This document shows, piece by piece, positions 1 to 64,000 of a stretch of DNA of 64,000 nt; the stretch's first letter is position 1, and the number at the start of each line of letters is the position of its first letter. Origin of the DNA: Pirellulaceae bacterium (GTDB lineage: Bacteria; Planctomycetota; Planctomycetia; Pirellulales; Pirellulaceae); assembly GCA_019636375.1 (NCBI GenBank), contig JAHBXS010000002.1:709621-773620 (forward strand), given 5' to 3'. A model generated the notes under the pieces. That model saw only the letters and a program-made list of their open reading frames with translations. It was not told the origin of the DNA and did not search any database. The position numbers and the translations under genes were made by a program.

Positions 1-492
1 CGTGTCAAGGCGATGTTGCTGTTGATTCTGGCACGACATCCGAAACTGCTCATTCTCGACGAACCAACGAATGGGCTCGATCCGGTTGCCAAGCAAGAAG
101 TCTTATCCGAGTTGATGCAAATCGTCAACGATGAGTCACGCACGATTCTGTACTCATCCCACAACACCCATGACGTGGAACAAATCAGCGACACAATCAC
201 TTTCATCGACCGGGGTCGCGTGATCGCCTCGAACGACCGAGACGAATTTTTGAATCAGTGGCGACGGTTCAAAATTCATGCGGATACAGACTGGCAAACA
301 CCGGCGATTGAGGGCCTGTATTTGGAATCGACCTTTGGCAAACTGCGGGTGTTCACACTGGACAGGTATTCCATCGAGGTCGAGTCGCAACTGGAGGCAT
401 CTGGGGCGACTTTGGAAACTAGCGAAGCGTTGACACTGGAAGAGATTTTTATTGCCGCCGTTGCTCGCGGTCGAAAGGAAAACTGCGAATGA
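1..492 (+). CDS. ABC transporter ATP-binding protein (5' end cut by window)
   Basis: The reading frame is open from base 1, so only the C-terminal 163 codons are visible. They contain Walker B plus D-loop (LLILDEPTNGLDP) and the switch histidine (YSSHNTHDVEQ), followed by the usual C-terminal domain of CcmA/NatA-like exporters. The Walker A and LSGGQ-type signature lie outside the window. The subunit would hydrolyse ATP for the membrane protein encoded next, whose ATG overlaps this stop codon (ATGA). Substrate unknown. Confidence 0.93.
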   Translation, partial: RVKAMLLLILARHPKLLILDEPTNGLDPVAKQEVLSELMQIVNDESRTILYSSHNTHDVEQISDTITFIDRGRVIASNDRDEFLNQWRRFKIHADTDWQTPAIEGLYLESTFGKLRVFTLDRYSIEVESQLEASGATLETSEALTLEEIFIAAVARGRKENCE

Positions 493-1163
493 ATCCACAA
501 GCCATCCAAATCTTGTTTTTCAAGGACTTGTTCCTCAGCCGCTGGGCCCTGTTTGGTTATCTGATCGGAGGGCTGTTGAGTGCTCTCGTGACCTGTCTAC
601 CAGGCCAAACGTTTGGCTTTATCGGTTTTATTTTGATCGTCACCGTAACCATCGCGGCTGGGATCCACTTGATCGGCATGCTGTTGCTATCCGAGCCGAT
701 CGAAATGACTCGAACCTTCATCATGAGCTTGCCGGTCAGTTTGCTGGATTACTCGATTGCCAAAATCTCGGTGGTATTGGTTGCATTTTTAATCCCGTGG
801 GTCGGCATGCTGGCCTGTTTGACGGTGTTGACGTTTATCGTTCCGGGAGCGAAGGCCGGAGTGCTGGTACTGATTGTGCTTCTGTTCATGTTTATGATGG
901 GGGGATTTTCATTGCAGTTGGTCACAGCCGTGATCACCCAGTCGGTCGGCTGGACGATCGTGATGGTCGTGTTGGGGAATGTTTTATTCAATCTGTTTGC
1001 GAAGTTTGTGAATGAGCATCCAGTGATTGCCGAAATCGCCAAAGGTGATTCGATCGCTTGGCCTCCTGTGGTCTTGCAGATATTGGCCGTTGAAGCGATC
1101 GTCGTCATCGCAGCTATTGCGTTTGCTTTTGTCTGGCAGAGCCGGCGCAGGGATTTGGTTTGA
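489..1163 (+). CDS. ABC-2 type exporter permease
   Basis: 224-residue, strongly hydrophobic protein with about six predicted membrane helices and almost no soluble domain, ending in a short basic tail (QSRRRDLV). The start codon overlaps the stop of the ATPase gene, which points to translational coupling and to one transporter complex in the cytoplasmic membrane. The length fits small ABC-2 permeases. No substrate can be inferred. The stop codon shares one base with the ATG of the acyltransferase gene, so the three genes form a tight operon. Confidence 0.82.
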   Translation: MNPQAIQILFFKDLFLSRWALFGYLIGGLLSALVTCLPGQTFGFIGFILIVTVTIAAGIHLIGMLLLSEPIEMTRTFIMSLPVSLLDYSIAKISVVLVAFLIPWVGMLACLTVLTFIVPGAKAGVLVLIVLLFMFMMGGFSLQLVTAVITQSVGWTIVMVVLGNVLFNLFAKFVNEHPVIAEIAKGDSIAWPPVVLQILAVEAIVVIAAIAFAFVWQSRRRDLV

Positions 1164-2335
1164 TGGCAGCGGATAACCGACAGGCCAACCGTATCCATTA
1201 TCTCGACAACTTGCGTGCCTTGGCGATGTTGCTGGGGGTCTATTTGCATGGCGCCCTGGCCTACGCCGAGCCTTCGCGTGCGATTTGGCTGGCCACAGAT
1301 CGAGCAGGGAGTCGGGTTTTGGACATGTCCATTTGGTGGATTCACCTGTTTCGGATGAGTCTGTTTTTTCTGTTGTCGGGGTACTTTGCCAAGCTGCTGG
1401 TCACTCGCCGGGGCCTGCGGGAGTTTGTTCGGAATCGCGGAATCAGGATCGCGTTGCCTTTTGTGCTTTTTTACCCCGTGTTGTTTGTCGCCTTGAGTGT
1501 TGTGATTGTGTTCGCCGTGTCATACGTGCAAGAACCACTGGGGTTGTTGGGATTGATTGTCGAGGTGGGACGAAATCCGGAGACAAGAGCAAGTGGCGCG
1601 ACTTGGAGCACCATTCATTTATGGTTCCTGTATTATTTGCTGATGTTCTCGCTAATAGCTGCGATGGCCAGTCGCTGCTCTTGGCCAAAATTTAGATGGC
1701 CCGTTTGGTTGTCGGGCCAGAGATGGTTGCTCGTTTTTGTTCCGCTGGTTTTGGTTCCGGGGGTGCTCGGAGGAGGAGTCCCCATCGCCGCTCCTGAGTC
1801 GTTTGAGCCAGCGTGGTGGCCGTTTTTGTTTTACGGATTGTTTTACTGGGCAGGTTGGTTGTGGTATGGGCGTGAGGAAACGCTGGAGCGTTGGCAACCC
1901 TGGTGTTGGTGGCTGGTGGGATTAAGTTGCGTGCTGTTTGTCCCCTACTACTCGATGCTCCCGGTGCTCGATATTGGGATGATCGAACAAGGCCAATATC
2001 CGCTGACAGGCGGAGTCTATTTGATCGAATGCGTTTTGACCGCTTACCTGTCGGTCTTGTTAACCATCAGTGCGGTGCTTGTTGGGCAACGACTGTTGTC
2101 GTGTTCCAGTGTTTGGCTTAAGTTCTGTGCTGATTCATCATATTGGGTCTATCTGCTCCATCTGCCAATCGTCCTGTTTTTGCAAACGCTACTAATTCCC
2201 GCAGCGATATCAGTCTGGCTAAAGTTGTTCTTGGTGACTTGCGGGACTTGGCTCTTTTGCGTCGCCACTTACGTCGTGTTTGTTCGTTACACGCCTATCG
2301 GCTGGATGCTGCATGGGAAAAGGACTTTTCCTTGA
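1163..2335 (+). CDS. Acyltransferase family 3 membrane protein (OpgC-like)
   Basis: About 390 residues with ten or so membrane helices. The N-terminus has the family 3 signature YLDNLRALAMLLGVYLHG with the conserved His in the first helix. The family (PF01757) transfers acyl or succinyl groups to glycans or other extracytoplasmic substrates; OpgC modifies periplasmic glucans. I chose ATG 1163, which overlaps the upstream stop by one base (TGATG), over an in-frame TTG at 1160. Coupling to the ABC exporter suggests modification of an exported molecule, which is inference. Confidence 0.82.
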   Translation: MAADNRQANRIHYLDNLRALAMLLGVYLHGALAYAEPSRAIWLATDRAGSRVLDMSIWWIHLFRMSLFFLLSGYFAKLLVTRRGLREFVRNRGIRIALPFVLFYPVLFVALSVVIVFAVSYVQEPLGLLGLIVEVGRNPETRASGATWSTIHLWFLYYLLMFSLIAAMASRCSWPKFRWPVWLSGQRWLLVFVPLVLVPGVLGGGVPIAAPESFEPAWWPFLFYGLFYWAGWLWYGREETLERWQPWCWWLVGLSCVLFVPYYSMLPVLDIGMIEQGQYPLTGGVYLIECVLTAYLSVLLTISAVLVGQRLLSCSSVWLKFCADSSYWVYLLHLPIVLFLQTLLIPAAISVWLKLFLVTCGTWLFCVATYVVFVRYTPIGWMLHGKRTFP

Positions 2336-2352
2336 GCAAATTGATGGAACAT

Positions 2353-3222
2353 TCAAAGTTCACGCAGAAGCGGGAAAAAATCGCCGCTGAGTTTTTGGCC
2401 TTTGGGGATTGGGGGGACTCCGGCGAGAAGGGGCTCATCCGTTTCGGAGCAAACACCGTCACGGACTACATTCAAGACGACGGCTCGGCGGGGTCGGGGA
2501 CTATGGTTGGCGTTTGAGCCGTGAACCAGCAAGGGATGATGAAAGGCACACTCTCCCGCTTGCAACTCGATAGCGACCGGCTGAGAAAACTGCTCCCACT
2601 GCTCGTCGGTCAATACAGCTCTAATCGCGTCCATGTCACCCGCCAGGCCCGTGATGGGCAACAGTGGCCAGCGATGACTGCCACTAATGTATTGCAGACA
2701 TCCGTTTTCACGGGTGCTGTCATCCAGCCCGATCCAACACGTCAAATGAGCCATGGGAGTCGTGCGTGTCCAATAAGAGTAGTCTTGATGCCACGCCACC
2801 ACGCCGCCATGCCTAGCCGGTTTACAAAACAACTGATCGTGCCAGAACCTCACACTCCCCCCAAGCAACTGACTGGCGGCCATTGTGAATGCGGGATGCC
2901 AGAGTAGATCGTGAAAACCAGGTCGCAAACGCCAGGCACCCAAGGCATGGAACAAGACTTCGTTAGGATCATTCGATTCGTTCGTGTGATACTCGTACCA
3001 ATACTCCTGCCCAGCGTGTTGTGGCTCGAAAAATTCGGTTAATTCCTCACGGAGAATCTGAAGTTGACTTTCGGTCAAAATCCGCACACCACTCAAGTAC
3101 CCGTGCTCGTGAAAAAATGCGATCTGTTCGTCACTCAAACGATAGACATCCCAATCGGATTCTCTTTGGGGCATCTCAAAAAGAGCCCCCAAACTATAAT
3201 GCTTTTTGGCAAGGTCAGTCAT
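2353..3222 (-). CDS. Phytanoyl-CoA dioxygenase (PhyH) family protein
   Basis: 289 residues. The Fe(II)/2-oxoglutarate facial triad is visible: HQD in [10 protein letters not shown], and the distal His in [10 protein letters not shown], followed by an Arg-rich strand ([12 protein letters not shown]) that would bind 2-oxoglutarate. Length and motif spacing fit the PhyH family, which hydroxylates small molecules; planctomycetes carry many paralogues. The substrate is not predictable. The gene converges with the acyltransferase gene with only 17 bp between stops and is not obviously in an operon. Confidence 0.85.
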
Positions 3223-3302
3223 GTTTCAAAAACCTATCGCGACTCGATTACGATTCAATCGCCCTGAATAAATTGCAGCCTTCTTCAATCGCTCCCGCTC
3301 GG

Positions 3303-4157
3303 CTATTTGTCCGATTTGTCTTGTGGTTTGATAGGCAAAAGTTCGATTTTGCGAAATTGGGTGGGATGGCTTTCGGATTGAATTGAGATGGTGCCTTCGC
3401 TGATCAGCAAGTTGCCGTCTTTGATCAATTTTTGAGCGTAGCCGTCCCGTTCATCGTATTGGGGTTCGGTGTATTCGAGAACAACCTTGCCATTGATGAT
3501 GTGGCGGATGATTTCGCTTCCCAGAACTTCGACCTCACCCGTAACCCATTGGTCGCCGTGGTAGGTCTCGGAACTGCTGTTGGTGCAATGCGGAAGAAAC
3601 AGTTTTCCGTTGAGGACGACGTTGGTTCCTGGGGTACAGAGGTTGAACGTGGAACGAGGATTCGTACCGTCACCCCCGAGAAGTTGCACCTCAATGGAAA
3701 CAGGAAAGTCTTGATTGAGTTCCATTGTCTCAGGGTCTTGGCCGTGCAACATCAGCCCGTTATTGCGAAAGGCCCAACCAGGTCCGTTCGGGCATTGCTG
3801 GCCGATAAAGCGATACTCAACCCGCAGTCGATAATGAGAAAATTTGTCCTTGTAAAACAGATGCCCGAATTTTTTGAATCCACCTTCAAAATCTTCCGGG
3901 ACATAGTCTGCGTATGAAACGGTTAACAACCCGTCCTCGACACGAAAAGTATCAGCGTAATTGTCGCCCAATTCATGCCCAACGATCTTGGCCGTCCAGC
4001 CAGTCAAATCTTGGCCATTGAACAGCTGAATCCACTCAGGCTCGACGGACTGCGATTCCTCCTGGGCGTTTACGATCGGAGCTTTGATCAAAACGAACAA
4101 AGCTATCAATGCGATTAGTGTTCTAAATTTGCGGGCGTAAAATCCAATCAAGGACAT
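3303..4157 (-). CDS. Secreted DUF1080 (3-keto-disaccharide hydrolase) protein
   Basis: 284 residues beginning with a signal peptide (hydrophobic core LIALIALFVLIKAPIVNA, cleavage expected near NAQEE). The DUF1080 jelly-roll starts at WIQLFNGQDLTGW and ends near RKIELLPI. This concanavalin-like fold is much expanded in planctomycetes and is linked to hydrolysis of 3-keto-glycosides or to glycan binding. An AGGAG sits about 7 bases before the ATG on the minus strand, supporting the start. No sugar-catabolic partner gene lies next to it. Confidence 0.86.
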   Translation of the reverse strand: MSLIGFYARKFRTLIALIALFVLIKAPIVNAQEESQSVEPEWIQLFNGQDLTGWTAKIVGHELGDNYADTFRVEDGLLTVSYADYVPEDFEGGFKKFGHLFYKDKFSHYRLRVEYRFIGQQCPNGPGWAFRNNGLMLHGQDPETMELNQDFPVSIEVQLLGGDGTNPRSTFNLCTPGTNVVLNGKLFLPHCTNSSSETYHGDQWVTGEVEVLGSEIIRHIINGKVVLEYTEPQYDERDGYAQKLIKDGNLLISEGTISIQSESHPTQFRKIELLPIKPQDKSDK

Positions 4158-4236
4158 CGTTTTCTCCTAAATGCAGACATGAACTACCCGTCATTTTAGC
4201 AGTTTGCATGGGCGTTCGCGTAGACTCAGAGCCGGA

Positions 4237-5040
4237 TTAGAGTATTAAACTGGCGTGGAATCTTTTGGCAGGTTCAGAATTTCTGCGGCCCTTGATCCGC
4301 ACATAAGGAGCAACAAAATGGCTGCGGTGCTCGAAAGTCCCTGGGGCCTTGCTTTGATCGGCATGAAACGGCTCACGCAAGTCCTCGATCACAAATCCTG
4401 CCCGACAAATTCCGCCGAGTAGTGTTTCCCAGCGATGAGCAAATTCGAAGGTCCCCGGCTCACGCACCAAGTTCGCTTGTCCCGCAGGAGCAAGAGGTTC
4501 GTCACTGTAATAAGGCCGTTCGAGGCAGTACTTTCCTCGCTCTGCGTCGAGCCCGATCTGAAGACTATGCGGTGTCTTGTGCTGGCTAATGTACAAGCCT
4601 TGCGGTTTGATGACTCGAGCAACCTCGGCAAACACTGCCAATGGATTCGGAAGGTAACAAGTACTCACCGGATGGATGACGAGATCGAATTGGGCATCGG
4701 CAAACATCGAAAGGTTGTCCATTGAGCCTTCCACAATTTGAAATGGCAATCCCAATTGATCGCGCATTTGTCGGTCGAGGTCGAGCATCTCGGAGCTAAA
4801 GTCGAGCACCGTCACATGCGCGCCTGCCGCTGCATAGAGTGGTCCGTGCTTGCCTCCGCCGGCGGCGAGACAGAGAACATGCCAGCCACGAATATCGCCC
4901 CCCAACCAGCCGACGGAATCGACATGTTGCAGCGGATCGATAAGCTCCTCGGGTTGAACGGGCCGAGCCAGTCGGTGTCCGTGCTTGGCCATCTGCTGCC
5001 AGGCTTGACGATTCTGTTGTACAAAATTCTCGCGACTCAT
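4237..5040 (-). CDS. SAM-dependent class I methyltransferase
   Basis: About 267 residues from MSRENFVQQNRQAW; I prefer this ATG to one 18 codons upstream because family members usually start just before the NRQAW helix. The SAM-binding motif I is VLCLAAGGGKHGP, with the acidic motif II residue in VTVLDFSSEML and a motif IV-like FDLVIHPVSTCYLP. A Methyltransf_11-type fold is likely. The small-molecule substrate is unknown and the neighbours give no hint. Confidence 0.82.
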   Translation of the reverse strand: MSRENFVQQNRQAWQQMAKHGHRLARPVQPEELIDPLQHVDSVGWLGGDIRGWHVLCLAAGGGKHGPLYAAAGAHVTVLDFSSEMLDLDRQMRDQLGLPFQIVEGSMDNLSMFADAQFDLVIHPVSTCYLPNPLAVFAEVARVIKPQGLYISQHKTPHSLQIGLDAERGKYCLERPYYSDEPLAPAGQANLVREPGTFEFAHRWETLLGGICRAGFVIEDLREPFHADQSKAPGTFEHRSHFVAPYVRIKGRRNSEPAKRFHASLIL

Positions 5041-5208
5041 TGGGGCTATTTGGTGAGAATACTTAGTGACCGACACGAGGCTCGCCGCCGACACGTGGCT
5101 CGCCGCTCGGCAGACTCAAACAGAAAGAGTATAACAAGGCTTTGCGACTTTCGGTGGTTCTGAACCCTTGTCCATCAAGACAATCTCAAATTACTCTGAA
5201 TTCTCTGT

Positions 5209-5658
5209 ATGAATCGCCGCAATGAAGAACCACCGCAATTCCAGCGCCGAATCGTGGTACGTGGGGCAGAGATCCATTCGCTGGGTGGAATCCGTTTAGA
5301 GTCTGCGGTTCGTTGGTTTGAAGAAACCGAATACGCCTTTTTGCGAAGTCGCGGTTTGAGCGTTTCGATGCGCGACGAACGAGGACAGTTTGGCTTTCCT
5401 CGACTGACGACGGAAATCGAGATTCACCAAACTATCGAGCCATTTAGTGCGTTAGAAATTTCGCTGTGGCTGGCAGACTTAAGTCCCAAACAATTGGCTT
5501 ATCAATTTCAGGCCACGCATTCGTTACGAGAGGGAGAAAAAGCCATCATCGCTTCGTGCCGTTACACGGCCGCCTGTTGCCGGTTTCCTCCGAACCAGTT
5601 TCCCTACCCGATTTTGATCCCGGATTGGGTATTTCTGCAACTCAGCAGACATCCTTAG
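5209..5658 (+). CDS. Hotdog-fold acyl-CoA thioesterase-like protein
   Basis: 149 residues with the pattern of a 4-hydroxybenzoyl-CoA thioesterase-type hotdog: the helix segment VRWFEETEYAFLRSRGL followed by beta strands (LTTEIEIHQTIEPFS, LEISLWLADLSPK). The usual catalytic Asp and GHVN-like motif of 4HBT enzymes are not evident; in their place is EIHSLGGIRLES. Activity is therefore uncertain. It lies between a methyltransferase gene and the topoisomerase pair and appears to stand alone. Confidence 0.65.
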   Translation: MNRRNEEPPQFQRRIVVRGAEIHSLGGIRLESAVRWFEETEYAFLRSRGLSVSMRDERGQFGFPRLTTEIEIHQTIEPFSALEISLWLADLSPKQLAYQFQATHSLREGEKAIIASCRYTAACCRFPPNQFPYPILIPDWVFLQLSRHP

Positions 5659-5696
5659 TTTAAGCATCGACCGCAAGAATTGCTTTGACGAGCTCT

Positions 5697-7604
5697 TTAG
5701 ACGTCAATTTCTTCAGCGTCTTCCGCGCGATCCATGATGAAACGGAAACGGGCGGAGGCGTCTTTGCCCATCAGGTCGCTCATCACGCGATCTGTTTCCA
5801 GGTGGTCGTCGATTTCCACTTGCAACAACCGTCGCGTATCTGGATTGAGCGTGGTTTCCCACAAGACCTTGGGCATCATCTCCCCCAGACCCTTGAATCG
5901 CGTGATTTCCGGTTTCGCGCGGCCCCCGTGCTCATTGACGATCCGCTCGCGGTCCTCCTCGTCGTTGGCCCAATAAGTCTCCTTGCCGATATCGATTCGA
6001 TAAAGGGGCGGCACGGCAATGAAGACTCGTCCATCAGCGATCAATCCCGGCATGTGCCGATAGAAGAAGGTCAACAACAGGGTCGTGATGTGATGTCCGT
6101 CAGAGTCGGCATCGGCGAGCAGGATGATTTTCTGATAGCGGAGCCGGGTCAAATCGAGGTCCTTGCCGATCCCGCAACCGAGCGACGTCACAATGTCTTG
6201 GATTTCTTTGTTCTCCAAGATTTTCTTTAGACCCACGGCTTCGGTGTTGAGCACCTTTCCGCGCAAGGGCAAAATTGCTTGCTGGTTCCGGTCGCGGCCC
6301 TGTTTGGCCGTTCCACCAGCGGAGTCCCCTTCGACAATAAACAACTCCGAACCATCTCGACCGGCATTGAGGCAATCGGAAAGTTTTCCGGGCAACATCG
6401 CTCCCCGACCGCCCCCCGTTTTTCTGGAGACGGCTTCACTGGCGGCCCGCGAGGCAGCCCTGGCTCGCGCCGCCGCAATGATCCGCGCGACGACCGCGTC
6501 GGCCGTTGTTCGGTTGCTATTGAGCCATTGCTCCAAGGCGGGACGGACGGTGTTATCGACCGTGTTTTGCAATTCGGGATTGTTAAGGCGATCTTTGGTT
6601 TGGCCTTGAAACTGCGGTTCACTGATAAACACCGAGACAATGGCGACGAGTCCTTCGCGAATGTCTTCGTGGGTGATTTTGACTCCGCGAGGAATCAGAT
6701 CATGAGTTTCGAAGTAATTCCTCACGGCCTTGGTGAGTCCGCTGCGAAAGCCGTTTTCGTGGGTGCCGCCCGATCCAGTCGGAATTCCGTTGACATAAGA
6801 GCGGACGTGTTCGTCCGTCGACTCAGTCCACTGCATCACGATCTCGATCCGTTCTTCGGCGTCCTTGTGCAGCGTGTAGGGCTGCTCGTGAATCGGACGG
6901 GCATTCCTTTCGTTCAAAACTTTTTTCAGATAATCGACGACCCCCTGCTCGTGGAAAAAGGTTTCCTTGGTTTGCTTGGCTTCGTCGTGATAGATGACTT
7001 TGATGCCGCGATGCAAGAAACTGGTGACTTCCAACCGAGAGCGAATCAGGGCCGTGTCAAACTCGACCTTGGGGAAGATCGTCGGGTCGGGAGTGAAGGT
7101 GATCGAGGTCCCGCTCCCACGCACGGTCGCTTTGGCTTTCTGCAAATTCGTTTTGGGAACCCCTTTGGCGAACTCCATGCGGAACTGCTCGCCGTCTCGT
7201 TTGACGATCGCGACAAGGTGTTTCGAAAGGGCGTTCACAACAGACGCACCAACTCCGTGCAAACCGCCGGATGTCTTGTAATTCTTCCCTTCGAATTTCC
7301 CCCCGGCGTGGAGCATGGTGAGCACCATTTCCAAAGCCGTCTTTTTGGTCTTGGGGTGTTTATCGATGGGGATTCCCCGCCCGTTATCGGAAACGGTGAC
7401 GGTCGAATTGTCTTTGTGGAGTGTCACGACGATCTCAGAAGCGTGACCATTCATCGCTTCGTCGACGGAATTGTCGAGGATTTCCCAAATCAGATGGTGC
7501 AGGCCCGTTGAACCGACCCCACCGATATACATGCCGGGGCGTTTGCGAATGGGGTCAAGCCCTTCGAGGGCGACGATATCGGCAGCGGTGTACGATTTTG
7601 TCAT
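5697..7604 (-). CDS. parE: DNA topoisomerase IV / gyrase-type subunit B
   Basis: 635 residues, the length of ParE and short-type GyrB, without the C-terminal insertion of proteobacterial GyrB. The GHKL ATPase is clear: LDNSVDEAMNGHA (Bergerat N box), NGRGIP and GGLHGVGASVVNALS. The TOPRIM domain follows with FIVEGDSAGGTAKQGRDR and the metal-binding DADSDGHHI. With the upstream A subunit it forms an ATP-dependent type II topoisomerase that relaxes or decatenates DNA. The gene starts 3 bp after the A-subunit stop, with AAGGAG about 8 bases before the ATG inside the end of the previous gene. The choice between ParE and GyrB cannot be settled by eye. Confidence 0.9.
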   Translation of the reverse strand: MTKSYTAADIVALEGLDPIRKRPGMYIGGVGSTGLHHLIWEILDNSVDEAMNGHASEIVVTLHKDNSTVTVSDNGRGIPIDKHPKTKKTALEMVLTMLHAGGKFEGKNYKTSGGLHGVGASVVNALSKHLVAIVKRDGEQFRMEFAKGVPKTNLQKAKATVRGSGTSITFTPDPTIFPKVEFDTALIRSRLEVTSFLHRGIKVIYHDEAKQTKETFFHEQGVVDYLKKVLNERNARPIHEQPYTLHKDAEERIEIVMQWTESTDEHVRSYVNGIPTGSGGTHENGFRSGLTKAVRNYFETHDLIPRGVKITHEDIREGLVAIVSVFISEPQFQGQTKDRLNNPELQNTVDNTVRPALEQWLNSNRTTADAVVARIIAAARARAASRAASEAVSRKTGGGRGAMLPGKLSDCLNAGRDGSELFIVEGDSAGGTAKQGRDRNQQAILPLRGKVLNTEAVGLKKILENKEIQDIVTSLGCGIGKDLDLTRLRYQKIILLADADSDGHHITTLLLTFFYRHMPGLIADGRVFIAVPPLYRIDIGKETYWANDEEDRERIVNEHGGRAKPEITRFKGLGEMMPKVLWETTLNPDTRRLLQVEIDDHLETDRVMSDLMGKDASARFRFIMDRAEDAEEIDV

Positions 7605-7607
7605 GGT

Positions 7608-10085
7608 CTATTCTCCTTCATCCTCTTCCAAGGGGGGCGGTGCATCGGGGGGTGGGAAAACGACTTGCGAGATTTGGCCGTTCTTTTGAATCTCGGTCCC
7701 CTTGCCTCCCCGCGAGGTGACCCGATATTTGGCGGTGGAAATTGTCTTCTTGGCCCCGCGATTGGTCTCGACGACGAGCAAGTCCCTGTCACCGCTGCTC
7801 GGTTTAAAACCAATCAGTCGGTCGGTTTTGGCCAACTTAATCAACATGACTCCCTTACCGGCACCCGACAAATAATTGACTTCTTCCGCCGGGCAGACCA
7901 TCGCGCGGCACTGTGCCGTGACCGCCAAAATGGTCTCGTGTCCCGAAACGGGGAAGACGCTAACGATTTCCGCACCGGGTGCGACTCGTGCAAACCGCCT
8001 ACCACTGCGCGTCGACGGTTCGGCAAACGGTGCCAAACAGAATCGCAAAGCAAATCCATTACTGGCCGCTGCAAATCCGTGAACCTCTGGGCATAACTCA
8101 GGCTTCTTCGGATTTTCCTCGATATTCCCCACGACTCGCGGATCGAGTGACAGGCAGGCGACAATTTTTTCGCCATCCTTCATTTTAAACAACTTTTGAA
8201 TCGGTTCGCCGTAGCCGGTCGAGGCCGGAATATCGACCATTCGAGCCGAATAACAAACCCCCAGAGACGAGAAAAACGCCACCGATGCGCGGGTCGATCC
8301 AGCCACGCAAGCCAAGATGCGATCCCCCTCGCGCATCCGACTCTTCGACAAATCGGTGACTTGTTTTTGCCGTTTGACCCAACCATCAACTGTGATCAAG
8401 ATCGCGCAGTCTTCGGCGACAATAAAATCGTCGGCGGTGTATTCAGGTTCGTCGACAACGGTCAACATTTCGGTGCGACGTTTCCCTTCGGCAGATTTGG
8501 CGTACTTTTCTAACAGCCCTTCGATTTCTTCACGGACGATCTGCCAGCGACCTGAGTCGTTGGTGTCGCTGGAATCTTCCTTGAGAAGGCGGCGGATTTG
8601 TCGGGCTCGTTTTTCTTTTTCCTTGACTTCTTCTTGGATTAAGTTGATCTCAAGTCGGGCCAAGCGATAGAGTTTCAACTCAAGTATCGCGTCGGTCTGC
8701 TCAGCATCAAGGCCCCCTTTCTCAGCGGGGAAGCGGGCCATGATTTTCGCCGCCGCATCGGCCTTGCCTTCCGATTTACGGATGATCCGAATGATCTCGT
8801 CGAGAGCATCAAAGACGATCAGGAAACCGTGCAACAAATGCAAACGTTTTTCCAAAGCCGCCAGTTCGTTCTCAAGTCTGCGGGTGATCACCTCCAGGCG
8901 GAAGTGCAAGAAATGCCAAAGGATTTCCTTGAGCCCCAACCGCTCGGGAGCCCCAACTGCAGGGTTCTCGGTGGGAACGAGGCAAGTCATGTTGACGTTG
9001 AAGTTCGTTTGAAGAGGCGTGTTTTTGTAAAGGTAAGCGAGAGCCTTCGCTTCGTCGGCGTCTTTCTTCAGCAAGACCTCGATGCGAATATCTTCGGTCG
9101 AGAGATCCCGAACGTCTTGGATGAGGGGCATCTTGCCGGAAAATGCGATTTCGGCAATCCGTTCGACCAACACACTTTTATTGACACCGTACGGAATCGA
9201 ATTGATAACGAGGACCTTCAACCCCTTGGACTCCCCCGCCATTTTCGACGTGCCACGAACCCGCAGACTGCCGTGTCCGGTGCTGTAGATTTCTCGCAGT
9301 TCTTCTTTGGTGTTGATGACTTGGCCGCCGGTAGGAAAGTCGGGTCCCTGGACGGCATCGTTGGCGACGAGTTGATAGTCCTTGATCTCGGGGTCCTTCA
9401 ATAACTTCAGCAAAGCTCGGCAAATTTCGCCGAGGTTATGCGGCGGAATATTGGTGGCCATCCCAACGGCAATGCCAGTCGCTCCGTTGAGGAGCAGATT
9501 CGGAAGTTTGCTGGGGAGGACAACGGGCTCAAGTCGTGTACCGTCGTAGTTGGGTTTGAAGTGAACTGTTTCGGTGCGCAAGTCCTCGAGGACTTCATCG
9601 GCCACAGCCGAAAGTCGGCACTCGGTGTAACGCATGGCCGCCGCGTTGTCACCATCGATGGAACCAAAGTTTCCACTGCCATCAACCAACGGCATTCGCA
9701 ATGAAAACGGTTGGGCCATCCGCACGAGTGCCTCGTAAATCGCACCGTCACCGTGTGGGTGCAAGTTACCCATCACATCGCCGACGACCTTGGCACATTT
9801 GCGGTGTTTGGCGCGGAAGTCCAAGCCTTGTTGGTCCATCGTGTACAGAATGCGTCGCTGTACGGGCTTGAGCCCGTCGCGAACATCCGGGAGCGCGCGG
9901 CTGGTGATGACCGACAACGAATAGTTAAGGTAACGCGACTGCGCGGCGAGGCGTAGGGGGATTCCCTCTACAACTTCATCCAGAAGGTCTCTTCCATCAG
10001 CAGTCGTTCGGGAACGAGCGGACTTCGAGCGCGAACCGCTGGAGGAAGTCGGCGAACTTCCACGGGGTCTCTTATTTTTGGCCAA
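7608..10085 (-). CDS. parC: DNA topoisomerase IV / gyrase-type subunit A
   Basis: 825 residues. The breakage-reunion core has the signatures [20 protein letters not shown] and [17 protein letters not shown], with the catalytic Tyr in [10 protein letters not shown]. The C-terminal half is a beta-pinwheel. The GyrA-box of gyrases (QRRGGKG) is degenerate at its usual first-blade place ([12 protein letters not shown]), but a partial one, TSRGGKG, lies about 30 residues from the C-terminus; this favours a topoisomerase IV-like enzyme. The start is TTG, preceded by AGGAGG nine bases upstream. The N-terminus is a Lys/Ser/Arg-rich tail. It is cotranscribed with the B subunit gene. Confidence 0.9.
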
Positions 10086-10448
10086 GCGGGCTTTCCTCCT
10101 GGAGATTTCGTTTTTGCGTTTTGGGGCTCAGAATCCGTCGTGCCACCTAACCGGGTCACGGGGGTAGCTTGGCTGGAAACAGGCCGCTCAATTTTGCCAA
10201 CTTTCGGCAGTTTCGGGGCGGGTCCTTGAGTCGTAAAACCTTACCGAACCGCCAAATTGTAACGCGATTGTTACGTTCGTTATAGCCGGATGTTCGGTTT
10301 GTGCCGCCGCTTAATCGCAATTGTAGGAAAGCTCGTTGAGATTCTCTGAAATGGAATTTTGCGATTTGCCGAAACAGACGGCAGACACGTTTTTTTCAGC
10401 GCCGCTGGGGCTCTGTCCTCGCGTCATCCCTGTCCAGGAGCCAGTTCC
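10086..10448. promoter_or_regulatory. Divergent intergenic region between topoisomerase and secreted-protein genes
   Basis: 363 bp without a convincing gene, presumably holding promoters in both directions. An inverted repeat GTAAC-N6-GTTAC lies at 10259-10274 and could be an operator; this is a pattern observation only. A purine-rich CCAGGAG precedes the ATG at 10449 by about eight bases. Confidence 0.4.
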
Positions 10449-10982
10449 ATGAAAACCCGAATTTTGTTTGCCGCCGCGATGCTGGTCGCTGTCACGAGCA
10501 GTCAGGCGTTCGCCCAATCCAACGGAAATTTGACCAACAACCTGTTTCAGCAGTACTACACCCCGAACGGGGCGAGCCAGATGTCGGGGGGCATGTACCC
10601 CGCACCCCACTACGTTCCCGGCTACGTTGGGGCGTCGCACTACACGTACCAGCCTCTGCAACCGCACGAGATGATGTATCAACACTCGCGGAACTATTAC
10701 AACTTCCAGGCCGGCCCAGAGGCTTTTTATCAAAACCCCTGCGGCGGATGCAATCAAGGTGGCGGTTCGATCAACGTGACCAAGGTTCGCTGGCAATCCG
10801 GCGTTAACCACATGGGTCCGCTTCCTTTCTCCACTAGCCCTTTCGCAAATCTGCATTACTCGTTGGCGTCGAAATATTACTGCGCTGGCGGGAATTGCGG
10901 TGGCTTGGGGGGAGCGATCGGCAAACATCGTGGCGGACTACTTCACGGTCATGGCGGTTGCAATAGTGGTGATTGCCGATAG
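10449..10982 (+). CDS. Small secreted Tyr/His/Gly-rich protein
   Basis: 177 residues from ATG 10449, chosen because it follows CCAGGAG and begins a clear signal peptide (MKTRILFAAAMLVAVTSSQA, cleavage near AFAQS). The mature part is rich in Tyr, His, Gly and Asn, with CGGC and CAGGNCGG motifs and a Gly/His/Cys tail (HGHGGCNSGDCR). No catalytic family is recognised. The next gene encodes a protein of the same style, so the two may be distant paralogues acting in the periplasm or cell surface. Cys pairs suggest disulfides or metal binding, which is inference. Confidence 0.75.
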   Translation: MKTRILFAAAMLVAVTSSQAFAQSNGNLTNNLFQQYYTPNGASQMSGGMYPAPHYVPGYVGASHYTYQPLQPHEMMYQHSRNYYNFQAGPEAFYQNPCGGCNQGGGSINVTKVRWQSGVNHMGPLPFSTSPFANLHYSLASKYYCAGGNCGGLGGAIGKHRGGLLHGHGGCNSGDCR

Positions 10983-11122
10983 TCAGGTTGATAGTCAACC
11001 CGCTTCGGACGGCTCAACTCTGAAGTTAGCCCACTCATCGCAAAAACTTTTCGCAAGACCAGGATTGCCGCCCTCAGTACTGCGAGATGAAAGAGAAACT
11101 TAAAACTATTAAAGGAAACCTT

Positions 11123-11773
11123 ATGAGAATCACAACGCTTACTTTGGCGGCAGCCGTTCTGCTGTTGGCCGTATCGCAAGCCTGGGCTCAATGCCAATCT
11201 TGCGGAACGGCTTCAGGTGGAGTCGTTTCGGGTAGCTGCGGCGGGAACTGCGGCGGCAGCGGACATTTGGGAGGGAATCTCGGTGGTCGCTTGCTAGGAA
11301 GCGGCGGTATCCCCGGCGGTGGCGGAACGGGTGCGGGAGTCAATCAAGACTTCTCGTATCCTCAATGCGCTAACACCCGCAGCGGATACCCTTGGCCAGC
11401 CTATCGCGCTTACTACGCGGCGCGAGATCACTACAGTCCTCACCCCGCCTACGCTTACAGCAAACAAGGCATTCGAGCTTCTCACGAAGACCAATGGAAT
11501 ACCCAAATGGGGCAGCAATACCCTTGGCACGGTGACTACAACTACTGGCGTTGGGGCACACCCACTGCTCTGGTTGTACCTCCAACCGCAGCTTTCCATT
11601 CCGAGTACAACTGGGGAGTAGGTCAAACTCGCAGCACGCCGATTTACCATCAGTTCGGCAGCTCGAACCCAGCCCCGATTGGTAACGGAGCGGGAATGTA
11701 TCCGAATGCTCCTTATTTGCCCAGCAGCACAAACCAACACGGTGTCTACCCCGTGCGAGCTCCTTGGCACTAA
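11123..11773 (+). CDS. Small secreted Cys/Gly/Tyr-rich protein
   Basis: 216 residues from ATG 11123, preceded by AAAGGA; an upstream in-frame ATG at 11087 would put 12 charged residues before the signal peptide. The signal peptide runs through LAAAVLLLAVSQAWAQ. Then come CQSC, a Gly-rich stretch with SCGGNCGG, and a Tyr/Trp/His/Pro-rich body (YPWPAYRAYYAARDHY, HGDYNYWRWG). Unknown family, similar in composition and layout to the protein encoded 140 bp upstream on the same strand. A strong terminator follows. Confidence 0.75.
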   Translation: MRITTLTLAAAVLLLAVSQAWAQCQSCGTASGGVVSGSCGGNCGGSGHLGGNLGGRLLGSGGIPGGGGTGAGVNQDFSYPQCANTRSGYPWPAYRAYYAARDHYSPHPAYAYSKQGIRASHEDQWNTQMGQQYPWHGDYNYWRWGTPTALVVPPTAAFHSEYNWGVGQTRSTPIYHQFGSSNPAPIGNGAGMYPNAPYLPSSTNQHGVYPVRAPWH

Positions 11774-11803
11774 TCTCGATTAGATTTTAATTCGCCCAAT
11801 TTG

Positions 11804-11837
11804 AAAGACGCGTTGCCCCGGCATCGCGTCTTTTTTT
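11804..11837 (+). terminator. Rho-independent terminator
   Basis: Stem AAGACGCG / CGCGTCTT with a 12-base loop, followed by a run of seven T. It ends the secreted-protein gene pair just before the convergent PfkB kinase gene. Confidence 0.88.
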
Positions 11838-11841
11838 GATT

Positions 11842-12798
11842 TTAAAATGGAACTCCTGCAAGCCGACAAGTCCCGTCCCAGTCCAACAAACCAGCCGACG
11901 CCCCCATCCCTGTCACACAGGCCGCTCCGGCTGCGGCCGCAATTCTGCCGGCGTCGGCAGGATCGAGCCCGCGCAACAAACCGGCGAGTAACGCAGCATA
12001 GAAGGCATCTCCAGCCCCCGTTGTATCGACAATCGGCCCTGGCGGTTTGATCGCTTCGATCCGAATCATCTCGTCGGCTGTCGGACTCAACAACGCCCCC
12101 CGCGAACCGAGCTTGACTCCCAACATCCCCGGAGCACCCCACTCTCGAAACCGCTGCATGATTTCCGCTGGGTCTTCTAATCCTGTTTGATTCGCCGCCT
12201 CGCCAAGACTGGGCACATACACATCGAGATGCGGGAGAATTTTTTGCAACTTTTCGCCATCGCCACCATTTCCCGCCGAGTCCAACGCGGTCATACATCC
12301 CTCCGCGCGAATGGCAGCTAAGACCTCTGGCAGATCGGCTTCTAAATTCGGCAGTAGCGAGTAGTAACCCAACAACATCGCGCGACTGCGGCGAAACAAA
12401 TCCATCCGCGATTCAAAGAATTTCCGGTCAAGGTGCTGCGGAGCCCCAGGGCAATGGGCAAAACTCCGCTGTCCCATCGCATCGATCATCACCGCCGTGG
12501 TGCTGGTCGGTAAATCAGGCCGCGTCTCCAAGTCATCCAAGTTCAACCCTGCCGCCATCAATCGCCGCCGAATGATTTCGGCCCAATCGTCCTGCCCCAC
12601 GTACGTCGCCACCGCCGTGCGCATTCCCAAACGCTGCAAGGCGATCCCGGAATTCGATACAATACCTCCAGTCGTCGTCTCGATGGGCGCGACTTCGATC
12701 AGTTGATCGGCTCGCAAGGGCTGGTGCAGCTCGACCGGTTTCACCAGAATGTCTACAGTGCAACATCCACATACAACGCAATCAAATTTTTCAACCAT
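11842..12798 (-). CDS. PfkB-family carbohydrate/nucleoside kinase
   Basis: About 318 residues from MVEKFDCVVCGCCTVD. This ATG has a very strong GAGGGAGGAG two bases upstream on the minus strand, so I prefer it to a longer frame starting 40 codons earlier. The first PfkB signature is near TTGGIVSNSGIALQRLG and the second, with the catalytic base, is VDTTGAGDAFYAALLAG. The enzyme phosphorylates a sugar or nucleoside hydroxyl; the substrate is open. Its ATG overlaps on opposite strands with the ATG of the divergent aldolase-like gene (CATG). Confidence 0.85.
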   Translation of the reverse strand: MVEKFDCVVCGCCTVDILVKPVELHQPLRADQLIEVAPIETTTGGIVSNSGIALQRLGMRTAVATYVGQDDWAEIIRRRLMAAGLNLDDLETRPDLPTSTTAVMIDAMGQRSFAHCPGAPQHLDRKFFESRMDLFRRSRAMLLGYYSLLPNLEADLPEVLAAIRAEGCMTALDSAGNGGDGEKLQKILPHLDVYVPSLGEAANQTGLEDPAEIMQRFREWGAPGMLGVKLGSRGALLSPTADEMIRIEAIKPPGPIVDTTGAGDAFYAALLAGLLRGLDPADAGRIAAAAGAACVTGMGASAGLLDWDGTCRLAGVPF

Positions 12799-13786
12799 GA
12801 CTCCTCCCTCGACTCCGAAAAACGCCTCTTGGAAATCGCTCGACGAAAAACTTGCCAGAATCGCCGCCGACTCGTCTTGCCGCGATTTCATTCTAGCCGA
12901 TGCCAAAGACGCTGACATGGCTGCCGGGATTGCCGCTCCTGGCCCGAGACAGAATCCCGCCCCTGGAACAAGCCCCTGGCGGTCGCTCCCCGAATTTCGT
13001 CAGTCAATTCGCGAAATTGTCGAGCAAGGCCTCGTTGACATCATGCTGATGAGCCCCAGCACCAGCGAGCTGTTAACAATTGATGAAGGGATATTTTCCA
13101 ACAGTCGCGTGACACCCGCCGTCCGCGCCAATGACACCACCGACATCTGGTGCGGAAACAGTGGCCAGTATGCGAATCAACCCTCGCTCCCGTTTCGTTC
13201 GACGACGGTCAGGCAACTCGTCGGTCGCGACGCGGAGGCCTCCAACGCAAATGGTGGCCCTGGTGTCAACTTAGGCTTGTACTCGATCACGTTTAACAAC
13301 GACGCTGTGCGAGACCGAGAAACGCTCGAGGCTTATCGTCAGTTTCGCGAAGAAGCAGAGCCGCTGGGATTTCGGCATTTTCTGGAGGTTTTCGCGCCGA
13401 ATGCGCTGCTGCAACCTGTGGCCGATGTTGGCCGCTACGTTAACGATTGCATTGTCCGAACACTGGCAGGCATTCCCCGCCGCCAGCGACCTGTGTTTTT
13501 AAAGATGCCCTATTTTGGCCCCGCCGCGATGGAAGAACTTGCGTCCTACGATCCGTCACTTGTGATCGGTATTTTAGGCGGATCGGGGGGGACGACATTG
13601 AGTACATTTCAGTTGCTGCACGACGCCAAACGCCACGGAGCCCGCGCGGCCCTGTTCGGCAGGCGGATCAACCAAGCCGAAGACCAACTCTCGATGGTCC
13701 GGCATTTGCGATTAGTCGCCGATGGAGAACTCAACCCCGATGATGCAGCTCGTTCTTATGAGGCGGACGTGGCCAAATCGAGGTAG
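12797..13786 (+). CDS. Aldolase-like TIM-barrel protein (unassigned)
   Basis: 329 residues from ATG 12797; an in-frame ATG at 12749 is possible and neither has a good Shine-Dalgarno. The sequence suggests an alternating alpha/beta barrel: DIMLMSPSTSELL, SLVIGILGGSGGTTLSTFQLL (a glycine-rich phosphate-binding-like turn) and ARAALFGRRINQAED. I do not recognise a named family with certainty. The divergent PfkB kinase suggests a kinase/aldolase pair in sugar-phosphate catabolism, which is inference. The last 34 bp of similarity before its stop are echoed at 14889-14922. Confidence 0.7.
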   Translation: MTPPSTPKNASWKSLDEKLARIAADSSCRDFILADAKDADMAAGIAAPGPRQNPAPGTSPWRSLPEFRQSIREIVEQGLVDIMLMSPSTSELLTIDEGIFSNSRVTPAVRANDTTDIWCGNSGQYANQPSLPFRSTTVRQLVGRDAEASNANGGPGVNLGLYSITFNNDAVRDRETLEAYRQFREEAEPLGFRHFLEVFAPNALLQPVADVGRYVNDCIVRTLAGIPRRQRPVFLKMPYFGPAAMEELASYDPSLVIGILGGSGGTTLSTFQLLHDAKRHGARAALFGRRINQAEDQLSMVRHLRLVADGELNPDDAARSYEADVAKSR

Positions 13787-13814
13787 GGCGGAGTGGGCTG
13801 ATTGATTTGAGGTT

Positions 13815-13909
13815 TTGACCAAATTGACGTTATTGACCGGGTTGACCAGATTGACGTTGTTATCGTCGTCAACTTGGTCAACAACGTCAACCTAGTCAAC
13901 CATGTCAAT
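13815..13909. repeat. Inverted pair of 9-bp-period tandem repeats (TTGAC / GTCAA)
   Basis: Five TTGAC units start at 13815, 13824, 13833, 13842 and 13851, exactly 9 bp apart. After a short spacer come five GTCAA units at 13868, 13877, 13886, 13895 and 13904, again exactly 9 bp apart and inverted to the first set. The block could fold into a long hairpin in several registers. It lies just downstream of the stop of the four-helix-bundle gene. Confidence 0.9.
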
Positions 13910-13938
13910 CCAATACCTCACATCGTCCTGGTTCCCTT

Positions 13939-14688
13939 TCAGTTGGGGAACTGGGAACATCCCCAGAATGGCCCCTTGGCGGACTTGCGTTTCCGCATCG
14001 ATTGACCACATTGCGGACACTCGAGAGTCGCTTCTTCGTTGCGTTGTTCCTCGCGAGTCGCCAATCGCCGGTTCGTGAGCCGTTCGCTGAATCCCCCTGT
14101 CTCCTCAAACGCCTTGCCCTGCGCCGCGATTTGACTTTTCAGCATCTTGAGCGCTCGGCCGATGATGATCAACATCGCATTGGCGACAACGACCGGGTCC
14201 CCTGAATCCAACCAGCGGGCATATTTTTGTCTTTGAGCCAGCGCATGTTTCGCCGATTCGTGAACGACGTCTCTGGTGAAGCCAGGTTGATCAAGTGAAA
14301 TCGCATTCACGGCTTGAGCCTCAGCCGAATGTACTGACCAAGGCAACTCGCCACGATCCAGAATAAAGACCTCGTAGTCCCCGCGCAGTTCCCCCAAGCT
14401 GGCACGTGCGACATCGGTGAGTTTCATTTCGGTGTCTTTGGAAGTCGAAGATCGTTCGGAGCCCTCGATGATATTCTGGCGACCGCTGCGCGCCGCTTGG
14501 GTCATTTGATCGTACTGGCGGCCTTTGGGATCGTAGAATTTTTGACCGGCATCGCGATGAACCTGAGTTAAGAACCTTCGGCAGAATCGCAGGGTCTCAA
14601 GTTGCACAATCGTTGCCAAGGTGAACGAATGGAGCCGCCGAAACCCGCCATGTTTGTCAAACAGGTCAGACACCGCATCACCTATCAA
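13939..14688 (-). CDS. Four-helix-bundle protein with C-terminal zinc-finger-like suffix domain
   Basis: 249 residues. The N-terminal part matches the S23/IVP-type four-helix bundle with suffix family (GGFRRLHSFTLATIV, QAARSGRQNIIEGSE, MKLTDVARASLGELRGDYE). The C-terminus holds a CPQC-type knuckle (ECPQCGQSMRKRKS) and GPFWGCSQFPN, like topoisomerase zinc fingers; the last Cys of a complete finger is missing. The family is known from 23S rRNA intervening sequences and isolated genes; its function is not established. The start is TTG and uncertain. Short-period repeats flank the gene on both sides, so it looks like a mobile or inserted unit. Confidence 0.82.
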   Translation of the reverse strand: MIGDAVSDLFDKHGGFRRLHSFTLATIVQLETLRFCRRFLTQVHRDAGQKFYDPKGRQYDQMTQAARSGRQNIIEGSERSSTSKDTEMKLTDVARASLGELRGDYEVFILDRGELPWSVHSAEAQAVNAISLDQPGFTRDVVHESAKHALAQRQKYARWLDSGDPVVVANAMLIIIGRALKMLKSQIAAQGKAFEETGGFSERLTNRRLATREEQRNEEATLECPQCGQSMRKRKSAKGPFWGCSQFPN

Positions 14689-14713
14689 CTCACAAGTTTA
14701 AACGGCCGATCCC

Positions 14714-14816
14714 GTCAATACGGCCAACAACGTCAATCAGCCAACGTGTATCTCATGGCCGAGATCGCCTCATCGTGAATATGGTCAACAACGTCAACAT
14801 CGTCAATCAGGTCCAC
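14714..14816. repeat. 9-bp-period GTCAAC tandem repeats, upstream flank
   Basis: GTCAAT at 14714, GCCAAC at 14723, GTCAAT at 14732 and GCCAAC at 14740, then a second run at 14784, 14793, 14802 and 14811 with exact 9-bp spacing. The unit is the same as in the block downstream of the four-helix-bundle gene, so the gene is bracketed by one repeat family. Confidence 0.85.
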
Positions 14817-14856
14817 CTCAATAACTGCCGGCCCAACAATCAATTTCGCTCGCCAA

Positions 14857-14922
14857 GCAAACTTGGTCGGAACTGATCAAGTTCGGCCGATGGTGCGGCC
14901 CGTTCTTATGAAGCGGACGTGG
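14857..14922. repeat. Mosaic of copied gene ends
   Basis: 14857-14897 is a 41-bp exact copy of 17811-17851, the coding 3' end of the napB-like gene. Overlapping its last nine bases, 14889-14922 matches 13739-13772, the 3' end of the aldolase-like gene, at 30 of 34 positions. Neither piece is a gene here. They record duplication or template switching around the four-helix-bundle unit. Confidence 0.85.
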
Positions 14923-14974
14923 GTCTTCACAAAAAAGTCTGGAGAATTGTAACGGTCTACAACTCGTTGACAAG

Positions 14975-16840
14975 TCAGTCATCAATCACGTTGACACGCT
15001 TGAAGTTTCTCGCCGAGTTTCGAAAACCAGGCCCACTGACCGTCGCTTGGGTGGCGTTTTGAAAAAGGCTTGCACCACTAGGTCGATAAAGAGTCACACG
15101 ATCATTGCCACCATTGGTTGCATTGAGCGTAACCGATTCGAAATTCCGAACTCGATGATCGCAATTCGTATTAAAAAAGCGGGTGTAGTCTGGCCTCATG
15201 GCAGCCACGTCGTTCAGTTTGGAATCGATCAATACCGCTGTGTCGTTGTTTGCTTGGCCACCGAACGAAACAGAACCATCAAAACCACGAATCTGCAAAA
15301 AATTTGGGCCCTCCGTAATCCGCAAAACATTGGTCTCGAGGTTGGCGGCAACCCGAACGGTATCAAATTGCCCATAATAGCCAGCAGTATCCATTCCCGT
15401 CGACCCGTTTACCCAAATCGTAGGGGCGGATGCTCGCAAGTAGACGGACTCACCAATCAGATGACAACTTCCTGGAAAAGCAACGATGCGATCATTTCCC
15501 GGCGTGTCGTTAATGACGACTTCATCGGTGCTATCAATCCCTAGGAACTGAACGTCTTCAAAATTAAGGGCGTGAACAAAGCCCATCGGATTTTGTACAG
15601 ATGTTTGGGACTCCGACATGACTACAAAATCAGGGTGATTATTGAGCCCTCGAATCGTAATCTTGTCATTTCCTCCTAGCCCGTCGATCGTCAGTTTGAC
15701 AACTTCCGGGGGCAAGGGAATCGATTGACCGTTGACAACCAAAGAACGGATATTGGAATTGTACCAAACAATGTCATCCCCTTCGGTGCATTCGATGGTC
15801 ATTTTAGGGCTAGGATTTGGGATAAACGGAACCTCTGAAATCACTCCGACGTGCCCTCTTTTATCGACGAATGCAAGTCGATCAGAACCCGCAGCCACCA
15901 TACCGCTTCGACCGTCGGTCACAAAGGGCTCGTCTAAGGTCAGCGAGTCTCTCAACAAAAAAGTCTCTGTATCGTACACGCGAATCTGTTGATTTATCAA
16001 AAAATAGGCCAAGCCACTCAACCTCGAAACCTCAAAAGCTCCACGGGTATGTGGCCCGAGTTGGAAGTTTCCTAGAAGACTCAAAGTGTTTGGATCAGCA
16101 ACTTGCCCCCATGACGAATAGACACGATCTCCTGAAACCTTGATCGATTGAGCAAAAAACACATTCCTGCGTTGGTCTTCTTCGACAAGGCGGTTCCCAT
16201 CGAAGGAGAACCGATAAAATTCAATCCCGGAAGAATAATCATGTGAACCAGACATCATCATTGGACTCACAAAGGCGATTGAGGTCGGACCGTAAACGTA
16301 AAAGTTGCTACTAATTTCGCCCGCCAAATCGAACACTCGCAGATTGCCTGTAGCTGACGAGCCAATCGCGTTGCAGGACACCACCACTCGATTGGAATTA
16401 GCTGGATCGATCGCAATGCTTTGGGCAACACCCGCCGCGCCCAAATAACCACTCGTCGGAAAAATCGGACCGACCGAGTAGTCGCTGAGTCGCAACCAAC
16501 GAATTCCTGCGGCTCCGTCCACGCCCACCCAAAGCAGGTCATCGTCTGGCAACAAAGCCAGTCGATTCGGCTCCGAACCGATGGGAATATACTCGATCAC
16601 CTCGAGATCATCAGGGGAGATCACCGCTATCGAGTTTCCATTTGGAAAACCTGCTGAACTCGAAATGCTGGCATACAACACATCCCGTTTTGTGTCATAT
16701 ACAACGTCACGTGCATGCAAACCCACTGAAAATACATTGGCATTTTCTAGCTCATTTTGTGCTTGGACAATAGCCGCTGGAAACAACGCAACTGATAGCA
16801 GTAGGAGAACTCGCTTCGCTCTAAAAATAATGGTATTCAT
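14975..16840 (-). CDS. Secreted beta-propeller protein with Ca-binding-like C-terminal region
   Basis: 621 residues with a signal peptide (VLLLLSVALFPAAIVQAQ). The N-terminal half looks like a YVTN/NHL-type propeller: repeated short blades such as VVYDTKRDVLYASIS, EVIEYIPIGSEPNRLALLP and SIAIDPANSNRVVVS. The second half has strands with RTX-like or haemolysin-type turns (TIDGLGGNDKITIRGL, TNGGNDRVTLYRP). It is probably exported to the envelope or outside for binding; no catalytic motif is seen. Layouts like this are common in planctomycete secreted proteins. It is separated from the cupin gene by 548 bp. Confidence 0.72.
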   Translation of the reverse strand: MNTIIFRAKRVLLLLSVALFPAAIVQAQNELENANVFSVGLHARDVVYDTKRDVLYASISSSAGFPNGNSIAVISPDDLEVIEYIPIGSEPNRLALLPDDDLLWVGVDGAAGIRWLRLSDYSVGPIFPTSGYLGAAGVAQSIAIDPANSNRVVVSCNAIGSSATGNLRVFDLAGEISSNFYVYGPTSIAFVSPMMMSGSHDYSSGIEFYRFSFDGNRLVEEDQRRNVFFAQSIKVSGDRVYSSWGQVADPNTLSLLGNFQLGPHTRGAFEVSRLSGLAYFLINQQIRVYDTETFLLRDSLTLDEPFVTDGRSGMVAAGSDRLAFVDKRGHVGVISEVPFIPNPSPKMTIECTEGDDIVWYNSNIRSLVVNGQSIPLPPEVVKLTIDGLGGNDKITIRGLNNHPDFVVMSESQTSVQNPMGFVHALNFEDVQFLGIDSTDEVVINDTPGNDRIVAFPGSCHLIGESVYLRASAPTIWVNGSTGMDTAGYYGQFDTVRVAANLETNVLRITEGPNFLQIRGFDGSVSFGGQANNDTAVLIDSKLNDVAAMRPDYTRFFNTNCDHRVRNFESVTLNATNGGNDRVTLYRPSGASLFQNATQATVSGPGFRNSARNFKRVNVIDD

Positions 16841-17388
16841 CGCAATTAGTTTTGAGACATGTTCGGGTGTAAGGGATATGCCTAATTGTCGTTTGTCACA
16901 TGACGTACGAAAAAATGATGAGTCAAGTGCAATTCGACGGTCTAAGCCATATTAACATGCTGAGCAATAACTGCCAATGTCAAGCCCGTTTTTTCAATTT
17001 CGGAATCTCATTCCCAGTGCGACCATAGCCAAAACCCTGCAATCACTCTCGCCAGAAGACGGACTCTTAGGCCAAGACAAAACGCAACTTCCTTTTCAGG
17101 GGCCCCCAATCTTTTAAAAAAACCTCGGTTAGGAATCGGCTATCCACATCCGCTACCAAGTTCCATAAGTCGTCGGATCTTATCAGGATTTTCAAGCGAG
17201 AATTGGTGGTTATTAGCAGGAGTTCTTGCCGGACGTTCAAATTCTCGGCTCTGCAGCAGCGTGCGTGAGCGTTATCCCACATCCGAAATTTCTCCCGATT
17301 TGGGATACGAATCATATGCGTTCCTACATCGGAACCCATGCTTTGAAGTTTTGTGCGCGTACCGGTGACTTTACCCCTTAGATCGTCT
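16841..17388. other. Intergenic stretch without a supported gene
   Basis: 548 bp. A 90-codon minus-strand frame at 17067-17339 has no family resemblance, no ribosome binding site and an odd composition, so I do not call it. Some palindromes are present but nothing diagnostic. The right part is presumably the 3' untranslated end of the nap-cupin transcript and the left part the promoter of the propeller gene. Confidence 0.5.
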
Positions 17389-17718
17389 TCAACCTTTGAC
17401 CAGTATTAACATCATGAGCACCGGGGTAAGGGCCTGGATGCTGTGTGGCGTACCCTCATCCATGCGAATGAAGGTCCCTGGTTTGCTCGAAACGCTCACA
17501 TCACCGACCGTAATGAGAGCCTCTCCTTGGAGAACTTGGATGAACGCGGGAAGGGGAGCGACATGCTCTGCCAAACCAGTCTCAGCCGCAAAGGCAAACA
17601 AAATGATTTTGTGATTTTCGTCATCCAACAGCAACTGATTCCGTTTGCCGAATTCTGGAATGGGCAGTAACTGGTCAAGTTGATAAATCAACTGAGTTGT
17701 TTGAATGTCATTGTCCAT
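17389..17718 (-). CDS. Cupin-domain protein
   Basis: 109 residues forming a single cupin barrel: GLAEHVAPLPAFIQVLQGEA (motif 1 with an incomplete His set) and GTFIRMDEGTPHSIQALTP (motif 2 with its His). Small cupins of this type bind a metal or ligand and often act as sensors or minor enzymes. It follows the napB-like gene by 81 bp on the same strand and may belong to that transcript. Its role in nitrogen metabolism, if any, is unknown. Confidence 0.78.
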   Translation of the reverse strand: MDNDIQTTQLIYQLDQLLPIPEFGKRNQLLLDDENHKIILFAFAAETGLAEHVAPLPAFIQVLQGEALITVGDVSVSSKPGTFIRMDEGTPHSIQALTPVLMMLILVKG

Positions 17719-17799
17719 AAATCAGCACCGCTCAAGCGGTAGGGAAAAGATTCTCAACATATCGAGTTAATAAGTTTTCAGAGTTTTTGCTTGGTTCGT

Positions 17800-18600
17800 T
17801 TATTCACGAGGCAAACTTGGTCGGAACTGATCAAGTTCGGCCGATGGTGCGTGGCATTGAGTACAACTGGCGCGCCAGGGGTGACTGGTGCGGATCGGAT
17901 TTGGCCCGGCCACACCGTGACAACTCATGCAGTTTTCACGCATCCAGGTGGGATGCGGAATGGTCGGCGGCGCGCCCTCAAACGCGCGGGAACCGGCAGA
18001 TGTCAACCAAAACCCATGAAAATGATTTTCGCTGGGGGGCTGATGAGCGAATTCGGTGGAAGCCCCCTCGGCATGGCACTGCGTGCAATTGGCATACAAC
18101 TGATGAGACATTGGTGGAGCTACGACCCCCTGCCCTAACGACAGCCCATTTTGATGGCAAGCCAAACAACTGGCCGTGTTCATTTGATCAATCGGATGGG
18201 GCACGACGGGAGGCGCGCCATCAAAGGCCCGCCGCTGGACCCTCATTGCGAGATAGCTGAGTCGCTGTGGTTCACTCAGCGCCTCGCGCACCGGCTCCTC
18301 AGAGTAATCAGCCATTAAATCCGAAGCCACTTGTTTGAGATCGCTAAGGTTGCTGGCCCAGTCTCGATTGGGTCCAAACTGCCGACGATCAAAGTCGCGG
18401 TAAACGGTTGCTGCGATGGCGATCGTGTTTGGGTCTGCGGGAGTCGAGTTGACCACCGGAGGCACCAATTCCGGGATGGGGGTCCCCTGGCGGATTCCCA
18501 CCATGAAGCCGACCAGCGCAATACCAACGACCCCCGCCAAAGCGAGATGAACCGCACGTGAGGTGTTGGCTGCCTGTTGAGGTTCGATTTTTTCGAACAC
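17800..18600 (-). CDS. napB: NapB-like c-type cytochrome with four heme motifs
   Basis: 266 residues from GTG 18600, chosen because AGGAG lies six bases upstream; a TTG six codons earlier also exists. A hydrophobic N-terminal helix (LALAGVVGIALVGFMVGI) anchors or exports it. The C-terminal part matches NapB: GAPPTIPHP, then CMSCH and CTQCH. The region before it repeats that design (GAPPVVPHP, CLACH, CTQCH), so there are four CxxCH sites where classical NapB has two. It should pass electrons to NapA in the periplasm. It is 45 bp downstream of napA. A 41-bp segment of its 3' end is copied at 14857. Confidence 0.85.
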   Translation of the reverse strand: MFEKIEPQQAANTSRAVHLALAGVVGIALVGFMVGIRQGTPIPELVPPVVNSTPADPNTIAIAATVYRDFDRRQFGPNRDWASNLSDLKQVASDLMADYSEEPVREALSEPQRLSYLAMRVQRRAFDGAPPVVPHPIDQMNTASCLACHQNGLSLGQGVVAPPMSHQLYANCTQCHAEGASTEFAHQPPSENHFHGFWLTSAGSRAFEGAPPTIPHPTWMRENCMSCHGVAGPNPIRTSHPWRASCTQCHAPSAELDQFRPSLPRE

Positions 18601-18645
18601 GATAAGCTCCTGTTTCAAAATTCTTCGCAGATGTGTTCTTGAGGT

Positions 18646-21084
18646 TTATCGGCCTGGTGTACGGCTGACCCGCACGGCACATTTTTTGTAGTCAGGCTGT
18701 TTAGAAAACGGGTCGTGCTCGTCCAAGGTGACTTCGTTGATCAACTTGGTCTCGTCGAAGAACGGCACGAAGACCTGCCCGCGCGGTGGCTTGCCCCTCC
18801 CATTCACCCACACAGGCAAATCGATGTATCCTCGTCGCGATTCGACGCGCGCCCAATCGCCCCGGTTTAAACCTAATTCTTTGGCGTCTTCCGGGTGCAG
18901 TTCGACATAGGCTTGAGGAACGGCCCGCGCTAATTCCGGAACGCGCAACGTCATTGTGCCCGTGTGCCAATGCTCCAGCACGCGTCCCGTATTCAACCAA
19001 AACGGATATTCAGCGTCAGGCATTTCGGGAGGCGGTTCATAAGGGTGGAACCATATCTGTCCACGGTCATCTTTAGAAACCGAATGGTAGAACTGAATCT
19101 CCTTCCCTTTTTCGACGAAAGGATCGTCGAATTCCGAAAACCGGAACCGCGTTTCCCGCCAAGTCCCATCGTCTTTTTGAACAACCGGCCAGCGTAACCC
19201 CCTTGCCTTCACATATTCATCGTAAGGAGCTAGGTCCTTTTGTTTGTAAGTCGTGAATGGTCGATACTCTTCGAACAAGCGCCGGTCCACATTGACATCG
19301 TAATAGTGCTCCCATTGCCAAATCGGAACTTCTTCTCCTTGCTCGTTTTCGGTGTGGAACAGCCAGCGTCCGTCTTTGTCGCGCATTCCTTCGTGACCGA
19401 GTTCCAGTAGACGATGGGACACGGCAATGATTTGCCAGCAATCATCCCGCGCTTCACCGGGTGGGTCTACCATTTTGAACCACTGTTGAGTCCGTCGCTC
19501 GGAATTGCCGTACATTCCATTCTTTTCAACCCACAAAGCCGACGGCAAAATCAAGTCGGCCAACTCGGTCGTCGCTGTTGGATAAACGTCGGAAACGATC
19601 AAGAATTTTTCCGGCGATTCGGCTTTTCGTCGGAAGAGCTTGTGCAAGTTCGGCAAGGTTTGTCCGGGATTGGTCACTTGTACCCACAACGTATCGATGT
19701 TTCCGCCCTCGGCAGCGGGAGTGCAAAACTTATCGAACAGCAGCACGGTATGATAGCCAATTTCCGGCTTGATCCGCCCTCGCTCAACGTTCCACAAATC
19801 TTCAGCGCTTTGACGATGAGCCACATTGGCCACGAGTCGGCCGCCGGGGAGGAGATGGCAAAGCGTGCCGACCTCGCGAACCGTTCCGCAGGCCGATGGT
19901 TGACCGGTCAAACTCGTCGGTGAATCGCCGGGCTTGCCAAAGTGCCCACTGAGAAAGTGAATCCCGTGAACCAAAGCGTTGATGGCCGTGCCGCGTGTAT
20001 GCTGGTTCATCCCCATGCACCACAAACTTGTGATACGCACATCGCGGCGTCCGAACAATTCGCCTAACATCTCGATTTGCTCGACCGGCAGACCAGAGAT
20101 TTCAGAGACGTACTGCGGCGTGTAGGGTTCCAGTCGCTGGCAGTATTCGTCGAACGTGATCGGTTTGCCATACATATTGTTGGGGTTTTCGGGGTCAAGT
20201 TCCCGAAAGGCCCCGAACCGCTCGACAAACTTCTTGTCGTACGTCCCATTTTTGATGAGCAGATGAGCGATCCCGTTGGCGATGGCCAAATCGGAGTGGG
20301 GTTTGAACTCAAGATAATGCTGACAATGCTCCGTCGTGCGAGTCCGTCGTGTTCCGATATCGATCATCGTAATCTGCTCGCCCCGCGAACGGCGATCAAC
20401 GACTCGTGAGAATAGAATTGGATGCATTTCAGCAGGGTTGTTTCCCCACATGATCAAGACGTCACACACGTCCAGGTCGTCGTAACAACCCGCCGGTTCA
20501 TCGACTCCGTAGCAAGTCAAAAAACCGGTTACCGCCGATGCCATGCACAACCGGGGATTGCCATCAATGTAGTTACTTGACAGACCGGCTTTCATAAACT
20601 TGTTGGCCGCAAATCCTTCTGGAATTGTCCATTGACCGGAACCATAGATCGCGAACCGATCGGGGGCTGCCGAAATTTTTTCAGCAATTAGGTCAATTGC
20701 CTCGCCCCAGGAAATCGGGCGGAGTTCTCCATCGACGCGACGAAGTGGCTGAGTCAACCGATCTTCGCCGTAGAGGATTTTACCAACATGATATCCTTTA
20801 ACGCATAGCAGGCCGCGATTGACTTCGGCGTTCAGGTCTCCCTTAATGGCCACAACCCGATCATCCTTGACCCCGACCTGAACATGGCAGCCGGTACCGC
20901 AAAACCGGCAAGGAGCCTTGTCCCATTTGACTTCGGCATCCGATTCCGCAGAGATCGTCTCGGGATAAACGATAGGCAAGGCGTGATCTCCAAGTCTCTC
21001 GGCTCCCACAATTTCACTGGCCACCGCAGCCGTTGCGGCTGCACATGCGCTGGTGGTCAAAAAACGTCTGCGATCAACATTCAT
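18646..21084 (-). CDS. napA: Periplasmic nitrate reductase catalytic subunit
   Basis: 812 residues from ATG 21084, which follows AGGA and begins a Tat signal ([13 protein letters not shown]); the upstream open frame is not coding-like. The [4Fe-4S] cysteines are Cys59, Cys62 and Cys66 (CRFCGTGC) and Cys94 (GLLCVKG); the Mo-ligand Cys180 is in RLCMASAV. The molybdopterin domains extend to the C-terminal end. The enzyme reduces nitrate to nitrite in the periplasm with bis-MGD cofactor. No napC, napD, napF, napG or napH gene is adjacent, so the quinol donor and chaperone must be elsewhere or be replaced by the divergent cytochrome/NrfCD genes. Confidence 0.93.
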
Positions 21085-21573
21085 GGTGGATTCCTGCCAG
21101 TCCTTGTTTCCTAAACATCTCGGGCAAAAGCATTTGTGAAAAACCAAATTTGGGTAACACCAGCTCAAGCATACCCAACCTTGACCTTCAGCCTGTTTTT
21201 TAAACTTGGCTGTGGCCACAAAAGTGTTCACCCTCTTTTTATTGCAACTGACGTACCAACTTCGGTTAAGAAGATTGGACTTCAACCGTGGCTACCCATG
21301 AAAACGTCAAGGAGCATTACAAATTGGGCTCAAAGATGCACCCAAAACCAGAGGGCACGTCATCGAAAAAGAGCTGAAATTGTCTCCAGTTTTACGCGAA
21401 AAGCGTGCGGAATTCATCTTGAGTGCGCTGTATCGCACACCTGATCCTATCAGCACAACAGGTAACTGAGCAAAATCGAGCATTTACCCAATGGCATGTT
21501 AGTTGCTTTGGACTAAGACGAATCAAACAAGTGAATTGAAAACTCAAGCAGTCTTTTTCACCCAGCGTTAGAA
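21085..21573. promoter_or_regulatory. Divergent control region of nap and nrf operons
   Basis: 489 bp between napA (minus) and the tetraheme cytochrome gene (plus), with no supported ORF. A perfect inverted repeat CTGAT-N3-ATCAG at 21441-21453 resembles half of an FNR/CRP-type site (TTGAT-N4-ATCAA) but has a 3-base spacer, so it is only a candidate. Control by oxygen or nitrate would be expected for these operons. Confidence 0.4.
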
Positions 21574-22308
21574 ATGGAATTTCGCAAGACTCATCGCCGT
21601 ACGAAACGCCTGCTCGGTACTCAGCATCGATCTCATGCAATTGCCGCGATTTGTCTGTTGGCAGCTTCGGTGGTCATGGTGGCCGGTTGTGATCGCCCGT
21701 CCGCAGGTGCAGAGACCCCTACTCGGGGAATGAGCTTGCAACAAATCAGCAAACTCCCGCCATCGGCGGACGATGCCGACAAGGCCCGACTCCTACATCC
21801 AATTCAATACTCGACACCCCAAACGCCACGAGTCGCCACGGACCAAGTGGACGCACTTGGGCACCCGATTACGATCTCGTGTGCTAGTTGTCACAGTAAT
21901 TTTTCTGAGCGAACCCCTGTGGTCTCCGCCGAGAAGCTCCAAGCCTTCCATGTCGGGCTGAAGTTCCAGCATGGCTCGCCAAATCAACAGTTGACTTGCC
22001 TGACATGCCATCACGCCGACAACTACAACTACCTCCGTTTGGCCGACGGACAACCGGTCGAGTTCCGCAACTCGCGCTCGATGTGCGCTCAGTGTCATGC
22101 GGCTCAAGACCGCGACTACGAGCACGGTGCTCATGGCGGGATGAACGGTTATTGGGATCGCGTTCAAGGAATTCAAGTTCGCAAGACTTGTATCGATTGC
22201 CACGATCCCCACTCTCCTCAATTCCCGCATATGCTGCCGAACTTCAAACCGTTAGATCGGTTTTTGGAACCATCATTGCACCACAACCAACACGAGCAAA
22301 AACACTAA
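21574..22308 (+). CDS. Tetraheme c-type cytochrome, putative lipoprotein
   Basis: 244 residues. The N-terminal signal ends in VVMVAGC, a plausible lipobox. Four heme sites are present: CASCH, CLTCH, CAQCH and CIDCH, with extra His residues that could be distal ligands, and a His-rich tail (HHNQHEQKH). It is the first gene of the plus-strand operon and is followed 18 bp later by the iron-sulfur subunit gene. By position it should carry electrons between the NrfCD-like quinol module and a periplasmic reductase. The exact partner is inference. Confidence 0.85.
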   Translation: MEFRKTHRRTKRLLGTQHRSHAIAAICLLAASVVMVAGCDRPSAGAETPTRGMSLQQISKLPPSADDADKARLLHPIQYSTPQTPRVATDQVDALGHPITISCASCHSNFSERTPVVSAEKLQAFHVGLKFQHGSPNQQLTCLTCHHADNYNYLRLADGQPVEFRNSRSMCAQCHAAQDRDYEHGAHGGMNGYWDRVQGIQVRKTCIDCHDPHSPQFPHMLPNFKPLDRFLEPSLHHNQHEQKH

Positions 22309-22326
22309 CGCCATAGGTTATCGATT

Positions 22327-23307
22327 GTGAGCCAGGAACAGGATACAAAAAATCGCGACTCAAACTCTGAAACGCCTCAGAAACGTGCGGGGATGGAGTT
22401 GCCGATCTTGGGCCAAGTGAGCCGACGCACGGCGATCAAGGGTGCGGCGGCGGTCGCTGGGGTCGCGGCATTGGGTGTCGCCGCCGCTCCGATGCTCCAA
22501 AAGACAGCAGAGTTGAGCGCCGCCGAGTTCATGCAGCGGCATTTCAAAGAGCTAACCGACGAGGACAAACGCATCATTTTTGAGCGACTAGAAAACGAGG
22601 CTCAAGAAAAATATGACGCCGAAGTTCAAATCGGCGATCACCCTCCGATTCGCGGCGTGCGGTTTGGCTATGCGATCAACCTCAGCTTGTGCAACGGCAA
22701 TGGCAAATGTATGGAAGCTTGCCATCGCGAGAACAATCATGACCGCGCGACCCAACAGTCTTACATTCGAATTTTTGAAATGCCGGTCGGCACGACGGAC
22801 TTCGAACAAGGGAACACGAGCTACGATCACGAGGTGCCGCAAAAGAGCCACTACTACCTTCCGGTTCAATGTTTCCAATGTGACAACCCTCCCTGCGTGA
22901 GCGTCTGTCCCGTCGAAGCGACGTGGCAAGAATCGGACGGGATCGTGGTGGTCGATTACAACTGGTGCATCGGCTGTCGGTATTGTATGGCGGCCTGCCC
23001 CTATCACGCTCGGCGTTTCAACTGGAAGGAACCCGAAATCCCTGCCGACGAAGTGAACCCCGACCAAGGCTACCTTTCCAACCGCATTCGTCCGCAAGGC
23101 GTGGTGGAAAAATGCCATTTTTGCTTGCATCGCACGCGAGTGGGAAAATTGCCGGCTTGTTTGGAAGCCTGCCCAACAGGAGCTCGTATTTTTGGCGACT
23201 TGATGGACCCCGACTCCAATATTCGGTGGGTGCTGGCCAACAAACGGTGCTTCACCATCAAAGAAGAACTCGGCACCAAACCGATGATGTTTTATTTTTT
23301 CGATTAA
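22327..23307 (+). CDS. Four-cluster ferredoxin-like subunit (NrfC/PsrB type)
   Basis: 326 residues with a GTG start. The N-terminus carries a Tat-like segment (SRRTAIKGAAAVAGVAALG), so it is likely exported folded. Cysteine blocks are CNGNGKCMEAC, CFQCDNPPCVSVCP, CIGCRYCMAACP and CHFCLH plus LPACLEACPTG, enough for four [4Fe-4S] clusters. It would transfer electrons between the membrane NrfD-like partner, whose gene starts 4 bp later, and the heme proteins. The family is shared with polysulfide, DMSO and nitrite reductase complexes; the context here favours nitrogen reduction. Confidence 0.9.
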   Translation: MSQEQDTKNRDSNSETPQKRAGMELPILGQVSRRTAIKGAAAVAGVAALGVAAAPMLQKTAELSAAEFMQRHFKELTDEDKRIIFERLENEAQEKYDAEVQIGDHPPIRGVRFGYAINLSLCNGNGKCMEACHRENNHDRATQQSYIRIFEMPVGTTDFEQGNTSYDHEVPQKSHYYLPVQCFQCDNPPCVSVCPVEATWQESDGIVVVDYNWCIGCRYCMAACPYHARRFNWKEPEIPADEVNPDQGYLSNRIRPQGVVEKCHFCLHRTRVGKLPACLEACPTGARIFGDLMDPDSNIRWVLANKRCFTIKEELGTKPMMFYFFD

Positions 23308-23311
23308 GCGA

Positions 23312-24574
23312 ATGAGTGCAAACCAAATCACCAGCGACACATCTTCGACCGCCACTCCACGCGGTTACTGGGCGAACTACCCGCGCTTTCTTTGGCAATC
23401 GTTGCGCGCGGCGACGGATGGTTCGCCGTTGTTCTACGGGTGGATGACGCTGCTAACGGCCGTTGCCCTTGTCGGGGTAAACGGTTGGGCTCACCAATAC
23501 GCCAGCGGCATGATCGTGACCCACATGACCGACCATGTGAGTTGGGGGCTTTACATCGCGAACTTCACGTTCGGCGTTGGACTGGCCGCCGGTGGGGTGA
23601 TGATGGTCATCCCGGCCTACCTGTATCGCAACCGGGCAATGCACGACGTGGTGATCTTGGGTGAGCTCTTGGCCGTGGCGGCGATCATCATTTGCACCTT
23701 GTTTATTGCAGTCGATCTAGGGCGTCCGGATCGGTTTTGGCATATCATACCGGGATTGGGGCGTTTTAATTGGCCAATCTCGATGTTGACCTGGGACGTG
23801 ATTGTCTTAAACGGCTATTTGCTTATCAACCTGCATATTTGCGGTTACTTGTTGTACACCAAATTTCAAGGCAGGACCCCTAATCGCTGGTGGTACATTC
23901 CGTTTGTGTTTCTCTCGATTATTTGGGCCATTTCAATCCACACGGTTACGGCCTTTTTGTATCAAGGCTTGGGGGGCCGCCCGTTTTGGAATACGGCGTT
24001 GCTGGCACCACGGTTTTTGGCCTCGGCATTTGTATCCGGACCGATCTTTTTGATTTTGACGATGTTGATTTTGAAAAAGATCGCAGGTATCCAACTCCCC
24101 AGCCAAGCGATCAAGCTGCTCGTGCAAATCGTTCGCGTAACGATTTTGATTAATTTGCTGATGGTCGCATCCGAGTTATTCACGGAGTTCTACACGGGAG
24201 CCGCCCACAGCGTTCACGCCTACTACCTGTTTTTCGGACTGCATGGGCATAACGCTTTGGTTCCCTGGATTTGGACGGCAATCGTCTTGAACGTCCTGGC
24301 GGCCATTTTTTTCCTGAATCGTTCGGCGCTGGAGAGTCCTACTTGGTTGACGATCGCGTGCTTGATGGGACTGGTGGGGATTTGGATCGAAAAAGGAATG
24401 GGGCTGATCGTCCCAGGATTTGTTCCGAGCACGCTGCATCAAATCGTCGAATACGTCCCCAGTCTAACGGAGTGGCAAATCACGGCGGGAATTTGGGCGT
24501 TCGGTCTCATGGTTTATTCGGTCGGTTTAAAAATCGCGATTCCAATTTTCCGGGCCGCTAGTCACGACGAATGA
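23312..24574 (+). CDS. NrfD/PsrC-type quinol-interacting membrane subunit
   Basis: 420 residues with about nine or ten membrane helices (VSWGLYIANFTFGVGLAAGG is the recognisable early helix with conserved Gly residues). The family oxidises or reduces quinol at the membrane without heme and passes electrons to the FeS partner. It begins 4 bp after the FeS gene stop and is followed by nrfH. Together these genes provide a quinol oxidation route for periplasmic nitrate or nitrite reduction. Confidence 0.88.
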   Translation: MSANQITSDTSSTATPRGYWANYPRFLWQSLRAATDGSPLFYGWMTLLTAVALVGVNGWAHQYASGMIVTHMTDHVSWGLYIANFTFGVGLAAGGVMMVIPAYLYRNRAMHDVVILGELLAVAAIIICTLFIAVDLGRPDRFWHIIPGLGRFNWPISMLTWDVIVLNGYLLINLHICGYLLYTKFQGRTPNRWWYIPFVFLSIIWAISIHTVTAFLYQGLGGRPFWNTALLAPRFLASAFVSGPIFLILTMLILKKIAGIQLPSQAIKLLVQIVRVTILINLLMVASELFTEFYTGAAHSVHAYYLFFGLHGHNALVPWIWTAIVLNVLAAIFFLNRSALESPTWLTIACLMGLVGIWIEKGMGLIVPGFVPSTLHQIVEYVPSLTEWQITAGIWAFGLMVYSVGLKIAIPIFRAASHDE

Positions 24575-24642
24575 AAAATGGTTGAATAACTTCTGGCGAA
24601 AACTTGTGAGTAGCTTTTCAGTTTGAGAACAACAACAAAACA

Positions 24643-25131
24643 ATGAAAAATCTGCCCGCAAAAGCTTCGAAATGGTCGACCCGTTTTCGGTGGCTGTCGA
24701 TTTTTACTGCGATGGCTATTGGCTCGACGGTGGGGTTAGGAGTTTTTACATTCAACTACGGGGGAGGAACGTCTTATCTCTCCAACGACCCGGCGGCATG
24801 TGCGAATTGCCACATCATGCAGTCTCACTACGACTCGTGGTTAAAGTCAAGTCATCACGATGTCGCGACCTGCAATGACTGTCATCTGCCGCACGATTTT
24901 TTCGGCAAGTGGTTTACCAAGGCCGACAATGGACTCCTGCACTCTTGGGCCTTTACGACCGGCGACTTTCCCGAACCGATTCGCATCAAACCCCGCAATC
25001 GCCGGGTCACTCAAGGAGCCTGCTTGCATTGCCACCAGGATTTCGTGCATGCGATGCTCCCTGCTGATAAAAATCAAGACATGTTGAACTGTATCCACTG
25101 CCACTATTCTGTGGGACACGCTCATCATTGA
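24643..25131 (+). CDS. nrfH: Cytochrome c nitrite reductase small subunit
   Basis: 162 residues of the NapC/NrfH family. One N-terminal membrane helix (FTAMAIGSTVGLGVFTFNY) is followed by four heme motifs: CANCH, CNDCH, CLHCH and CIHCH. NrfH oxidises menaquinol and feeds NrfA, with which it forms a membrane complex. The gene lies immediately before nrfA, as expected. Confidence 0.92.
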   Translation: MKNLPAKASKWSTRFRWLSIFTAMAIGSTVGLGVFTFNYGGGTSYLSNDPAACANCHIMQSHYDSWLKSSHHDVATCNDCHLPHDFFGKWFTKADNGLLHSWAFTTGDFPEPIRIKPRNRRVTQGACLHCHQDFVHAMLPADKNQDMLNCIHCHYSVGHAHH

Positions 25132-25213
25132 CGAACCTGACCAGGGGGCGTTGTCGCTCCGACGCTGGAACAGGGCGACCTTTTTTAATTCGTTTCAAAA
25201 TCATTTACCCATC

Positions 25214-26827
25214 ATGGCTCGAATCGCGATGACTCAAACCCAAAATCGAACCGGTAGTTCAAAAGGTCTTTTACTGTTGGTAATGTTAATCTCAGCATTG
25301 GCGACGGCTGGAATCGCTTACTTGCTCGTCACGATTTTCGAACACAAACAAGACGCCAAGCAACCGTTTTATCGGGTTGTTGAACTCAATGAGGTGAGTA
25401 CTGATCCGACGTTGTGGGGCCAAAACTTCCCGCATCATTACGACCAATACACGAGCACCGCAGGGGATCGGTTTTTCGGCGGATCGGCGGCCCTTCCTGA
25501 CAGCAAACTCGATCACTATCCTTGGCTCAAGCGATTGTATGCGGGATATGCCTTCAGCATCGATTACCGCGAAGCCCGTGGGCACGCCTACATGCTGTAC
25601 GATCAGGTCGTCACCGAGCGAATTCACCAGCGGAAACAAGCGGGAGCTTGCCTCCACTGCCATTCGTCACCGACGGTGCTTTACCGCAAGGCGGGACTTG
25701 AGGCGCTGGGCCTGCCTGCCGACGATGAAACGTTGGCCAAAGAGTTCAACATGGAAGCGGTAATCAAGGGGTTCGAGGTCTTGAGTCGCGAACCCTACCA
25801 TGTGGTCCTCGAACGACTAACTCAAGTCCCTGACGGAACCCCTCTCGGCACGTCAAAACCTGCCTTCGACGCTCCACCCGTCGAGGGTTTCGGTGGCGCG
25901 GAAGCCCCCCCCGGCCATTTCCAAATGAGCGAGGCCCATCCGGTTAGCTGCATCGACTGCCACGACCCAAAGACGAATCAATTGCGAATCACACGTCCTG
26001 GTTTTATGCAAGGAATCGCGATGTTGGCCACCAGCGACGACCCGTTGCCCCATCTCCCCAGCATCGCCGCATGGCGTCGGGGTGATCGAGCCGAACCCTA
26101 TGACCCCAATAAATTGGCCAGCCGCCATGAAATGCGGAGTTTCACTTGCGGGCAATGCCACGTCGAATACTATTGTGCGACGCAGGACGTTCTCGTTTTC
26201 CCGTGGGGCAACGGCCTGAAGCATGAAGACTTAGAAAAATTCTGGGAAGACCGCAAATTCCCCGACGGGACCGACTTCCTCGACTACAAGCACGCCGAGA
26301 CCGGTGCACCGCTATTCAAGGTCCAACACCCGGAATTTGAGTTGTGGAGCCAAGGAACCCATGCCCGCGCAGGGGTGAGCTGCGCCGACTGCCACATGCC
26401 CTACGAACGAGTCGGCGCGCAAAAACTCAGCAACCACAATGTTCGCAGCCCTCTCGAAAATATCAACAACGCCTGTCAGAACTGTCATCACGTTTCCGAA
26501 AGCGATCTGCGCGAACGGGTGGATACCATCCAAACACGAACCGCCGACATGATGGAACGAGCGGCCCAAGCGATGCTCGAAATGCTCGACGCGATCTTGG
26601 AATGCCAACAAGCCGGAGCGACCAACGAACAACTGGCCGAGGTCTTTGTTCTGCAACGCAAATCGATGTGGCGATTGGATTACATCAGCAGCGAAAACTC
26701 TAAGGGCTTCCACGCCGCTCAAGAGGCCGCCCGCTGTTTGGCCGAGTCGATTGACTACAGCCGTCAGGCTCAAACCCAGGCTCTGCGGATTCTCGCCGAA
26801 ATCAAGTCCGGCAAATCCTCAGAGTAA
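25214..26827 (+). CDS. nrfA: Pentaheme cytochrome c nitrite reductase (ammonia-forming)
   Basis: About 537 residues from ATG 25214; a TTG at 25151 opens the same frame but adds residues unlike a signal. The N-terminal hydrophobic segment (LLLLVMLISALATAGIAYLL) is a signal anchor. Five heme sites are visible: CLHCH, CIDCH, CGQCH, CADCH and CQNCH. Heme 1 therefore has CxxCH instead of the CxxCK of Escherichia coli NrfA, a variant known in other NrfA lineages. The catalytic and calcium-site neighbourhood is CGQCHVEYYC. The enzyme reduces nitrite to ammonium with six electrons in the periplasm. It is the last gene of the operon. Confidence 0.92.
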   Translation: MARIAMTQTQNRTGSSKGLLLLVMLISALATAGIAYLLVTIFEHKQDAKQPFYRVVELNEVSTDPTLWGQNFPHHYDQYTSTAGDRFFGGSAALPDSKLDHYPWLKRLYAGYAFSIDYREARGHAYMLYDQVVTERIHQRKQAGACLHCHSSPTVLYRKAGLEALGLPADDETLAKEFNMEAVIKGFEVLSREPYHVVLERLTQVPDGTPLGTSKPAFDAPPVEGFGGAEAPPGHFQMSEAHPVSCIDCHDPKTNQLRITRPGFMQGIAMLATSDDPLPHLPSIAAWRRGDRAEPYDPNKLASRHEMRSFTCGQCHVEYYCATQDVLVFPWGNGLKHEDLEKFWEDRKFPDGTDFLDYKHAETGAPLFKVQHPEFELWSQGTHARAGVSCADCHMPYERVGAQKLSNHNVRSPLENINNACQNCHHVSESDLRERVDTIQTRTADMMERAAQAMLEMLDAILECQQAGATNEQLAEVFVLQRKSMWRLDYISSENSKGFHAAQEAARCLAESIDYSRQAQTQALRILAEIKSGKSSE

Positions 26828-26858
26828 TTAATAGTTGACAAATACGGAGTGCCTCGGT

Positions 26859-28625
26859 TTACCAGCGATACCCGAACTGCACGTAAAACAGGTCTGGGTC
26901 TGCACCTGGTCCTGTATCGCGGATAAATCGCCCGGCGAACAATTTGGAATACCCCACCATAATGTCGGTGTTCGCATTCATGTGGAAGTTCCACAGCAAA
27001 TCCAACTCATGCCCCACTGTGCGGCCAGCCGCACCCGTCAAATCACGTCGCACGGGGATTCCCGCCGGGTTGTACAAGGCATCAGATGCATTGGCCAAGG
27101 CGAGGTAGTGGTACTGCGTGTTGAACGTAATCCAGTTGCGAGGATAGAGGAACAAATGCAAATTGATGTCGTGCAAGTTCTGACGGCCCACAATGTCAGC
27201 AAAGCCATTGTAGTAATGTCCGAAGGGAAATAGCGGATTGAAGGTGTTATGGTTTCCCACTCCTGGGTCGCTATCTCCCGATGCCCAATCGTAATAGGCC
27301 CACAACATCGGATTCCAAGGCAAATCTTGGAAGTGATAACCACGTCCCGCCGTCACGGCCCCTGCCACGATGTCTTGATCTCCTCGATTTCCGAGTTGAA
27401 ACATTGCTTCCAGGTCATGATGCCAGGGGCCTGTATTTCCTAAACTGCGAGTCCCGAACGTATGCACGTTGAACGTCGGCACGGGACTTCCCAACTCAGG
27501 ACGCGGGGCGGTGTTGCGCAAGTACAAGTAGTAATGATCGAGGACGTGAGTCTCGCTCGGACGTTTGGTCAACCAGGCACCAACAAAATGTTGGTTGGCA
27601 TCGACTTCATCCAAACTGGAAGGGTCAACAACAACCGGTTGCGTCCACCATAGATCGACATCTCGCTCTTTGCTGCGATTGAAAAACCGAACCCCCTGAA
27701 AAGTCCTTCGTGTGTTGGCCCAGTCGAGGGTTGAAACCAGACGTTGCGAACCCATATTGAGTTCCTGACGCCCCAATCGTGCCCACCAACCGCCATCGCC
27801 AACATTAGCGAATCTGAAGTCAGCAAAGGCGTTCAGAATATCGGTTCGATTCATATCAATCGGCAAGGGAGGCAGATCACCCCCAAATCGATGAGCGTCG
27901 ATAAACTCGAAGTAAAACCTCGCGCGATCACGGTAGCTGAGATCCGCAAAGATTCGCGTACGGACGAGGTCATAATTTTGATCAACACCAGACAGGCGAG
28001 CGTTGTTCTCATCCATGTACCGCCACCAAACCGAGCCGCCACTGGTTAGCAGCCAATTGCAACCAATCGGTTGCCGTTTGAGAATGTCGCTCCACCCCCA
28101 TGATTTTGTCGGTTCATCCAAGAAACTCCAATTGACATCAAAGTAGGAAGGCGCCATCAACGCGAAGGGCGGATAAGGAAACGGGGGGGGATTTTCGCGG
28201 CAATTCCCTGTTCGGGCATCTTGAAAAGAATAAGTTCCGGGCCCCTTGGGAGGCACGCCTAGATTTCCGGTCTTGCCCGGTGTTTGCCGCACCGGCAGGT
28301 CTTTCCAAAATGGATCGATTCGCGAGGGGAGCGGAGCCTTTTTTTCTTCGGCAGCGCCTGGAGCCTGCTCGAACCCAGCGTAAGGACTGATGCTCGGTTG
28401 CCTCAAAGGCTCAATGGCAGGAGTGGCGTGATTGGTGAAAATACCCCGTGGTGATTCAACCGTGCCGAAGTCCGAAAGGCGATGAATGCCCCCACCTGAG
28501 GTTGCCGCTGGTGTTGCCGAGCCGATGCCCTGAAATCCAACTTGACCTAATGCGTTCCCCGCACTGACCAAAATTCCAGAAACCCCCATCACCAACCAAG
28601 CCGTGCGTGGCATCCTTGCTGTCAT
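26859..28625 (-). CDS. Alginate-export-family outer membrane porin
   Basis: 588 residues with a signal peptide (LVMGVSGILVSAGNALG) and a C-terminus ending in the outer-membrane signature YVQFGYRW. The beta-barrel is rich in aromatic strands, and RLGRQELNMGSQRLVSTLDW plus the following RTFQGVRFF are typical of the alginate export family (PF13372). It probably forms a substrate channel in the outer membrane. It converges with nrfA (31 bp apart). It may be a porin for anions used by the reductases, but the substrate is unproven. Confidence 0.8.
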   Translation of the reverse strand: MTARMPRTAWLVMGVSGILVSAGNALGQVGFQGIGSATPAATSGGGIHRLSDFGTVESPRGIFTNHATPAIEPLRQPSISPYAGFEQAPGAAEEKKAPLPSRIDPFWKDLPVRQTPGKTGNLGVPPKGPGTYSFQDARTGNCRENPPPFPYPPFALMAPSYFDVNWSFLDEPTKSWGWSDILKRQPIGCNWLLTSGGSVWWRYMDENNARLSGVDQNYDLVRTRIFADLSYRDRARFYFEFIDAHRFGGDLPPLPIDMNRTDILNAFADFRFANVGDGGWWARLGRQELNMGSQRLVSTLDWANTRRTFQGVRFFNRSKERDVDLWWTQPVVVDPSSLDEVDANQHFVGAWLTKRPSETHVLDHYYLYLRNTAPRPELGSPVPTFNVHTFGTRSLGNTGPWHHDLEAMFQLGNRGDQDIVAGAVTAGRGYHFQDLPWNPMLWAYYDWASGDSDPGVGNHNTFNPLFPFGHYYNGFADIVGRQNLHDINLHLFLYPRNWITFNTQYHYLALANASDALYNPAGIPVRRDLTGAAGRTVGHELDLLWNFHMNANTDIMVGYSKLFAGRFIRDTGPGADPDLFYVQFGYRW

Positions 28626-28804
28626 TGTTATTCTCGTCTTTAGATATATCTTTCCAGAATCCGCCGAACACTTGTATTATCGACGTCAACGAAATTACAG
28701 GATTACAACTTACCTAATCAGAATTTTCCGTTTTAGAAGTTGACTTGATAAAATTTACCGTGTCGTTAATTTACGCAAATCGTGCAGACGTGCTGATTGG
28801 CACA

Positions 28805-29824
28805 CTACTTCGCCAAGTCGGCGACCCTGACGCGGTTGCTATTGAGTACTTGAAAGGTCCGTTCGGTCAGGGGAACGAGCCCCAAAGCTTGAATAGGGTC
28901 TTCGTCGATTTCAGGAAGTTCACAAAACAGATGTTGATGTTCGGCCTTGATGGCAAACAGCCCCACGTACGGCAACCCCAGCTGCGGCAACCAAGGGCAC
29001 GTGTGATTGTCACCAAGCCAAGCCCACTCGCGCCATGGGAAACCGGCAAGCGACGACATCCTCCCGGCAACGGCTTGCACCGTCTGATCATCGGCATCTA
29101 ACGCAAGTCGAATCAGCAACTCCACTCGACGATGCTGACGTGGAGACTCGACCGCCATCTCGACCAGCGGTTGCAAACACAACGACATTCCTACCGTCGC
29201 CAGAGTCAACTGATCGGAGGACTCGAATACTCCGAGACCTCGCGGCGGAAACTCCTCTCCATTGATATTAAAATACGTTTTCAGTTTGCCGAATCGTTCC
29301 TCGTATCGTGCCAACAACTGAGGCTGCCACTTGCGAAACGGGGAGCCATCAGCCCAGTCTTGCCAATATCGGCGACTGAACTCAAGACGAAGCTGCAAGT
29401 CAGGTTCTTGGGGTAACGGCCAACAAACTTCGTTTTCGGCGATACACTCGGCAGCATAACCATGAAACCCCGACATGCCGCTCCACGGTGGAATCACTGC
29501 CAACAGTTCTTCCCCTTCATAGAGAGCCACTCCGTTCCCCTCGGCAAACCAAACAACCCCCAATTTCTCGGGATCGGGTAACGGTCCTGGTCCTGGCCGC
29601 ATCGTGTGAATCCGCGGCAATACGGGGGCCTGGCCTCGTTGCAGGTCTTCTTGGTTGAAGGTCAACGGCCCTTGGACGAGATTGCGAACCCACACGGCCC
29701 GAGTACCGAACTGAGGACCACCATCGAGGTACAAATAAATGGTCCTCCCGTCGGCTTCGACAATTGCCTCAAGGTTTCCGAACGGGGAAACGGCGTGTAA
29801 CAATATTTCGGGTTGGTTCCCCAC
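28805..29824 (-). CDS. SUFU-like domain protein (tentative)
   Basis: 339 residues with a GTG start. No signal peptide or membrane helix. The C-terminal half (LGVFESSDQLTLATVGMSL, VELLIRLALDADDQTVQAVA) resembles the suppressor-of-fused (PF05076) domain found in many bacterial proteins of unknown role, often linked to polymorphic toxin immunity. The N-terminal half has a separate beta-rich domain. The assignment rests on overall pattern only. It stands alone between the porin and the ABC operon. Confidence 0.5.
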   Translation of the reverse strand: MGNQPEILLHAVSPFGNLEAIVEADGRTIYLYLDGGPQFGTRAVWVRNLVQGPLTFNQEDLQRGQAPVLPRIHTMRPGPGPLPDPEKLGVVWFAEGNGVALYEGEELLAVIPPWSGMSGFHGYAAECIAENEVCWPLPQEPDLQLRLEFSRRYWQDWADGSPFRKWQPQLLARYEERFGKLKTYFNINGEEFPPRGLGVFESSDQLTLATVGMSLCLQPLVEMAVESPRQHRRVELLIRLALDADDQTVQAVAGRMSSLAGFPWREWAWLGDNHTCPWLPQLGLPYVGLFAIKAEHQHLFCELPEIDEDPIQALGLVPLTERTFQVLNSNRVRVADLAK

Positions 29825-30062
29825 GTTGGCCTTTTCGCTAAACTATTTAAGGTAACTCTCAGAATCGCGTTTCCAAAACAATCAGCGGTTCCGCGAGTAA
29901 CATTCTTAGAATATTGTGCGCTGTTCTCGGACGGTTGACGAGACGGCAATTTAAGAATTAGCATTTGACCAGTTAATTTATGCCAAGACTGGCGCGGATG
30001 TTACGAACAAGCTGAATCGCTATTTCCCAGTCACCCTTTCGTGTCATCAAAGATCACTATCC

Positions 30063-31034
30063 ATGAGTGCCGTCGCTAACGCAGTCGAAGTCCAACAATT
30101 GGGAAAAACCTATCGCGACGGATTATTCGGCAGGCGTGCATTTAAGGCGTTGACGAACGTTACTCTCACCGTGTCCCAAGGCGAAGTCTTTGGACTGCTT
30201 GGCCCCAACGGAGCGGGCAAAACGACGCTGCTCAAAATCCTGTTGGGAATTATTCAAAAAACATCTGGCTCGGCCACGATGCTGGGGCTCCCGGCCGGGG
30301 GACGGGCCGTTCGCAGCCATGTCGGCTACCTTCCCGAACACTTGAGAATTCCTGGCCACCATACGGTTCTATCCGCGCTCGATCTCTATGGGAGCTTAAG
30401 CAACCTGTCTGGCCGCGAGATTCGGCTGCGCCGCGACCCGATCATTGAAATGGTGGGGCTCAAAGGACGCGACAAGGAACCGATCAAGAAATTTTCTAAG
30501 GGGATGCTGCAACGCCTCGGTTTGGCCCAGGCCTTATTGGTGCAACCTAAACTGATGATTCTCGACGAGCCCACCGACGGCCTCGATCCACGCGGGCGAG
30601 CCGAAATGCGAGCCCTGATCACCAAGATGAAAGTAGATGGAGTCACGGTGTTCTTGAATAGTCATATTCTGCAAGAAGTCGAACTCGTTTGCGATCGCGT
30701 CGCCATCTTGGATCGCGGACATTTGAAGTTCTGCGGCTCGGTCAAAGAAACTGGCCAGGTCATGCGGCAATCGACGTTCATCAGTTTGGATGTCGTCGTC
30801 AACGGCGAACCGCTTGCCGTAAAGACTGCTTGTTCGGGTTTCGATGTCCAGCAATCCGCGACCCTGCCCGATCAACAAATCGAAATTAATTTCCGATTGG
30901 GCGATCAGGAAGAAATCGATCGTCTGGTCGATCAGCTTCGACAACATCACATCAGCATCGTCTCCCTGAAACGAAAACAAGCTTCGCTGGAAGAAGCGTT
31001 TTTGGCGATTTTGGGCAAGTCCGAATCGAACTAA
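30063..31034 (+). CDS. ABC transporter ATP-binding protein
   Basis: 323 residues. Walker A GPNGAGKTT, signature FSKGMLQRLGLAQALL (a KGM variant of LSGGQ), Walker B plus D-loop LMILDEPTDGLDP and switch His in FLNSHILQEVE. The C-terminal extension is typical of NatA/CcmA-type exporters. It pairs with the large permease encoded 34 bp downstream. Substrate unknown. Confidence 0.92.
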   Translation: MSAVANAVEVQQLGKTYRDGLFGRRAFKALTNVTLTVSQGEVFGLLGPNGAGKTTLLKILLGIIQKTSGSATMLGLPAGGRAVRSHVGYLPEHLRIPGHHTVLSALDLYGSLSNLSGREIRLRRDPIIEMVGLKGRDKEPIKKFSKGMLQRLGLAQALLVQPKLMILDEPTDGLDPRGRAEMRALITKMKVDGVTVFLNSHILQEVELVCDRVAILDRGHLKFCGSVKETGQVMRQSTFISLDVVVNGEPLAVKTACSGFDVQQSATLPDQQIEINFRLGDQEEIDRLVDQLRQHHISIVSLKRKQASLEEAFLAILGKSESN

Positions 31035-31068
31035 CGGCAACTTTCAACCAATTCACAGGCAACTCCTC

Positions 31069-33492
31069 ATGTTCCGACCTTATTTGGCCATCATCAAAGA
31101 CGCCTTTCGCGCCACCATCGCCTCGAAGGTGTTGTACGTGATGTTTGGCCTGATTGCTTTGGTGCTCCTCGTCTTGGCTCCCTTGCATCTTCGGGAAACG
31201 CTCGATTGGGAATTGAGTTCTTTTGGCTTGCAGCCCGTAGCCACTGATATTGTCCGGGAAATTGTTGAGAAGAAAGACCTTCCACGCCAACCGGTCGTCG
31301 CCCGAATTTGGGAGCGACTGCCGAGCGACAGCCAAGAAATTTACCTAGAGGCCGCGAAAAAGGCGAAGCCCGCTCCAAGCACCGATGCGTCAGAGCCCGA
31401 TGAGGCGGCCGAAGCGGGGAAAGCGGTCGAGATCGAGATTGGGTCTTCATCCGCCGAATCAGGCCGACGACGCGGCCAGGGTTCTTCGCGCGAAGACATC
31501 GATTTGGCTCGACGCCTCGCCGATGATTTAAATACTTTGATGAAAGACCGCCAGTTCTACGATGCAGAAGTTTGGAAAACGCAGGTCCTGCGCTCGGAGG
31601 CTCAAGAACTCGTCGACGAAGGGCTCGACAAACTGACCGACGTTCGAGCGGCTCGCCTCAATCGCTTGCTCCTCAACAACTCGCTCAAGAGCATGCCCAT
31701 ACCCGGAAAATCGTCTGCCAAGGTGTACTATGCGATCTGGCACATGTCCTTTATTCCTGCGGAAGTTACTCGATTTCAGGTCGTCAGCTTTGTCAACGGT
31801 GTGCTGCGTTTGATTTTGGACAAATTCGTTTTGTCGTTAGGAATTTTAATCGCCATTATTGTCACTGCTAACATGATTCCCGAGACCTTCGAGGCAGGCT
31901 CATTGAACTTGCTGCTAAGTAAACCGATTCATCGTTTCGGGTTATTATTTAGCAAATTTTTGGGGGGCACAATTTTCGTTGCCATGTGCGGTACGATTTT
32001 GTTTCTCGGGATTTATCTTTGGATGGGGCTAGGACTTGGCCTATGGGATCGTGCGACGCTGTTTAGTATTCCGTTGTATGTCGTCGTCTTTGCGATCTAT
32101 TTTTCTGTCTCGGTCTTTGTTGGGCTTCTGTATCGCAGCGCGATCGTCTCCGTTGTACTCACCGGGGTCTTTTGGGCCGCCTGTTTTGCGATTGGAACCA
32201 CGAACAACTTTTTTGCCAGCAGTGCGGAGAATCAACAGCTCGCATGGGGTCGCGAAATTGACGGTGAGGTATTTGCAATTAACAAATTCGCCGAGGTTTA
32301 TCAAATCAAAGGGCAAACTTTGGAGCCCATCCCGCGCAGTAATTCCAACATGTCACCTGACGAACAAATGGGGCTCGCCATCGCCAAAAACATGGCCAAT
32401 TTGCCGGCTTCTCCTTTTTGCGAACCAATCGTTGACCCCGCTTCAAAACGAGTGCTCATCGCGTTTAGCAATCCGCTCGGGCTTCCAGGAATCCCCAAGT
32501 CGCAACTGTCGATCAGTAATCCCGGCAAAACACTTTTCAACGATTACGTACTGTATGATTCACTCGCCGTATTCGCATCGGAAACGGGACCGTTGCTGGT
32601 CTCAAGTGGCGGACGAATTTCGCGACTCGATCTTAGCAAGGTGGGCACCGCTCCTGCGGCAACTGCCGGAACTCGCCCGACGATCTCTGATGACATGCTC
32701 ACACCGTTGGGGCCAGATCGTCGAATCGACCTTCGCGAAGCCAGCCGTGTTGACTACAACCCGACTCGCAACGAGTTCGCCATGCTTGCTGGCAATACGC
32801 TGTATGTGATGGCCTGGCGAGACCAGGAATATCGTCTTGCTCGTGAGATCGAAGTCGATTCGGGTTCTGACCGCCGAGGCATGAGCTCTCACGTGACGTT
32901 CGGCCAAGATCATATTGCAGTGGCTTTTGGAAATGCTCGCGCCTTTGTCTTCGAAGCCGATGCTTTGAAACAGGTTGCTGCGTTTCAACCTGAGTTCCGT
33001 TCTCCGCCAATCTCACTTCGCGGCGATAAAACGAGTGGCCGAATCGGCATTTTGCATCGAAACGGGCGATTATGGATGTGGGATCCAACATCGCCTGAAA
33101 GTTTAAAACTTGCCTCAGTTCCACGGCAGGGTGCGATCAGTGGTTTCACTTTCGACAACGGGCAAATCACCATTTGCCACAACATTGATCGAATCTCCAA
33201 GATCTCTCCGAACGGATCTTTTGAGTCGACTCATGCCCCGAGCGGTGGGTTTTTGTTAAACGCGTACCGCTACGTTTTGCGGCCCGTTTACTCCGCGTTC
33301 CCAAAGCCCGGCGAGTTCTATCGGCTGGTCGATTATCTATCAAGTACCCGCGATGCCCGGTACGATGCGAACATGGACTTGCGCGAAGTTGATGAGCACA
33401 AAGACCCCTGGTCCCCACTTCGCAGCGGGTTGTATTTCATGGCGTTAATGCTGGGAATCTCCTGGATTTACTTTAGCCGTCTGGACTGCTAG
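31069..33492 (+). CDS. ABC-2 permease with inserted periplasmic/propeller-like domain
   Basis: 807 residues, far longer than a normal ABC-2 permease. It begins with a membrane helix (VLYVMFGLIALVLLVLAPL), then a charged soluble stretch with a Lys/Ala/Glu-rich segment, then about six helices including the ABC-2 pattern (IPETFEAGSLNLLLSKPIHR, typical of NosY/CcmB-like exporters). After residue 400 a long beta-rich section follows, with short WD/YWTD-like blades (VAFGNARAFVFEADAL, GRLWMWDPTSPESLKL), and a final helix (SGLYFMALMLGISWIYF). The layout suggests an exporter with an extracytoplasmic sensor or binding domain. Confidence 0.8.
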   Translation: MFRPYLAIIKDAFRATIASKVLYVMFGLIALVLLVLAPLHLRETLDWELSSFGLQPVATDIVREIVEKKDLPRQPVVARIWERLPSDSQEIYLEAAKKAKPAPSTDASEPDEAAEAGKAVEIEIGSSSAESGRRRGQGSSREDIDLARRLADDLNTLMKDRQFYDAEVWKTQVLRSEAQELVDEGLDKLTDVRAARLNRLLLNNSLKSMPIPGKSSAKVYYAIWHMSFIPAEVTRFQVVSFVNGVLRLILDKFVLSLGILIAIIVTANMIPETFEAGSLNLLLSKPIHRFGLLFSKFLGGTIFVAMCGTILFLGIYLWMGLGLGLWDRATLFSIPLYVVVFAIYFSVSVFVGLLYRSAIVSVVLTGVFWAACFAIGTTNNFFASSAENQQLAWGREIDGEVFAINKFAEVYQIKGQTLEPIPRSNSNMSPDEQMGLAIAKNMANLPASPFCEPIVDPASKRVLIAFSNPLGLPGIPKSQLSISNPGKTLFNDYVLYDSLAVFASETGPLLVSSGGRISRLDLSKVGTAPAATAGTRPTISDDMLTPLGPDRRIDLREASRVDYNPTRNEFAMLAGNTLYVMAWRDQEYRLAREIEVDSGSDRRGMSSHVTFGQDHIAVAFGNARAFVFEADALKQVAAFQPEFRSPPISLRGDKTSGRIGILHRNGRLWMWDPTSPESLKLASVPRQGAISGFTFDNGQITICHNIDRISKISPNGSFESTHAPSGGFLLNAYRYVLRPVYSAFPKPGEFYRLVDYLSSTRDARYDANMDLREVDEHKDPWSPLRSGLYFMALMLGISWIYFSRLDC

Positions 33493-33612
33493 CGAAGGCA
33501 AAAAACTGACGATTTCAGCCCGACCAAAGGTGTCACAACCCTTGTCGATGCTATGTCTACCTCAACACAGCCGCTTGATTGAGGGAAATGAAATCAGCAA
33601 AGGATCATCGCC

Positions 33613-33939
33613 ATGGCAAAATATTACGTGACCTCGAATCTTGTCCGAACTTTGGTTGAAGCCGCCGACGCCGAAGGGGCTGCCTTGTGGGCCTTACACC
33701 AAACCCTGACCGACTCAGTGGAATCGTCAGGCGATTCCTCAACCAATCGGATGGGCTTCTGCCAAACCATTGCCGACGACGAAATCGATCAAGCCTTTGT
33801 CACCTGGGGCGAGACGGTGCTGGTCAGCGAGCAAGGCTTTGATCGTGACGAATCCGGCATTTTTCAACTCCCCGACTTGCTGCAAAGCTACTGCGAGTTA
33901 ACCGCCGCCCTGGAAGCGTTATCTGCGGTCGGGGTTTAA
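33613..33939 (+). CDS. Conserved-looking small acidic protein, unknown
   Basis: 108 residues, acidic, with no signal peptide or membrane helix. Predicted mostly helical at both ends (LVRTLVEAADAEGAALWALH, LLQSYCELTAALEALSAVGV). I do not recognise a family. It is separated from the permease gene by 120 bp and is followed by a repeat-rich hairpin at 34014-34076 that may end its transcript. Confidence 0.6.
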   Translation: MAKYYVTSNLVRTLVEAADAEGAALWALHQTLTDSVESSGDSSTNRMGFCQTIADDEIDQAFVTWGETVLVSEQGFDRDESGIFQLPDLLQSYCELTAALEALSAVGV

Positions 33940-34013
33940 AGTATCTGCGACTGGGATGACCGTTTTTTTTCGGATGAATTTTGCTTGGTCAATTTGCAGT
34001 TGGGTTGGTGGTG

Positions 34014-34076
34014 GTTTAAGTTGGAGTTTAAGTTTAAGTTTTGACTTCCAACTTCAACTTAAACTTAAACCCAAAC
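34014..34076. repeat. Inverted 6-bp-period repeat (TTTAAG / CTTAAA)
   Basis: A run of GTTTAAG/AAGTTT units is followed after a short centre by AACTTAAA units in inverse orientation, so the 63 bp can fold into a long AT-rich hairpin in several registers. It sits between two same-strand genes and could act as a weak terminator. Confidence 0.8.
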
Positions 34077-34192
34077 TACTTTGAACGCAGAATACAGAAA
34101 AAATCGTCTGTTGAAAATCTTCCTGGATGACATCTGTATTTCTGATTATCATTAACAACCATCTAATTTTCTCGCGACTCCATCGAAAGACC

Positions 34193-34744
34193 ATGACCGA
34201 CGAACAACCCCGCCCTCACGGGCCTTGGCTGATTCACGAAACGCACGAAACTTACGAAGACCCCTACGTGCGGTTGTGGGTTGATCAAGTCACACGCCCT
34301 GATGGCCGACCTGGCCAACATGTCGTGGTCGAAATGAAGCCCGGCGTCTGCGTGTTGGCAATCGACGATGATGACCATGTTTATTTGACCTCCGAATTCC
34401 ACTATGCGGTTGGCCGCGTTTCTTTGGAGGGGGTTAGCGGGGGAATCGAACCGGACGAGGACCCCTTGGTCACCGCCCAGCGTGAATTGGCTGAGGAACT
34501 TGGATTGCAGGCGACCGAATGGGAATACCTAACGACCGTCGATCCGTTCACCACCATCATCCGCTCGCCCACCCGACTCTACGCGGCTCGCGGCCTGTCC
34601 GCTTGCCCGACCCAACCAGAAGGTACCGAGGTCATCGAGCTCGTCAAAATCCCCCTCAGCGAAGCCCTCGCCCAAGTTCGTTCTGGTGAAATTTCGCACG
34701 CCCCGACCTGCGTGGGACTCCTGTTGTTAGAAAATCGAGCCTGA
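34193..34744 (+). CDS. Nudix hydrolase (ADP-ribose pyrophosphatase-like)
   Basis: 183 residues from ATG 34193, which begins the typical leader MTDEQPRPHGPWL; the upstream frame extension is hydrophobic and unlikely. The Nudix box is complete: GIEPDEDPLVTAQRELAEEL followed by G, matching GX5EX7REUXEEXGU. Size and the preceding strand (SEFHYAVGRVSLEGVSGG) fit NudF/ADP-ribose pyrophosphatase relatives. It hydrolyses a nucleoside diphosphate linked to another moiety; the exact substrate is not determined. Confidence 0.88.
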   Translation: MTDEQPRPHGPWLIHETHETYEDPYVRLWVDQVTRPDGRPGQHVVVEMKPGVCVLAIDDDDHVYLTSEFHYAVGRVSLEGVSGGIEPDEDPLVTAQRELAEELGLQATEWEYLTTVDPFTTIIRSPTRLYAARGLSACPTQPEGTEVIELVKIPLSEALAQVRSGEISHAPTCVGLLLLENRA

Positions 34745-34868
34745 TTTTCAAGCGGGCGAAAGTTGCCTACGATGCACAAACGGTATATCCTGACTCTTGG
34801 TCACTGGTGAACGAGCCGAACTCCGATACCAAATGACGAAACTAATTCAGGGGCGATGACTTGCAACC

Positions 34869-34913
34869 GTTCACGGAGTGAACGGCCACGTAGCTTTTCG
34901 CTCCGTGAAAAGG
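34869..34913. repeat. REP-like double palindrome (empty intron target)
   Basis: Two arms, TTCACGGAGTGAA and TTCGCTCCGTGAA, are joined by a centre containing GGCCACGTAGC. Each arm is itself nearly palindromic and the arms are inverted to each other. The same element, split by a group II intron between GCCACG and TAGC, is at 38357-38377 and 40391-40411. Lies in a 316-bp gap between genes that otherwise holds nothing recognisable. Confidence 0.88.
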
Positions 34914-35060
34914 CGAGCAAACCGAACCAGCAAATTGCATCAGTCTAGTTTGATATCTGGTTTACTACAGCGAAAATTCGCGATGTTCCAACTACGGGAC
35001 CATGAACGGTTACGACTAACAAAACCCCACGACAAATCTTTTATTTGGAATCTTCGAACG

Positions 35061-35315
35061 ATGGCCGAGCGCACCAAATATCAACAGAACATTATCCGCA
35101 ACTACTATCAAAACCAAGAGTCGATCAGCTTGCAACGGGTCCAGGAACTCGTGACTGACCTCTACTTGAGCGAAGGCAAAAAACGAACCAAGTGCTGGGA
35201 AAGCCTCGTCAGTCACTTGCAAAAATTGGGAGTCAAGGAAGCGACCATTAAAAACCTCCTAGAACGGGACGACCCGCAGTTGGTCGCACAATTGGTCCAA
35301 AAACTCGCCAGCTAA
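35061..35315 (+). CDS. Small helical protein, unknown
   Basis: 84 residues from ATG 35061 (MAERTKYQQNIIRNYYQN). The open frame continues upstream into the REP-like palindrome, which argues against the longer start. Charged and helical throughout, with no signal or cofactor motif. I recognise no family. Such short basic/acidic helical proteins are common in planctomycete genomes. It ends 34 bp before the next membrane protein gene on the same strand. Confidence 0.62.
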   Translation: MAERTKYQQNIIRNYYQNQESISLQRVQELVTDLYLSEGKKRTKCWESLVSHLQKLGVKEATIKNLLERDDPQLVAQLVQKLAS

Positions 35316-35349
35316 CAGAATCCCCTCCGCTCCGGCTCAGGAACACACA

Positions 35350-35853
35350 ATGAATGCGAATGCGAAACACCCAAGCCCATTCAATCTGCTGGTGATTTCC
35401 GGAGCACTTTGCCTGGGTGCTCTAGGGTTTGCGGTCATTGCCCTGGTTTTGATTTTCCAAAGTGAATGGCGTTTCGAGTTGACTTCGTTGTCAGTAATTG
35501 CTGCGGTGGGAGCGATTTCGATTTTACCGGCCAGCTTTATTGTCCCGATGTTTGTTTCGCGAAGCACTGCGAGAACACTAGGGCGCAACATGACTCCCGA
35601 ACAAAAAAAAGATGCTACCCTTGTCGCTCGCTCGGCAGCCAATGTTTATCAGTCGGCCACCATTATTCGGTTTGCCCTGATCGAAGGTGCCGTATTTTTC
35701 TTGATCGTCGTCAGCATCATCGAAAAGAATTTTCTGCCGTGGTGCATCGCCATCGCGCTGGTTGCATTGATGGTCTCCCAAATCCCATTTCGAATGCGTT
35801 ACGACGAAGCGATCGATTCCATCTCGCAACGCATCCGCGACGCCCGGTCGTAA
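35350..35853 (+). CDS. Small membrane protein, unknown
   Basis: 167 residues with four predicted membrane helices in two pairs (LLVISGALCLGALGFAVIAL, LSVIAAVGAISILPASFIVP, then FALIEGAVFFLIVVSI and WCIAIALVALMVSQI). A short cytoplasmic loop with MTPEQKKDATLVARS lies between the pairs. No catalytic motif. It converges with purK with 3 bp between the stop codons. Confidence 0.7.
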   Translation: MNANAKHPSPFNLLVISGALCLGALGFAVIALVLIFQSEWRFELTSLSVIAAVGAISILPASFIVPMFVSRSTARTLGRNMTPEQKKDATLVARSAANVYQSATIIRFALIEGAVFFLIVVSIIEKNFLPWCIAIALVALMVSQIPFRMRYDEAIDSISQRIRDARS

Positions 35854-35856
35854 GGC

Positions 35857-37020
35857 TTATTCCCACGGCAAGCCGAGCGAGTCGCGGGCGTTAACCGCCG
35901 TTAGCGCCGCTCGCTCGACATCAGTGGCACACACCGTCACGTGCCCCATTTTTCGCCCAGGTCTTGGCGAGTTCTTGTCGTACAAATGCAGGTAGGTCTC
36001 GGGGGATGCCAACAATGCTCGCCAATTCGGTTCATGCGGAAACCACAAGTCTCCCAGCAGATTGGCCATCGCCACCGGTGTCCGCTGCACGGTGCTCCCC
36101 AAAGGCAAACCGCAGACGCATCGCAGTTGCTGCTCGAATTGACTGACCGCGAAACCTTCAATCGTTAAATGCCCCGAATTGTGGGGCCGGGGCGCAATTT
36201 CGTTCACCAAGACTTCCCCTTCCGCAGTCACAAAAAACTCGATGCATATCAGGCCAACCAATTCGAAATGGTCGGCAACTTTTCGGGCAAGTTCACACGC
36301 TCGATGCGCAACGCCCGCCTCAACACGCGCCGGACAAACAGACAAATCCAAGATGTGGTTGGTGTGATGATTTTCGATCGGGCCATACACCCCGCAAGCC
36401 CCCCACACATCGCGAGCGACAATCACGGAGACTTCGCAAGCCAAATCGACAAACGCTTCGAGCGTCGATGGTCGTTCCTGGACCGCTTGCCATGCGTTCG
36501 CCAATTCCGAAGAATCGCGAATCACCGCCTGCCCCTTCCCGTCATAGCCCCCCGCCGACGTTTTCAAAACCGCCGGCAGTCCCACCACTTGAGCAGCCCG
36601 CTCCAAATCCGCGAGCGAATCGACCGTGGCAAACTTCGGCAGCGGCAATCCGTACTTTTGCAAAAACGCCTTTTCTCGCCCTCGATCTTGCGCGGTCCAA
36701 AACACCTGCGGACCAGGCCGAATCGGAACTCGCTCGGGCACCCACTCGAGCGAGGCGGCCGAAACATTTTCGAATTCGAACGTCAGCACATCAATTGAAT
36801 TGGCAAAACGGCGAAACGCTTCTTCGTCGGTATCCGGGGCGACAAAGACTTGATTCGCAAAATGCCCCGCCGGCGAATCGTCCTCAGGCGTAAATACATG
36901 GACGCGATAGCCGGTTCTCCGCGCGACCTGCGCCAACATCCGCCCCAATTGCCCACCGCCATAGATGCCGACCGTTTGTCCGGGCAAGATCGGTTTAGAA
37001 ATTCCTCCGCGTTGGCTCAT
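35857..37020 (-). CDS. purK: N5-carboxyaminoimidazole ribonucleotide synthase
   Basis: 387 residues. The N-terminal [20 protein letters not shown] is the PurK dinucleotide-like fold, and the ATP-grasp domain follows ([31 protein letters not shown]). It converts AIR plus bicarbonate and ATP to N5-CAIR in purine synthesis. Its ATG overlaps the purE stop (ATGA), so the two are coupled. Confidence 0.95.
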
Positions 37021-37514
37021 AGTTGCGAGTCCTGCAACACGGCATCCCGCTGAGCTTCGTGAAACTGCTGTAGTTTTTCCGCTAGTCGAGGATCGTTTAG
37101 CGCCAAAATTCTCACCGCGAGTAATCCAGCATTTTTGGCCCCTGCCGAACCGATCGCCAGGGTTGCCACCGGCACACCGCCCGGCATCTGCACAATCGAG
37201 AGGAGCGAGTCTAAACCGTTCAGCGATTTACTTTGCACCGGCACACCGAGCACGGGCAGCGTCGTATGAGCCGCCACCATGCCGGGCAGATGCGCCGCCC
37301 CCCCTGCCCCGGCGATGATCACCCTGATCCCTCGTGACCTCGCCGTCTGAGCGTATTCCGCCATCCAGTCGGGGGTCCGATGCGCCGAAACGACTCGGCA
37401 TTCGTGAGGCACGTTGAACTGCTCCAAAATTTTGGCAGCTTCGGCCATCGTTTCCCAATCGGACTTGCTCCCCATCACGACACCAACGACGGGTGGGGTT
37501 TGATTTTCGCTCAT
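37017..37514 (-). CDS. purE: N5-CAIR mutase
   Basis: 165 residues. [20 protein letters not shown] is the PurE class I phosphate/nucleotide site, with SAHRTPDWM (catalytic His) and [19 protein letters not shown]. It moves the carboxyl group of N5-CAIR to give CAIR. It is the usual partner of PurK and lies just upstream in the same operon, 18 bp after a small membrane protein gene. Confidence 0.96.
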
Positions 37515-37532
37515 ACTGGTAAGGTCCTTAAT

Positions 37533-38114
37533 TTAGTCTTGCCCTTCGATGGACTTAAAAAATTCTTCGCGGTCGTACGGTTCTAGGATCCATTTAAACT
37601 CGCGTCCTTCACCGATCACCAAGCTGCCCGGCACGCCGAGCTCAGCTTGAAATCGATGAGCAACCTGCAATTTTAAATCAGTTTCGTCAGCCTTCCAGGT
37701 GACATCATACTCGATGGCTGCTGGAAAAGACCTCCAAAGGTATTGTTCGACTCTAAAGGGCTGACCGGTTGGACCCACGGCCCGCACCGAAGGTACTTTC
37801 CGCAGACGGGAAATCCCATCCGAACGGTTGATCTTAAATGGCTCGTCCAACTGCAGTAACTTCACGCCATCCTTCTCCACCCACATCCTCAACATGTAGT
37901 CACCGATCTCAATATGGCACGGGAGCAAACACCCGTGCTCGACGACCACATGACTTCGAAAGTCCGAAATCGGGGCCGGTTGCGGCGGTGGTTCAACGCG
38001 ATACCAACGTGAGACCGTCCAGCCCGAAATGCCCAGCACTGCAGCCCACATCAGCGCTAACACAGCAATTCGCGTCGTTCGTTTTTTAGCTTCAGGGTGG
38101 TTCACCGGTATCAC
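37533..38114 (-). CDS. Membrane-anchored protein of unknown function
   Basis: 193 residues with one N-terminal membrane helix (IAVLALMWAAVLGISGWTVS) and a soluble, probably periplasmic, beta-rich domain. Two Cys lie in HGCLLPCH; a Cys-x3-Cys-His could be a redox or heme-like site but is not CxxCH. No known family. It leads the operon hypothetical-purE-purK. A functional link to purine synthesis is not evident. Confidence 0.6.
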   Translation of the reverse strand: MIPVNHPEAKKRTTRIAVLALMWAAVLGISGWTVSRWYRVEPPPQPAPISDFRSHVVVEHGCLLPCHIEIGDYMLRMWVEKDGVKLLQLDEPFKINRSDGISRLRKVPSVRAVGPTGQPFRVEQYLWRSFPAAIEYDVTWKADETDLKLQVAHRFQAELGVPGSLVIGEGREFKWILEPYDREEFFKSIEGQD

Positions 38115-38356
38115 TCGAAAAATTTACACGTTACGCCAGCAACTGGCTTGACTCGATTTTATCGTGAAAGTTTGGGCTGACGGAAGTGGCAATGGGAGCA
38201 GGAGCGATGGGAGGATTGTGAATCTTGCGATACGAACACGAAAAAACGTCAGGACCTCATCACCTTCATGGAATTTTATTTTTGTCTAGCCTGGTTTCGA
38301 ATGCCGCCAAACAACGAAAAACATTCAAAGTGTTCTGCGGTTCTTATGAGTGCCTT

Positions 38357-38377
38357 TTCACGGAGTGAAAAGCCACG
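38357..38377. repeat. Left half of the intron-split REP-like palindrome
   Basis: TTTTCACGGAGTGAAAA followed by GCCACG up to base 38377, where the intron's 3' end begins. With 40391-40411 it rebuilds the same element as at 34869-34913. Confidence 0.88.
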
Positions 38378-38393
38378 ATCGGGGTAGGGAGAG

Positions 38394-39797
38394 TCAACTG
38401 ACTCCCCCTCCCGCCGAACCGTACGTGCGGTTTTCCCGCATACGGCTCTCCACTTGGTAGTTCTCGATAGTTTGGACGAACTGAGCATGAGCCTGCACCA
38501 GGCTGTAGAGCCCAAGCTCAGAGAAGTAGCGGTTTGGCCAGCGGCATGTACGAGGTTGTCGGTCGGGATTGGTGCGGTGGCGTTTCAGAAGGATTCGTCG
38601 CAGACGACTGCGGAGCCAACTGTCATAGTCACCGTAGACATTCCAGAAACAATGGCGAAAGTAGTGAAACCAGCCGCGCATCATCTGATTCAATTGCTTG
38701 ACGATATCCTCAAGCGAATCGCCAGATGTGCGTGGAGTTAACTCGCGGACACGATCCATGAATTTCTGTTGGCTTTTGGCTCGCGGAAACCGGAACCGGC
38801 CCCGAAATACATAACCCAGAAATGCAAAGCTTTGGTCGCGACTATCGACAATCTGGGTCTTGTCCGGATGCAGGGTCAAGCCTGCTTCGCGAACCCATTG
38901 CTGGACGACTGCCAAAGCTTGTTCCGCTTCAGCTTGCGTCTTGCAGAGGATCACGAAGTCATCCGCATAGCGTACCATCTCATAGCCCTGTTCGGCCATG
39001 TGATGATCCAGCGGATTGAGATACAGGTTGGATAGCATCGGGGAGAGAACCGCGCCTTGCGGGACGCCCGTTTCCGGTGTCCAGCGGCTCAGTTCTGAAA
39101 CCACTTCTTGATCGAGGTACATCTTGATCAGTCGCAGGACTGCATGATCCGAAACTTTCTGCTTCACCAACGCGAGCAGTCGGTCTTTGGGGATCGTATC
39201 GAAGTAGCCTTTCAAGTCGGCATCTACCACGAAGACGTTGCCCTCTTCGAGTAATTGCTCGACGCAACGAAGTGCGCCATGACAGCCTCTGCCTCGGCGG
39301 AAGCCAAAGCTGCGAGGATGAAAGGTGTGATCAAAGATCGGTTCCAAGACATCCAGTAACGCGGTTTGAACCACTCGGTCGCGAACGGTAGGAATACCCA
39401 ACGGGCGGGTTTCCTTCGTTCCCGGCTTGGGAATCTCCACCCGGCGTACAGGCTGCGGCCGATAGGTTCCGGCTTTCAGTTCCTGTTGCAGTTTGGTGAT
39501 CTCGGCCAGAAGTTCGTCGTCGAGTTGTTCTACCGTTTGTCGGTCTACTCCAGCGGCTCCTTGATTGGTAATGACCTTCGAGGCCGCCCATCTCAAGTTT
39601 CGCTCACTGAAGACTTTATCGTACAGCGTGTGCCATTTGCCTCCTCTCACTTTGTTTGCCAAAAGTGTCTTCAACATGCTTTCTGTCCAAACCATCGACG
39701 ATGCCCATTGGTCAATGCTCAATGGTTCCGTAGCCGGAGTAGCCCCGAAAGGCACTGTGACTTGCGACGGTTTAAGGTCTTTGGATTGTTTGGTCAT
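38394..39797 (-). CDS. ltrA: Group II intron reverse transcriptase/maturase
   Basis: 467 residues. The RT domain has RPLGIPTVRDRVVQTAL, VVDADLKGYFDTI, GVPQGAVLSPMLSNLYLNPL and the active-site YADD (residues 277-280). Domain X (maturase) follows with MMRGWFHYFRHCFWN. No HNH endonuclase domain is visible after it. The last residues (ESRMRENRTYGSAGG) are encoded by the domain V RNA helix itself, so the ORF reads into the catalytic RNA. The protein would promote splicing and target-primed insertion. Confidence 0.95.
   Translation of the reverse strand: MTKQSKDLKPSQVTVPFGATPATEPLSIDQWASSMVWTESMLKTLLANKVRGGKWHTLYDKVFSERNLRWAASKVITNQGAAGVDRQTVEQLDDELLAEITKLQQELKAGTYRPQPVRRVEIPKPGTKETRPLGIPTVRDRVVQTALLDVLEPIFDHTFHPRSFGFRRGRGCHGALRCVEQLLEEGNVFVVDADLKGYFDTIPKDRLLALVKQKVSDHAVLRLIKMYLDQEVVSELSRWTPETGVPQGAVLSPMLSNLYLNPLDHHMAEQGYEMVRYADDFVILCKTQAEAEQALAVVQQWVREAGLTLHPDKTQIVDSRDQSFAFLGYVFRGRFRFPRAKSQQKFMDRVRELTPRTSGDSLEDIVKQLNQMMRGWFHYFRHCFWNVYGDYDSWLRSRLRRILLKRHRTNPDRQPRTCRWPNRYFSELGLYSLVQAHAQFVQTIENYQVESRMRENRTYGSAGGGVS
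38416..38448 (-). ncRNA. Group II intron domain V
   Basis: Read on the minus strand, a 33-base hairpin begins GAGCCGTATGCGGG, has a GAAA tetraloop and closes with CCGCACGTACGGTTC. It carries the AGC catalytic triad at its base and the conserved bulge region of domain V. A GC-rich domain VI hairpin follows directly (roughly 38383-38410). Confidence 0.93.
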
Positions 39798-40390
39798 ACT
39801 TGCATCTACCTTGCTGCCGCCCTTGGCTCCACCGCGTTTTGCTGCACGGCTTCACGGCTACTATGGCGGCTCTGACTGCTGTTCCTGGTGCTTATCTTCT
39901 CGCTACATTGACGATCAGTCTTTTCGATACCAAGCTGCCTGTTCGTCGCACAGCTTGACCTGGAGTTGGTCGCCCAGTATCTCCGGCTGGGATTGATCAC
40001 GAGAATCGACCCTGGCCAAGAACAGCTCTCCCTTCTTATCGCGTTTAACCTTCCTTCCATTCCGCACTCAACCACCGCATTGCCATTTCCAAACTTCAGC
40101 ATCAGCGCGTTACTGCACCCAAAGTTCGTTCGCTGTGTCTATCCTGCGGAAAAGTCGATACAAAGGACTACAGGACGGTTCGTCGCACAGCGAAGGGTTC
40201 GGACTTTGCCAGCTTCCTCCCCGACAGGCTTGGCCGAATCAGTTTCACTTTCGTTACGGACTGGAATTTCTCCTCAGGTTGCTCCTCACCCTCCCTCGCG
40301 GGAACGCAATTACCACTTTCGAATACAGGGCGGTAACGTTACCCTGGTCAGGACTTTCACCCGACTGATTAAACGCCTTCAAAGGCGCAC

Positions 40391-40411
40391 TAGCTTTTCA
40401 CTCCGTGAACG
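40391..40411. repeat. Right half of the intron-split REP-like palindrome
   Basis: TAGCTTTTCACTCCGTGAAC, starting at the base after the intron's 5' end. It is the counterpart of 38357-38377. Confidence 0.88.
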
Positions 40412-40507
40412 TGCGTACAGTTGTGAAGATACCAATCGTTAAAACCGGTGGCATTCCTTGTGCCATTGTTTTTGTCTCTTTTAGGTAATTTTTTAGGGGA
40501 GCTTGGG

Positions 40508-40692
40508 TTAGGCTGAAAGTGAGCCTCCCCCGATTAAAAACCGGGGGCATCCTACTCCAGCTCCTCATTTCCCCGAATGCCCCCGGTTTTTAACCGAGGG
40601 TAGTTTACCACCAGCCTAAAGCACCAGAATCACCAACTACCCTTAGCCCGAAACCTCCGATGCCCCCGGATTTCATCCGGGGGAGCTTCACC
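40508..40692. repeat. REPIN-like palindromes with ATGCCCCCGG core (three units)
   Basis: Three units share the core ATGCCCCCGG-N8-CCGRGGG: 40525-40552 (inverted), 40577-40603 and 40659-40688. The first two face each other and their outer flanks, TTAGGCTG at 40508 and CAGCCTAA ending at 40619, are also inverted, so 40508-40619 forms one long imperfect palindrome of the REPIN type. The third is a single unit. The rest of this 439-bp gap (40391-40829) has no gene. Confidence 0.85.
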
Positions 40693-40829
40693 TTCACCCT
40701 GCCCTTCGCTCTCACCTTGGCCCCGCCCTCATTCGTTGTTTGACGCAACTTAAATTAATGGGCAGGAAATCAAAGATTTTGTTATCATTCAGTAGATTCG
40801 TATCGCGATAGTGCTACTGGAGAGAACCT

Positions 40830-41801
40830 ATGCGTAACACCACGATGATGATGACTTGGATTTTCGCGATCTTGGGAATCTGGATCGGCCAGTTTGCCTT
40901 GTTGGGCCAAAATGCGGGGTACGTCTTTTGGCAAGATGGAATTTTGTGTCATGTCGATCCGCAAGGCAAATCCACGTTCCTGGGATCGGTGACCGGGGCG
41001 ATGCAGCAGACTTCATTGGCTGATGGTTCAGTTCGATACAGCAAATTGCCAGCAGTCTCTCCTTTTATTTCCATCCCGCCAATCACCCAGCAGGATGATG
41101 GTCAGGGCCTGCCTATTCAAGACCTAAAGACCCTTCCTGCGGAGATAACTGCGGCTATCTCGATGTCGCGAAGTATTCGAGCGAGCACCCTCGACAATTC
41201 TCTTGCCAATAGCGCCGTGCGTTTGCTGTCGGTTTTATTGGCCAATCAAGGTTCGGCAGACAATTTGGACATTGTTCCTTCGCAGATGGAAAAGATTGAA
41301 CCCTTGTTGCAGGAATTCCAAGCGGAAATGGAACGACTTGAGCAGGAGTCGCTTGAACGGCCTGTAAAATCGCAGGCCCGTTGGTTACATGAAAAACAAT
41401 ATCAGTTGCAGAACGAGTTTGCCAAGAAGCTGTCCATCTTCCTCCTCGCGGATCAGATCAACATGCTTAACGCGATGAGCCCTGCGAAAATCGGGATCAT
41501 TCGAACTTTGGGTGAGTCTGGGCTCAACGAGCAACTGGGGCTCTCCGCAGAAGAAAACGAGCGGTTTTTGAAACGGGTCGATGAGGTGTCGAAGCGAGTT
41601 CAAGCAGAGATCGACCGCTCACGCCAAGAAATTCTAAAAATTTTCGATGAGACTTATGATGAAGATCAGAAGCGACAGGTCGAAAACATTTTTCCAGGCG
41701 TCAAACAATATCAACTTGAAAACTCCAGCTCCGGGATATTCCTGGATGTCATCACCCGCCCCTCTGCCGTTGCCGACGAAAACCGCGAGGCACAGAAGTA
41801 A
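40830..41801 (+). CDS. Secreted or anchored coiled-coil protein, unknown
   Basis: 323 residues with an N-terminal hydrophobic segment (MMMTWIFAILGIWIGQFALL). The second half is helical and charged with heptad-like runs (MEKIEPLLQEFQAEMERLEQ; AEIDRSRQEILKIFDETYDE), reminiscent of Spy/CpxP-type or planctomycete secreted helical proteins. No enzyme motif. It converges with the next gene (40 bp apart). Confidence 0.7.
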   Translation: MRNTTMMMTWIFAILGIWIGQFALLGQNAGYVFWQDGILCHVDPQGKSTFLGSVTGAMQQTSLADGSVRYSKLPAVSPFISIPPITQQDDGQGLPIQDLKTLPAEITAAISMSRSIRASTLDNSLANSAVRLLSVLLANQGSADNLDIVPSQMEKIEPLLQEFQAEMERLEQESLERPVKSQARWLHEKQYQLQNEFAKKLSIFLLADQINMLNAMSPAKIGIIRTLGESGLNEQLGLSAEENERFLKRVDEVSKRVQAEIDRSRQEILKIFDETYDEDQKRQVENIFPGVKQYQLENSSSGIFLDVITRPSAVADENREAQK

Positions 41802-41841
41802 AGAGACGTATTCGACACACCGGCAACATCAAAAGCCACTT

Positions 41842-42453
41842 TTACGATTTCTGCTGATCGTTTTCTGAATCGGCAATGATGGCGTAGGCGTGGCAGAGTT
41901 TGACGAAGGTGTCCCAGACGGTGGTGTCAAGCGTCGGTGAGTTCCCCAAGGAAGTCCCGTGCTCAATCAACCGCTCACGAAGTAACGACACTGCGGTAGC
42001 CGTTTGCTGATTGGATTCGGAAACTGGTTGATCGACCGTTTTTTGTTGCAGCAATGCTGCGATTTGTGCAACTTGGAAGTGGGCGAGGTTGGAAGCTCTG
42101 ATCTTCGGTTCTCCCAACGCTTGGCCGGTTGTCTCTCGACTCTCGGAACAATGCGACACTGCCGAGTCTCTATTGCCCGCAGTGACGGCAACGGCCACTT
42201 GGTTGGTTGCTTGTGACGAAAACTGCTCGGCGATCATTTCATGGGCTGCATCGCGACGGAGCACCGTGCCGGTGGCCGTGAAGTACTGACTGGGCTTGGC
42301 CTCGGCTCGCTCGCGGCTGGGGATGTGCGGAAACCGAATGGGGGCCACTCGAGAGGACGGCGTTGGAGCGACAACCGCATCGGCTACGGGCTGCGCTCCA
42401 GGGACCGGAAAATCACCGTACGGGGGCAAGCCCAGATCAAAATTCACACTCAT
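41842..42453 (-). CDS. Hypothetical protein
   Basis: 203 residues, no signal peptide. The first 50 residues are Pro/Ala-rich and probably disordered (YGDFPVPGAQPVADAVVAPT); the C-terminal third is helical (VWDTFVKLCHAYAIIADSEN). No family recognised. The coding frame has normal-looking composition and is bounded by gaps, so I keep it with moderate confidence. Confidence 0.55.
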   Translation of the reverse strand: MSVNFDLGLPPYGDFPVPGAQPVADAVVAPTPSSRVAPIRFPHIPSRERAEAKPSQYFTATGTVLRRDAAHEMIAEQFSSQATNQVAVAVTAGNRDSAVSHCSESRETTGQALGEPKIRASNLAHFQVAQIAALLQQKTVDQPVSESNQQTATAVSLLRERLIEHGTSLGNSPTLDTTVWDTFVKLCHAYAIIADSENDQQKS

Positions 42454-42687
42454 CGGTCACTCTACTCATTTCGATTTGGAGCAAATGTTTACTCATAAAA
42501 TCGTCAAAATTTACGGCGGTCTTGGGCCTTGCCGATTTTGTTGCCCTATAACGCCCGCAAAGATTGGCCGGATTGCAGAGACCTTGCGGATGTTCAGGGG
42601 TTGAACTCAATCACACATCCGGCCAAAATAAGAGGATTAACGCAATAGTTTGGCGTTTCGAATCGAATCACCCTCGGTAGAAAAAAC

Positions 42688-42975
42688 ATGAGAATCGAGC
42701 CCCTTGGCGATCAAGTGGTTGTCAAGCGAACAGAACCCGATGCCCAAACGGCGGGAGGTATTTACCTACCCGACTCAAGTCAACAACGCCCTCAATCCGG
42801 AAAAGTCCTGTCTGTCGGGGCCGGAAAATTCAATCGCAACGGAAAACGGATTCCCCCGCAAATCAACGAAGGAGACCGCGTTTTGTTCTCGGCTTACGCC
42901 GGAACTGAAATCGAAGTCAACGGCGAATCCGTTTTGATCATGGCCGAATCTGACATTTTGGCTATCATTGATTAA
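42688..42975 (+). CDS. groES: Co-chaperonin GroES
   Basis: 95 residues, the full length of GroES: IEPLGDQVVVKRTEPDAQTA at the N-terminus, a mobile loop near TAGGIYLPDSSQQRPQSGKV, and VLFSAYAGTEIEVNGESVLI with the typical end ESDILAIID. It would cap a GroEL ring during folding. No groEL follows, and no CIRCE-like inverted repeat is visible in the 234 bp upstream, so it is a stand-alone copy. Confidence 0.93.
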   Translation: MRIEPLGDQVVVKRTEPDAQTAGGIYLPDSSQQRPQSGKVLSVGAGKFNRNGKRIPPQINEGDRVLFSAYAGTEIEVNGESVLIMAESDILAIID

Positions 42976-43123
42976 ACGTTCGAAATTCCTCCGTCTGGCA
43001 ACGGTTGCTGGCGACGGTAGCCACAGTGGCAACTCGTAGCGATTGCGTCTAGCTCGGGGTTGCTGACAAACAGATGATTGTCATCGGCGTTCAACACAAA
43101 ATAACAGGAAAAGGCGGTGCAAC

Positions 43124-44260
43124 ATGCAGAAACAATTTGTAATTGGTTTATTGCTCGGTATCGTTTTCGCTCTTTCAACGAACACTCTCGCTGCCCAAGA
43201 ATCGTCAACTCCTTTTGACGCTAAAAAGTATCGAGAGGTGGTTGCCCGGGGAGTCGCCTTCCTCAAGCAGAAAGGGCAAGATCGCAACGACGGTTCGTTC
43301 AGTAAGCAAGTTAGCCCAGGAGTTACTGCACTGTGCGCCTACGCTCTGCTAAAAAACGGAGTTCCTGCCACCGACCCGTCCGTTACCAAGGCTCTCACTT
43401 ACATCGAACAGTTCATCAAAGAAGACGGCGGCATCTACGTCACTGACGGCCTGACCAACTACGAAACATCGATCGCCCTTCTCGCCTTTGCGGCGGCCAA
43501 CAAAGACGGCAAATACGACCAAGTAATTAGCCGTGCGGCGACCTACCTGAAACGCATTCAGTGGGATGAAGAAGAAGGGCACGGGCCAGACAGTTCTTTT
43601 TACGGTGGCCAAGGCTACGGCAAATCAAAACGACCTGACATGAGCAATACGTCTTTCTTTGTCGATGCTCTCGTGGCGGCGGGCGAAGACCCCGACAGCA
43701 CGACGATGCAAAAAGTCCGAACCTTTTTGTCTCGCAGTCAGAATCTCCCCTCGGTGGACAATCTTGAGGAATACGCTGCCAATGTTCATCCGGAAGATCG
43801 CGGCGGGTTCATTTATTCTCCGGCCAATGGTGGCGAAAGTAAGGCCCCTCCCCGGCCCGACGGTGGGCTTCGCAGTTACGGATCGATGACCTATGCCGGG
43901 CTGAAGAGCTTTCTCTACGCTGGCGTTGACAAGGAAGATGTCCGCGTGCAAGCCGCCTTGGATTGGATTCGCCGCCACTATGACTTGAAGTCTAACCCCG
44001 GCATGGGAGAACAAGGCTTGTACTATTACTATCACGTCTTCGCCAAGGCCCTTCACGCAATGGGTCAAGAAGAACTTGTCGATAGCCAAAACGTTTCGCG
44101 TCGCTGGAAAGTGGAACTGCTTGACGAGCTCGCCTCGCGACAACAACCCGATGGTTCATGGATCAACGGTGCCGAAGAACGCTGGTACGAAGGAGACCCC
44201 AACCTCGCGACGGCTTACGCTCTGATGGCCCTGGTGTACATCCAACCAGAAGAAAAATAG
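43124..44260 (+). CDS. Secreted prenyltransferase/squalene-cyclase-repeat protein
   Basis: 378 residues with a signal peptide (LLLGIVFALSTNTLAAQ). The body is an alpha/alpha-toroid with repeated QQPDGSW-like or DGSF motifs (GQDRNDGSF, SYGSMTYAGLKSFLYAG, RQQPDGSWINGAE, NLATAYALMALVYI). This fold occurs in squalene cyclases and in many planctomycete secreted proteins without the cyclase DXDD motif, which is not seen here. The function is likely structural or binding. Confidence 0.8.
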   Translation: MQKQFVIGLLLGIVFALSTNTLAAQESSTPFDAKKYREVVARGVAFLKQKGQDRNDGSFSKQVSPGVTALCAYALLKNGVPATDPSVTKALTYIEQFIKEDGGIYVTDGLTNYETSIALLAFAAANKDGKYDQVISRAATYLKRIQWDEEEGHGPDSSFYGGQGYGKSKRPDMSNTSFFVDALVAAGEDPDSTTMQKVRTFLSRSQNLPSVDNLEEYAANVHPEDRGGFIYSPANGGESKAPPRPDGGLRSYGSMTYAGLKSFLYAGVDKEDVRVQAALDWIRRHYDLKSNPGMGEQGLYYYYHVFAKALHAMGQEELVDSQNVSRRWKVELLDELASRQQPDGSWINGAEERWYEGDPNLATAYALMALVYIQPEEK

Positions 44261-44279
44261 AAACGCCTCGGAAAAATTT

Positions 44280-47018
44280 CTACCTTGGCGTTTGTGGTTG
44301 ACGGTTGTCTGAACCACGGCCAGCGGGCAAGGCCGCTGCCGTCGGCAAATCGACAGTCCTGACCGTTAATTCATCTAGCATCGCCGTTCCCAAACCGTTC
44401 ATTTCAATTGTGACCCGCAATTGGCTGTTTTCTCCAGCCGCGCGATAGAGTTTGAATTCCTGCCAACCTTCCGTGCGTCGAAAGTTGAGCGCAAGAGCTT
44501 TTCCGGCGAGGCTTTCGTAAATAATCACGCCGTCCTCAGTGGCCTGCAACGGCAAATCAATTTTGATCCAACCGTGAATCAGAATCATTTGACCGTTGCG
44601 AACGGGCACGTAAGCTGAGCGGACGGTCAGCGGCGGGGCGTCAAAGGTTTGATTCGTTGCCAGATCGCCAGAAACCTTCATCAACAGCCCACTTTCCCCA
44701 GCCCCAGCAGCCAGCGGAGAGATTTCCAATTGTGTGTCGATCCGCTGATCGTGGTTCGTCATTCGTTCCCAGCCGTTGCGCAACATGTGGTTGAGGTCCT
44801 CAAAGTCCCCTCCTGGCATTGCATTCGGTGCCAGATCAATCGGACTCATCCGACCAACCAACTCCCAATGACGTGGCAACAGGCTGACATGCGAAAGTAA
44901 CGGAGCAGACGTTTCGCTGGTGAATTGTTCGCGAGCGATTCCGATCAACTCCCGCCTCACGACGGCCAATCGCTGATCCGCTTGATCCAGAAACGGAAGT
45001 GCCGTTTGAAAGCTACTGCTGAGCAACAAACCTTCCGCTTGTTGCAACGCATTGAGGGCCTCGTTGATCGCGCCGCGAGCGGTTGGACTACTCCGTCCAA
45101 GTTGATTGAGTTCGCTCTCGGCGACTTGGGTGAACGCCGCCCACTGCCGAGTCAACTCGGCGCGACGATTGATCATCGCGTTGGGACCGAAGCTTTCAAG
45201 GACTTGCGTGATTCGATTCAGCACGGTTGGGTTCTGCGTTAGAATCACGGCGGCAAGCGGCGGACACTGGTCGATTTCAATCGCTCCGCCACCTGTGAAC
45301 CGTTCCGTCGGCAGCGGCGTTAGCCCCGTTGATTCCAGCAGGTAGGCTTGATCGCCGATCGCCGAGAATGAATCGGGAATCCGCAACTTGCGCATGGGGG
45401 CATCTCCTGAAACGTATTGCTCCCAGCCGGTTTTTTGTTGGATCAGCAGCAACTGGCCGCGATTCGTTTTTAAGGTGGTGACAACCGCTTCTTGTCCCAC
45501 GTTTTCTTCCCCCATCACGACTCCGCCGACGGCCCAGGGCTCAATCAGGCTGACTTCGTAGTTGATCCAACGCAAGGTTTGAGCTCGAAGCCGGGTTTGA
45601 GGATCATTCGAATCTAGTCGTGTGCGCGACAAAAACCGCACCGCGCGAGCACTGCCCGCGATTGCTTCGTAGACGAGTCCGCGAATTTGCTCCCGATCAA
45701 GTGGTGTCGGCGAAATACCTCCAGTCACAAAGCCGACTTGTTGAATCACATGTGGCAAACATTCGGTCTGCACATCCGCACACACTGGCAGTTGCCCACC
45801 AATCGTTTTCCCAACACGTTGCAACCAATCACTATACTGGTCCAGCGGAAAATTCGTTCCGATCGGCGAACGTTCAACGGCCAGCAAATCGACCGTTTCG
45901 GCGATTCGGGAATAGCCCGAGGAAGCGTGTGCATACAGTGGCCGATTTCGCTTGGAGTCTGCGATTCTAATTTCTTGAGCCAGCCTTTGCACGGCCAAGA
46001 GTTGCGAAGACGACAAATCCTCGCCCAGCGACCAGGCCAATACCGGATCGAAAAAGTCCCCAATCGGCTTGACTCCGGTTGAAGGGGGGGGCGGACAAAT
46101 CAGCCACATATTGAGTCGGCGGGCTTCGTTGAGTTGCTCAAACGTCGCCGTGGCCGCAAGTTGAATCGTGTTGAATCCCAAGTCTTGCAAAAATTCGAAC
46201 GACTCGCCGTTATGCTGGACAATCCGAGGAAAAAATGGGCTGCGATCTACTTCGAGCACTGTCCCCTGCCGCTGGCTGCGGGCGGGGGGGCGTTGATCGT
46301 CATCATCGAAGGAGACCAACGCCAAATTCAAATCTCGCATGATCGGATTGACAGAATCAATCCCGGCTACGATTCCAGAGACCATCGGTTGCTTGAGCCA
46401 TATTCGATGTGTTCCCGGACCCGAATACGCGTTGATGATTACGCGAGAAACAAAAGCCCCAGAGTCATCAATCGGAGTTTGATATTTGCGGCGCAGGACC
46501 CAAAGTCTTTCCTTGAGTTTTTCCGTCAATGGTTCTTCAAGGCCACCCATTCGCAGAGTCACCCACTCTTGAGGGACATTGACGACTGGGGCTGAAATCA
46601 ATGTCGTCATCGGCCCACGACCTGTGGGCGACGAAGTCTTGGGAAACGTGACCTCAATCAGGAGCTGAACTTGAGGCTTTTCAGAACAGACATCCACGGC
46701 GATTTCTAATTCGCGAATGACGAACGCTGAATCGATTTCGCAGCCAACCAGAACTTGGGTCCCGTGCTGGCAATTAAAGTCGACCCGATGACAACGGTCC
46801 GACGGGTTCCCACCGGCTACCCGTTGCGTCGTCCTTTCTGATTGAACGTTCCACGTACGGGGAACGAGATGGCAATCGGCCGAGTAAAATCGCCATTCTC
46901 GAAAGGTGTCATCGGCGCATGTCCACGGTGACGCCAACCACATCGCCAACCAGACCGTAGAAACGGCCCAGCAGCGGAGCAGCAAACAGCCTTTGAAATT
47001 GTTGATAAATGTCAACAT
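44280..47018 (-). CDS. Large secreted protein with barrel-like middle region
   Basis: 912 residues with a signal or anchor segment (WAVSTVWLAMWLASPWTCA). The first 250 residues are beta-rich, a jelly-roll-like domain. The middle has a TIM-barrel feel (GFNTIQLAATATFEQLNEAR, LNMWLICPPPPS, AWSLGEDLSS, DLLAVERSPIG) like GH-A glycosidases, but the two catalytic Glu positions cannot be assigned. The C-terminal section resembles a carbohydrate-binding jelly-roll (ENSQLRVTIEMNGLGTAMLD). Such modular proteins are typical of planctomycetes; the role is unknown. Confidence 0.62.
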   Translation of the reverse strand: MLTFINNFKGCLLLRCWAVSTVWLAMWLASPWTCADDTFREWRFYSADCHLVPRTWNVQSERTTQRVAGGNPSDRCHRVDFNCQHGTQVLVGCEIDSAFVIRELEIAVDVCSEKPQVQLLIEVTFPKTSSPTGRGPMTTLISAPVVNVPQEWVTLRMGGLEEPLTEKLKERLWVLRRKYQTPIDDSGAFVSRVIINAYSGPGTHRIWLKQPMVSGIVAGIDSVNPIMRDLNLALVSFDDDDQRPPARSQRQGTVLEVDRSPFFPRIVQHNGESFEFLQDLGFNTIQLAATATFEQLNEARRLNMWLICPPPPSTGVKPIGDFFDPVLAWSLGEDLSSSQLLAVQRLAQEIRIADSKRNRPLYAHASSGYSRIAETVDLLAVERSPIGTNFPLDQYSDWLQRVGKTIGGQLPVCADVQTECLPHVIQQVGFVTGGISPTPLDREQIRGLVYEAIAGSARAVRFLSRTRLDSNDPQTRLRAQTLRWINYEVSLIEPWAVGGVVMGEENVGQEAVVTTLKTNRGQLLLIQQKTGWEQYVSGDAPMRKLRIPDSFSAIGDQAYLLESTGLTPLPTERFTGGGAIEIDQCPPLAAVILTQNPTVLNRITQVLESFGPNAMINRRAELTRQWAAFTQVAESELNQLGRSSPTARGAINEALNALQQAEGLLLSSSFQTALPFLDQADQRLAVVRRELIGIAREQFTSETSAPLLSHVSLLPRHWELVGRMSPIDLAPNAMPGGDFEDLNHMLRNGWERMTNHDQRIDTQLEISPLAAGAGESGLLMKVSGDLATNQTFDAPPLTVRSAYVPVRNGQMILIHGWIKIDLPLQATEDGVIIYESLAGKALALNFRRTEGWQEFKLYRAAGENSQLRVTIEMNGLGTAMLDELTVRTVDLPTAAALPAGRGSDNRQPQTPR

Positions 47019-47282
47019 TCGAACATTCCCGGCAACATCGCGACGTCAAACCCCTTTTTCGCGTGTTTTTCCCCAAATGGGGCTTGTATCACGAACCAAA
47101 GATGACGACCAGATCATTCTTGAGGGAGCGAAAAATCAACATCCTGGCCAATGGTCTTCGGAAAAACTTCGCTAGCAGCCCGCTTTTTGGGGGTTTTTGC
47201 CTCTTTGGGTGGTTTGGCATCGCATCTGCATTGAGAACAGGAAGCCAAAAACGAATCTTGACCCCTGTTTGAGTTCCAGACC

Positions 47283-47555
47283 ATGAGTCGCCCAATCCCC
47301 CAAGCCAAAGACCAACTCCCTAACGATTTGATGGACCTCATTCATGCCATCGACAAATTACCTGCGGAAATCCAAGCCCAAGTTCGTAACCCTTTGGAAC
47401 GGGTCATTGATTACACTCGGCGGCGACGGCGAATTCTGGATTTGATCCAAGAAGCCTTGGGCCAACTGCGATTAGACATGAAGTACCTGATGTTCGACCT
47501 GGACGCGACCAAACGCGAGAGAGACGCCTACCGGCAGAGTCTCGACGGGGAATAG
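47283..47555 (+). CDS. Small conserved-looking helical protein
   Basis: 90 residues, helical and charged (NDLMDLIHAIDKLPAEIQ, RRRRRILDLIQEALGQLRLD), no signal peptide. The Arg-rich stretch RRRRR suggests nucleic acid or protein contact. No family recognised. It precedes the protein kinase gene by 220 bp on the same strand. Confidence 0.65.
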   Translation: MSRPIPQAKDQLPNDLMDLIHAIDKLPAEIQAQVRNPLERVIDYTRRRRRILDLIQEALGQLRLDMKYLMFDLDATKRERDAYRQSLDGE

Positions 47556-47775
47556 GTGGCCATTTAGAGCGATTGTAGGGATAATCTCGGAAAATTTGCT
47601 AAATTTAACACATAACCGACCCGTAAATCGTCATAAAGTTCTAAACGGATCGGTTTCTCGCGACCTTTTATTTGCGAATTTTCGACCTGTAGCCTAACAT
47701 TAAAGGGCTATCCCGTGTTGCCCCGTCGCACCGTTTCTCTTTTTTTGAATTTGGCCTTCGAAGATTTCTTCCCCG

Positions 47776-49272
47776 ATGAGTGATTTAGTAACCACCGATC
47801 AACTCGCGCAGCGGATTCTCGAAAGCCGTTTGATGGAGTCCAAACAAATCGAGGAAGCCATGATGGCTGCTGGGGGGCGAACGGCACCGGCAGATGATTT
47901 CATTCGCTATCTCAACCAACACGAGCTTTTGACCAATTGGCAAACGCAGAGGCTGTTGGAAGGCCACCGTCGAGGATACTTTTACGGCAATTGGCGGATT
48001 TTATACATGGTTGGGCACGGGACTTTTGCTCGTGTCTATCGAGCCGTCCACATAAAAACTGGTGACATCAAAGCAGTTAAGGTCCTTCGCAATCGGTACT
48101 CAGACAGTGATGCCGTGCGAGAGCGGTTCATGCAGGAAGCCCGCACCGTGATGACCCTGCGTCACCCGAACATCGTCCCCATCCACGAAGTCGCAACCGA
48201 TCGCGGACGGATTTACATGGTGATGGATTTCGTCGAGGGTCAGAACCTTCGCGATTATGTGCGGGCACATGGGCGAATCAAACTTGTTACTGCCCTAACG
48301 ATCACTCGGGATCTCGCCGCCGGGCTCGACTATGCGTTCAAAAAAGGGATTACGCATCGCGACATGAAACTATCGAACGTGTTGCTCTCCAGCAAGGGAC
48401 AAGCCAAATTGGTGGACTTCGGGCTGGCGACCGTCAATGCCGACGTTGACGACGATGAAAAACAAGGGCCTCGCAGTATCGACTATGCGGGTCTCGAACG
48501 AGCAACCAATGCCAAACGCAACGATCCCCGCAGCGATATTTTTTTCCTGGGCTGCATGCTCTACCACATGATTAGTGGTGAGCCGCCCCTCAAGGAAACC
48601 CGTGAGCGGATGAAACGGATCGCACCCTCTCGATTTCGTGAGACACCTCCGATTGCCGCTCAAATCCCGAACTTGCCGACGCGCGTGGTCATCCTCGTCA
48701 ATCGAATGATGGACCTCAATCCCGAGAACCGAATCCAAACCGCTCATCAAGCTCAACGTGAAATTCAGTCGGCCGTCGATGCGATAACCCAAGGTGAGGC
48801 CGATATCTACGATCCAGAGTTGTCGCGTGCTCAAGCAGAAGAGTATGCGGAGATGATGCATCGTCAAGACGAAGGGCGAAACCGAGCGGTGATGCTCGTC
48901 GAGTCCGATACGAAACTGCAAGATCATTTCCGAGAGAAGCTAAAAGAAGTTGGCTTTCGGGTTCTGATTATCAGCAACCCTCAATCCGCCATTGATCGGT
49001 TCGCCCGCTTGGACCCAGCCGAAGACCGCCCGGCAGAATGCCTGATTTTTGGGACCACTGGTTTGGGGCTCGCAGGAGTGGAGGCATTCAACCGTTTTCA
49101 AGGCGAAATCATGTCGAGCATTCCTGCGATTCTGTTGATCGACCCCAAGCGGGACGGGCTCGCCTCACAAGCTGATCTCAGCTTGCCCAACCGCCGTATC
49201 GCAAACCTTCCCATCAAGATGAAGGAAGTCCGCAACCTCCTCGCCGAACTCCTCGCCGAACAAAAAGCGTAG
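47776..49272 (+). CDS. Ser/Thr protein kinase with C-terminal receiver-like domain
   Basis: 498 residues. An N-terminal planctomycete-type extension (residues 1-70, ending TQRLLEGHRRGYFYG) precedes the kinase domain: glycine loop GHGTFARVYRA, catalytic Lys in AVKVL, HRDMKLSN and DFG (VDFGLATV). The activation loop lacks an obvious phosphoacceptor Thr and ends in SIDYAGLERA. From about residue 375 a CheY-like fold follows (RAVMLVESDTKLQDHF, ILLIDPKRDG), but the Asp of strand 3 is replaced (CLIFGTTGLG), so it is a pseudo-receiver. No membrane helix, so cytoplasmic signalling. Confidence 0.86.
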   Translation: MSDLVTTDQLAQRILESRLMESKQIEEAMMAAGGRTAPADDFIRYLNQHELLTNWQTQRLLEGHRRGYFYGNWRILYMVGHGTFARVYRAVHIKTGDIKAVKVLRNRYSDSDAVRERFMQEARTVMTLRHPNIVPIHEVATDRGRIYMVMDFVEGQNLRDYVRAHGRIKLVTALTITRDLAAGLDYAFKKGITHRDMKLSNVLLSSKGQAKLVDFGLATVNADVDDDEKQGPRSIDYAGLERATNAKRNDPRSDIFFLGCMLYHMISGEPPLKETRERMKRIAPSRFRETPPIAAQIPNLPTRVVILVNRMMDLNPENRIQTAHQAQREIQSAVDAITQGEADIYDPELSRAQAEEYAEMMHRQDEGRNRAVMLVESDTKLQDHFREKLKEVGFRVLIISNPQSAIDRFARLDPAEDRPAECLIFGTTGLGLAGVEAFNRFQGEIMSSIPAILLIDPKRDGLASQADLSLPNRRIANLPIKMKEVRNLLAELLAEQKA

Positions 49273-49305
49273 GCAACGTGGACAAAACACCAGACGACAT
49301 ATAGT

Positions 49306-50178
49306 CTATTCGATCCCCTCGTCCTGTTCTGTCGCCCCCTTCTTCTGTAACCAAATCATTAACCCATTGCTGGGGCCCTCAACCCGTTCATATTTGAATT
49401 CTCCAAGTTTTCGATTCGCACGAATTTGCAAAAGCGGCAAGGGAATCATTAACGAAAACGCCTGCTCCAAATACGGTACGCTATTTTTCGAATCGACGCT
49501 TAAGCCAAAGAGCCCTCCGCCAAGTTGCCCTAACGTCTGGTCCAATATCCACTCGCTTTGCTCTTCAGAGACGGGGAATGACTTACCACGACAAATCGTA
49601 CCATGAGGTTGACTAATCTCCAGGTCAAGATGCACCACACCTTTATTGGCTGCCCGTTCCAACCGGACAATCAACAAAACCTCAACGGGCTCCTCTAAAT
49701 TCAATTTTGTGGAGTCGTCACTAATCGCAAGTCCCCGCCGACCCGTTTTTGATTTAAGGTCTGGCGAGAAAGACATCACGTTCGTCTTGGGCCACTCGTC
49801 TGTGGCACCATAGGGAGGAATGTTATCCATCGCCAAACAGATTTCCAATTCATCAATTTTCGGAATCGACAACCGCCAATACCAGGTGGCGGGGAGTCGA
49901 TGCGACTGAAGTCCCCCTAACTCTTGCGGCGGGCGTACATAGAAAACATAGGGTTGGCTTCGGTCAAGTGATTCTGGTAAGAGACCCAGCGAACGGCGAT
50001 AATAATTGGCTTCTGCAAGAGCATTGAAACCTTGCTGTTGGACGCTTTCAGCCAGGGCCATCGCCGCCGCAATTTTCTCTTCGCAAAGCCTCCGCTCACG
50101 CTGCACCTTCGACCATGCCGTAATTATCACGGCCACGACCAAGCCTAACCAAAACAACGTCGCAAGGCGAAATTTCAT
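49306..50178 (-). CDS. Membrane-anchored protein of unknown function
   Basis: 290 residues with one N-terminal helix (ATLFWLGLVVAVIITAW) and a short coiled-coil, then a beta-rich extracytoplasmic domain. No known family. Its ATG overlaps the stop of the TPR protein gene (ATGA at 50175-50178), so it is translationally coupled to it. Confidence 0.65.
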   Translation of the reverse strand: MKFRLATLFWLGLVVAVIITAWSKVQRERRLCEEKIAAAMALAESVQQQGFNALAEANYYRRSLGLLPESLDRSQPYVFYVRPPQELGGLQSHRLPATWYWRLSIPKIDELEICLAMDNIPPYGATDEWPKTNVMSFSPDLKSKTGRRGLAISDDSTKLNLEEPVEVLLIVRLERAANKGVVHLDLEISQPHGTICRGKSFPVSEEQSEWILDQTLGQLGGGLFGLSVDSKNSVPYLEQAFSLMIPLPLLQIRANRKLGEFKYERVEGPSNGLMIWLQKKGATEQDEGIE

Positions 50179-51179
50179 CGGGAATCGTCCCCCATCCGCT
50201 TGAGCTCTACCTCGGCAGCGATATACCCAAAGGCCGCTGGAGACGAACCGCTGACGACCGCTTCAAAAATCTCGCGGGCCTTCTGCCGATCACCCTGAAT
50301 CAAATACCAGTGCCCGACACCAAACCCATAAGTCGCCAACTCGACCCCAGGTGAAGAACTCGAAACGACTTCATCCATGCGGTTTTGATCGGTCGCCGTC
50401 AACGAAGGCAACAAATCCGTGGCTTGCAATTTCCCTTGGTACATCAACAGGCGTCGATGATAGGCGTGGTTCTCGATGATCGGCCATTCTGGCGTCACGT
50501 CTGCGATTAGTCGATCCGCTTCGTCGCGACGTTCTAGCCGACACAATGTCATGTACTGCCAATCGAGCGTGGCCACCCGCATGTCGGGGTTCTTGGACGC
50601 GGCCAAACATTTCTCGTAGGCATCCAAGGCCCGCTCGAAGTCCCCCAATAAAAACCTTGCCAACCCCAGATGGTACCAAATGTTTGTATGCAGGGTGCTG
50701 GTAGGAATTCCCGCCGCGTTGGGTTGGCCATCGGGCTCGACTTGATCCTCTAATCCTTCGATCAGTTTCGCTGCGGCTTCAAAATCATCAACTGCCTTTT
50801 CAAATTCGCGCAAAGAGACCCAGCGGTGCCCCCGATGCCGCAGGAACCGGGCGTCTTCAGGGAATTTTTCGTGGCCTTGTGAAAAAGTCTCGATGGCTTC
50901 TTGGTAGCGGCCCAAGTAAGCCAACCGCCTCCCTACCCAGATCAGCCTATCGGGATCGTTTGGGTTTGCCTCCCAATCTTTGATGGCCGCTTGGAGAGCA
51001 ACTTCAGCCTCGGAGGCAGTCGCACTTTTGGTGTCCTGTTGGGCGGATTGACTTTCGGAGTCTTGTTTCTGTTGGGCCACAAGTGTTGGAACCCAACCCA
51101 GCAGCGGAATTCCGATCAAACAGAAAACCGCTTTCAATCCCATTTGCCGGGAGAGATTCCTCGCTAATAAAAGAAGCAT
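50175..51179 (-). CDS. Secreted TPR-repeat protein
   Basis: 334 residues with an N-terminal hydrophobic signal (AVFCLIGIPLLGWVPTLVAQ) and several TPR-type helix pairs (RLAYLGRYQEAIETFSQGHE, RWVSLREFEKAVDDFEAAAK, GLARFLLGDFERALDAYEKC, GQGHWY-like end GVGHWYLIQGDRQKAREIFE). TPRs mediate protein contacts. The start may instead be MGLKAVFC, 12 codons later. It lies between a zinc-ribbon membrane protein gene and a membrane-anchored protein gene, all minus strand, probably one operon. Confidence 0.8.
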   Translation of the reverse strand: MLLLLARNLSRQMGLKAVFCLIGIPLLGWVPTLVAQQKQDSESQSAQQDTKSATASEAEVALQAAIKDWEANPNDPDRLIWVGRRLAYLGRYQEAIETFSQGHEKFPEDARFLRHRGHRWVSLREFEKAVDDFEAAAKLIEGLEDQVEPDGQPNAAGIPTSTLHTNIWYHLGLARFLLGDFERALDAYEKCLAASKNPDMRVATLDWQYMTLCRLERRDEADRLIADVTPEWPIIENHAYHRRLLMYQGKLQATDLLPSLTATDQNRMDEVVSSSSPGVELATYGFGVGHWYLIQGDRQKAREIFEAVVSGSSPAAFGYIAAEVELKRMGDDSR

Positions 51180-51209
51180 TTGCAGGAATTCCTCCGGAGG
51201 ATGAAGTGG

Positions 51210-51785
51210 TTATTTTTTTACGGTTCTTGGGTTTTTTCTCTTGCCAGTTTTTTGGTTTGGCAGGAAGAACGAAGTGACCGCCAAGAGCAAACCAAGTCCC
51301 CCTGCACCGAGCAGCCCCCAACTGATGTTTTTGAACAATGCTCCTGTTTGGCGGGTCGTTTTGATCGTCGAGGGTTGCCATGGGGGCAGGTCTTTGTTTT
51401 CCTCGAAAAATTGGTACCAACTTGCCCACAAATCTTCTTGAGTATTGAGTGAGTCAAAATATTCGGGGGGCACCGATTCAATATACATTTCGCCTAAAGC
51501 GATCATGCTGTTCGCGTATCCTTGCAGCAACCATCCGCAGACTCCTAACAAAGCCGCAGCAGCTATGCCAATCACAAAAAACCAGGGCTTCAATGGGTTG
51601 GGGATTGCCGTAGCCACTCGAGCGGTATCCTCCCCCACTGAGGGAAGGCGTTTGAGCTGGCCGATGGTTGGGACCTCAAGGCTGGCTTGGCATTTTCCGC
51701 AAGTCACAAATTGCCCAGCTTGACGGGGCTCGACGGAAATTTCCACTTGACACCCTGAGCATCGAAGTAAGTAGGCTTTGGTCAT
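51210..51785 (-). CDS. Zinc-ribbon membrane protein
   Basis: 191 residues. The N-terminus holds a two-knuckle zinc ribbon, CSGC...CGKC (LLRCSGCQVEISVEP, FVTCGKCQASLEV). Two membrane helices follow, near WFFVIGIAAAALLGVCGWLL and LLGAGGLGLLLAVTSFFL, with a soluble loop between. Such MJ0042/zf-ribbon membrane proteins are frequent in planctomycetes; the function is unknown. It is first in the three-gene minus-strand cluster. Confidence 0.72.
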   Translation of the reverse strand: MTKAYLLRCSGCQVEISVEPRQAGQFVTCGKCQASLEVPTIGQLKRLPSVGEDTARVATAIPNPLKPWFFVIGIAAAALLGVCGWLLQGYANSMIALGEMYIESVPPEYFDSLNTQEDLWASWYQFFEENKDLPPWQPSTIKTTRQTGALFKNISWGLLGAGGLGLLLAVTSFFLPNQKTGKRKNPRTVKK

Positions 51786-52615
51786 TAATCGCTTTGTTTA
51801 AATAGAAGCCAATGTGTCCTATGAAAATTCATTCTGGACCGCCACCCCGACGTAGCAATCACATCGCTTACCGACCTGCCACGCTCGCCGATCAGCCGCC
51901 GAATTAGGAACACGATGGGCTATTTTGGCGAGTTTTCTCGCTTTTTGCAAACCCTCAAGGCAATTTAATGGATCCTGAGCCCCCATTTTTGGCGAGTTGT
52001 CCAATAATTGGCGATTGATAGCAACCTATGCGGATTTACGCGGAAAACGAGGACATTTTGACCTGCTTTTTGAAAATCACTGGACCTTGGAAAAATTGAG
52101 AGTAGAATTTGTTCATCACGCTAGTTGATTAACGCTCTTGCTGTGTTTCAGCCCAATAAAAAATCTGCAGCGATTTTATCAACTCGATGATGCTCCTGTT
52201 GCGTATACAGCAACACCCTTAAGGAGCAACCGGGTCCCCGGTGACGAGGCAGCCGCAGGGATGCGAAGAGCAGGGATTGATGACCACTTCGATGATGATC
52301 GTTACCATAACGATCACCTAGATGATGATCGTCACAACAGGGACAGGGCTGTTGTTTAGGAAAAACTTTGTGCTTTGCGGAGTTATTGTGAAACCACCGC
52401 GAGTCGCCAAGGTTTAACTAAACGGAATTCTTTTACAAATTTCGATCTGCGCGTTCGACGTGCAAAATCGGTGGTAGACTAAACTTGTGTCGGCATTCCA
52501 TGACTGGCTTGAATGATTATATTTTTCGGCCCCAGATGCATGCATCTCTGGGCTGCCGTCTTGCCGCGCCGACCCCCAGAACAAATCAGTCCAATTAACA
52601 CTTAGGAGTTCTCCC
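51786..52615. promoter_or_regulatory. Long leader/intergenic region upstream of the sigma factor
   Basis: 830 bp without a convincing gene. Near the right end are two hairpins: GATCGTTA-CCA-TAACGATC at 52297-52315, and ACAACAG-N8-CTGTTGT at 52334-52355. The same area repeats GATGATGATCGT twice. A 73-codon frame through it (52138-52359) is low-complexity and probably not a gene. It may be a structured 5' leader controlling rpoD expression. AGGAG at 52603 precedes the TTG start by eight bases. Confidence 0.45.
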
Positions 52616-54181
52616 TTGTACGACGTAATCCTTGATGATTTTGAGGAAGAAACAACACGCCGCCCAATGCTAAATCGACCGTTCGATGAAACGGTCGTGG
52701 ATGATGTTGACGATGACGATCGCTCCGATCCCATCATTGAATCTGATGATGATGATGGGGATGTTGAAATTAATGCCGCTGATCTGCTGTCAGGCCTTGG
52801 CGATGTCGATACCTGGACCGACGACCCTGTGCGGATGTATCTCACGCAGATGGGCGAAATCCCGTTGTTGACCCGGCCCCAAGAAATCACACTTGCCAAA
52901 CGAATTGAAAAGACTCGCCGCGAATTCCGCACAAAGCTTTTGGAATGTGACTACGTAATCCAAGCGGCTTTTAAAACCCTTCGCCGAGTCCATGCTGGCG
53001 AGTTGCCGTTTGACCGTACCGTCCAAGTCTCCGTGACCGACCGCCTTGAGAAGGAACAAATTCTCGGACGGATTCCACATAACTTGAACACCCTGACCGT
53101 TCTCTTAAAACGGAATCGCCGTGACTTCTTGGTGGCCTATTCCAAGAGCCGCTCCAAGGCCGAACGTCGGGCCGCTTGGCTGTCCCTCGCTCGTCGCCGT
53201 CGCCGCGCTGTCCGCCTCGTCGAAGAACTTGGCTTGCGAACCCAACGCATCGAAGCCCTGATTTCGACCATCGAGAAATTCAGCCATATCGTCGATGATT
53301 TGCAACGCAAGATCGCCGAACACAAGGCCGCTCGTGGTCCCGCCATCGAACGCAAGCCTTGGATCAAGGAAATGCGAACGGTCCTGATCGCTTGCCAAGA
53401 GACCCCAACCAGTCTCCGCAACCGCGTGGCCCAGGTCAAAAAAGTCTACTCGGAATACCAACAAGCCAAACGCGAACTTTCCGAAGGGAATTTGCGATTG
53501 GTTGTATCCATCGCCAAAAAATATCGCAACCGCGGCTTGAGCTTTTTGGATTTGATCCAAGAAGGAAACGCGGGCCTAATGCGAGCCGTCGATAAGTTTG
53601 AATACCGCCGCGGTTTCAAATTCTGTACTTACGCCACGTGGTGGATTCGCCAAGCGATCACTCGTGCCGTCGCCGACCAAAGCCGCACGATTCGCATTCC
53701 TGTCCACATGGTCGAAACGATGTCCCGGGTCCGCGCCGTCTCGCGACAACTCCTGCAACAACTTGGTCGCGAGCCTACCCTGGAAGAAATCGCCCGCAAG
53801 TCGGAGACGACCATCGAGGAAGCCCGCCGTGTGCTGGCCATGAGTCGCTATCCGATCAGCCTCGACCGCCCCGTCGGGAACAGCGAAGACAGCCAATTCG
53901 GCGACTTGCTCCCGGACGGTGAAGCCGAGAACCCCTCGCTGGGCGCGGCGCAAGAAATGCTCCGCCGCCGCATCGACAAGGTCCTCAAGACCCTAAGCTA
54001 TCGCGAGCGTGAGATCATCAAGCTGCGTTACGGTTTGGGAGACGGTTACAGCTACACGCTAGAAGAAGTCGGTCACATTTTCAAAGTGACCCGCGAGCGG
54101 ATTCGCCAGATCGAAGCCAAGGCCGTCCGCAAGCTCCAACAACCCAGCCGCAGCCAGGAACTCGTCGGCTTCCTCGACTAA
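52616..54181 (+). CDS. rpoD: RNA polymerase sigma-70 factor, primary (RpoD/SigA) type
   Basis: 521 residues from a TTG start with AGGAG eight bases upstream. A very acidic N-terminus (residues 1-66, [17 protein letters not shown]) precedes region 1.2 ([20 protein letters not shown]). Region 2 is at about 290-360 ([29 protein letters not shown]), region 3 at 365-410, and region 4 ends with the HTH ([20 protein letters not shown]). The 190-residue spacer between 1.2 and 2 is the non-conserved region of primary sigma factors. It directs RNA polymerase to housekeeping promoters. Confidence 0.93.
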
Positions 54182-54213
54182 GCCCCACTGCGACCAACTC
54201 CATCAAAACCCCC

Positions 54214-54243
54214 AGGCGTGCCCACTCGGTCACGCCTTTTTTA
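54214..54243 (+). terminator. Rho-independent terminator of rpoD
   Basis: Stem AGGCGTG / CACGCCT with a 10-base loop and a run of Ts that overlaps the stop codon of the convergent DUF499 gene. Confidence 0.88.
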
Positions 54244-57200
54244 TTCGGAAATGGCTCCCAAACCTTTCCGAATACTATTCAGTATCTCGTTTATTGAACT
54301 AACTGATTCAGGATTGGGCTTGGTACTCCCATCACCAATTGTGATTTTAATCTCGAATTCGACCGGAATAGCCAACTTGTTTTTTACCTCAAGTAATTGA
54401 GGAATTGCGTCTGCCAAATCTTGAATTTCTGAAGGCTCGAGCTGACTTTGTACGAACAACCTCTTGCCATCCTTTTCTGCGACAAATCTTGGCTCACCAT
54501 CACTTTGCACCGACAAACCGATCTCAGATGCACCTTGCTTTTGGATTTTCAATACCACATTGTTTGCCCCCGATAGTTCACAAGGCCAAGCGGCAGAGCC
54601 ATCATCTAACGAAATAAACCGAGCTTGGATGGCACCACTGATAACATCTCGTACCGTTTTCCAGGGCAGCGTGTTACCATTGGCTTGGGATAGGGAGGTG
54701 GCGATTGCGAGCGCATTGGTTGCACCATCTTTCCATGCTGATGACAAAGTCTCCGGTAAGATCGCGGTCGCGGGAATGGTATCAGGCGGTATCCGTAGTT
54801 TGGCTGCCGGTGTCAATACTCCAGCAGGAATGGACTCTGCCAATAAACTGGCTGGACCAGATAGCACCCATACTTTCCCGTCCGCAACCGCATCACCAAT
54901 AGCGGCCTCAACGACTTCCGCCGAGGCCTTAGGGACTGTCACTGGCTCTGTAAAACTACCTCGGTCGATTTGCACCACTCGCTGACCGCTAAAATAGTCC
55001 AGGACATTTTGGAAGTTAATCTCATCACCTTGCCATAACTCTGGCAACACCCCTGAGGCCAGCAATCCACCGGAAATCTCGGCTAACTCAGCCGCTTCGG
55101 GAAGCACTAACTCCAATGCTGGATCGGACAGTGCCGCAGTGTCGGGCCGAGAACGCCACCACGTTCGGAAGGTCCTATCGGGGCGAGTCAGTTTCAAAAC
55201 GAACGTACCCTGAACGCACCCCTCGACCAACGTCTCTACAATCGCCTGAGACTTCAGCATTTTGGGGAGATGCGGCAACTGAGCAAACGCTCCGGCCAAA
55301 TCCTTAACCCGACGACTGGTCTCACCTCCCCGCCAAAGGTTGTAAGGGCCGTCAGGCAATAATGCCTCGGCCGTGATCGCGGTATCCTGTACCCTTGATC
55401 GCCCATCCAGCTTGATGGTTAAAAAATGAGGTTCATCGCTGACGGTTAGCTTGAACGCCTGAACCTCGTCTTTGTCGGAGACCGTCACAACGATGCAGTA
55501 AGCCTGCCGAATCGCATCGGGAATACGTCCTTTGGCTTTATCGATGTTGATTCGCAAAGTCTGAAGTCTAGCCACATCGACCGACCCCTTTTGCTTCTTT
55601 TCTTCATCGCTTTTGGGTGTCAACTCGTCGAGCACCCGTTCCCAAGCGAGAAAATCGCGAATGCGAGACTCCGCAATGCTCAACCCATCTCTAGACGGAG
55701 TCAACAAGATTACGGAGTTCCGAAATACTCGAGGCTTATCGGAACTTGTGGTTTCGTCAATGAACCGTCGAGCTTCCGAACTCGGCTTACCTGATTCCGA
55801 GGCGGCACTGGGTAACATCACGGCATAGTGAAACAACCCATCATCCTCGATGTCCTTTGGCTTGGTGGGCAGCGTATGGACGCGAACTCCGGAAGCCGAT
55901 GCACCCGTGGTTAAAGACTTGACTTTTCCGATTTCATCCAGCAATCGCGCCTTCACAACATCGTCCGAAATCTGTGCGGCTGCTGCCGATTGCATCTGGT
56001 TCAAGTTCGGACGATTTCCCAATCGCCATTCACTCGGTAAACTCCCCTCCTTTTCTGGCATGTTGGCATCATCCAGCCAATAGCTATTTCTGGCCCAGCG
56101 AGACAAGCCCTTTTCCAGCTCGATTTTGTCTGGACGACACGGGCCAACCAACAGCATCAAGTCGCGTGTTTTCGCGCTACGGCCAGTCGGCTGTGAATGC
56201 AAGAACGTGGCCATCGCGGCTTGCTCGACTTCTCGCAATTTCAAACCGACGGATTCGGACTGAACCTGTTTTGCACTTTCCAGTTCATTCTCCAAAATCC
56301 CTGTCCAGCGAGTGGCATTTCCATCACTCACAATCGTATCGGCAATCGAAACCAGCTCCCGACCCGCCTCAGAGAGTCCCGATTTCTTAGGACCATTTAG
56401 AAAGACGGCGGGGCCAACGAGTGGACTGTCATCCCATTGGCAGGCTTCCCGTAATGCCAACGCAAAAGTCCGCAGCACCCCTCGCGTCTTTTGAAACCGC
56501 TCGATCCCTGCCGACCACTTGCTATAAAAGACTTCCGTCAATTCGGGATGAAACGGAAAACTCCTGATATACTTCTCTTCTGCAACTGCTCCCTGTTTCG
56601 CGGTTTGATCGTCTAGCGTGCCAATCCCCTTCAAAGCTGCAATTACATGTTGTGGCCATGTTCCCCGCAACTCAACCGACTTGGGATCGAACAAGCGCCG
56701 GCGCAGAACTTCTGCCACGTCATCTTTCTCAACTGGCTGAACCGCTTCCTCCCGTTGCCGTTGAAAAATGTCGTACATGTCTGACACAATCTTCTTGCCC
56801 AGCGCATCGGCTTGATCCTTCGGTTCACTGGAAAGTAACGACGCAACGATACAGCATTTCTCAACCTTCGCAGCCGCCTGAGTCAAATATTGAAAGAACC
56901 CGATCAATATGTCCAGGAATCCGGGTTCCGTGTGGCAACGAACCTTGGCGTACAGCAAAACTTCGTCCAGCAGAATCAATGTTCCCATTCCCTCTTTCAG
57001 AGGCATTGAGAGCAGCTTGGTCAATAAACTTTCCGCTGGTGGTGTATTTCGCTCTTCCGCTTTTCCTTCAGCGTGAAGCAGCTTCAGCCCCTCGTCCCCA
57101 GCAATCTGATAAGCCAGCAAACTCCAGGGCTGTTTCAGTTGCCGGATACTTCCATCGGGCGCTCGAACCTCGAGCCCCGTTTCCACATCCAGCTTGTCGA

Positions 57201-57606
57201 AACAAAGTGCTGCCACTCGGGCTCGCGGAGGAGTCTGCCCGATCGTTCCGGCGAACTCTTTCACCGCCGGCAAATCCGGCAAATTGTCCGGGTCATGCAC
57301 CAGATGCCGCATGGTGATCAATGTGTGCGTTTTGCCACCGCCGTAGGTCAGCTCGAGCTGACGAACGGCTTTGTCGTTTAGTCCGGCGATCCGCAATGCC
57401 ACCTCCCTCACGAGATTACGCAAATTGTGGGTTGGAAACGTCAAGGCAAAGAACTCTTCCGGTTTTTCGTAAATCGGACGTTTGCCGTTCTGCATCATGA
57501 CCTCGTACAAGTCCGCCGCAAACATGTGCAGGGGCAGGTCGCCCGACTTCAGGTCGTCTCGCAGCTTGACCACTTCGTGCCAGCGATTCCAGGGTAGTTT
57601 CTTCAT
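54241..57606 (-). CDS. DUF499 P-loop ATPase
   Basis: 1121 residues. Walker A variant YGGGKTHT at residues 88-95 and Walker B LILLDEV at about 210-216 mark the DUF499 (COG1483) AAA+ ATPase. The rest is a long alpha/beta body without other recognisable domains; the C-terminal 100 residues are a separate beta-rich unit. DUF499 genes repeatedly sit with DUF1156 methylase genes in defence-type neighbourhoods; their biochemical role is not established. AAGGA precedes the ATG. It is the last gene of the right-hand operon, 45 bp after the four-helix-bundle gene. Confidence 0.85.
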   Translation of the reverse strand: MKKLPWNRWHEVVKLRDDLKSGDLPLHMFAADLYEVMMQNGKRPIYEKPEEFFALTFPTHNLRNLVREVALRIAGLNDKAVRQLELTYGGGKTHTLITMRHLVHDPDNLPDLPAVKEFAGTIGQTPPRARVAALCFDKLDVETGLEVRAPDGSIRQLKQPWSLLAYQIAGDEGLKLLHAEGKAEERNTPPAESLLTKLLSMPLKEGMGTLILLDEVLLYAKVRCHTEPGFLDILIGFFQYLTQAAAKVEKCCIVASLLSSEPKDQADALGKKIVSDMYDIFQRQREEAVQPVEKDDVAEVLRRRLFDPKSVELRGTWPQHVIAALKGIGTLDDQTAKQGAVAEEKYIRSFPFHPELTEVFYSKWSAGIERFQKTRGVLRTFALALREACQWDDSPLVGPAVFLNGPKKSGLSEAGRELVSIADTIVSDGNATRWTGILENELESAKQVQSESVGLKLREVEQAAMATFLHSQPTGRSAKTRDLMLLVGPCRPDKIELEKGLSRWARNSYWLDDANMPEKEGSLPSEWRLGNRPNLNQMQSAAAAQISDDVVKARLLDEIGKVKSLTTGASASGVRVHTLPTKPKDIEDDGLFHYAVMLPSAASESGKPSSEARRFIDETTSSDKPRVFRNSVILLTPSRDGLSIAESRIRDFLAWERVLDELTPKSDEEKKQKGSVDVARLQTLRINIDKAKGRIPDAIRQAYCIVVTVSDKDEVQAFKLTVSDEPHFLTIKLDGRSRVQDTAITAEALLPDGPYNLWRGGETSRRVKDLAGAFAQLPHLPKMLKSQAIVETLVEGCVQGTFVLKLTRPDRTFRTWWRSRPDTAALSDPALELVLPEAAELAEISGGLLASGVLPELWQGDEINFQNVLDYFSGQRVVQIDRGSFTEPVTVPKASAEVVEAAIGDAVADGKVWVLSGPASLLAESIPAGVLTPAAKLRIPPDTIPATAILPETLSSAWKDGATNALAIATSLSQANGNTLPWKTVRDVISGAIQARFISLDDGSAAWPCELSGANNVVLKIQKQGASEIGLSVQSDGEPRFVAEKDGKRLFVQSQLEPSEIQDLADAIPQLLEVKNKLAIPVEFEIKITIGDGSTKPNPESVSSINEILNSIRKGLGAISE

Positions 57607-57651
57607 TTGGGATCCTTTTCGATGTTCGGAATGTTATTGTTCGGTTGAACG

Positions 57652-58110
57652 TCATTTTGTTTTCGGGTGATGACGCGGGGAGAGGGGGGACGCGGAGACG
57701 CGGGGAGAGGGGGAAGTAGAGGAGGTGCGGTTGGCTCCGACGACCCATTGTTCTGGATGTTCGATCATTGTGACTAACTGGCCCAGGATTTGTTCATATT
57801 GTTGATCGAGTTGTTCGGCGTCAGTTTTGGACAGAAATCCGCAACGCAGTGCAAATTCGATCCAAGTCTGTGATTCAGCCGCTTCACTTTCGGAGTCGTT
57901 AAGTTTGGCAACAAATGCCGCAGCGTAACGACGCTTCCTCCACGCCTCCGCGATATTGGCTGCCACCGAGCGCGACGATCTTCGAAATTGGTCGGTCAAC
58001 GAATACTTTTCCTCAGCCGGAAATCGTTTCGACAATTCAAACACTTGCATTGCCGCATCCATCGCGTTCTGCCAAACTCTCAATTCCTTAAACGACCTAA
58101 TATTCGCCAT
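57652..58110 (-). CDS. Four-helix-bundle (S23/IVP-like) protein
   Basis: 152 residues from ATG 58110. FKELRVWQNAMDAAMQVFEL, LTDQFRRSSRSVAANIAEAW and the final helices match the four-helix bundle family (TIGR02436) known from 23S rRNA intervening sequences. The core ends near VVGANRTSS; the last 20 or so residues (PSPRVSASPLSPRHHP) are translated from a GC-rich repeat, so the original stop has been lost or moved. The same repeat also precedes the start codon. It interrupts the spacing between the Fic and DUF499 genes and may be an insertion. Confidence 0.85.
   Translation of the reverse strand: MANIRSFKELRVWQNAMDAAMQVFELSKRFPAEEKYSLTDQFRRSSRSVAANIAEAWRKRRYAAAFVAKLNDSESEAAESQTWIEFALRCGFLSKTDAEQLDQQYEQILGQLVTMIEHPEQWVVGANRTSSTSPSPRVSASPLSPRHHPKTK
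57672..57712. repeat. GC-rich short repeat, 3' flank of four-helix gene
   Basis: Units of the type GACGCGG/GGGGAGA in an imperfect 7-8-bp period. It encodes the C-terminal tail of the four-helix-bundle protein. Confidence 0.85.
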
Positions 58111-58118
58111 CACTTAAT

Positions 58119-58166
58119 CTCCGCGTCACCGTGTCTCCCAATCCCCGTGTCTCCCACTCCCGTCAT
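58119..58166. repeat. GC-rich short repeat, 5' flank of four-helix gene
   Basis: CTCCGCGTCACCGTGTCTCC followed by further CCCCGTGTCTCC and CCCGTCAT units: the complement of the unit at 57672-57712, so on the transcribed strand both flanks have the same GAGACGCGG orientation. Confidence 0.85.
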
Positions 58167-58231
58167 CCGCCATCCCTCTCAATCAAATAGGTACTAAGGC
58201 AGCTTCAGTACCTAATTATTACGTATTGTAC

Positions 58232-59275
58232 CTATATGCGCCGCCAGGCCGCTGCAGGACCTCGTCCCAAACACTCCAGCGTCCCTGACTGTTTTTGTTC
58301 CCTTAAAATACGACGAATCAGGTCAATACCGACCGTGGGACAGCGTTCTTGCACCTGACCCACTGTAAATTCGCCGATGAATGTATCAATCGTGCGGAGT
58401 ACCAAATCTGTCTTCGCACCGCGACCGCCGGAAACTCCACCGACTCGCTCCTCAAACTCGCGATAAGCCGCGATGAGCGTTCCCAACAGATACTCTGTCC
58501 AAGGAGTGAGCGGATGACGACCTTTATGCCAGCCCTGCGAGGATTTATACAAGGAATCGTAATACGTCTCCTTGCTGTTCTCGATGATTGTTTCCAAGCT
58601 AATGAACCGTCCTACCTGATAGCCCGCTTGATAAAGCAGCAACAACGTCAATAACCGAGCCATCCGCCCGTTGCCATCGCGGAACGGGTGGATGCACAGG
58701 AAGTCGAGGATATAAGCCGGAATCAGCAACAGCTTCTCGATTTCATCGTCTTGCCACAAACGACTAAATTGGCGATTCAAGGTCTCCATCGACTCCTGAA
58801 CCAGATGCGGAGCTACGGGTTCAAAGCGAATCAACTCCGTCCCATCAGCTTGAACTTGCGAAACCCGATTGGGAGCCGCCTTCCACCGTCCCCCTCGTTC
58901 ATCCGTGTACTTGAAGAGGTCGCGATGCAACTGCAACACCAGGCCGGTGGTCAGTTTCATGTCTTGAAAATTGCCATGTATCAGCCCCAACACATCACGA
59001 TATCCAGCGATCTCTTGTTCCGATCGGTCTTTGGGAGTTGTCTTGTTCGCCACCAAATCTCGAATTCGCTGCGGAGGAGCAACCACACCTTCAATTCGGT
59101 TGCTGGACTCGGTGCTCTGGATCATCGCGACTTGTTTCAGCGTTTCTAAAACTTGCGGCACCTGTTCGCGATAGAGCTGTTCCTTGCCCCGATATTCGCG
59201 CAGCAAACCGAGCGACTTCACCAACGCATGGGTGAGCGGCAGGCGACGATCAAAAGAATTTTCAAAACTGTTCAT
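58232..59275 (-). CDS. Fic-family AMPylase-like protein, class II
   Basis: 347 residues. The Fic motif is complete: HPFRDGNGRMAR at residues 196-207, with the catalytic His. An inhibitory helix motif SSNRIEG at 57-63 (S-x3-E-G) in the N-terminal part makes it a class II, self-inhibited Fic protein. The C-terminus has a winged-helix-like domain (VGIDLIRRILREQKQSGTLE). Such enzymes transfer AMP or another nucleotide moiety to Ser, Thr or Tyr of a target protein. The gene starts 9 bp after the methylase stop, so it is part of the operon; its target is unknown. Confidence 0.92.
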   Translation of the reverse strand: MNSFENSFDRRLPLTHALVKSLGLLREYRGKEQLYREQVPQVLETLKQVAMIQSTESSNRIEGVVAPPQRIRDLVANKTTPKDRSEQEIAGYRDVLGLIHGNFQDMKLTTGLVLQLHRDLFKYTDERGGRWKAAPNRVSQVQADGTELIRFEPVAPHLVQESMETLNRQFSRLWQDDEIEKLLLIPAYILDFLCIHPFRDGNGRMARLLTLLLLYQAGYQVGRFISLETIIENSKETYYDSLYKSSQGWHKGRHPLTPWTEYLLGTLIAAYREFEERVGGVSGGRGAKTDLVLRTIDTFIGEFTVGQVQERCPTVGIDLIRRILREQKQSGTLECLGRGPAAAWRRI

Positions 59276-59284
59276 CTGCTCCCC

Positions 59285-62200
59285 CTAGTCGTCATCGCCA
59301 AAAGCCAGCATCGGGCCGCGGTCTCGGACGGCACCTTTGGCTCCCAGATGGTTGCTGATGCTTTCGAGCACCGAACGTTCGCTATTGGAGGAAAGTTCGA
59401 TCAGAGATTGAACCACTCGTTTGAACAATTCATTCCGACGCAGGGCGTGCTCGTCGATGTATTCGTCCACCTTTTGCAAATCACCGTCTGTCCACAAGTG
59501 CATCAATCGGTGGATACGGTCGATCAGCGGGACAGCCTTACCCTCCGGAGCATCGTAGCCCATGCTCTTCCCACGCCGCTGATTCCACGCCTTCAGTTTG
59601 ACCTTGCTTCCACCGCCAGAGTCCGCATCGGGATCGGCTTCACTGTCACCATCGCCATCGTCCGATTCTGCATCCACTTCATCGTCTACTGATGATTTGG
59701 CACCGCGCCCGCCTCCCGACAGGATATCCCAAGTTCGCTCCAATTCAGTATCGGACAATCCGCAGGCGGTTGCGTACAGGATGCAAGCCCCAACTGGGGC
59801 CTCGTCTGTGCCAAAATCGTGTCGATGCAGCAAGTAATAAGCCGTTACCTCATCGAGATTTCCCGTCCCCGCGTCCCCGCGTCCCCCTGTCTCCGCGTCT
59901 CCTCCCGTCAAGACCTGACCAACCACATAATCCACCACCATTCGGCGGACATGATTGAGGAACTCTCCCACGCTCATTGTCGCATTCGGTTCATTTGCTT
60001 TTCGAACGACCGGATGCTTGCTGTACGCCTCCATCGCCGGCCCCGTCGCCGCCCACACAAAGTCGGGACCGCGGATACCAGCGTCCCAGTACTCGCGTAG
60101 ACGCACGGCAATGTTTGACTTCATCTCCTCCAGCACATTATTATCCCATCCCGGTCGGGCGGTGGAGGATCGCTTTTTGCATATCAACCAAACCGACGAT
60201 GCTAATGATGCGCGTCCAAGATTACGTAACCCCCCCGGCATTTCTGTTACGATTGGCCAAGATCCGTTAACGCAAAACCCAGCTCGAATGACTGCGGCAG
60301 CAAGTGTTTCCCATGCATCTGGTTTTTTGTTGGCGAAAACGACGACCATATGACCGGTGTCATGAAGGCGATTCGCACCAGCTTGGAAAGCGCGAAACAT
60401 CCCGTCTTCGTAGGTTCGCTTCGAAGCAGCACCGTCACCTGCGTGGCGGCTACTATCGTCGATCAATTCCCCATCACCTGTCTCGGAATTCCATTTCGGT
60501 GACAAATCACTTCCGAAGACAGACTTGTGTGCGACGCTTATATCTGACACGCTCCTCTTCAGCCAGACGTAAAAAAAGTCCATAAGATCAGAATATGGGA
60601 TAGCGTCGTAGTAAGGAGGATCAGTGAATACGACATCATAGCTTTCCTCTCCTCCAACAATTGCAGAGCGATTAACTACTTTGGGGGCGGTCGTTCCTTT
60701 CCAGCATGAATTCTTGAAATTTGAAAGCACTCGCCATGTGGAATTTACACCTCCAGCAAAAAACCGTTCAATTGGTGCGAACGGATTTGCCTCTGCAAAA
60801 TCCCAGGTCATGGGTAAAGCCCAACGCATAAATAAGTGCTTTACTTCTTCCGCACCATTCTCCCAAACGCACATTTGAGTCATGTAATCCGCCGTACGAC
60901 TTACGATGCATCCCGCATACGCCTGTAAGGCTTCAACCCAATCGGTCGAGTATCCGGAGTCTCGCAGGTGATCGCCAGCTGATCTCGTCCAATAAACGAA
61001 TTCTGAAAGCGAAAGCATTTGTCTATTGGTAAAATACTTCGACCATCGATCAAATCCATAAAGTGGGGCACGAAATCCTAGAGCATTTTTCGACGCAGTC
61101 TTTTCCGATATTGTCCCATATGGAAGCCTTGTCATACGTTCATCCAAAACATTCGCAATATCAGATATCAAGATGGTTTCATGTTCATTTGCAACACGAT
61201 ACTCTTTCCCATCAGGTCCAAGCGTTGCTACGGCGACATTTATTGATCCAATCGCATCATTTTGACCCGCAATTCTGATATCTTCCATAGTCATGATCAC
61301 TTGTCCAGGTTTTTGGCAGCAAGGGCACCATGCTCCTGAACGAGACATAGTTCCAGCGCCAATTCTTTTATCATGTTCTCTTTTTTGGGCAGCATTTCCT
61401 CCTTTTGCTGGAACATTTGTATCGATACCAAACACGATGCCATTAGCCTCCGTGTTCGGATTTAGAGTCAATAAAACACGTTTGTTCGACTTTTTGCAAA
61501 GCCATCGACTTTTCAAGAGTGGAATAACAGCCCGACAATTTTTGCAGGTGACTGTCCGCGCCCACAGATACGCCACGGTTGGCTTGGCTACCCAGCGGGG
61601 ATTGGCTTCTACTGCCAGATAATCATCCGAAAATTCAGCGTTCAACGATTCGATGTTTGGCGTGCCATCTTCCTTCAGCGGGACCATTTGCATCGGCTGA
61701 TGCTCGTAGGCGACTTGGTCTTTCTTGAGAGGTTCAAAGTCGGCGTAGGTCGGATAGTATTGGGCGAGCTCCCGTCGCGCTCGCTCCAACACCCACTGCC
61801 CCCAGGCTCGGACATGCCACGCTAAATCGGTTTGTAACTCGGCATCCGGCGGACCATCTTCCTGCACAAACTGAAAACTCGATTGCTCGTCTTTTTCGCC
61901 TCGCTTGGGCTTAGGCTGTTTGGCTATTCGATCATGCAGCCGCTTCATGGCTGCCGTCACTTCTGCCTTGCCGTACCCCTTGGCCTTTTTGAAAAATTCC
62001 TGCATGAAGTCGTCATTCTGCAGAATAAAGTCCGGCAGTTGCCGAGTTTGACCGGCCAGCTTCTGTGGGTACTCCAGCGTGCATTTTTGGATGAACCAAG
62101 CCACCGGATTGATGTCCACCGCCGTCGCTTCACAGCCCAACCGCATCGCCTCCAGCGGGATCGCTCCACCACCGGCGAACGGGTCGAGCACTTTTGGAGC

Positions 62201-62647
62201 CCTTCCGCCGTAGGCCTTTTTGATTTCCTGACGAAACCACTCCAACGTTTCCGCGTTCCCAGTCTCTCGGCCCCAGTGCAGAATGCCTCCTTCGGTTTCC
62301 TCCTTGATCCGCTCGACCGTTTGCCCGTTGGGCATTTTTTTCTTTTCGATCTTCTTGACGACCTTGCCGCCGATCTTCTCGCACAACTCCTGCCGACGCT
62401 TAACAATTTCCCGCTGCCACTGTTCGTCGGTCATTCCCTCCGGTTTCGGCTCGGCCGACGGATCGGGCAACAAGGTCGCAATCAGCGCCGCCCGACAAGC
62501 CGCCAACGGCCGCCGAGCCGGCCAGATATGCAGCGTCGAAATATGCCCATGCCGCACATTCTTCTCATGCACGCTATCCAACGACGCCTGCTTCAGCGGA
62601 AACGCATGTTCAATCAATCGGGGAAAATCTGTATTGTTCTGAGTCAT
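59285..62647 (-). CDS. DUF1156 Zn-ribbon DNA methyltransferase
   Basis: 1120 residues. The DUF1156 signature IWPARRPLAACRAAL is at residues 41-55. SAM motif I is DPFAGGGAIPLEA (155-167) and the amino-methylase motif IV is DPPYYD (676-681). Two zinc knuckles lie between (CKNC...WLC at 369-384; CPCC at 441-444). The order motif I then IV fits N6-adenine or N4-cytosine DNA methylases (COG1743). The ATG overlaps the stop of the TIR-ATPase gene (ATGA). Residues 914-930 are encoded by a GC-rich repeat. The middle of the gene is visibly more AT-rich than its ends. Confidence 0.9.
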   Translation of the reverse strand: MTQNNTDFPRLIEHAFPLKQASLDSVHEKNVRHGHISTLHIWPARRPLAACRAALIATLLPDPSAEPKPEGMTDEQWQREIVKRRQELCEKIGGKVVKKIEKKKMPNGQTVERIKEETEGGILHWGRETGNAETLEWFRQEIKKAYGGRAPKVLDPFAGGGAIPLEAMRLGCEATAVDINPVAWFIQKCTLEYPQKLAGQTRQLPDFILQNDDFMQEFFKKAKGYGKAEVTAAMKRLHDRIAKQPKPKRGEKDEQSSFQFVQEDGPPDAELQTDLAWHVRAWGQWVLERARRELAQYYPTYADFEPLKKDQVAYEHQPMQMVPLKEDGTPNIESLNAEFSDDYLAVEANPRWVAKPTVAYLWARTVTCKNCRAVIPLLKSRWLCKKSNKRVLLTLNPNTEANGIVFGIDTNVPAKGGNAAQKREHDKRIGAGTMSRSGAWCPCCQKPGQVIMTMEDIRIAGQNDAIGSINVAVATLGPDGKEYRVANEHETILISDIANVLDERMTRLPYGTISEKTASKNALGFRAPLYGFDRWSKYFTNRQMLSLSEFVYWTRSAGDHLRDSGYSTDWVEALQAYAGCIVSRTADYMTQMCVWENGAEEVKHLFMRWALPMTWDFAEANPFAPIERFFAGGVNSTWRVLSNFKNSCWKGTTAPKVVNRSAIVGGEESYDVVFTDPPYYDAIPYSDLMDFFYVWLKRSVSDISVAHKSVFGSDLSPKWNSETGDGELIDDSSRHAGDGAASKRTYEDGMFRAFQAGANRLHDTGHMVVVFANKKPDAWETLAAAVIRAGFCVNGSWPIVTEMPGGLRNLGRASLASSVWLICKKRSSTARPGWDNNVLEEMKSNIAVRLREYWDAGIRGPDFVWAATGPAMEAYSKHPVVRKANEPNATMSVGEFLNHVRRMVVDYVVGQVLTGGDAETGGRGDAGTGNLDEVTAYYLLHRHDFGTDEAPVGACILYATACGLSDTELERTWDILSGGGRGAKSSVDDEVDAESDDGDGDSEADPDADSGGGSKVKLKAWNQRRGKSMGYDAPEGKAVPLIDRIHRLMHLWTDGDLQKVDEYIDEHALRRNELFKRVVQSLIELSSNSERSVLESISNHLGAKGAVRDRGPMLAFGDDD
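59858..59908. repeat. GC-rich short repeat inside the methylase gene
   Basis: CCCGTCCCCGCGTCCCCGCG followed by CTGTCTCCGCGTCTCC, the same repeat family as around the four-helix-bundle gene. It is in frame, adds about 17 Gly/Asp/Glu-rich residues and falls between conserved segments of the protein. Confidence 0.88.
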
Positions 62648-64000
62648 GCTTGACCTTCTTCGATCTTCTTAATGAGTATTTCGACGGCCTGCCCAATCGA
62701 GATATGTCGCAAATCTAAGTGCCCAACTTCCTTTGGTAGACCGACGATATTCACATCGTCAACAATTAACGGCAATAGATATTCCTGAGTCCGTTTCTTT
62801 TTGGCTTCCTTCCCAATCTCGATCTCAAATGCTGGCCAGTCTTTCTCAGGATATTCCTTCGAAAGAAATACCACCATATACTCTGCGTCGTTGGCATAAA
62901 CATCGGCAAGCTTTAGCCTTAAATTCTGCCCCCAAAGCTTATGCTGCTCGTCAAAGTCATAGAATACTGTGTATCCTCTTTGATTGAGCAAGTCTCGAAA
63001 TTCTTCTACCAAAGCACGCTGCTCCCCAGCGAACGAGACTGCAACATCCCATGGGTATCTACCCTTGCGAACCTTTACAGACTTGGCGATTTCATTCAAA
63101 TCAGCCAGAGTTAGATAGAATCGAAAAGAAGGGTCTTCAATCGAAATCGTTTTTGAGTTTGCATCGTAGTAGAGTGCATCGTTTAGACCTCGTTCCTCGA
63201 TTACGGCCTGAAGGTTTTTGATGCAATTGTAGAACGAAGTGTTTAGGCGGGCTTTTTCCTTTTCGTCCTCACCAGCGCCTACAATTCTTGCCCTTACCTC
63301 TTCGACTCCAATTTCGCTTTTGTCAATTAAGCAAATGTGCCGTATGATTTGGAAGTAAGTGTTATGGACAGATGCCGCTTGCTGCTTTCCTTTGGCAAGG
63401 CCGATTATCTTGTTCTGAAACTTTCCTTTATAGATTCGAAGTACTCCATCTTTGATGTCGTCGATCGTCGGTGATATTTCCCGGTTTAATGGACAAGTCT
63501 CAAACAAATCAGATCGTAAGCAGGCCACTCTACAGATCACGTGAATCGCAGAAGGAATCCCCTTGGATGCCTGTACGAATAATTGAAGTGTCGTAGCTGC
63601 AAAACGGAAATTCAGAGCGTTCTCACCCAACCGCATGATCGCTTCGATGAACTGTCCATCCTGAACTCCCATGTCATACGGGTCATTGCGAATGCCCAAC
63701 TCTTGGTCTGATTCGAGGAGCTGATGCGCAGATTCCGCAATACCAATGACAAAGCACCGGATGCTTAATTCATGCCATCGCTTAAGCCTTTTGGCGAGTT
63801 CGATTCGTGCTGTGTAGGAAAGGTGATGAAAGTCGTCAATCACTATAATCTTGCAAGCCTGCATCCATTCATTTATGTCAGCACGATCACAACCAAATGC
63901 CTTTTCCAAAACGCTATCCAAGTCCTCAAGGTCAGAAAAATCTCTGCCGGATATCCAGTATTGGTCGCCTGGGAATATCTGTGCCTTCTCAAGAGCCTTT
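62644..64000 (-). CDS. AAA/TniB-like ATPase with C-terminal TIR domain (5' end cut by window)
   Basis: The frame is open to base 64000, so about 452 codons are visible and the start and Walker A lie outside. The visible part has Walker B (KIIVIDDFHHLS), sensor-like segments (CFVIGIAESAHQLL) of a TniB/TnsC-like AAA ATPase and a helical middle. From about 135 residues before the end a TIR domain follows: YPWDVAVSFAGEQRALVEEF, GYTVFYDF, and DWPAFEIEIGKE with the likely catalytic Glu. TIR domains of this type cleave NAD+ or make signalling nucleotides in bacterial immunity. The gene leads into the methylase gene with a 4-bp overlap. Confidence 0.87.
   Translation of the reverse strand, partial: KALEKAQIFPGDQYWISGRDFSDLEDLDSVLEKAFGCDRADINEWMQACKIIVIDDFHHLSYTARIELAKRLKRWHELSIRCFVIGIAESAHQLLESDQELGIRNDPYDMGVQDGQFIEAIMRLGENALNFRFAATTLQLFVQASKGIPSAIHVICRVACLRSDLFETCPLNREISPTIDDIKDGVLRIYKGKFQNKIIGLAKGKQQAASVHNTYFQIIRHICLIDKSEIGVEEVRARIVGAGEDEKEKARLNTSFYNCIKNLQAVIEERGLNDALYYDANSKTISIEDPSFRFYLTLADLNEIAKSVKVRKGRYPWDVAVSFAGEQRALVEEFRDLLNQRGYTVFYDFDEQHKLWGQNLRLKLADVYANDAEYMVVFLSKEYPEKDWPAFEIEIGKEAKKKRTQEYLLPLIVDDVNIVGLPKEVGHLDLRHISIGQAVEILIKKIEEGQA

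Follow-up and report, generated by a model that had tools for sequence, protein, structure and literature searches.

A probable group IIC intron with REP-like hairpin targets in a Pirellulaceae genome

The split palindrome and the intron within it

The window, that is, the whole 64-kb stretch of Pirellulaceae DNA analysed here (G000:C2:709621-773620), contains a minus-strand group II intron of 2013 nt (40390 to 38378) that interrupts a double palindrome, in agreement with the first-pass annotation, which had described an intron of this size within a REP-like palindrome. The ends of the intron, 5' GTGCGCC (40390) and CCCCGAT 3' (38378), are common to 18 copies in the genome, and its terminal part (38450-38378, minus strand) comprises the ribozyme domains V and VI, matching the Rfam Intron_gpII model (RF00029) with 60.7 bits against a cut-off of 40. 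With the intron removed, the minus-strand flanks read GTTCACGGAGTGAAAAGCTA^CGTGGCTTTTCACTCCGTGAAAAGGC and contain the join AAAAGCTA^CGTGGC exactly as it had been proposed. On this strand, the 5' exon carries a hairpin with a GGA loop (40395..40411), which is the first palindrome of the split REP pair, and ends with the bases GCTA (IBS1, 40391..40394), and the 3' exon begins with a C (IBS3, 38377) followed by the second palindrome and its GTGG tag (38355..38376). An empty double palindrome, to which no strand is assigned, is located at 34869..34913 and reads TTTTCACGGAGCGAAAAGCTACGTGGCCGTTCACTCCGTGAACGG on the minus strand; it had been taken for the same sequence as the joined flanks and indeed belongs to the same family, but is not identical, with changes in the outer arm and at one stem position.

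The intron encodes a protein of 467 aa (38394..39797, minus strand) that was identified as a group II reverse transcriptase (RT)/maturase (group_II_RT_mat, 382.7 bits) and contains the RVT_1 and GIIM domains only, with no HNH or other endonuclease domain. Its nearest solved relatives are the GsI-IIC RT and MarathonRT (7uim), with 237 and 228 bits, compared with 158 bits to the maturase RT of 6me0, which we take to be of class IIB, and 134 bits to LtrA (IIA); the class of the RT is assigned by its best solved relatives. In the RT frame, the stop codon found directly upstream of domain V in nearly all relatives has been lost (38394-38450, minus strand), and the frame reads through domains V and VI, ending 16 nt short of the intron 3' end.

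Several further properties bear on the class of the intron. Insertion directly after a DNA hairpin was found at all 18 sites in this genome and for most relatives, the EBS1-IBS1 pairing is short, and EBS3-IBS3 is a single pair. As regards an EBS2-IBS2 pairing, which class IIC lacks, the 5' exon upstream of IBS1 is occupied by the hairpin. Because the RT resembles those of GsI-IIC and MarathonRT and has no endonuclease domain, the target is a hairpin and EBS1 is short, the intron in the window is classified, on sequence features, as group IIC.

Copies, target sites and the repeat family

The genome harbors 18 copies of the intron, 17 of them full and one split by a further insertion, and the number of domain V matches is also 18. 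Fifteen copies show no difference along their entire length, one is scored with a single change and one has lost a base; the intron has multiplied recently. The split copy (L164, C1:1195514-1198968) is interrupted by an insert of ~1.4 kb, the longest frames of which, judged by eye, resemble a mutator-type (IS256-like) transposase. Flanks were read for all 18 copies, and 16 of these reside in a GTRG-tagged, REP-like double-palindrome family, TTCACGGAGTGAA, so the proposal that an interspersed repeat serves as the home of the intron holds. The other two are found in different tagged hairpin repeats, with the targets CACAGGCT-GGA-AGCCTGTG then CCA^C (L040) and CTTTCGC-GGA-GCGAAAG then GCGA^C (L045); these repeats recur in the genome at low copy, partly as inverted pairs. 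The first-pass annotation had regarded copies in unrelated targets as evidence against its reading, and such copies exist in a formal sense only, given that both off-family sites are hairpins with a GTGG or GTCG tag.

At all 18 sites, the 5' exon consists of a hairpin followed by GNYA or GCGA (GCCA at 9 sites, GCTA at 6, GTTA at 2 and GCGA at 1), and IBS3 is C throughout. The first hairpin is sound at every site, once with a G-T stem pair, and one site has the loop AGA in place of GGA. Five of the 18 sites (L032, L039, L040, L044 and L045) have a defective second palindrome or none at all, so the recognized target is a single hairpin with the four bases that follow rather than the double palindrome. 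The rules of insertion are not strict, as the changed loop and a single EBS1 mismatch illustrate.

The repeat itself is abundant. At ≤3 mismatches, 204 genomic matches to the half-site pattern TTCACGGAGTGAANNGNYACGTRGC were counted while the reversed-pattern control gave 0, so the abundance of half-sites is not due to chance. In a sample of 40 evenly spread 20-kb stretches (0.8 Mb), 33 half-sites were found in 22 clusters, from which we estimate ~140 empty double palindromes in the genome compared with the 16 that are filled; such a genome-wide count had been suggested in the annotation. The TTCACGGAGTGAA repeat is almost absent from the nearest species of the genus. Read on the opposite strand, each half consists of GTRG, one base and a hairpin, and the two halves are arranged head to head. 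RAYT-type REPs are defined by GTAG or GTGG located 0-2 nt before the stem (PMC6006769), and GTAG repeats are known from Planctomycetes (PMC3733652). The form of RAYT-type REPs and BIMEs is thus present, with a GTRG tag, a hairpin, inverted pairs, high copy number and a mostly intergenic location. In the sample, GTRG-tagged hairpins number 48 compared with 4-16 for four other tags, although the 48 includes overlapping stem choices repeatedly and the controls do not. A search for RAYT-like genes yielded 9 matches in the genome, none above the cut-off, and no cognate RAYT was found, in that none of the 9 is flanked by the TTCACGGAGTGAA family; "REP-like" is therefore the safer name for the repeat. 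One of the RAYT-like genes (L101, C3:594396-594599) is bordered on each side by GTAG-tagged hairpins that belong to a different family.

The intron copies are mostly intergenic. One of them (C2:65832-67843; L158:7410-11966) lies in the sense direction inside an 847-codon penicillin-acylase frame, the two sides of which were matched separately to the same family. The REP at this site is in frame, shortly before a GSNQWG motif expected to form the start of the beta chain, and thus is likely to be in the spacer; production of the enzyme from this gene would require splicing. The expectation that the repeat offers many safe sites accordingly describes a tendency: most copies avoid genes, but one splits the penicillin acylase, and only about one palindrome in ten contains an intron. 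Furthermore, 17 of the 18 copies are on the minus strand of their contigs (C1-C7), though the target is offered on both strands; the probability of such agreement, calculated by hand, is ~0.002. Only contig C2 has a clear GC skew; there the intron lies on the G-rich strand, which is what insertion into the lagging-strand template would predict. Outside C2 the skew is too weak, and a replication-strand bias could not be shown.

Guide sequences and relatives in other genomes

The guide sequences were sought in an alignment of 13 introns with known 5' ends, in which each column in turn was scored for its ability to pair with the final four bases of the exon. The best column reached 96 of 104 points, the next best 57 and the best of any column in 300 shuffles 66; furthermore, a score of 96 was reached in none of 20,000 reassignments of exons to introns. 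This column, which covaries with the 5' exons of 12 relatives, corresponds in the window's intron to UGGC at intron positions 180-183, within an 11-nt loop (40208..40211, minus strand), and is designated EBS1. Its partners in the relatives include AGCC-GGCT (L139, L140), GUGC-GCAC (L133), GAGU-ACUC (L135), UCGC-GCGA (L141) and UAGC-GCUA (L134). EBS3 is the base at intron position 319 (G in the window's intron; 40072, minus strand), which matches the first 3'-exon base in 12 of 13 introns, with one exception; G occurs with C, and the matches include three deviating introns, with U opposite A (L133) and A opposite T (L139, L140).

UGGC pairs with GCCA and, by G-U pairing, also with GCUA and GUUA, which accounts for 17 of the 18 sites in the genome, and the GCGA site has one mismatch. 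An EBS/IBS pairing with the AAGCTA exon end, which the first-pass annotation had advised looking for, therefore exists. The bases read by EBS1, GCYA, are complementary to the TRGC part of the tag (GTRG) by which RAYT-type REPs are defined, and the copies apparently sit in these palindromes because the four-letter RNA guide matches the tag of the palindromes.

Searches with the RT identified three relatives in the collection and, order-wide, 12 further genomes, and the repeats of the host were examined in three genomes with relatives (G208, G084 and G247). All three introns of G208 are inserted in CTCGGGGC-TTCC-GCCCCGAG-CTA^C, and this palindrome has 17 matches in the genome; L141 resides in a palindrome with 43 matches in G084, and L142 in one with 25 matches in G247. 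The changes in EBS1 are matched in the repeated palindromes of these three other genomes. In family f1, most members have an exon complementary to a GTRG tag. A clade with members from f8, f7 and f17 and one f1 member mostly uses other hairpins and other EBS1 sequences, so the REP habit extends beyond this genome but is not general to the clade. In G149 (C20), two relatives (L138 and L145) are arranged in tandem, the 3' end of one intron joining the 5' end of the other exactly, without an intervening exon.

Target choice, alternative explanations and known systems

Very probably, the element is a recently multiplied group IIC intron with a REP as its target, namely a short DNA hairpin that precedes the complement of the REP tag. 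The target strand would have to present the extruded hairpin, with GCYA as the next four bases, to which EBS1 (UGGC) pairs, and then a C paired by the G of EBS3. As a RAYT-type REP consists of GTRG and a hairpin after it, the opposite strand always presents hairpin-(G)CYA^C, and any GTRG-tagged REP is therefore a possible target, whatever the sequence of its stem; an inverted REP pair would provide one site per strand. By analogy with known IIC biology (PMC4424553), the RNP may reverse-splice into the target strand, and the endonuclease-less RT probably copies the intron from a primer at the replication fork (PMC4424553). The intron would presumably still be able to move and to splice today.

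An ordinary IIC intron inserted at intrinsic terminators, with the palindromes being the terminators of the genome, would conform to the class IIC rule of insertion at terminator hairpins (PMC4424553, PMC8919778) and to the mostly intergenic location of the palindromes. However, none of the 18 hairpins is followed by a T-run, the sequence there being mostly GCYACGTRGC, and neither palindrome in the 64-kb window was called as a terminator. This reading is further weakened because the intron has no consistent orientation relative to genes, the nearest upstream frame running in its direction at about half of the sites and opposite to it at the rest, including the copy in the window. Insertion into terminators, which is typical of IIC introns and not required, as the attC introns demonstrate, is not seen here, and with neither a T-run nor an orientation the explanation was rejected as very unlikely.

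The double palindrome could also be carried or made by the intron, its flanks being duplicated or mobilized together with it, so that the repeat spread along with the intron; among the searched genomes of the genus, both are expanded in this species only. We give this almost no credence, since the excess of empty over filled sites already contradicts it, the flanks of the filled copies vary in their arms, in the tag and in the second palindrome, and two copies reside in other repeat families. Spread of the 18 copies by homologous recombination or gene conversion between repeats, instead of retrotransposition, would suit the near identity of the copies and the likeness of the target repeats, but is highly improbable considering that homology outside the intron amounts to just ~15-25 bp and is imperfect, with no long shared flanks, and that the two copies in other repeats have exactly the same junctions.

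Guided retrotransposition into tagged hairpins, the reading preferred here, would explain how an RNA-guided retroelement attains a high copy number despite a very short guide: the intron reads a tag that has already been set at more than 100 sites by another repeat system, REP. It also allows the target rules of IIC introns to be deduced from a single genome, in which the filled and empty sites together provide a clean test of the hairpin against base pairing. A broader and more tentative idea, plausible but one that we stop short of favoring, is that a Pirellulaceae IIC lineage has become a specialized REP parasite, in which EBS1 maintains its complementarity to the RAYT tag, so that guide and tag would co-evolve in each host, and that the intron uses the single-stranded hairpins on which RAYT transposases act.

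Hairpin targeting by IIC introns is known for terminators and attC sites. No description of an IIC intron that resides almost exclusively in REPs, or of an EBS1 that recognizes their tag, was found in open-licence papers, although this does not prove that none exists; an IIC lineage homing almost only into REPs, with an identified guide, looks new as a variant. Group IIC introns such as B.h.I1, O.i.I1 and GsI-IIC (general features in PMC4424553 and PMC8919778) share with this intron an RT without an endonuclease domain, a target made of a hairpin and a short IBS1, the EBS3-IBS3 pair and multi-copy spread; unlike them, it uses GTRG-tagged REPs in place of terminators with a T-run, and its EBS1 is complementary to the REP tag. 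The IIC-attC introns of integrons are likewise specialized on repeated hairpin-forming DNA (attC; PMC4424553), whereas the repeat here is a REP family across the chromosome, with no integron. The GTAG-tagged REPs (PMC3733652, PMC6006769) have the same GTRG tag, hairpin and inverted pairs, the difference being the lack of a cognate RAYT beside the TTCACGGAGTGAA family. Other mobile elements that land in REPs, ISPpu9, ISPpu10 and ISPa11 (PMC1525189), are DNA transposons, whereas the present element is an RNA-guided retroelement. In Pseudomonas putida KT2440, 2 of 9 group II introns have been tabulated as located in REPs (Tobes and Pareja 2006, PMC1525189), that is, 22% and as a table entry only; here, by contrast, 16 of 18 copies are in one REP family, the guide has been identified, and the remaining two copies are also in tagged hairpins.
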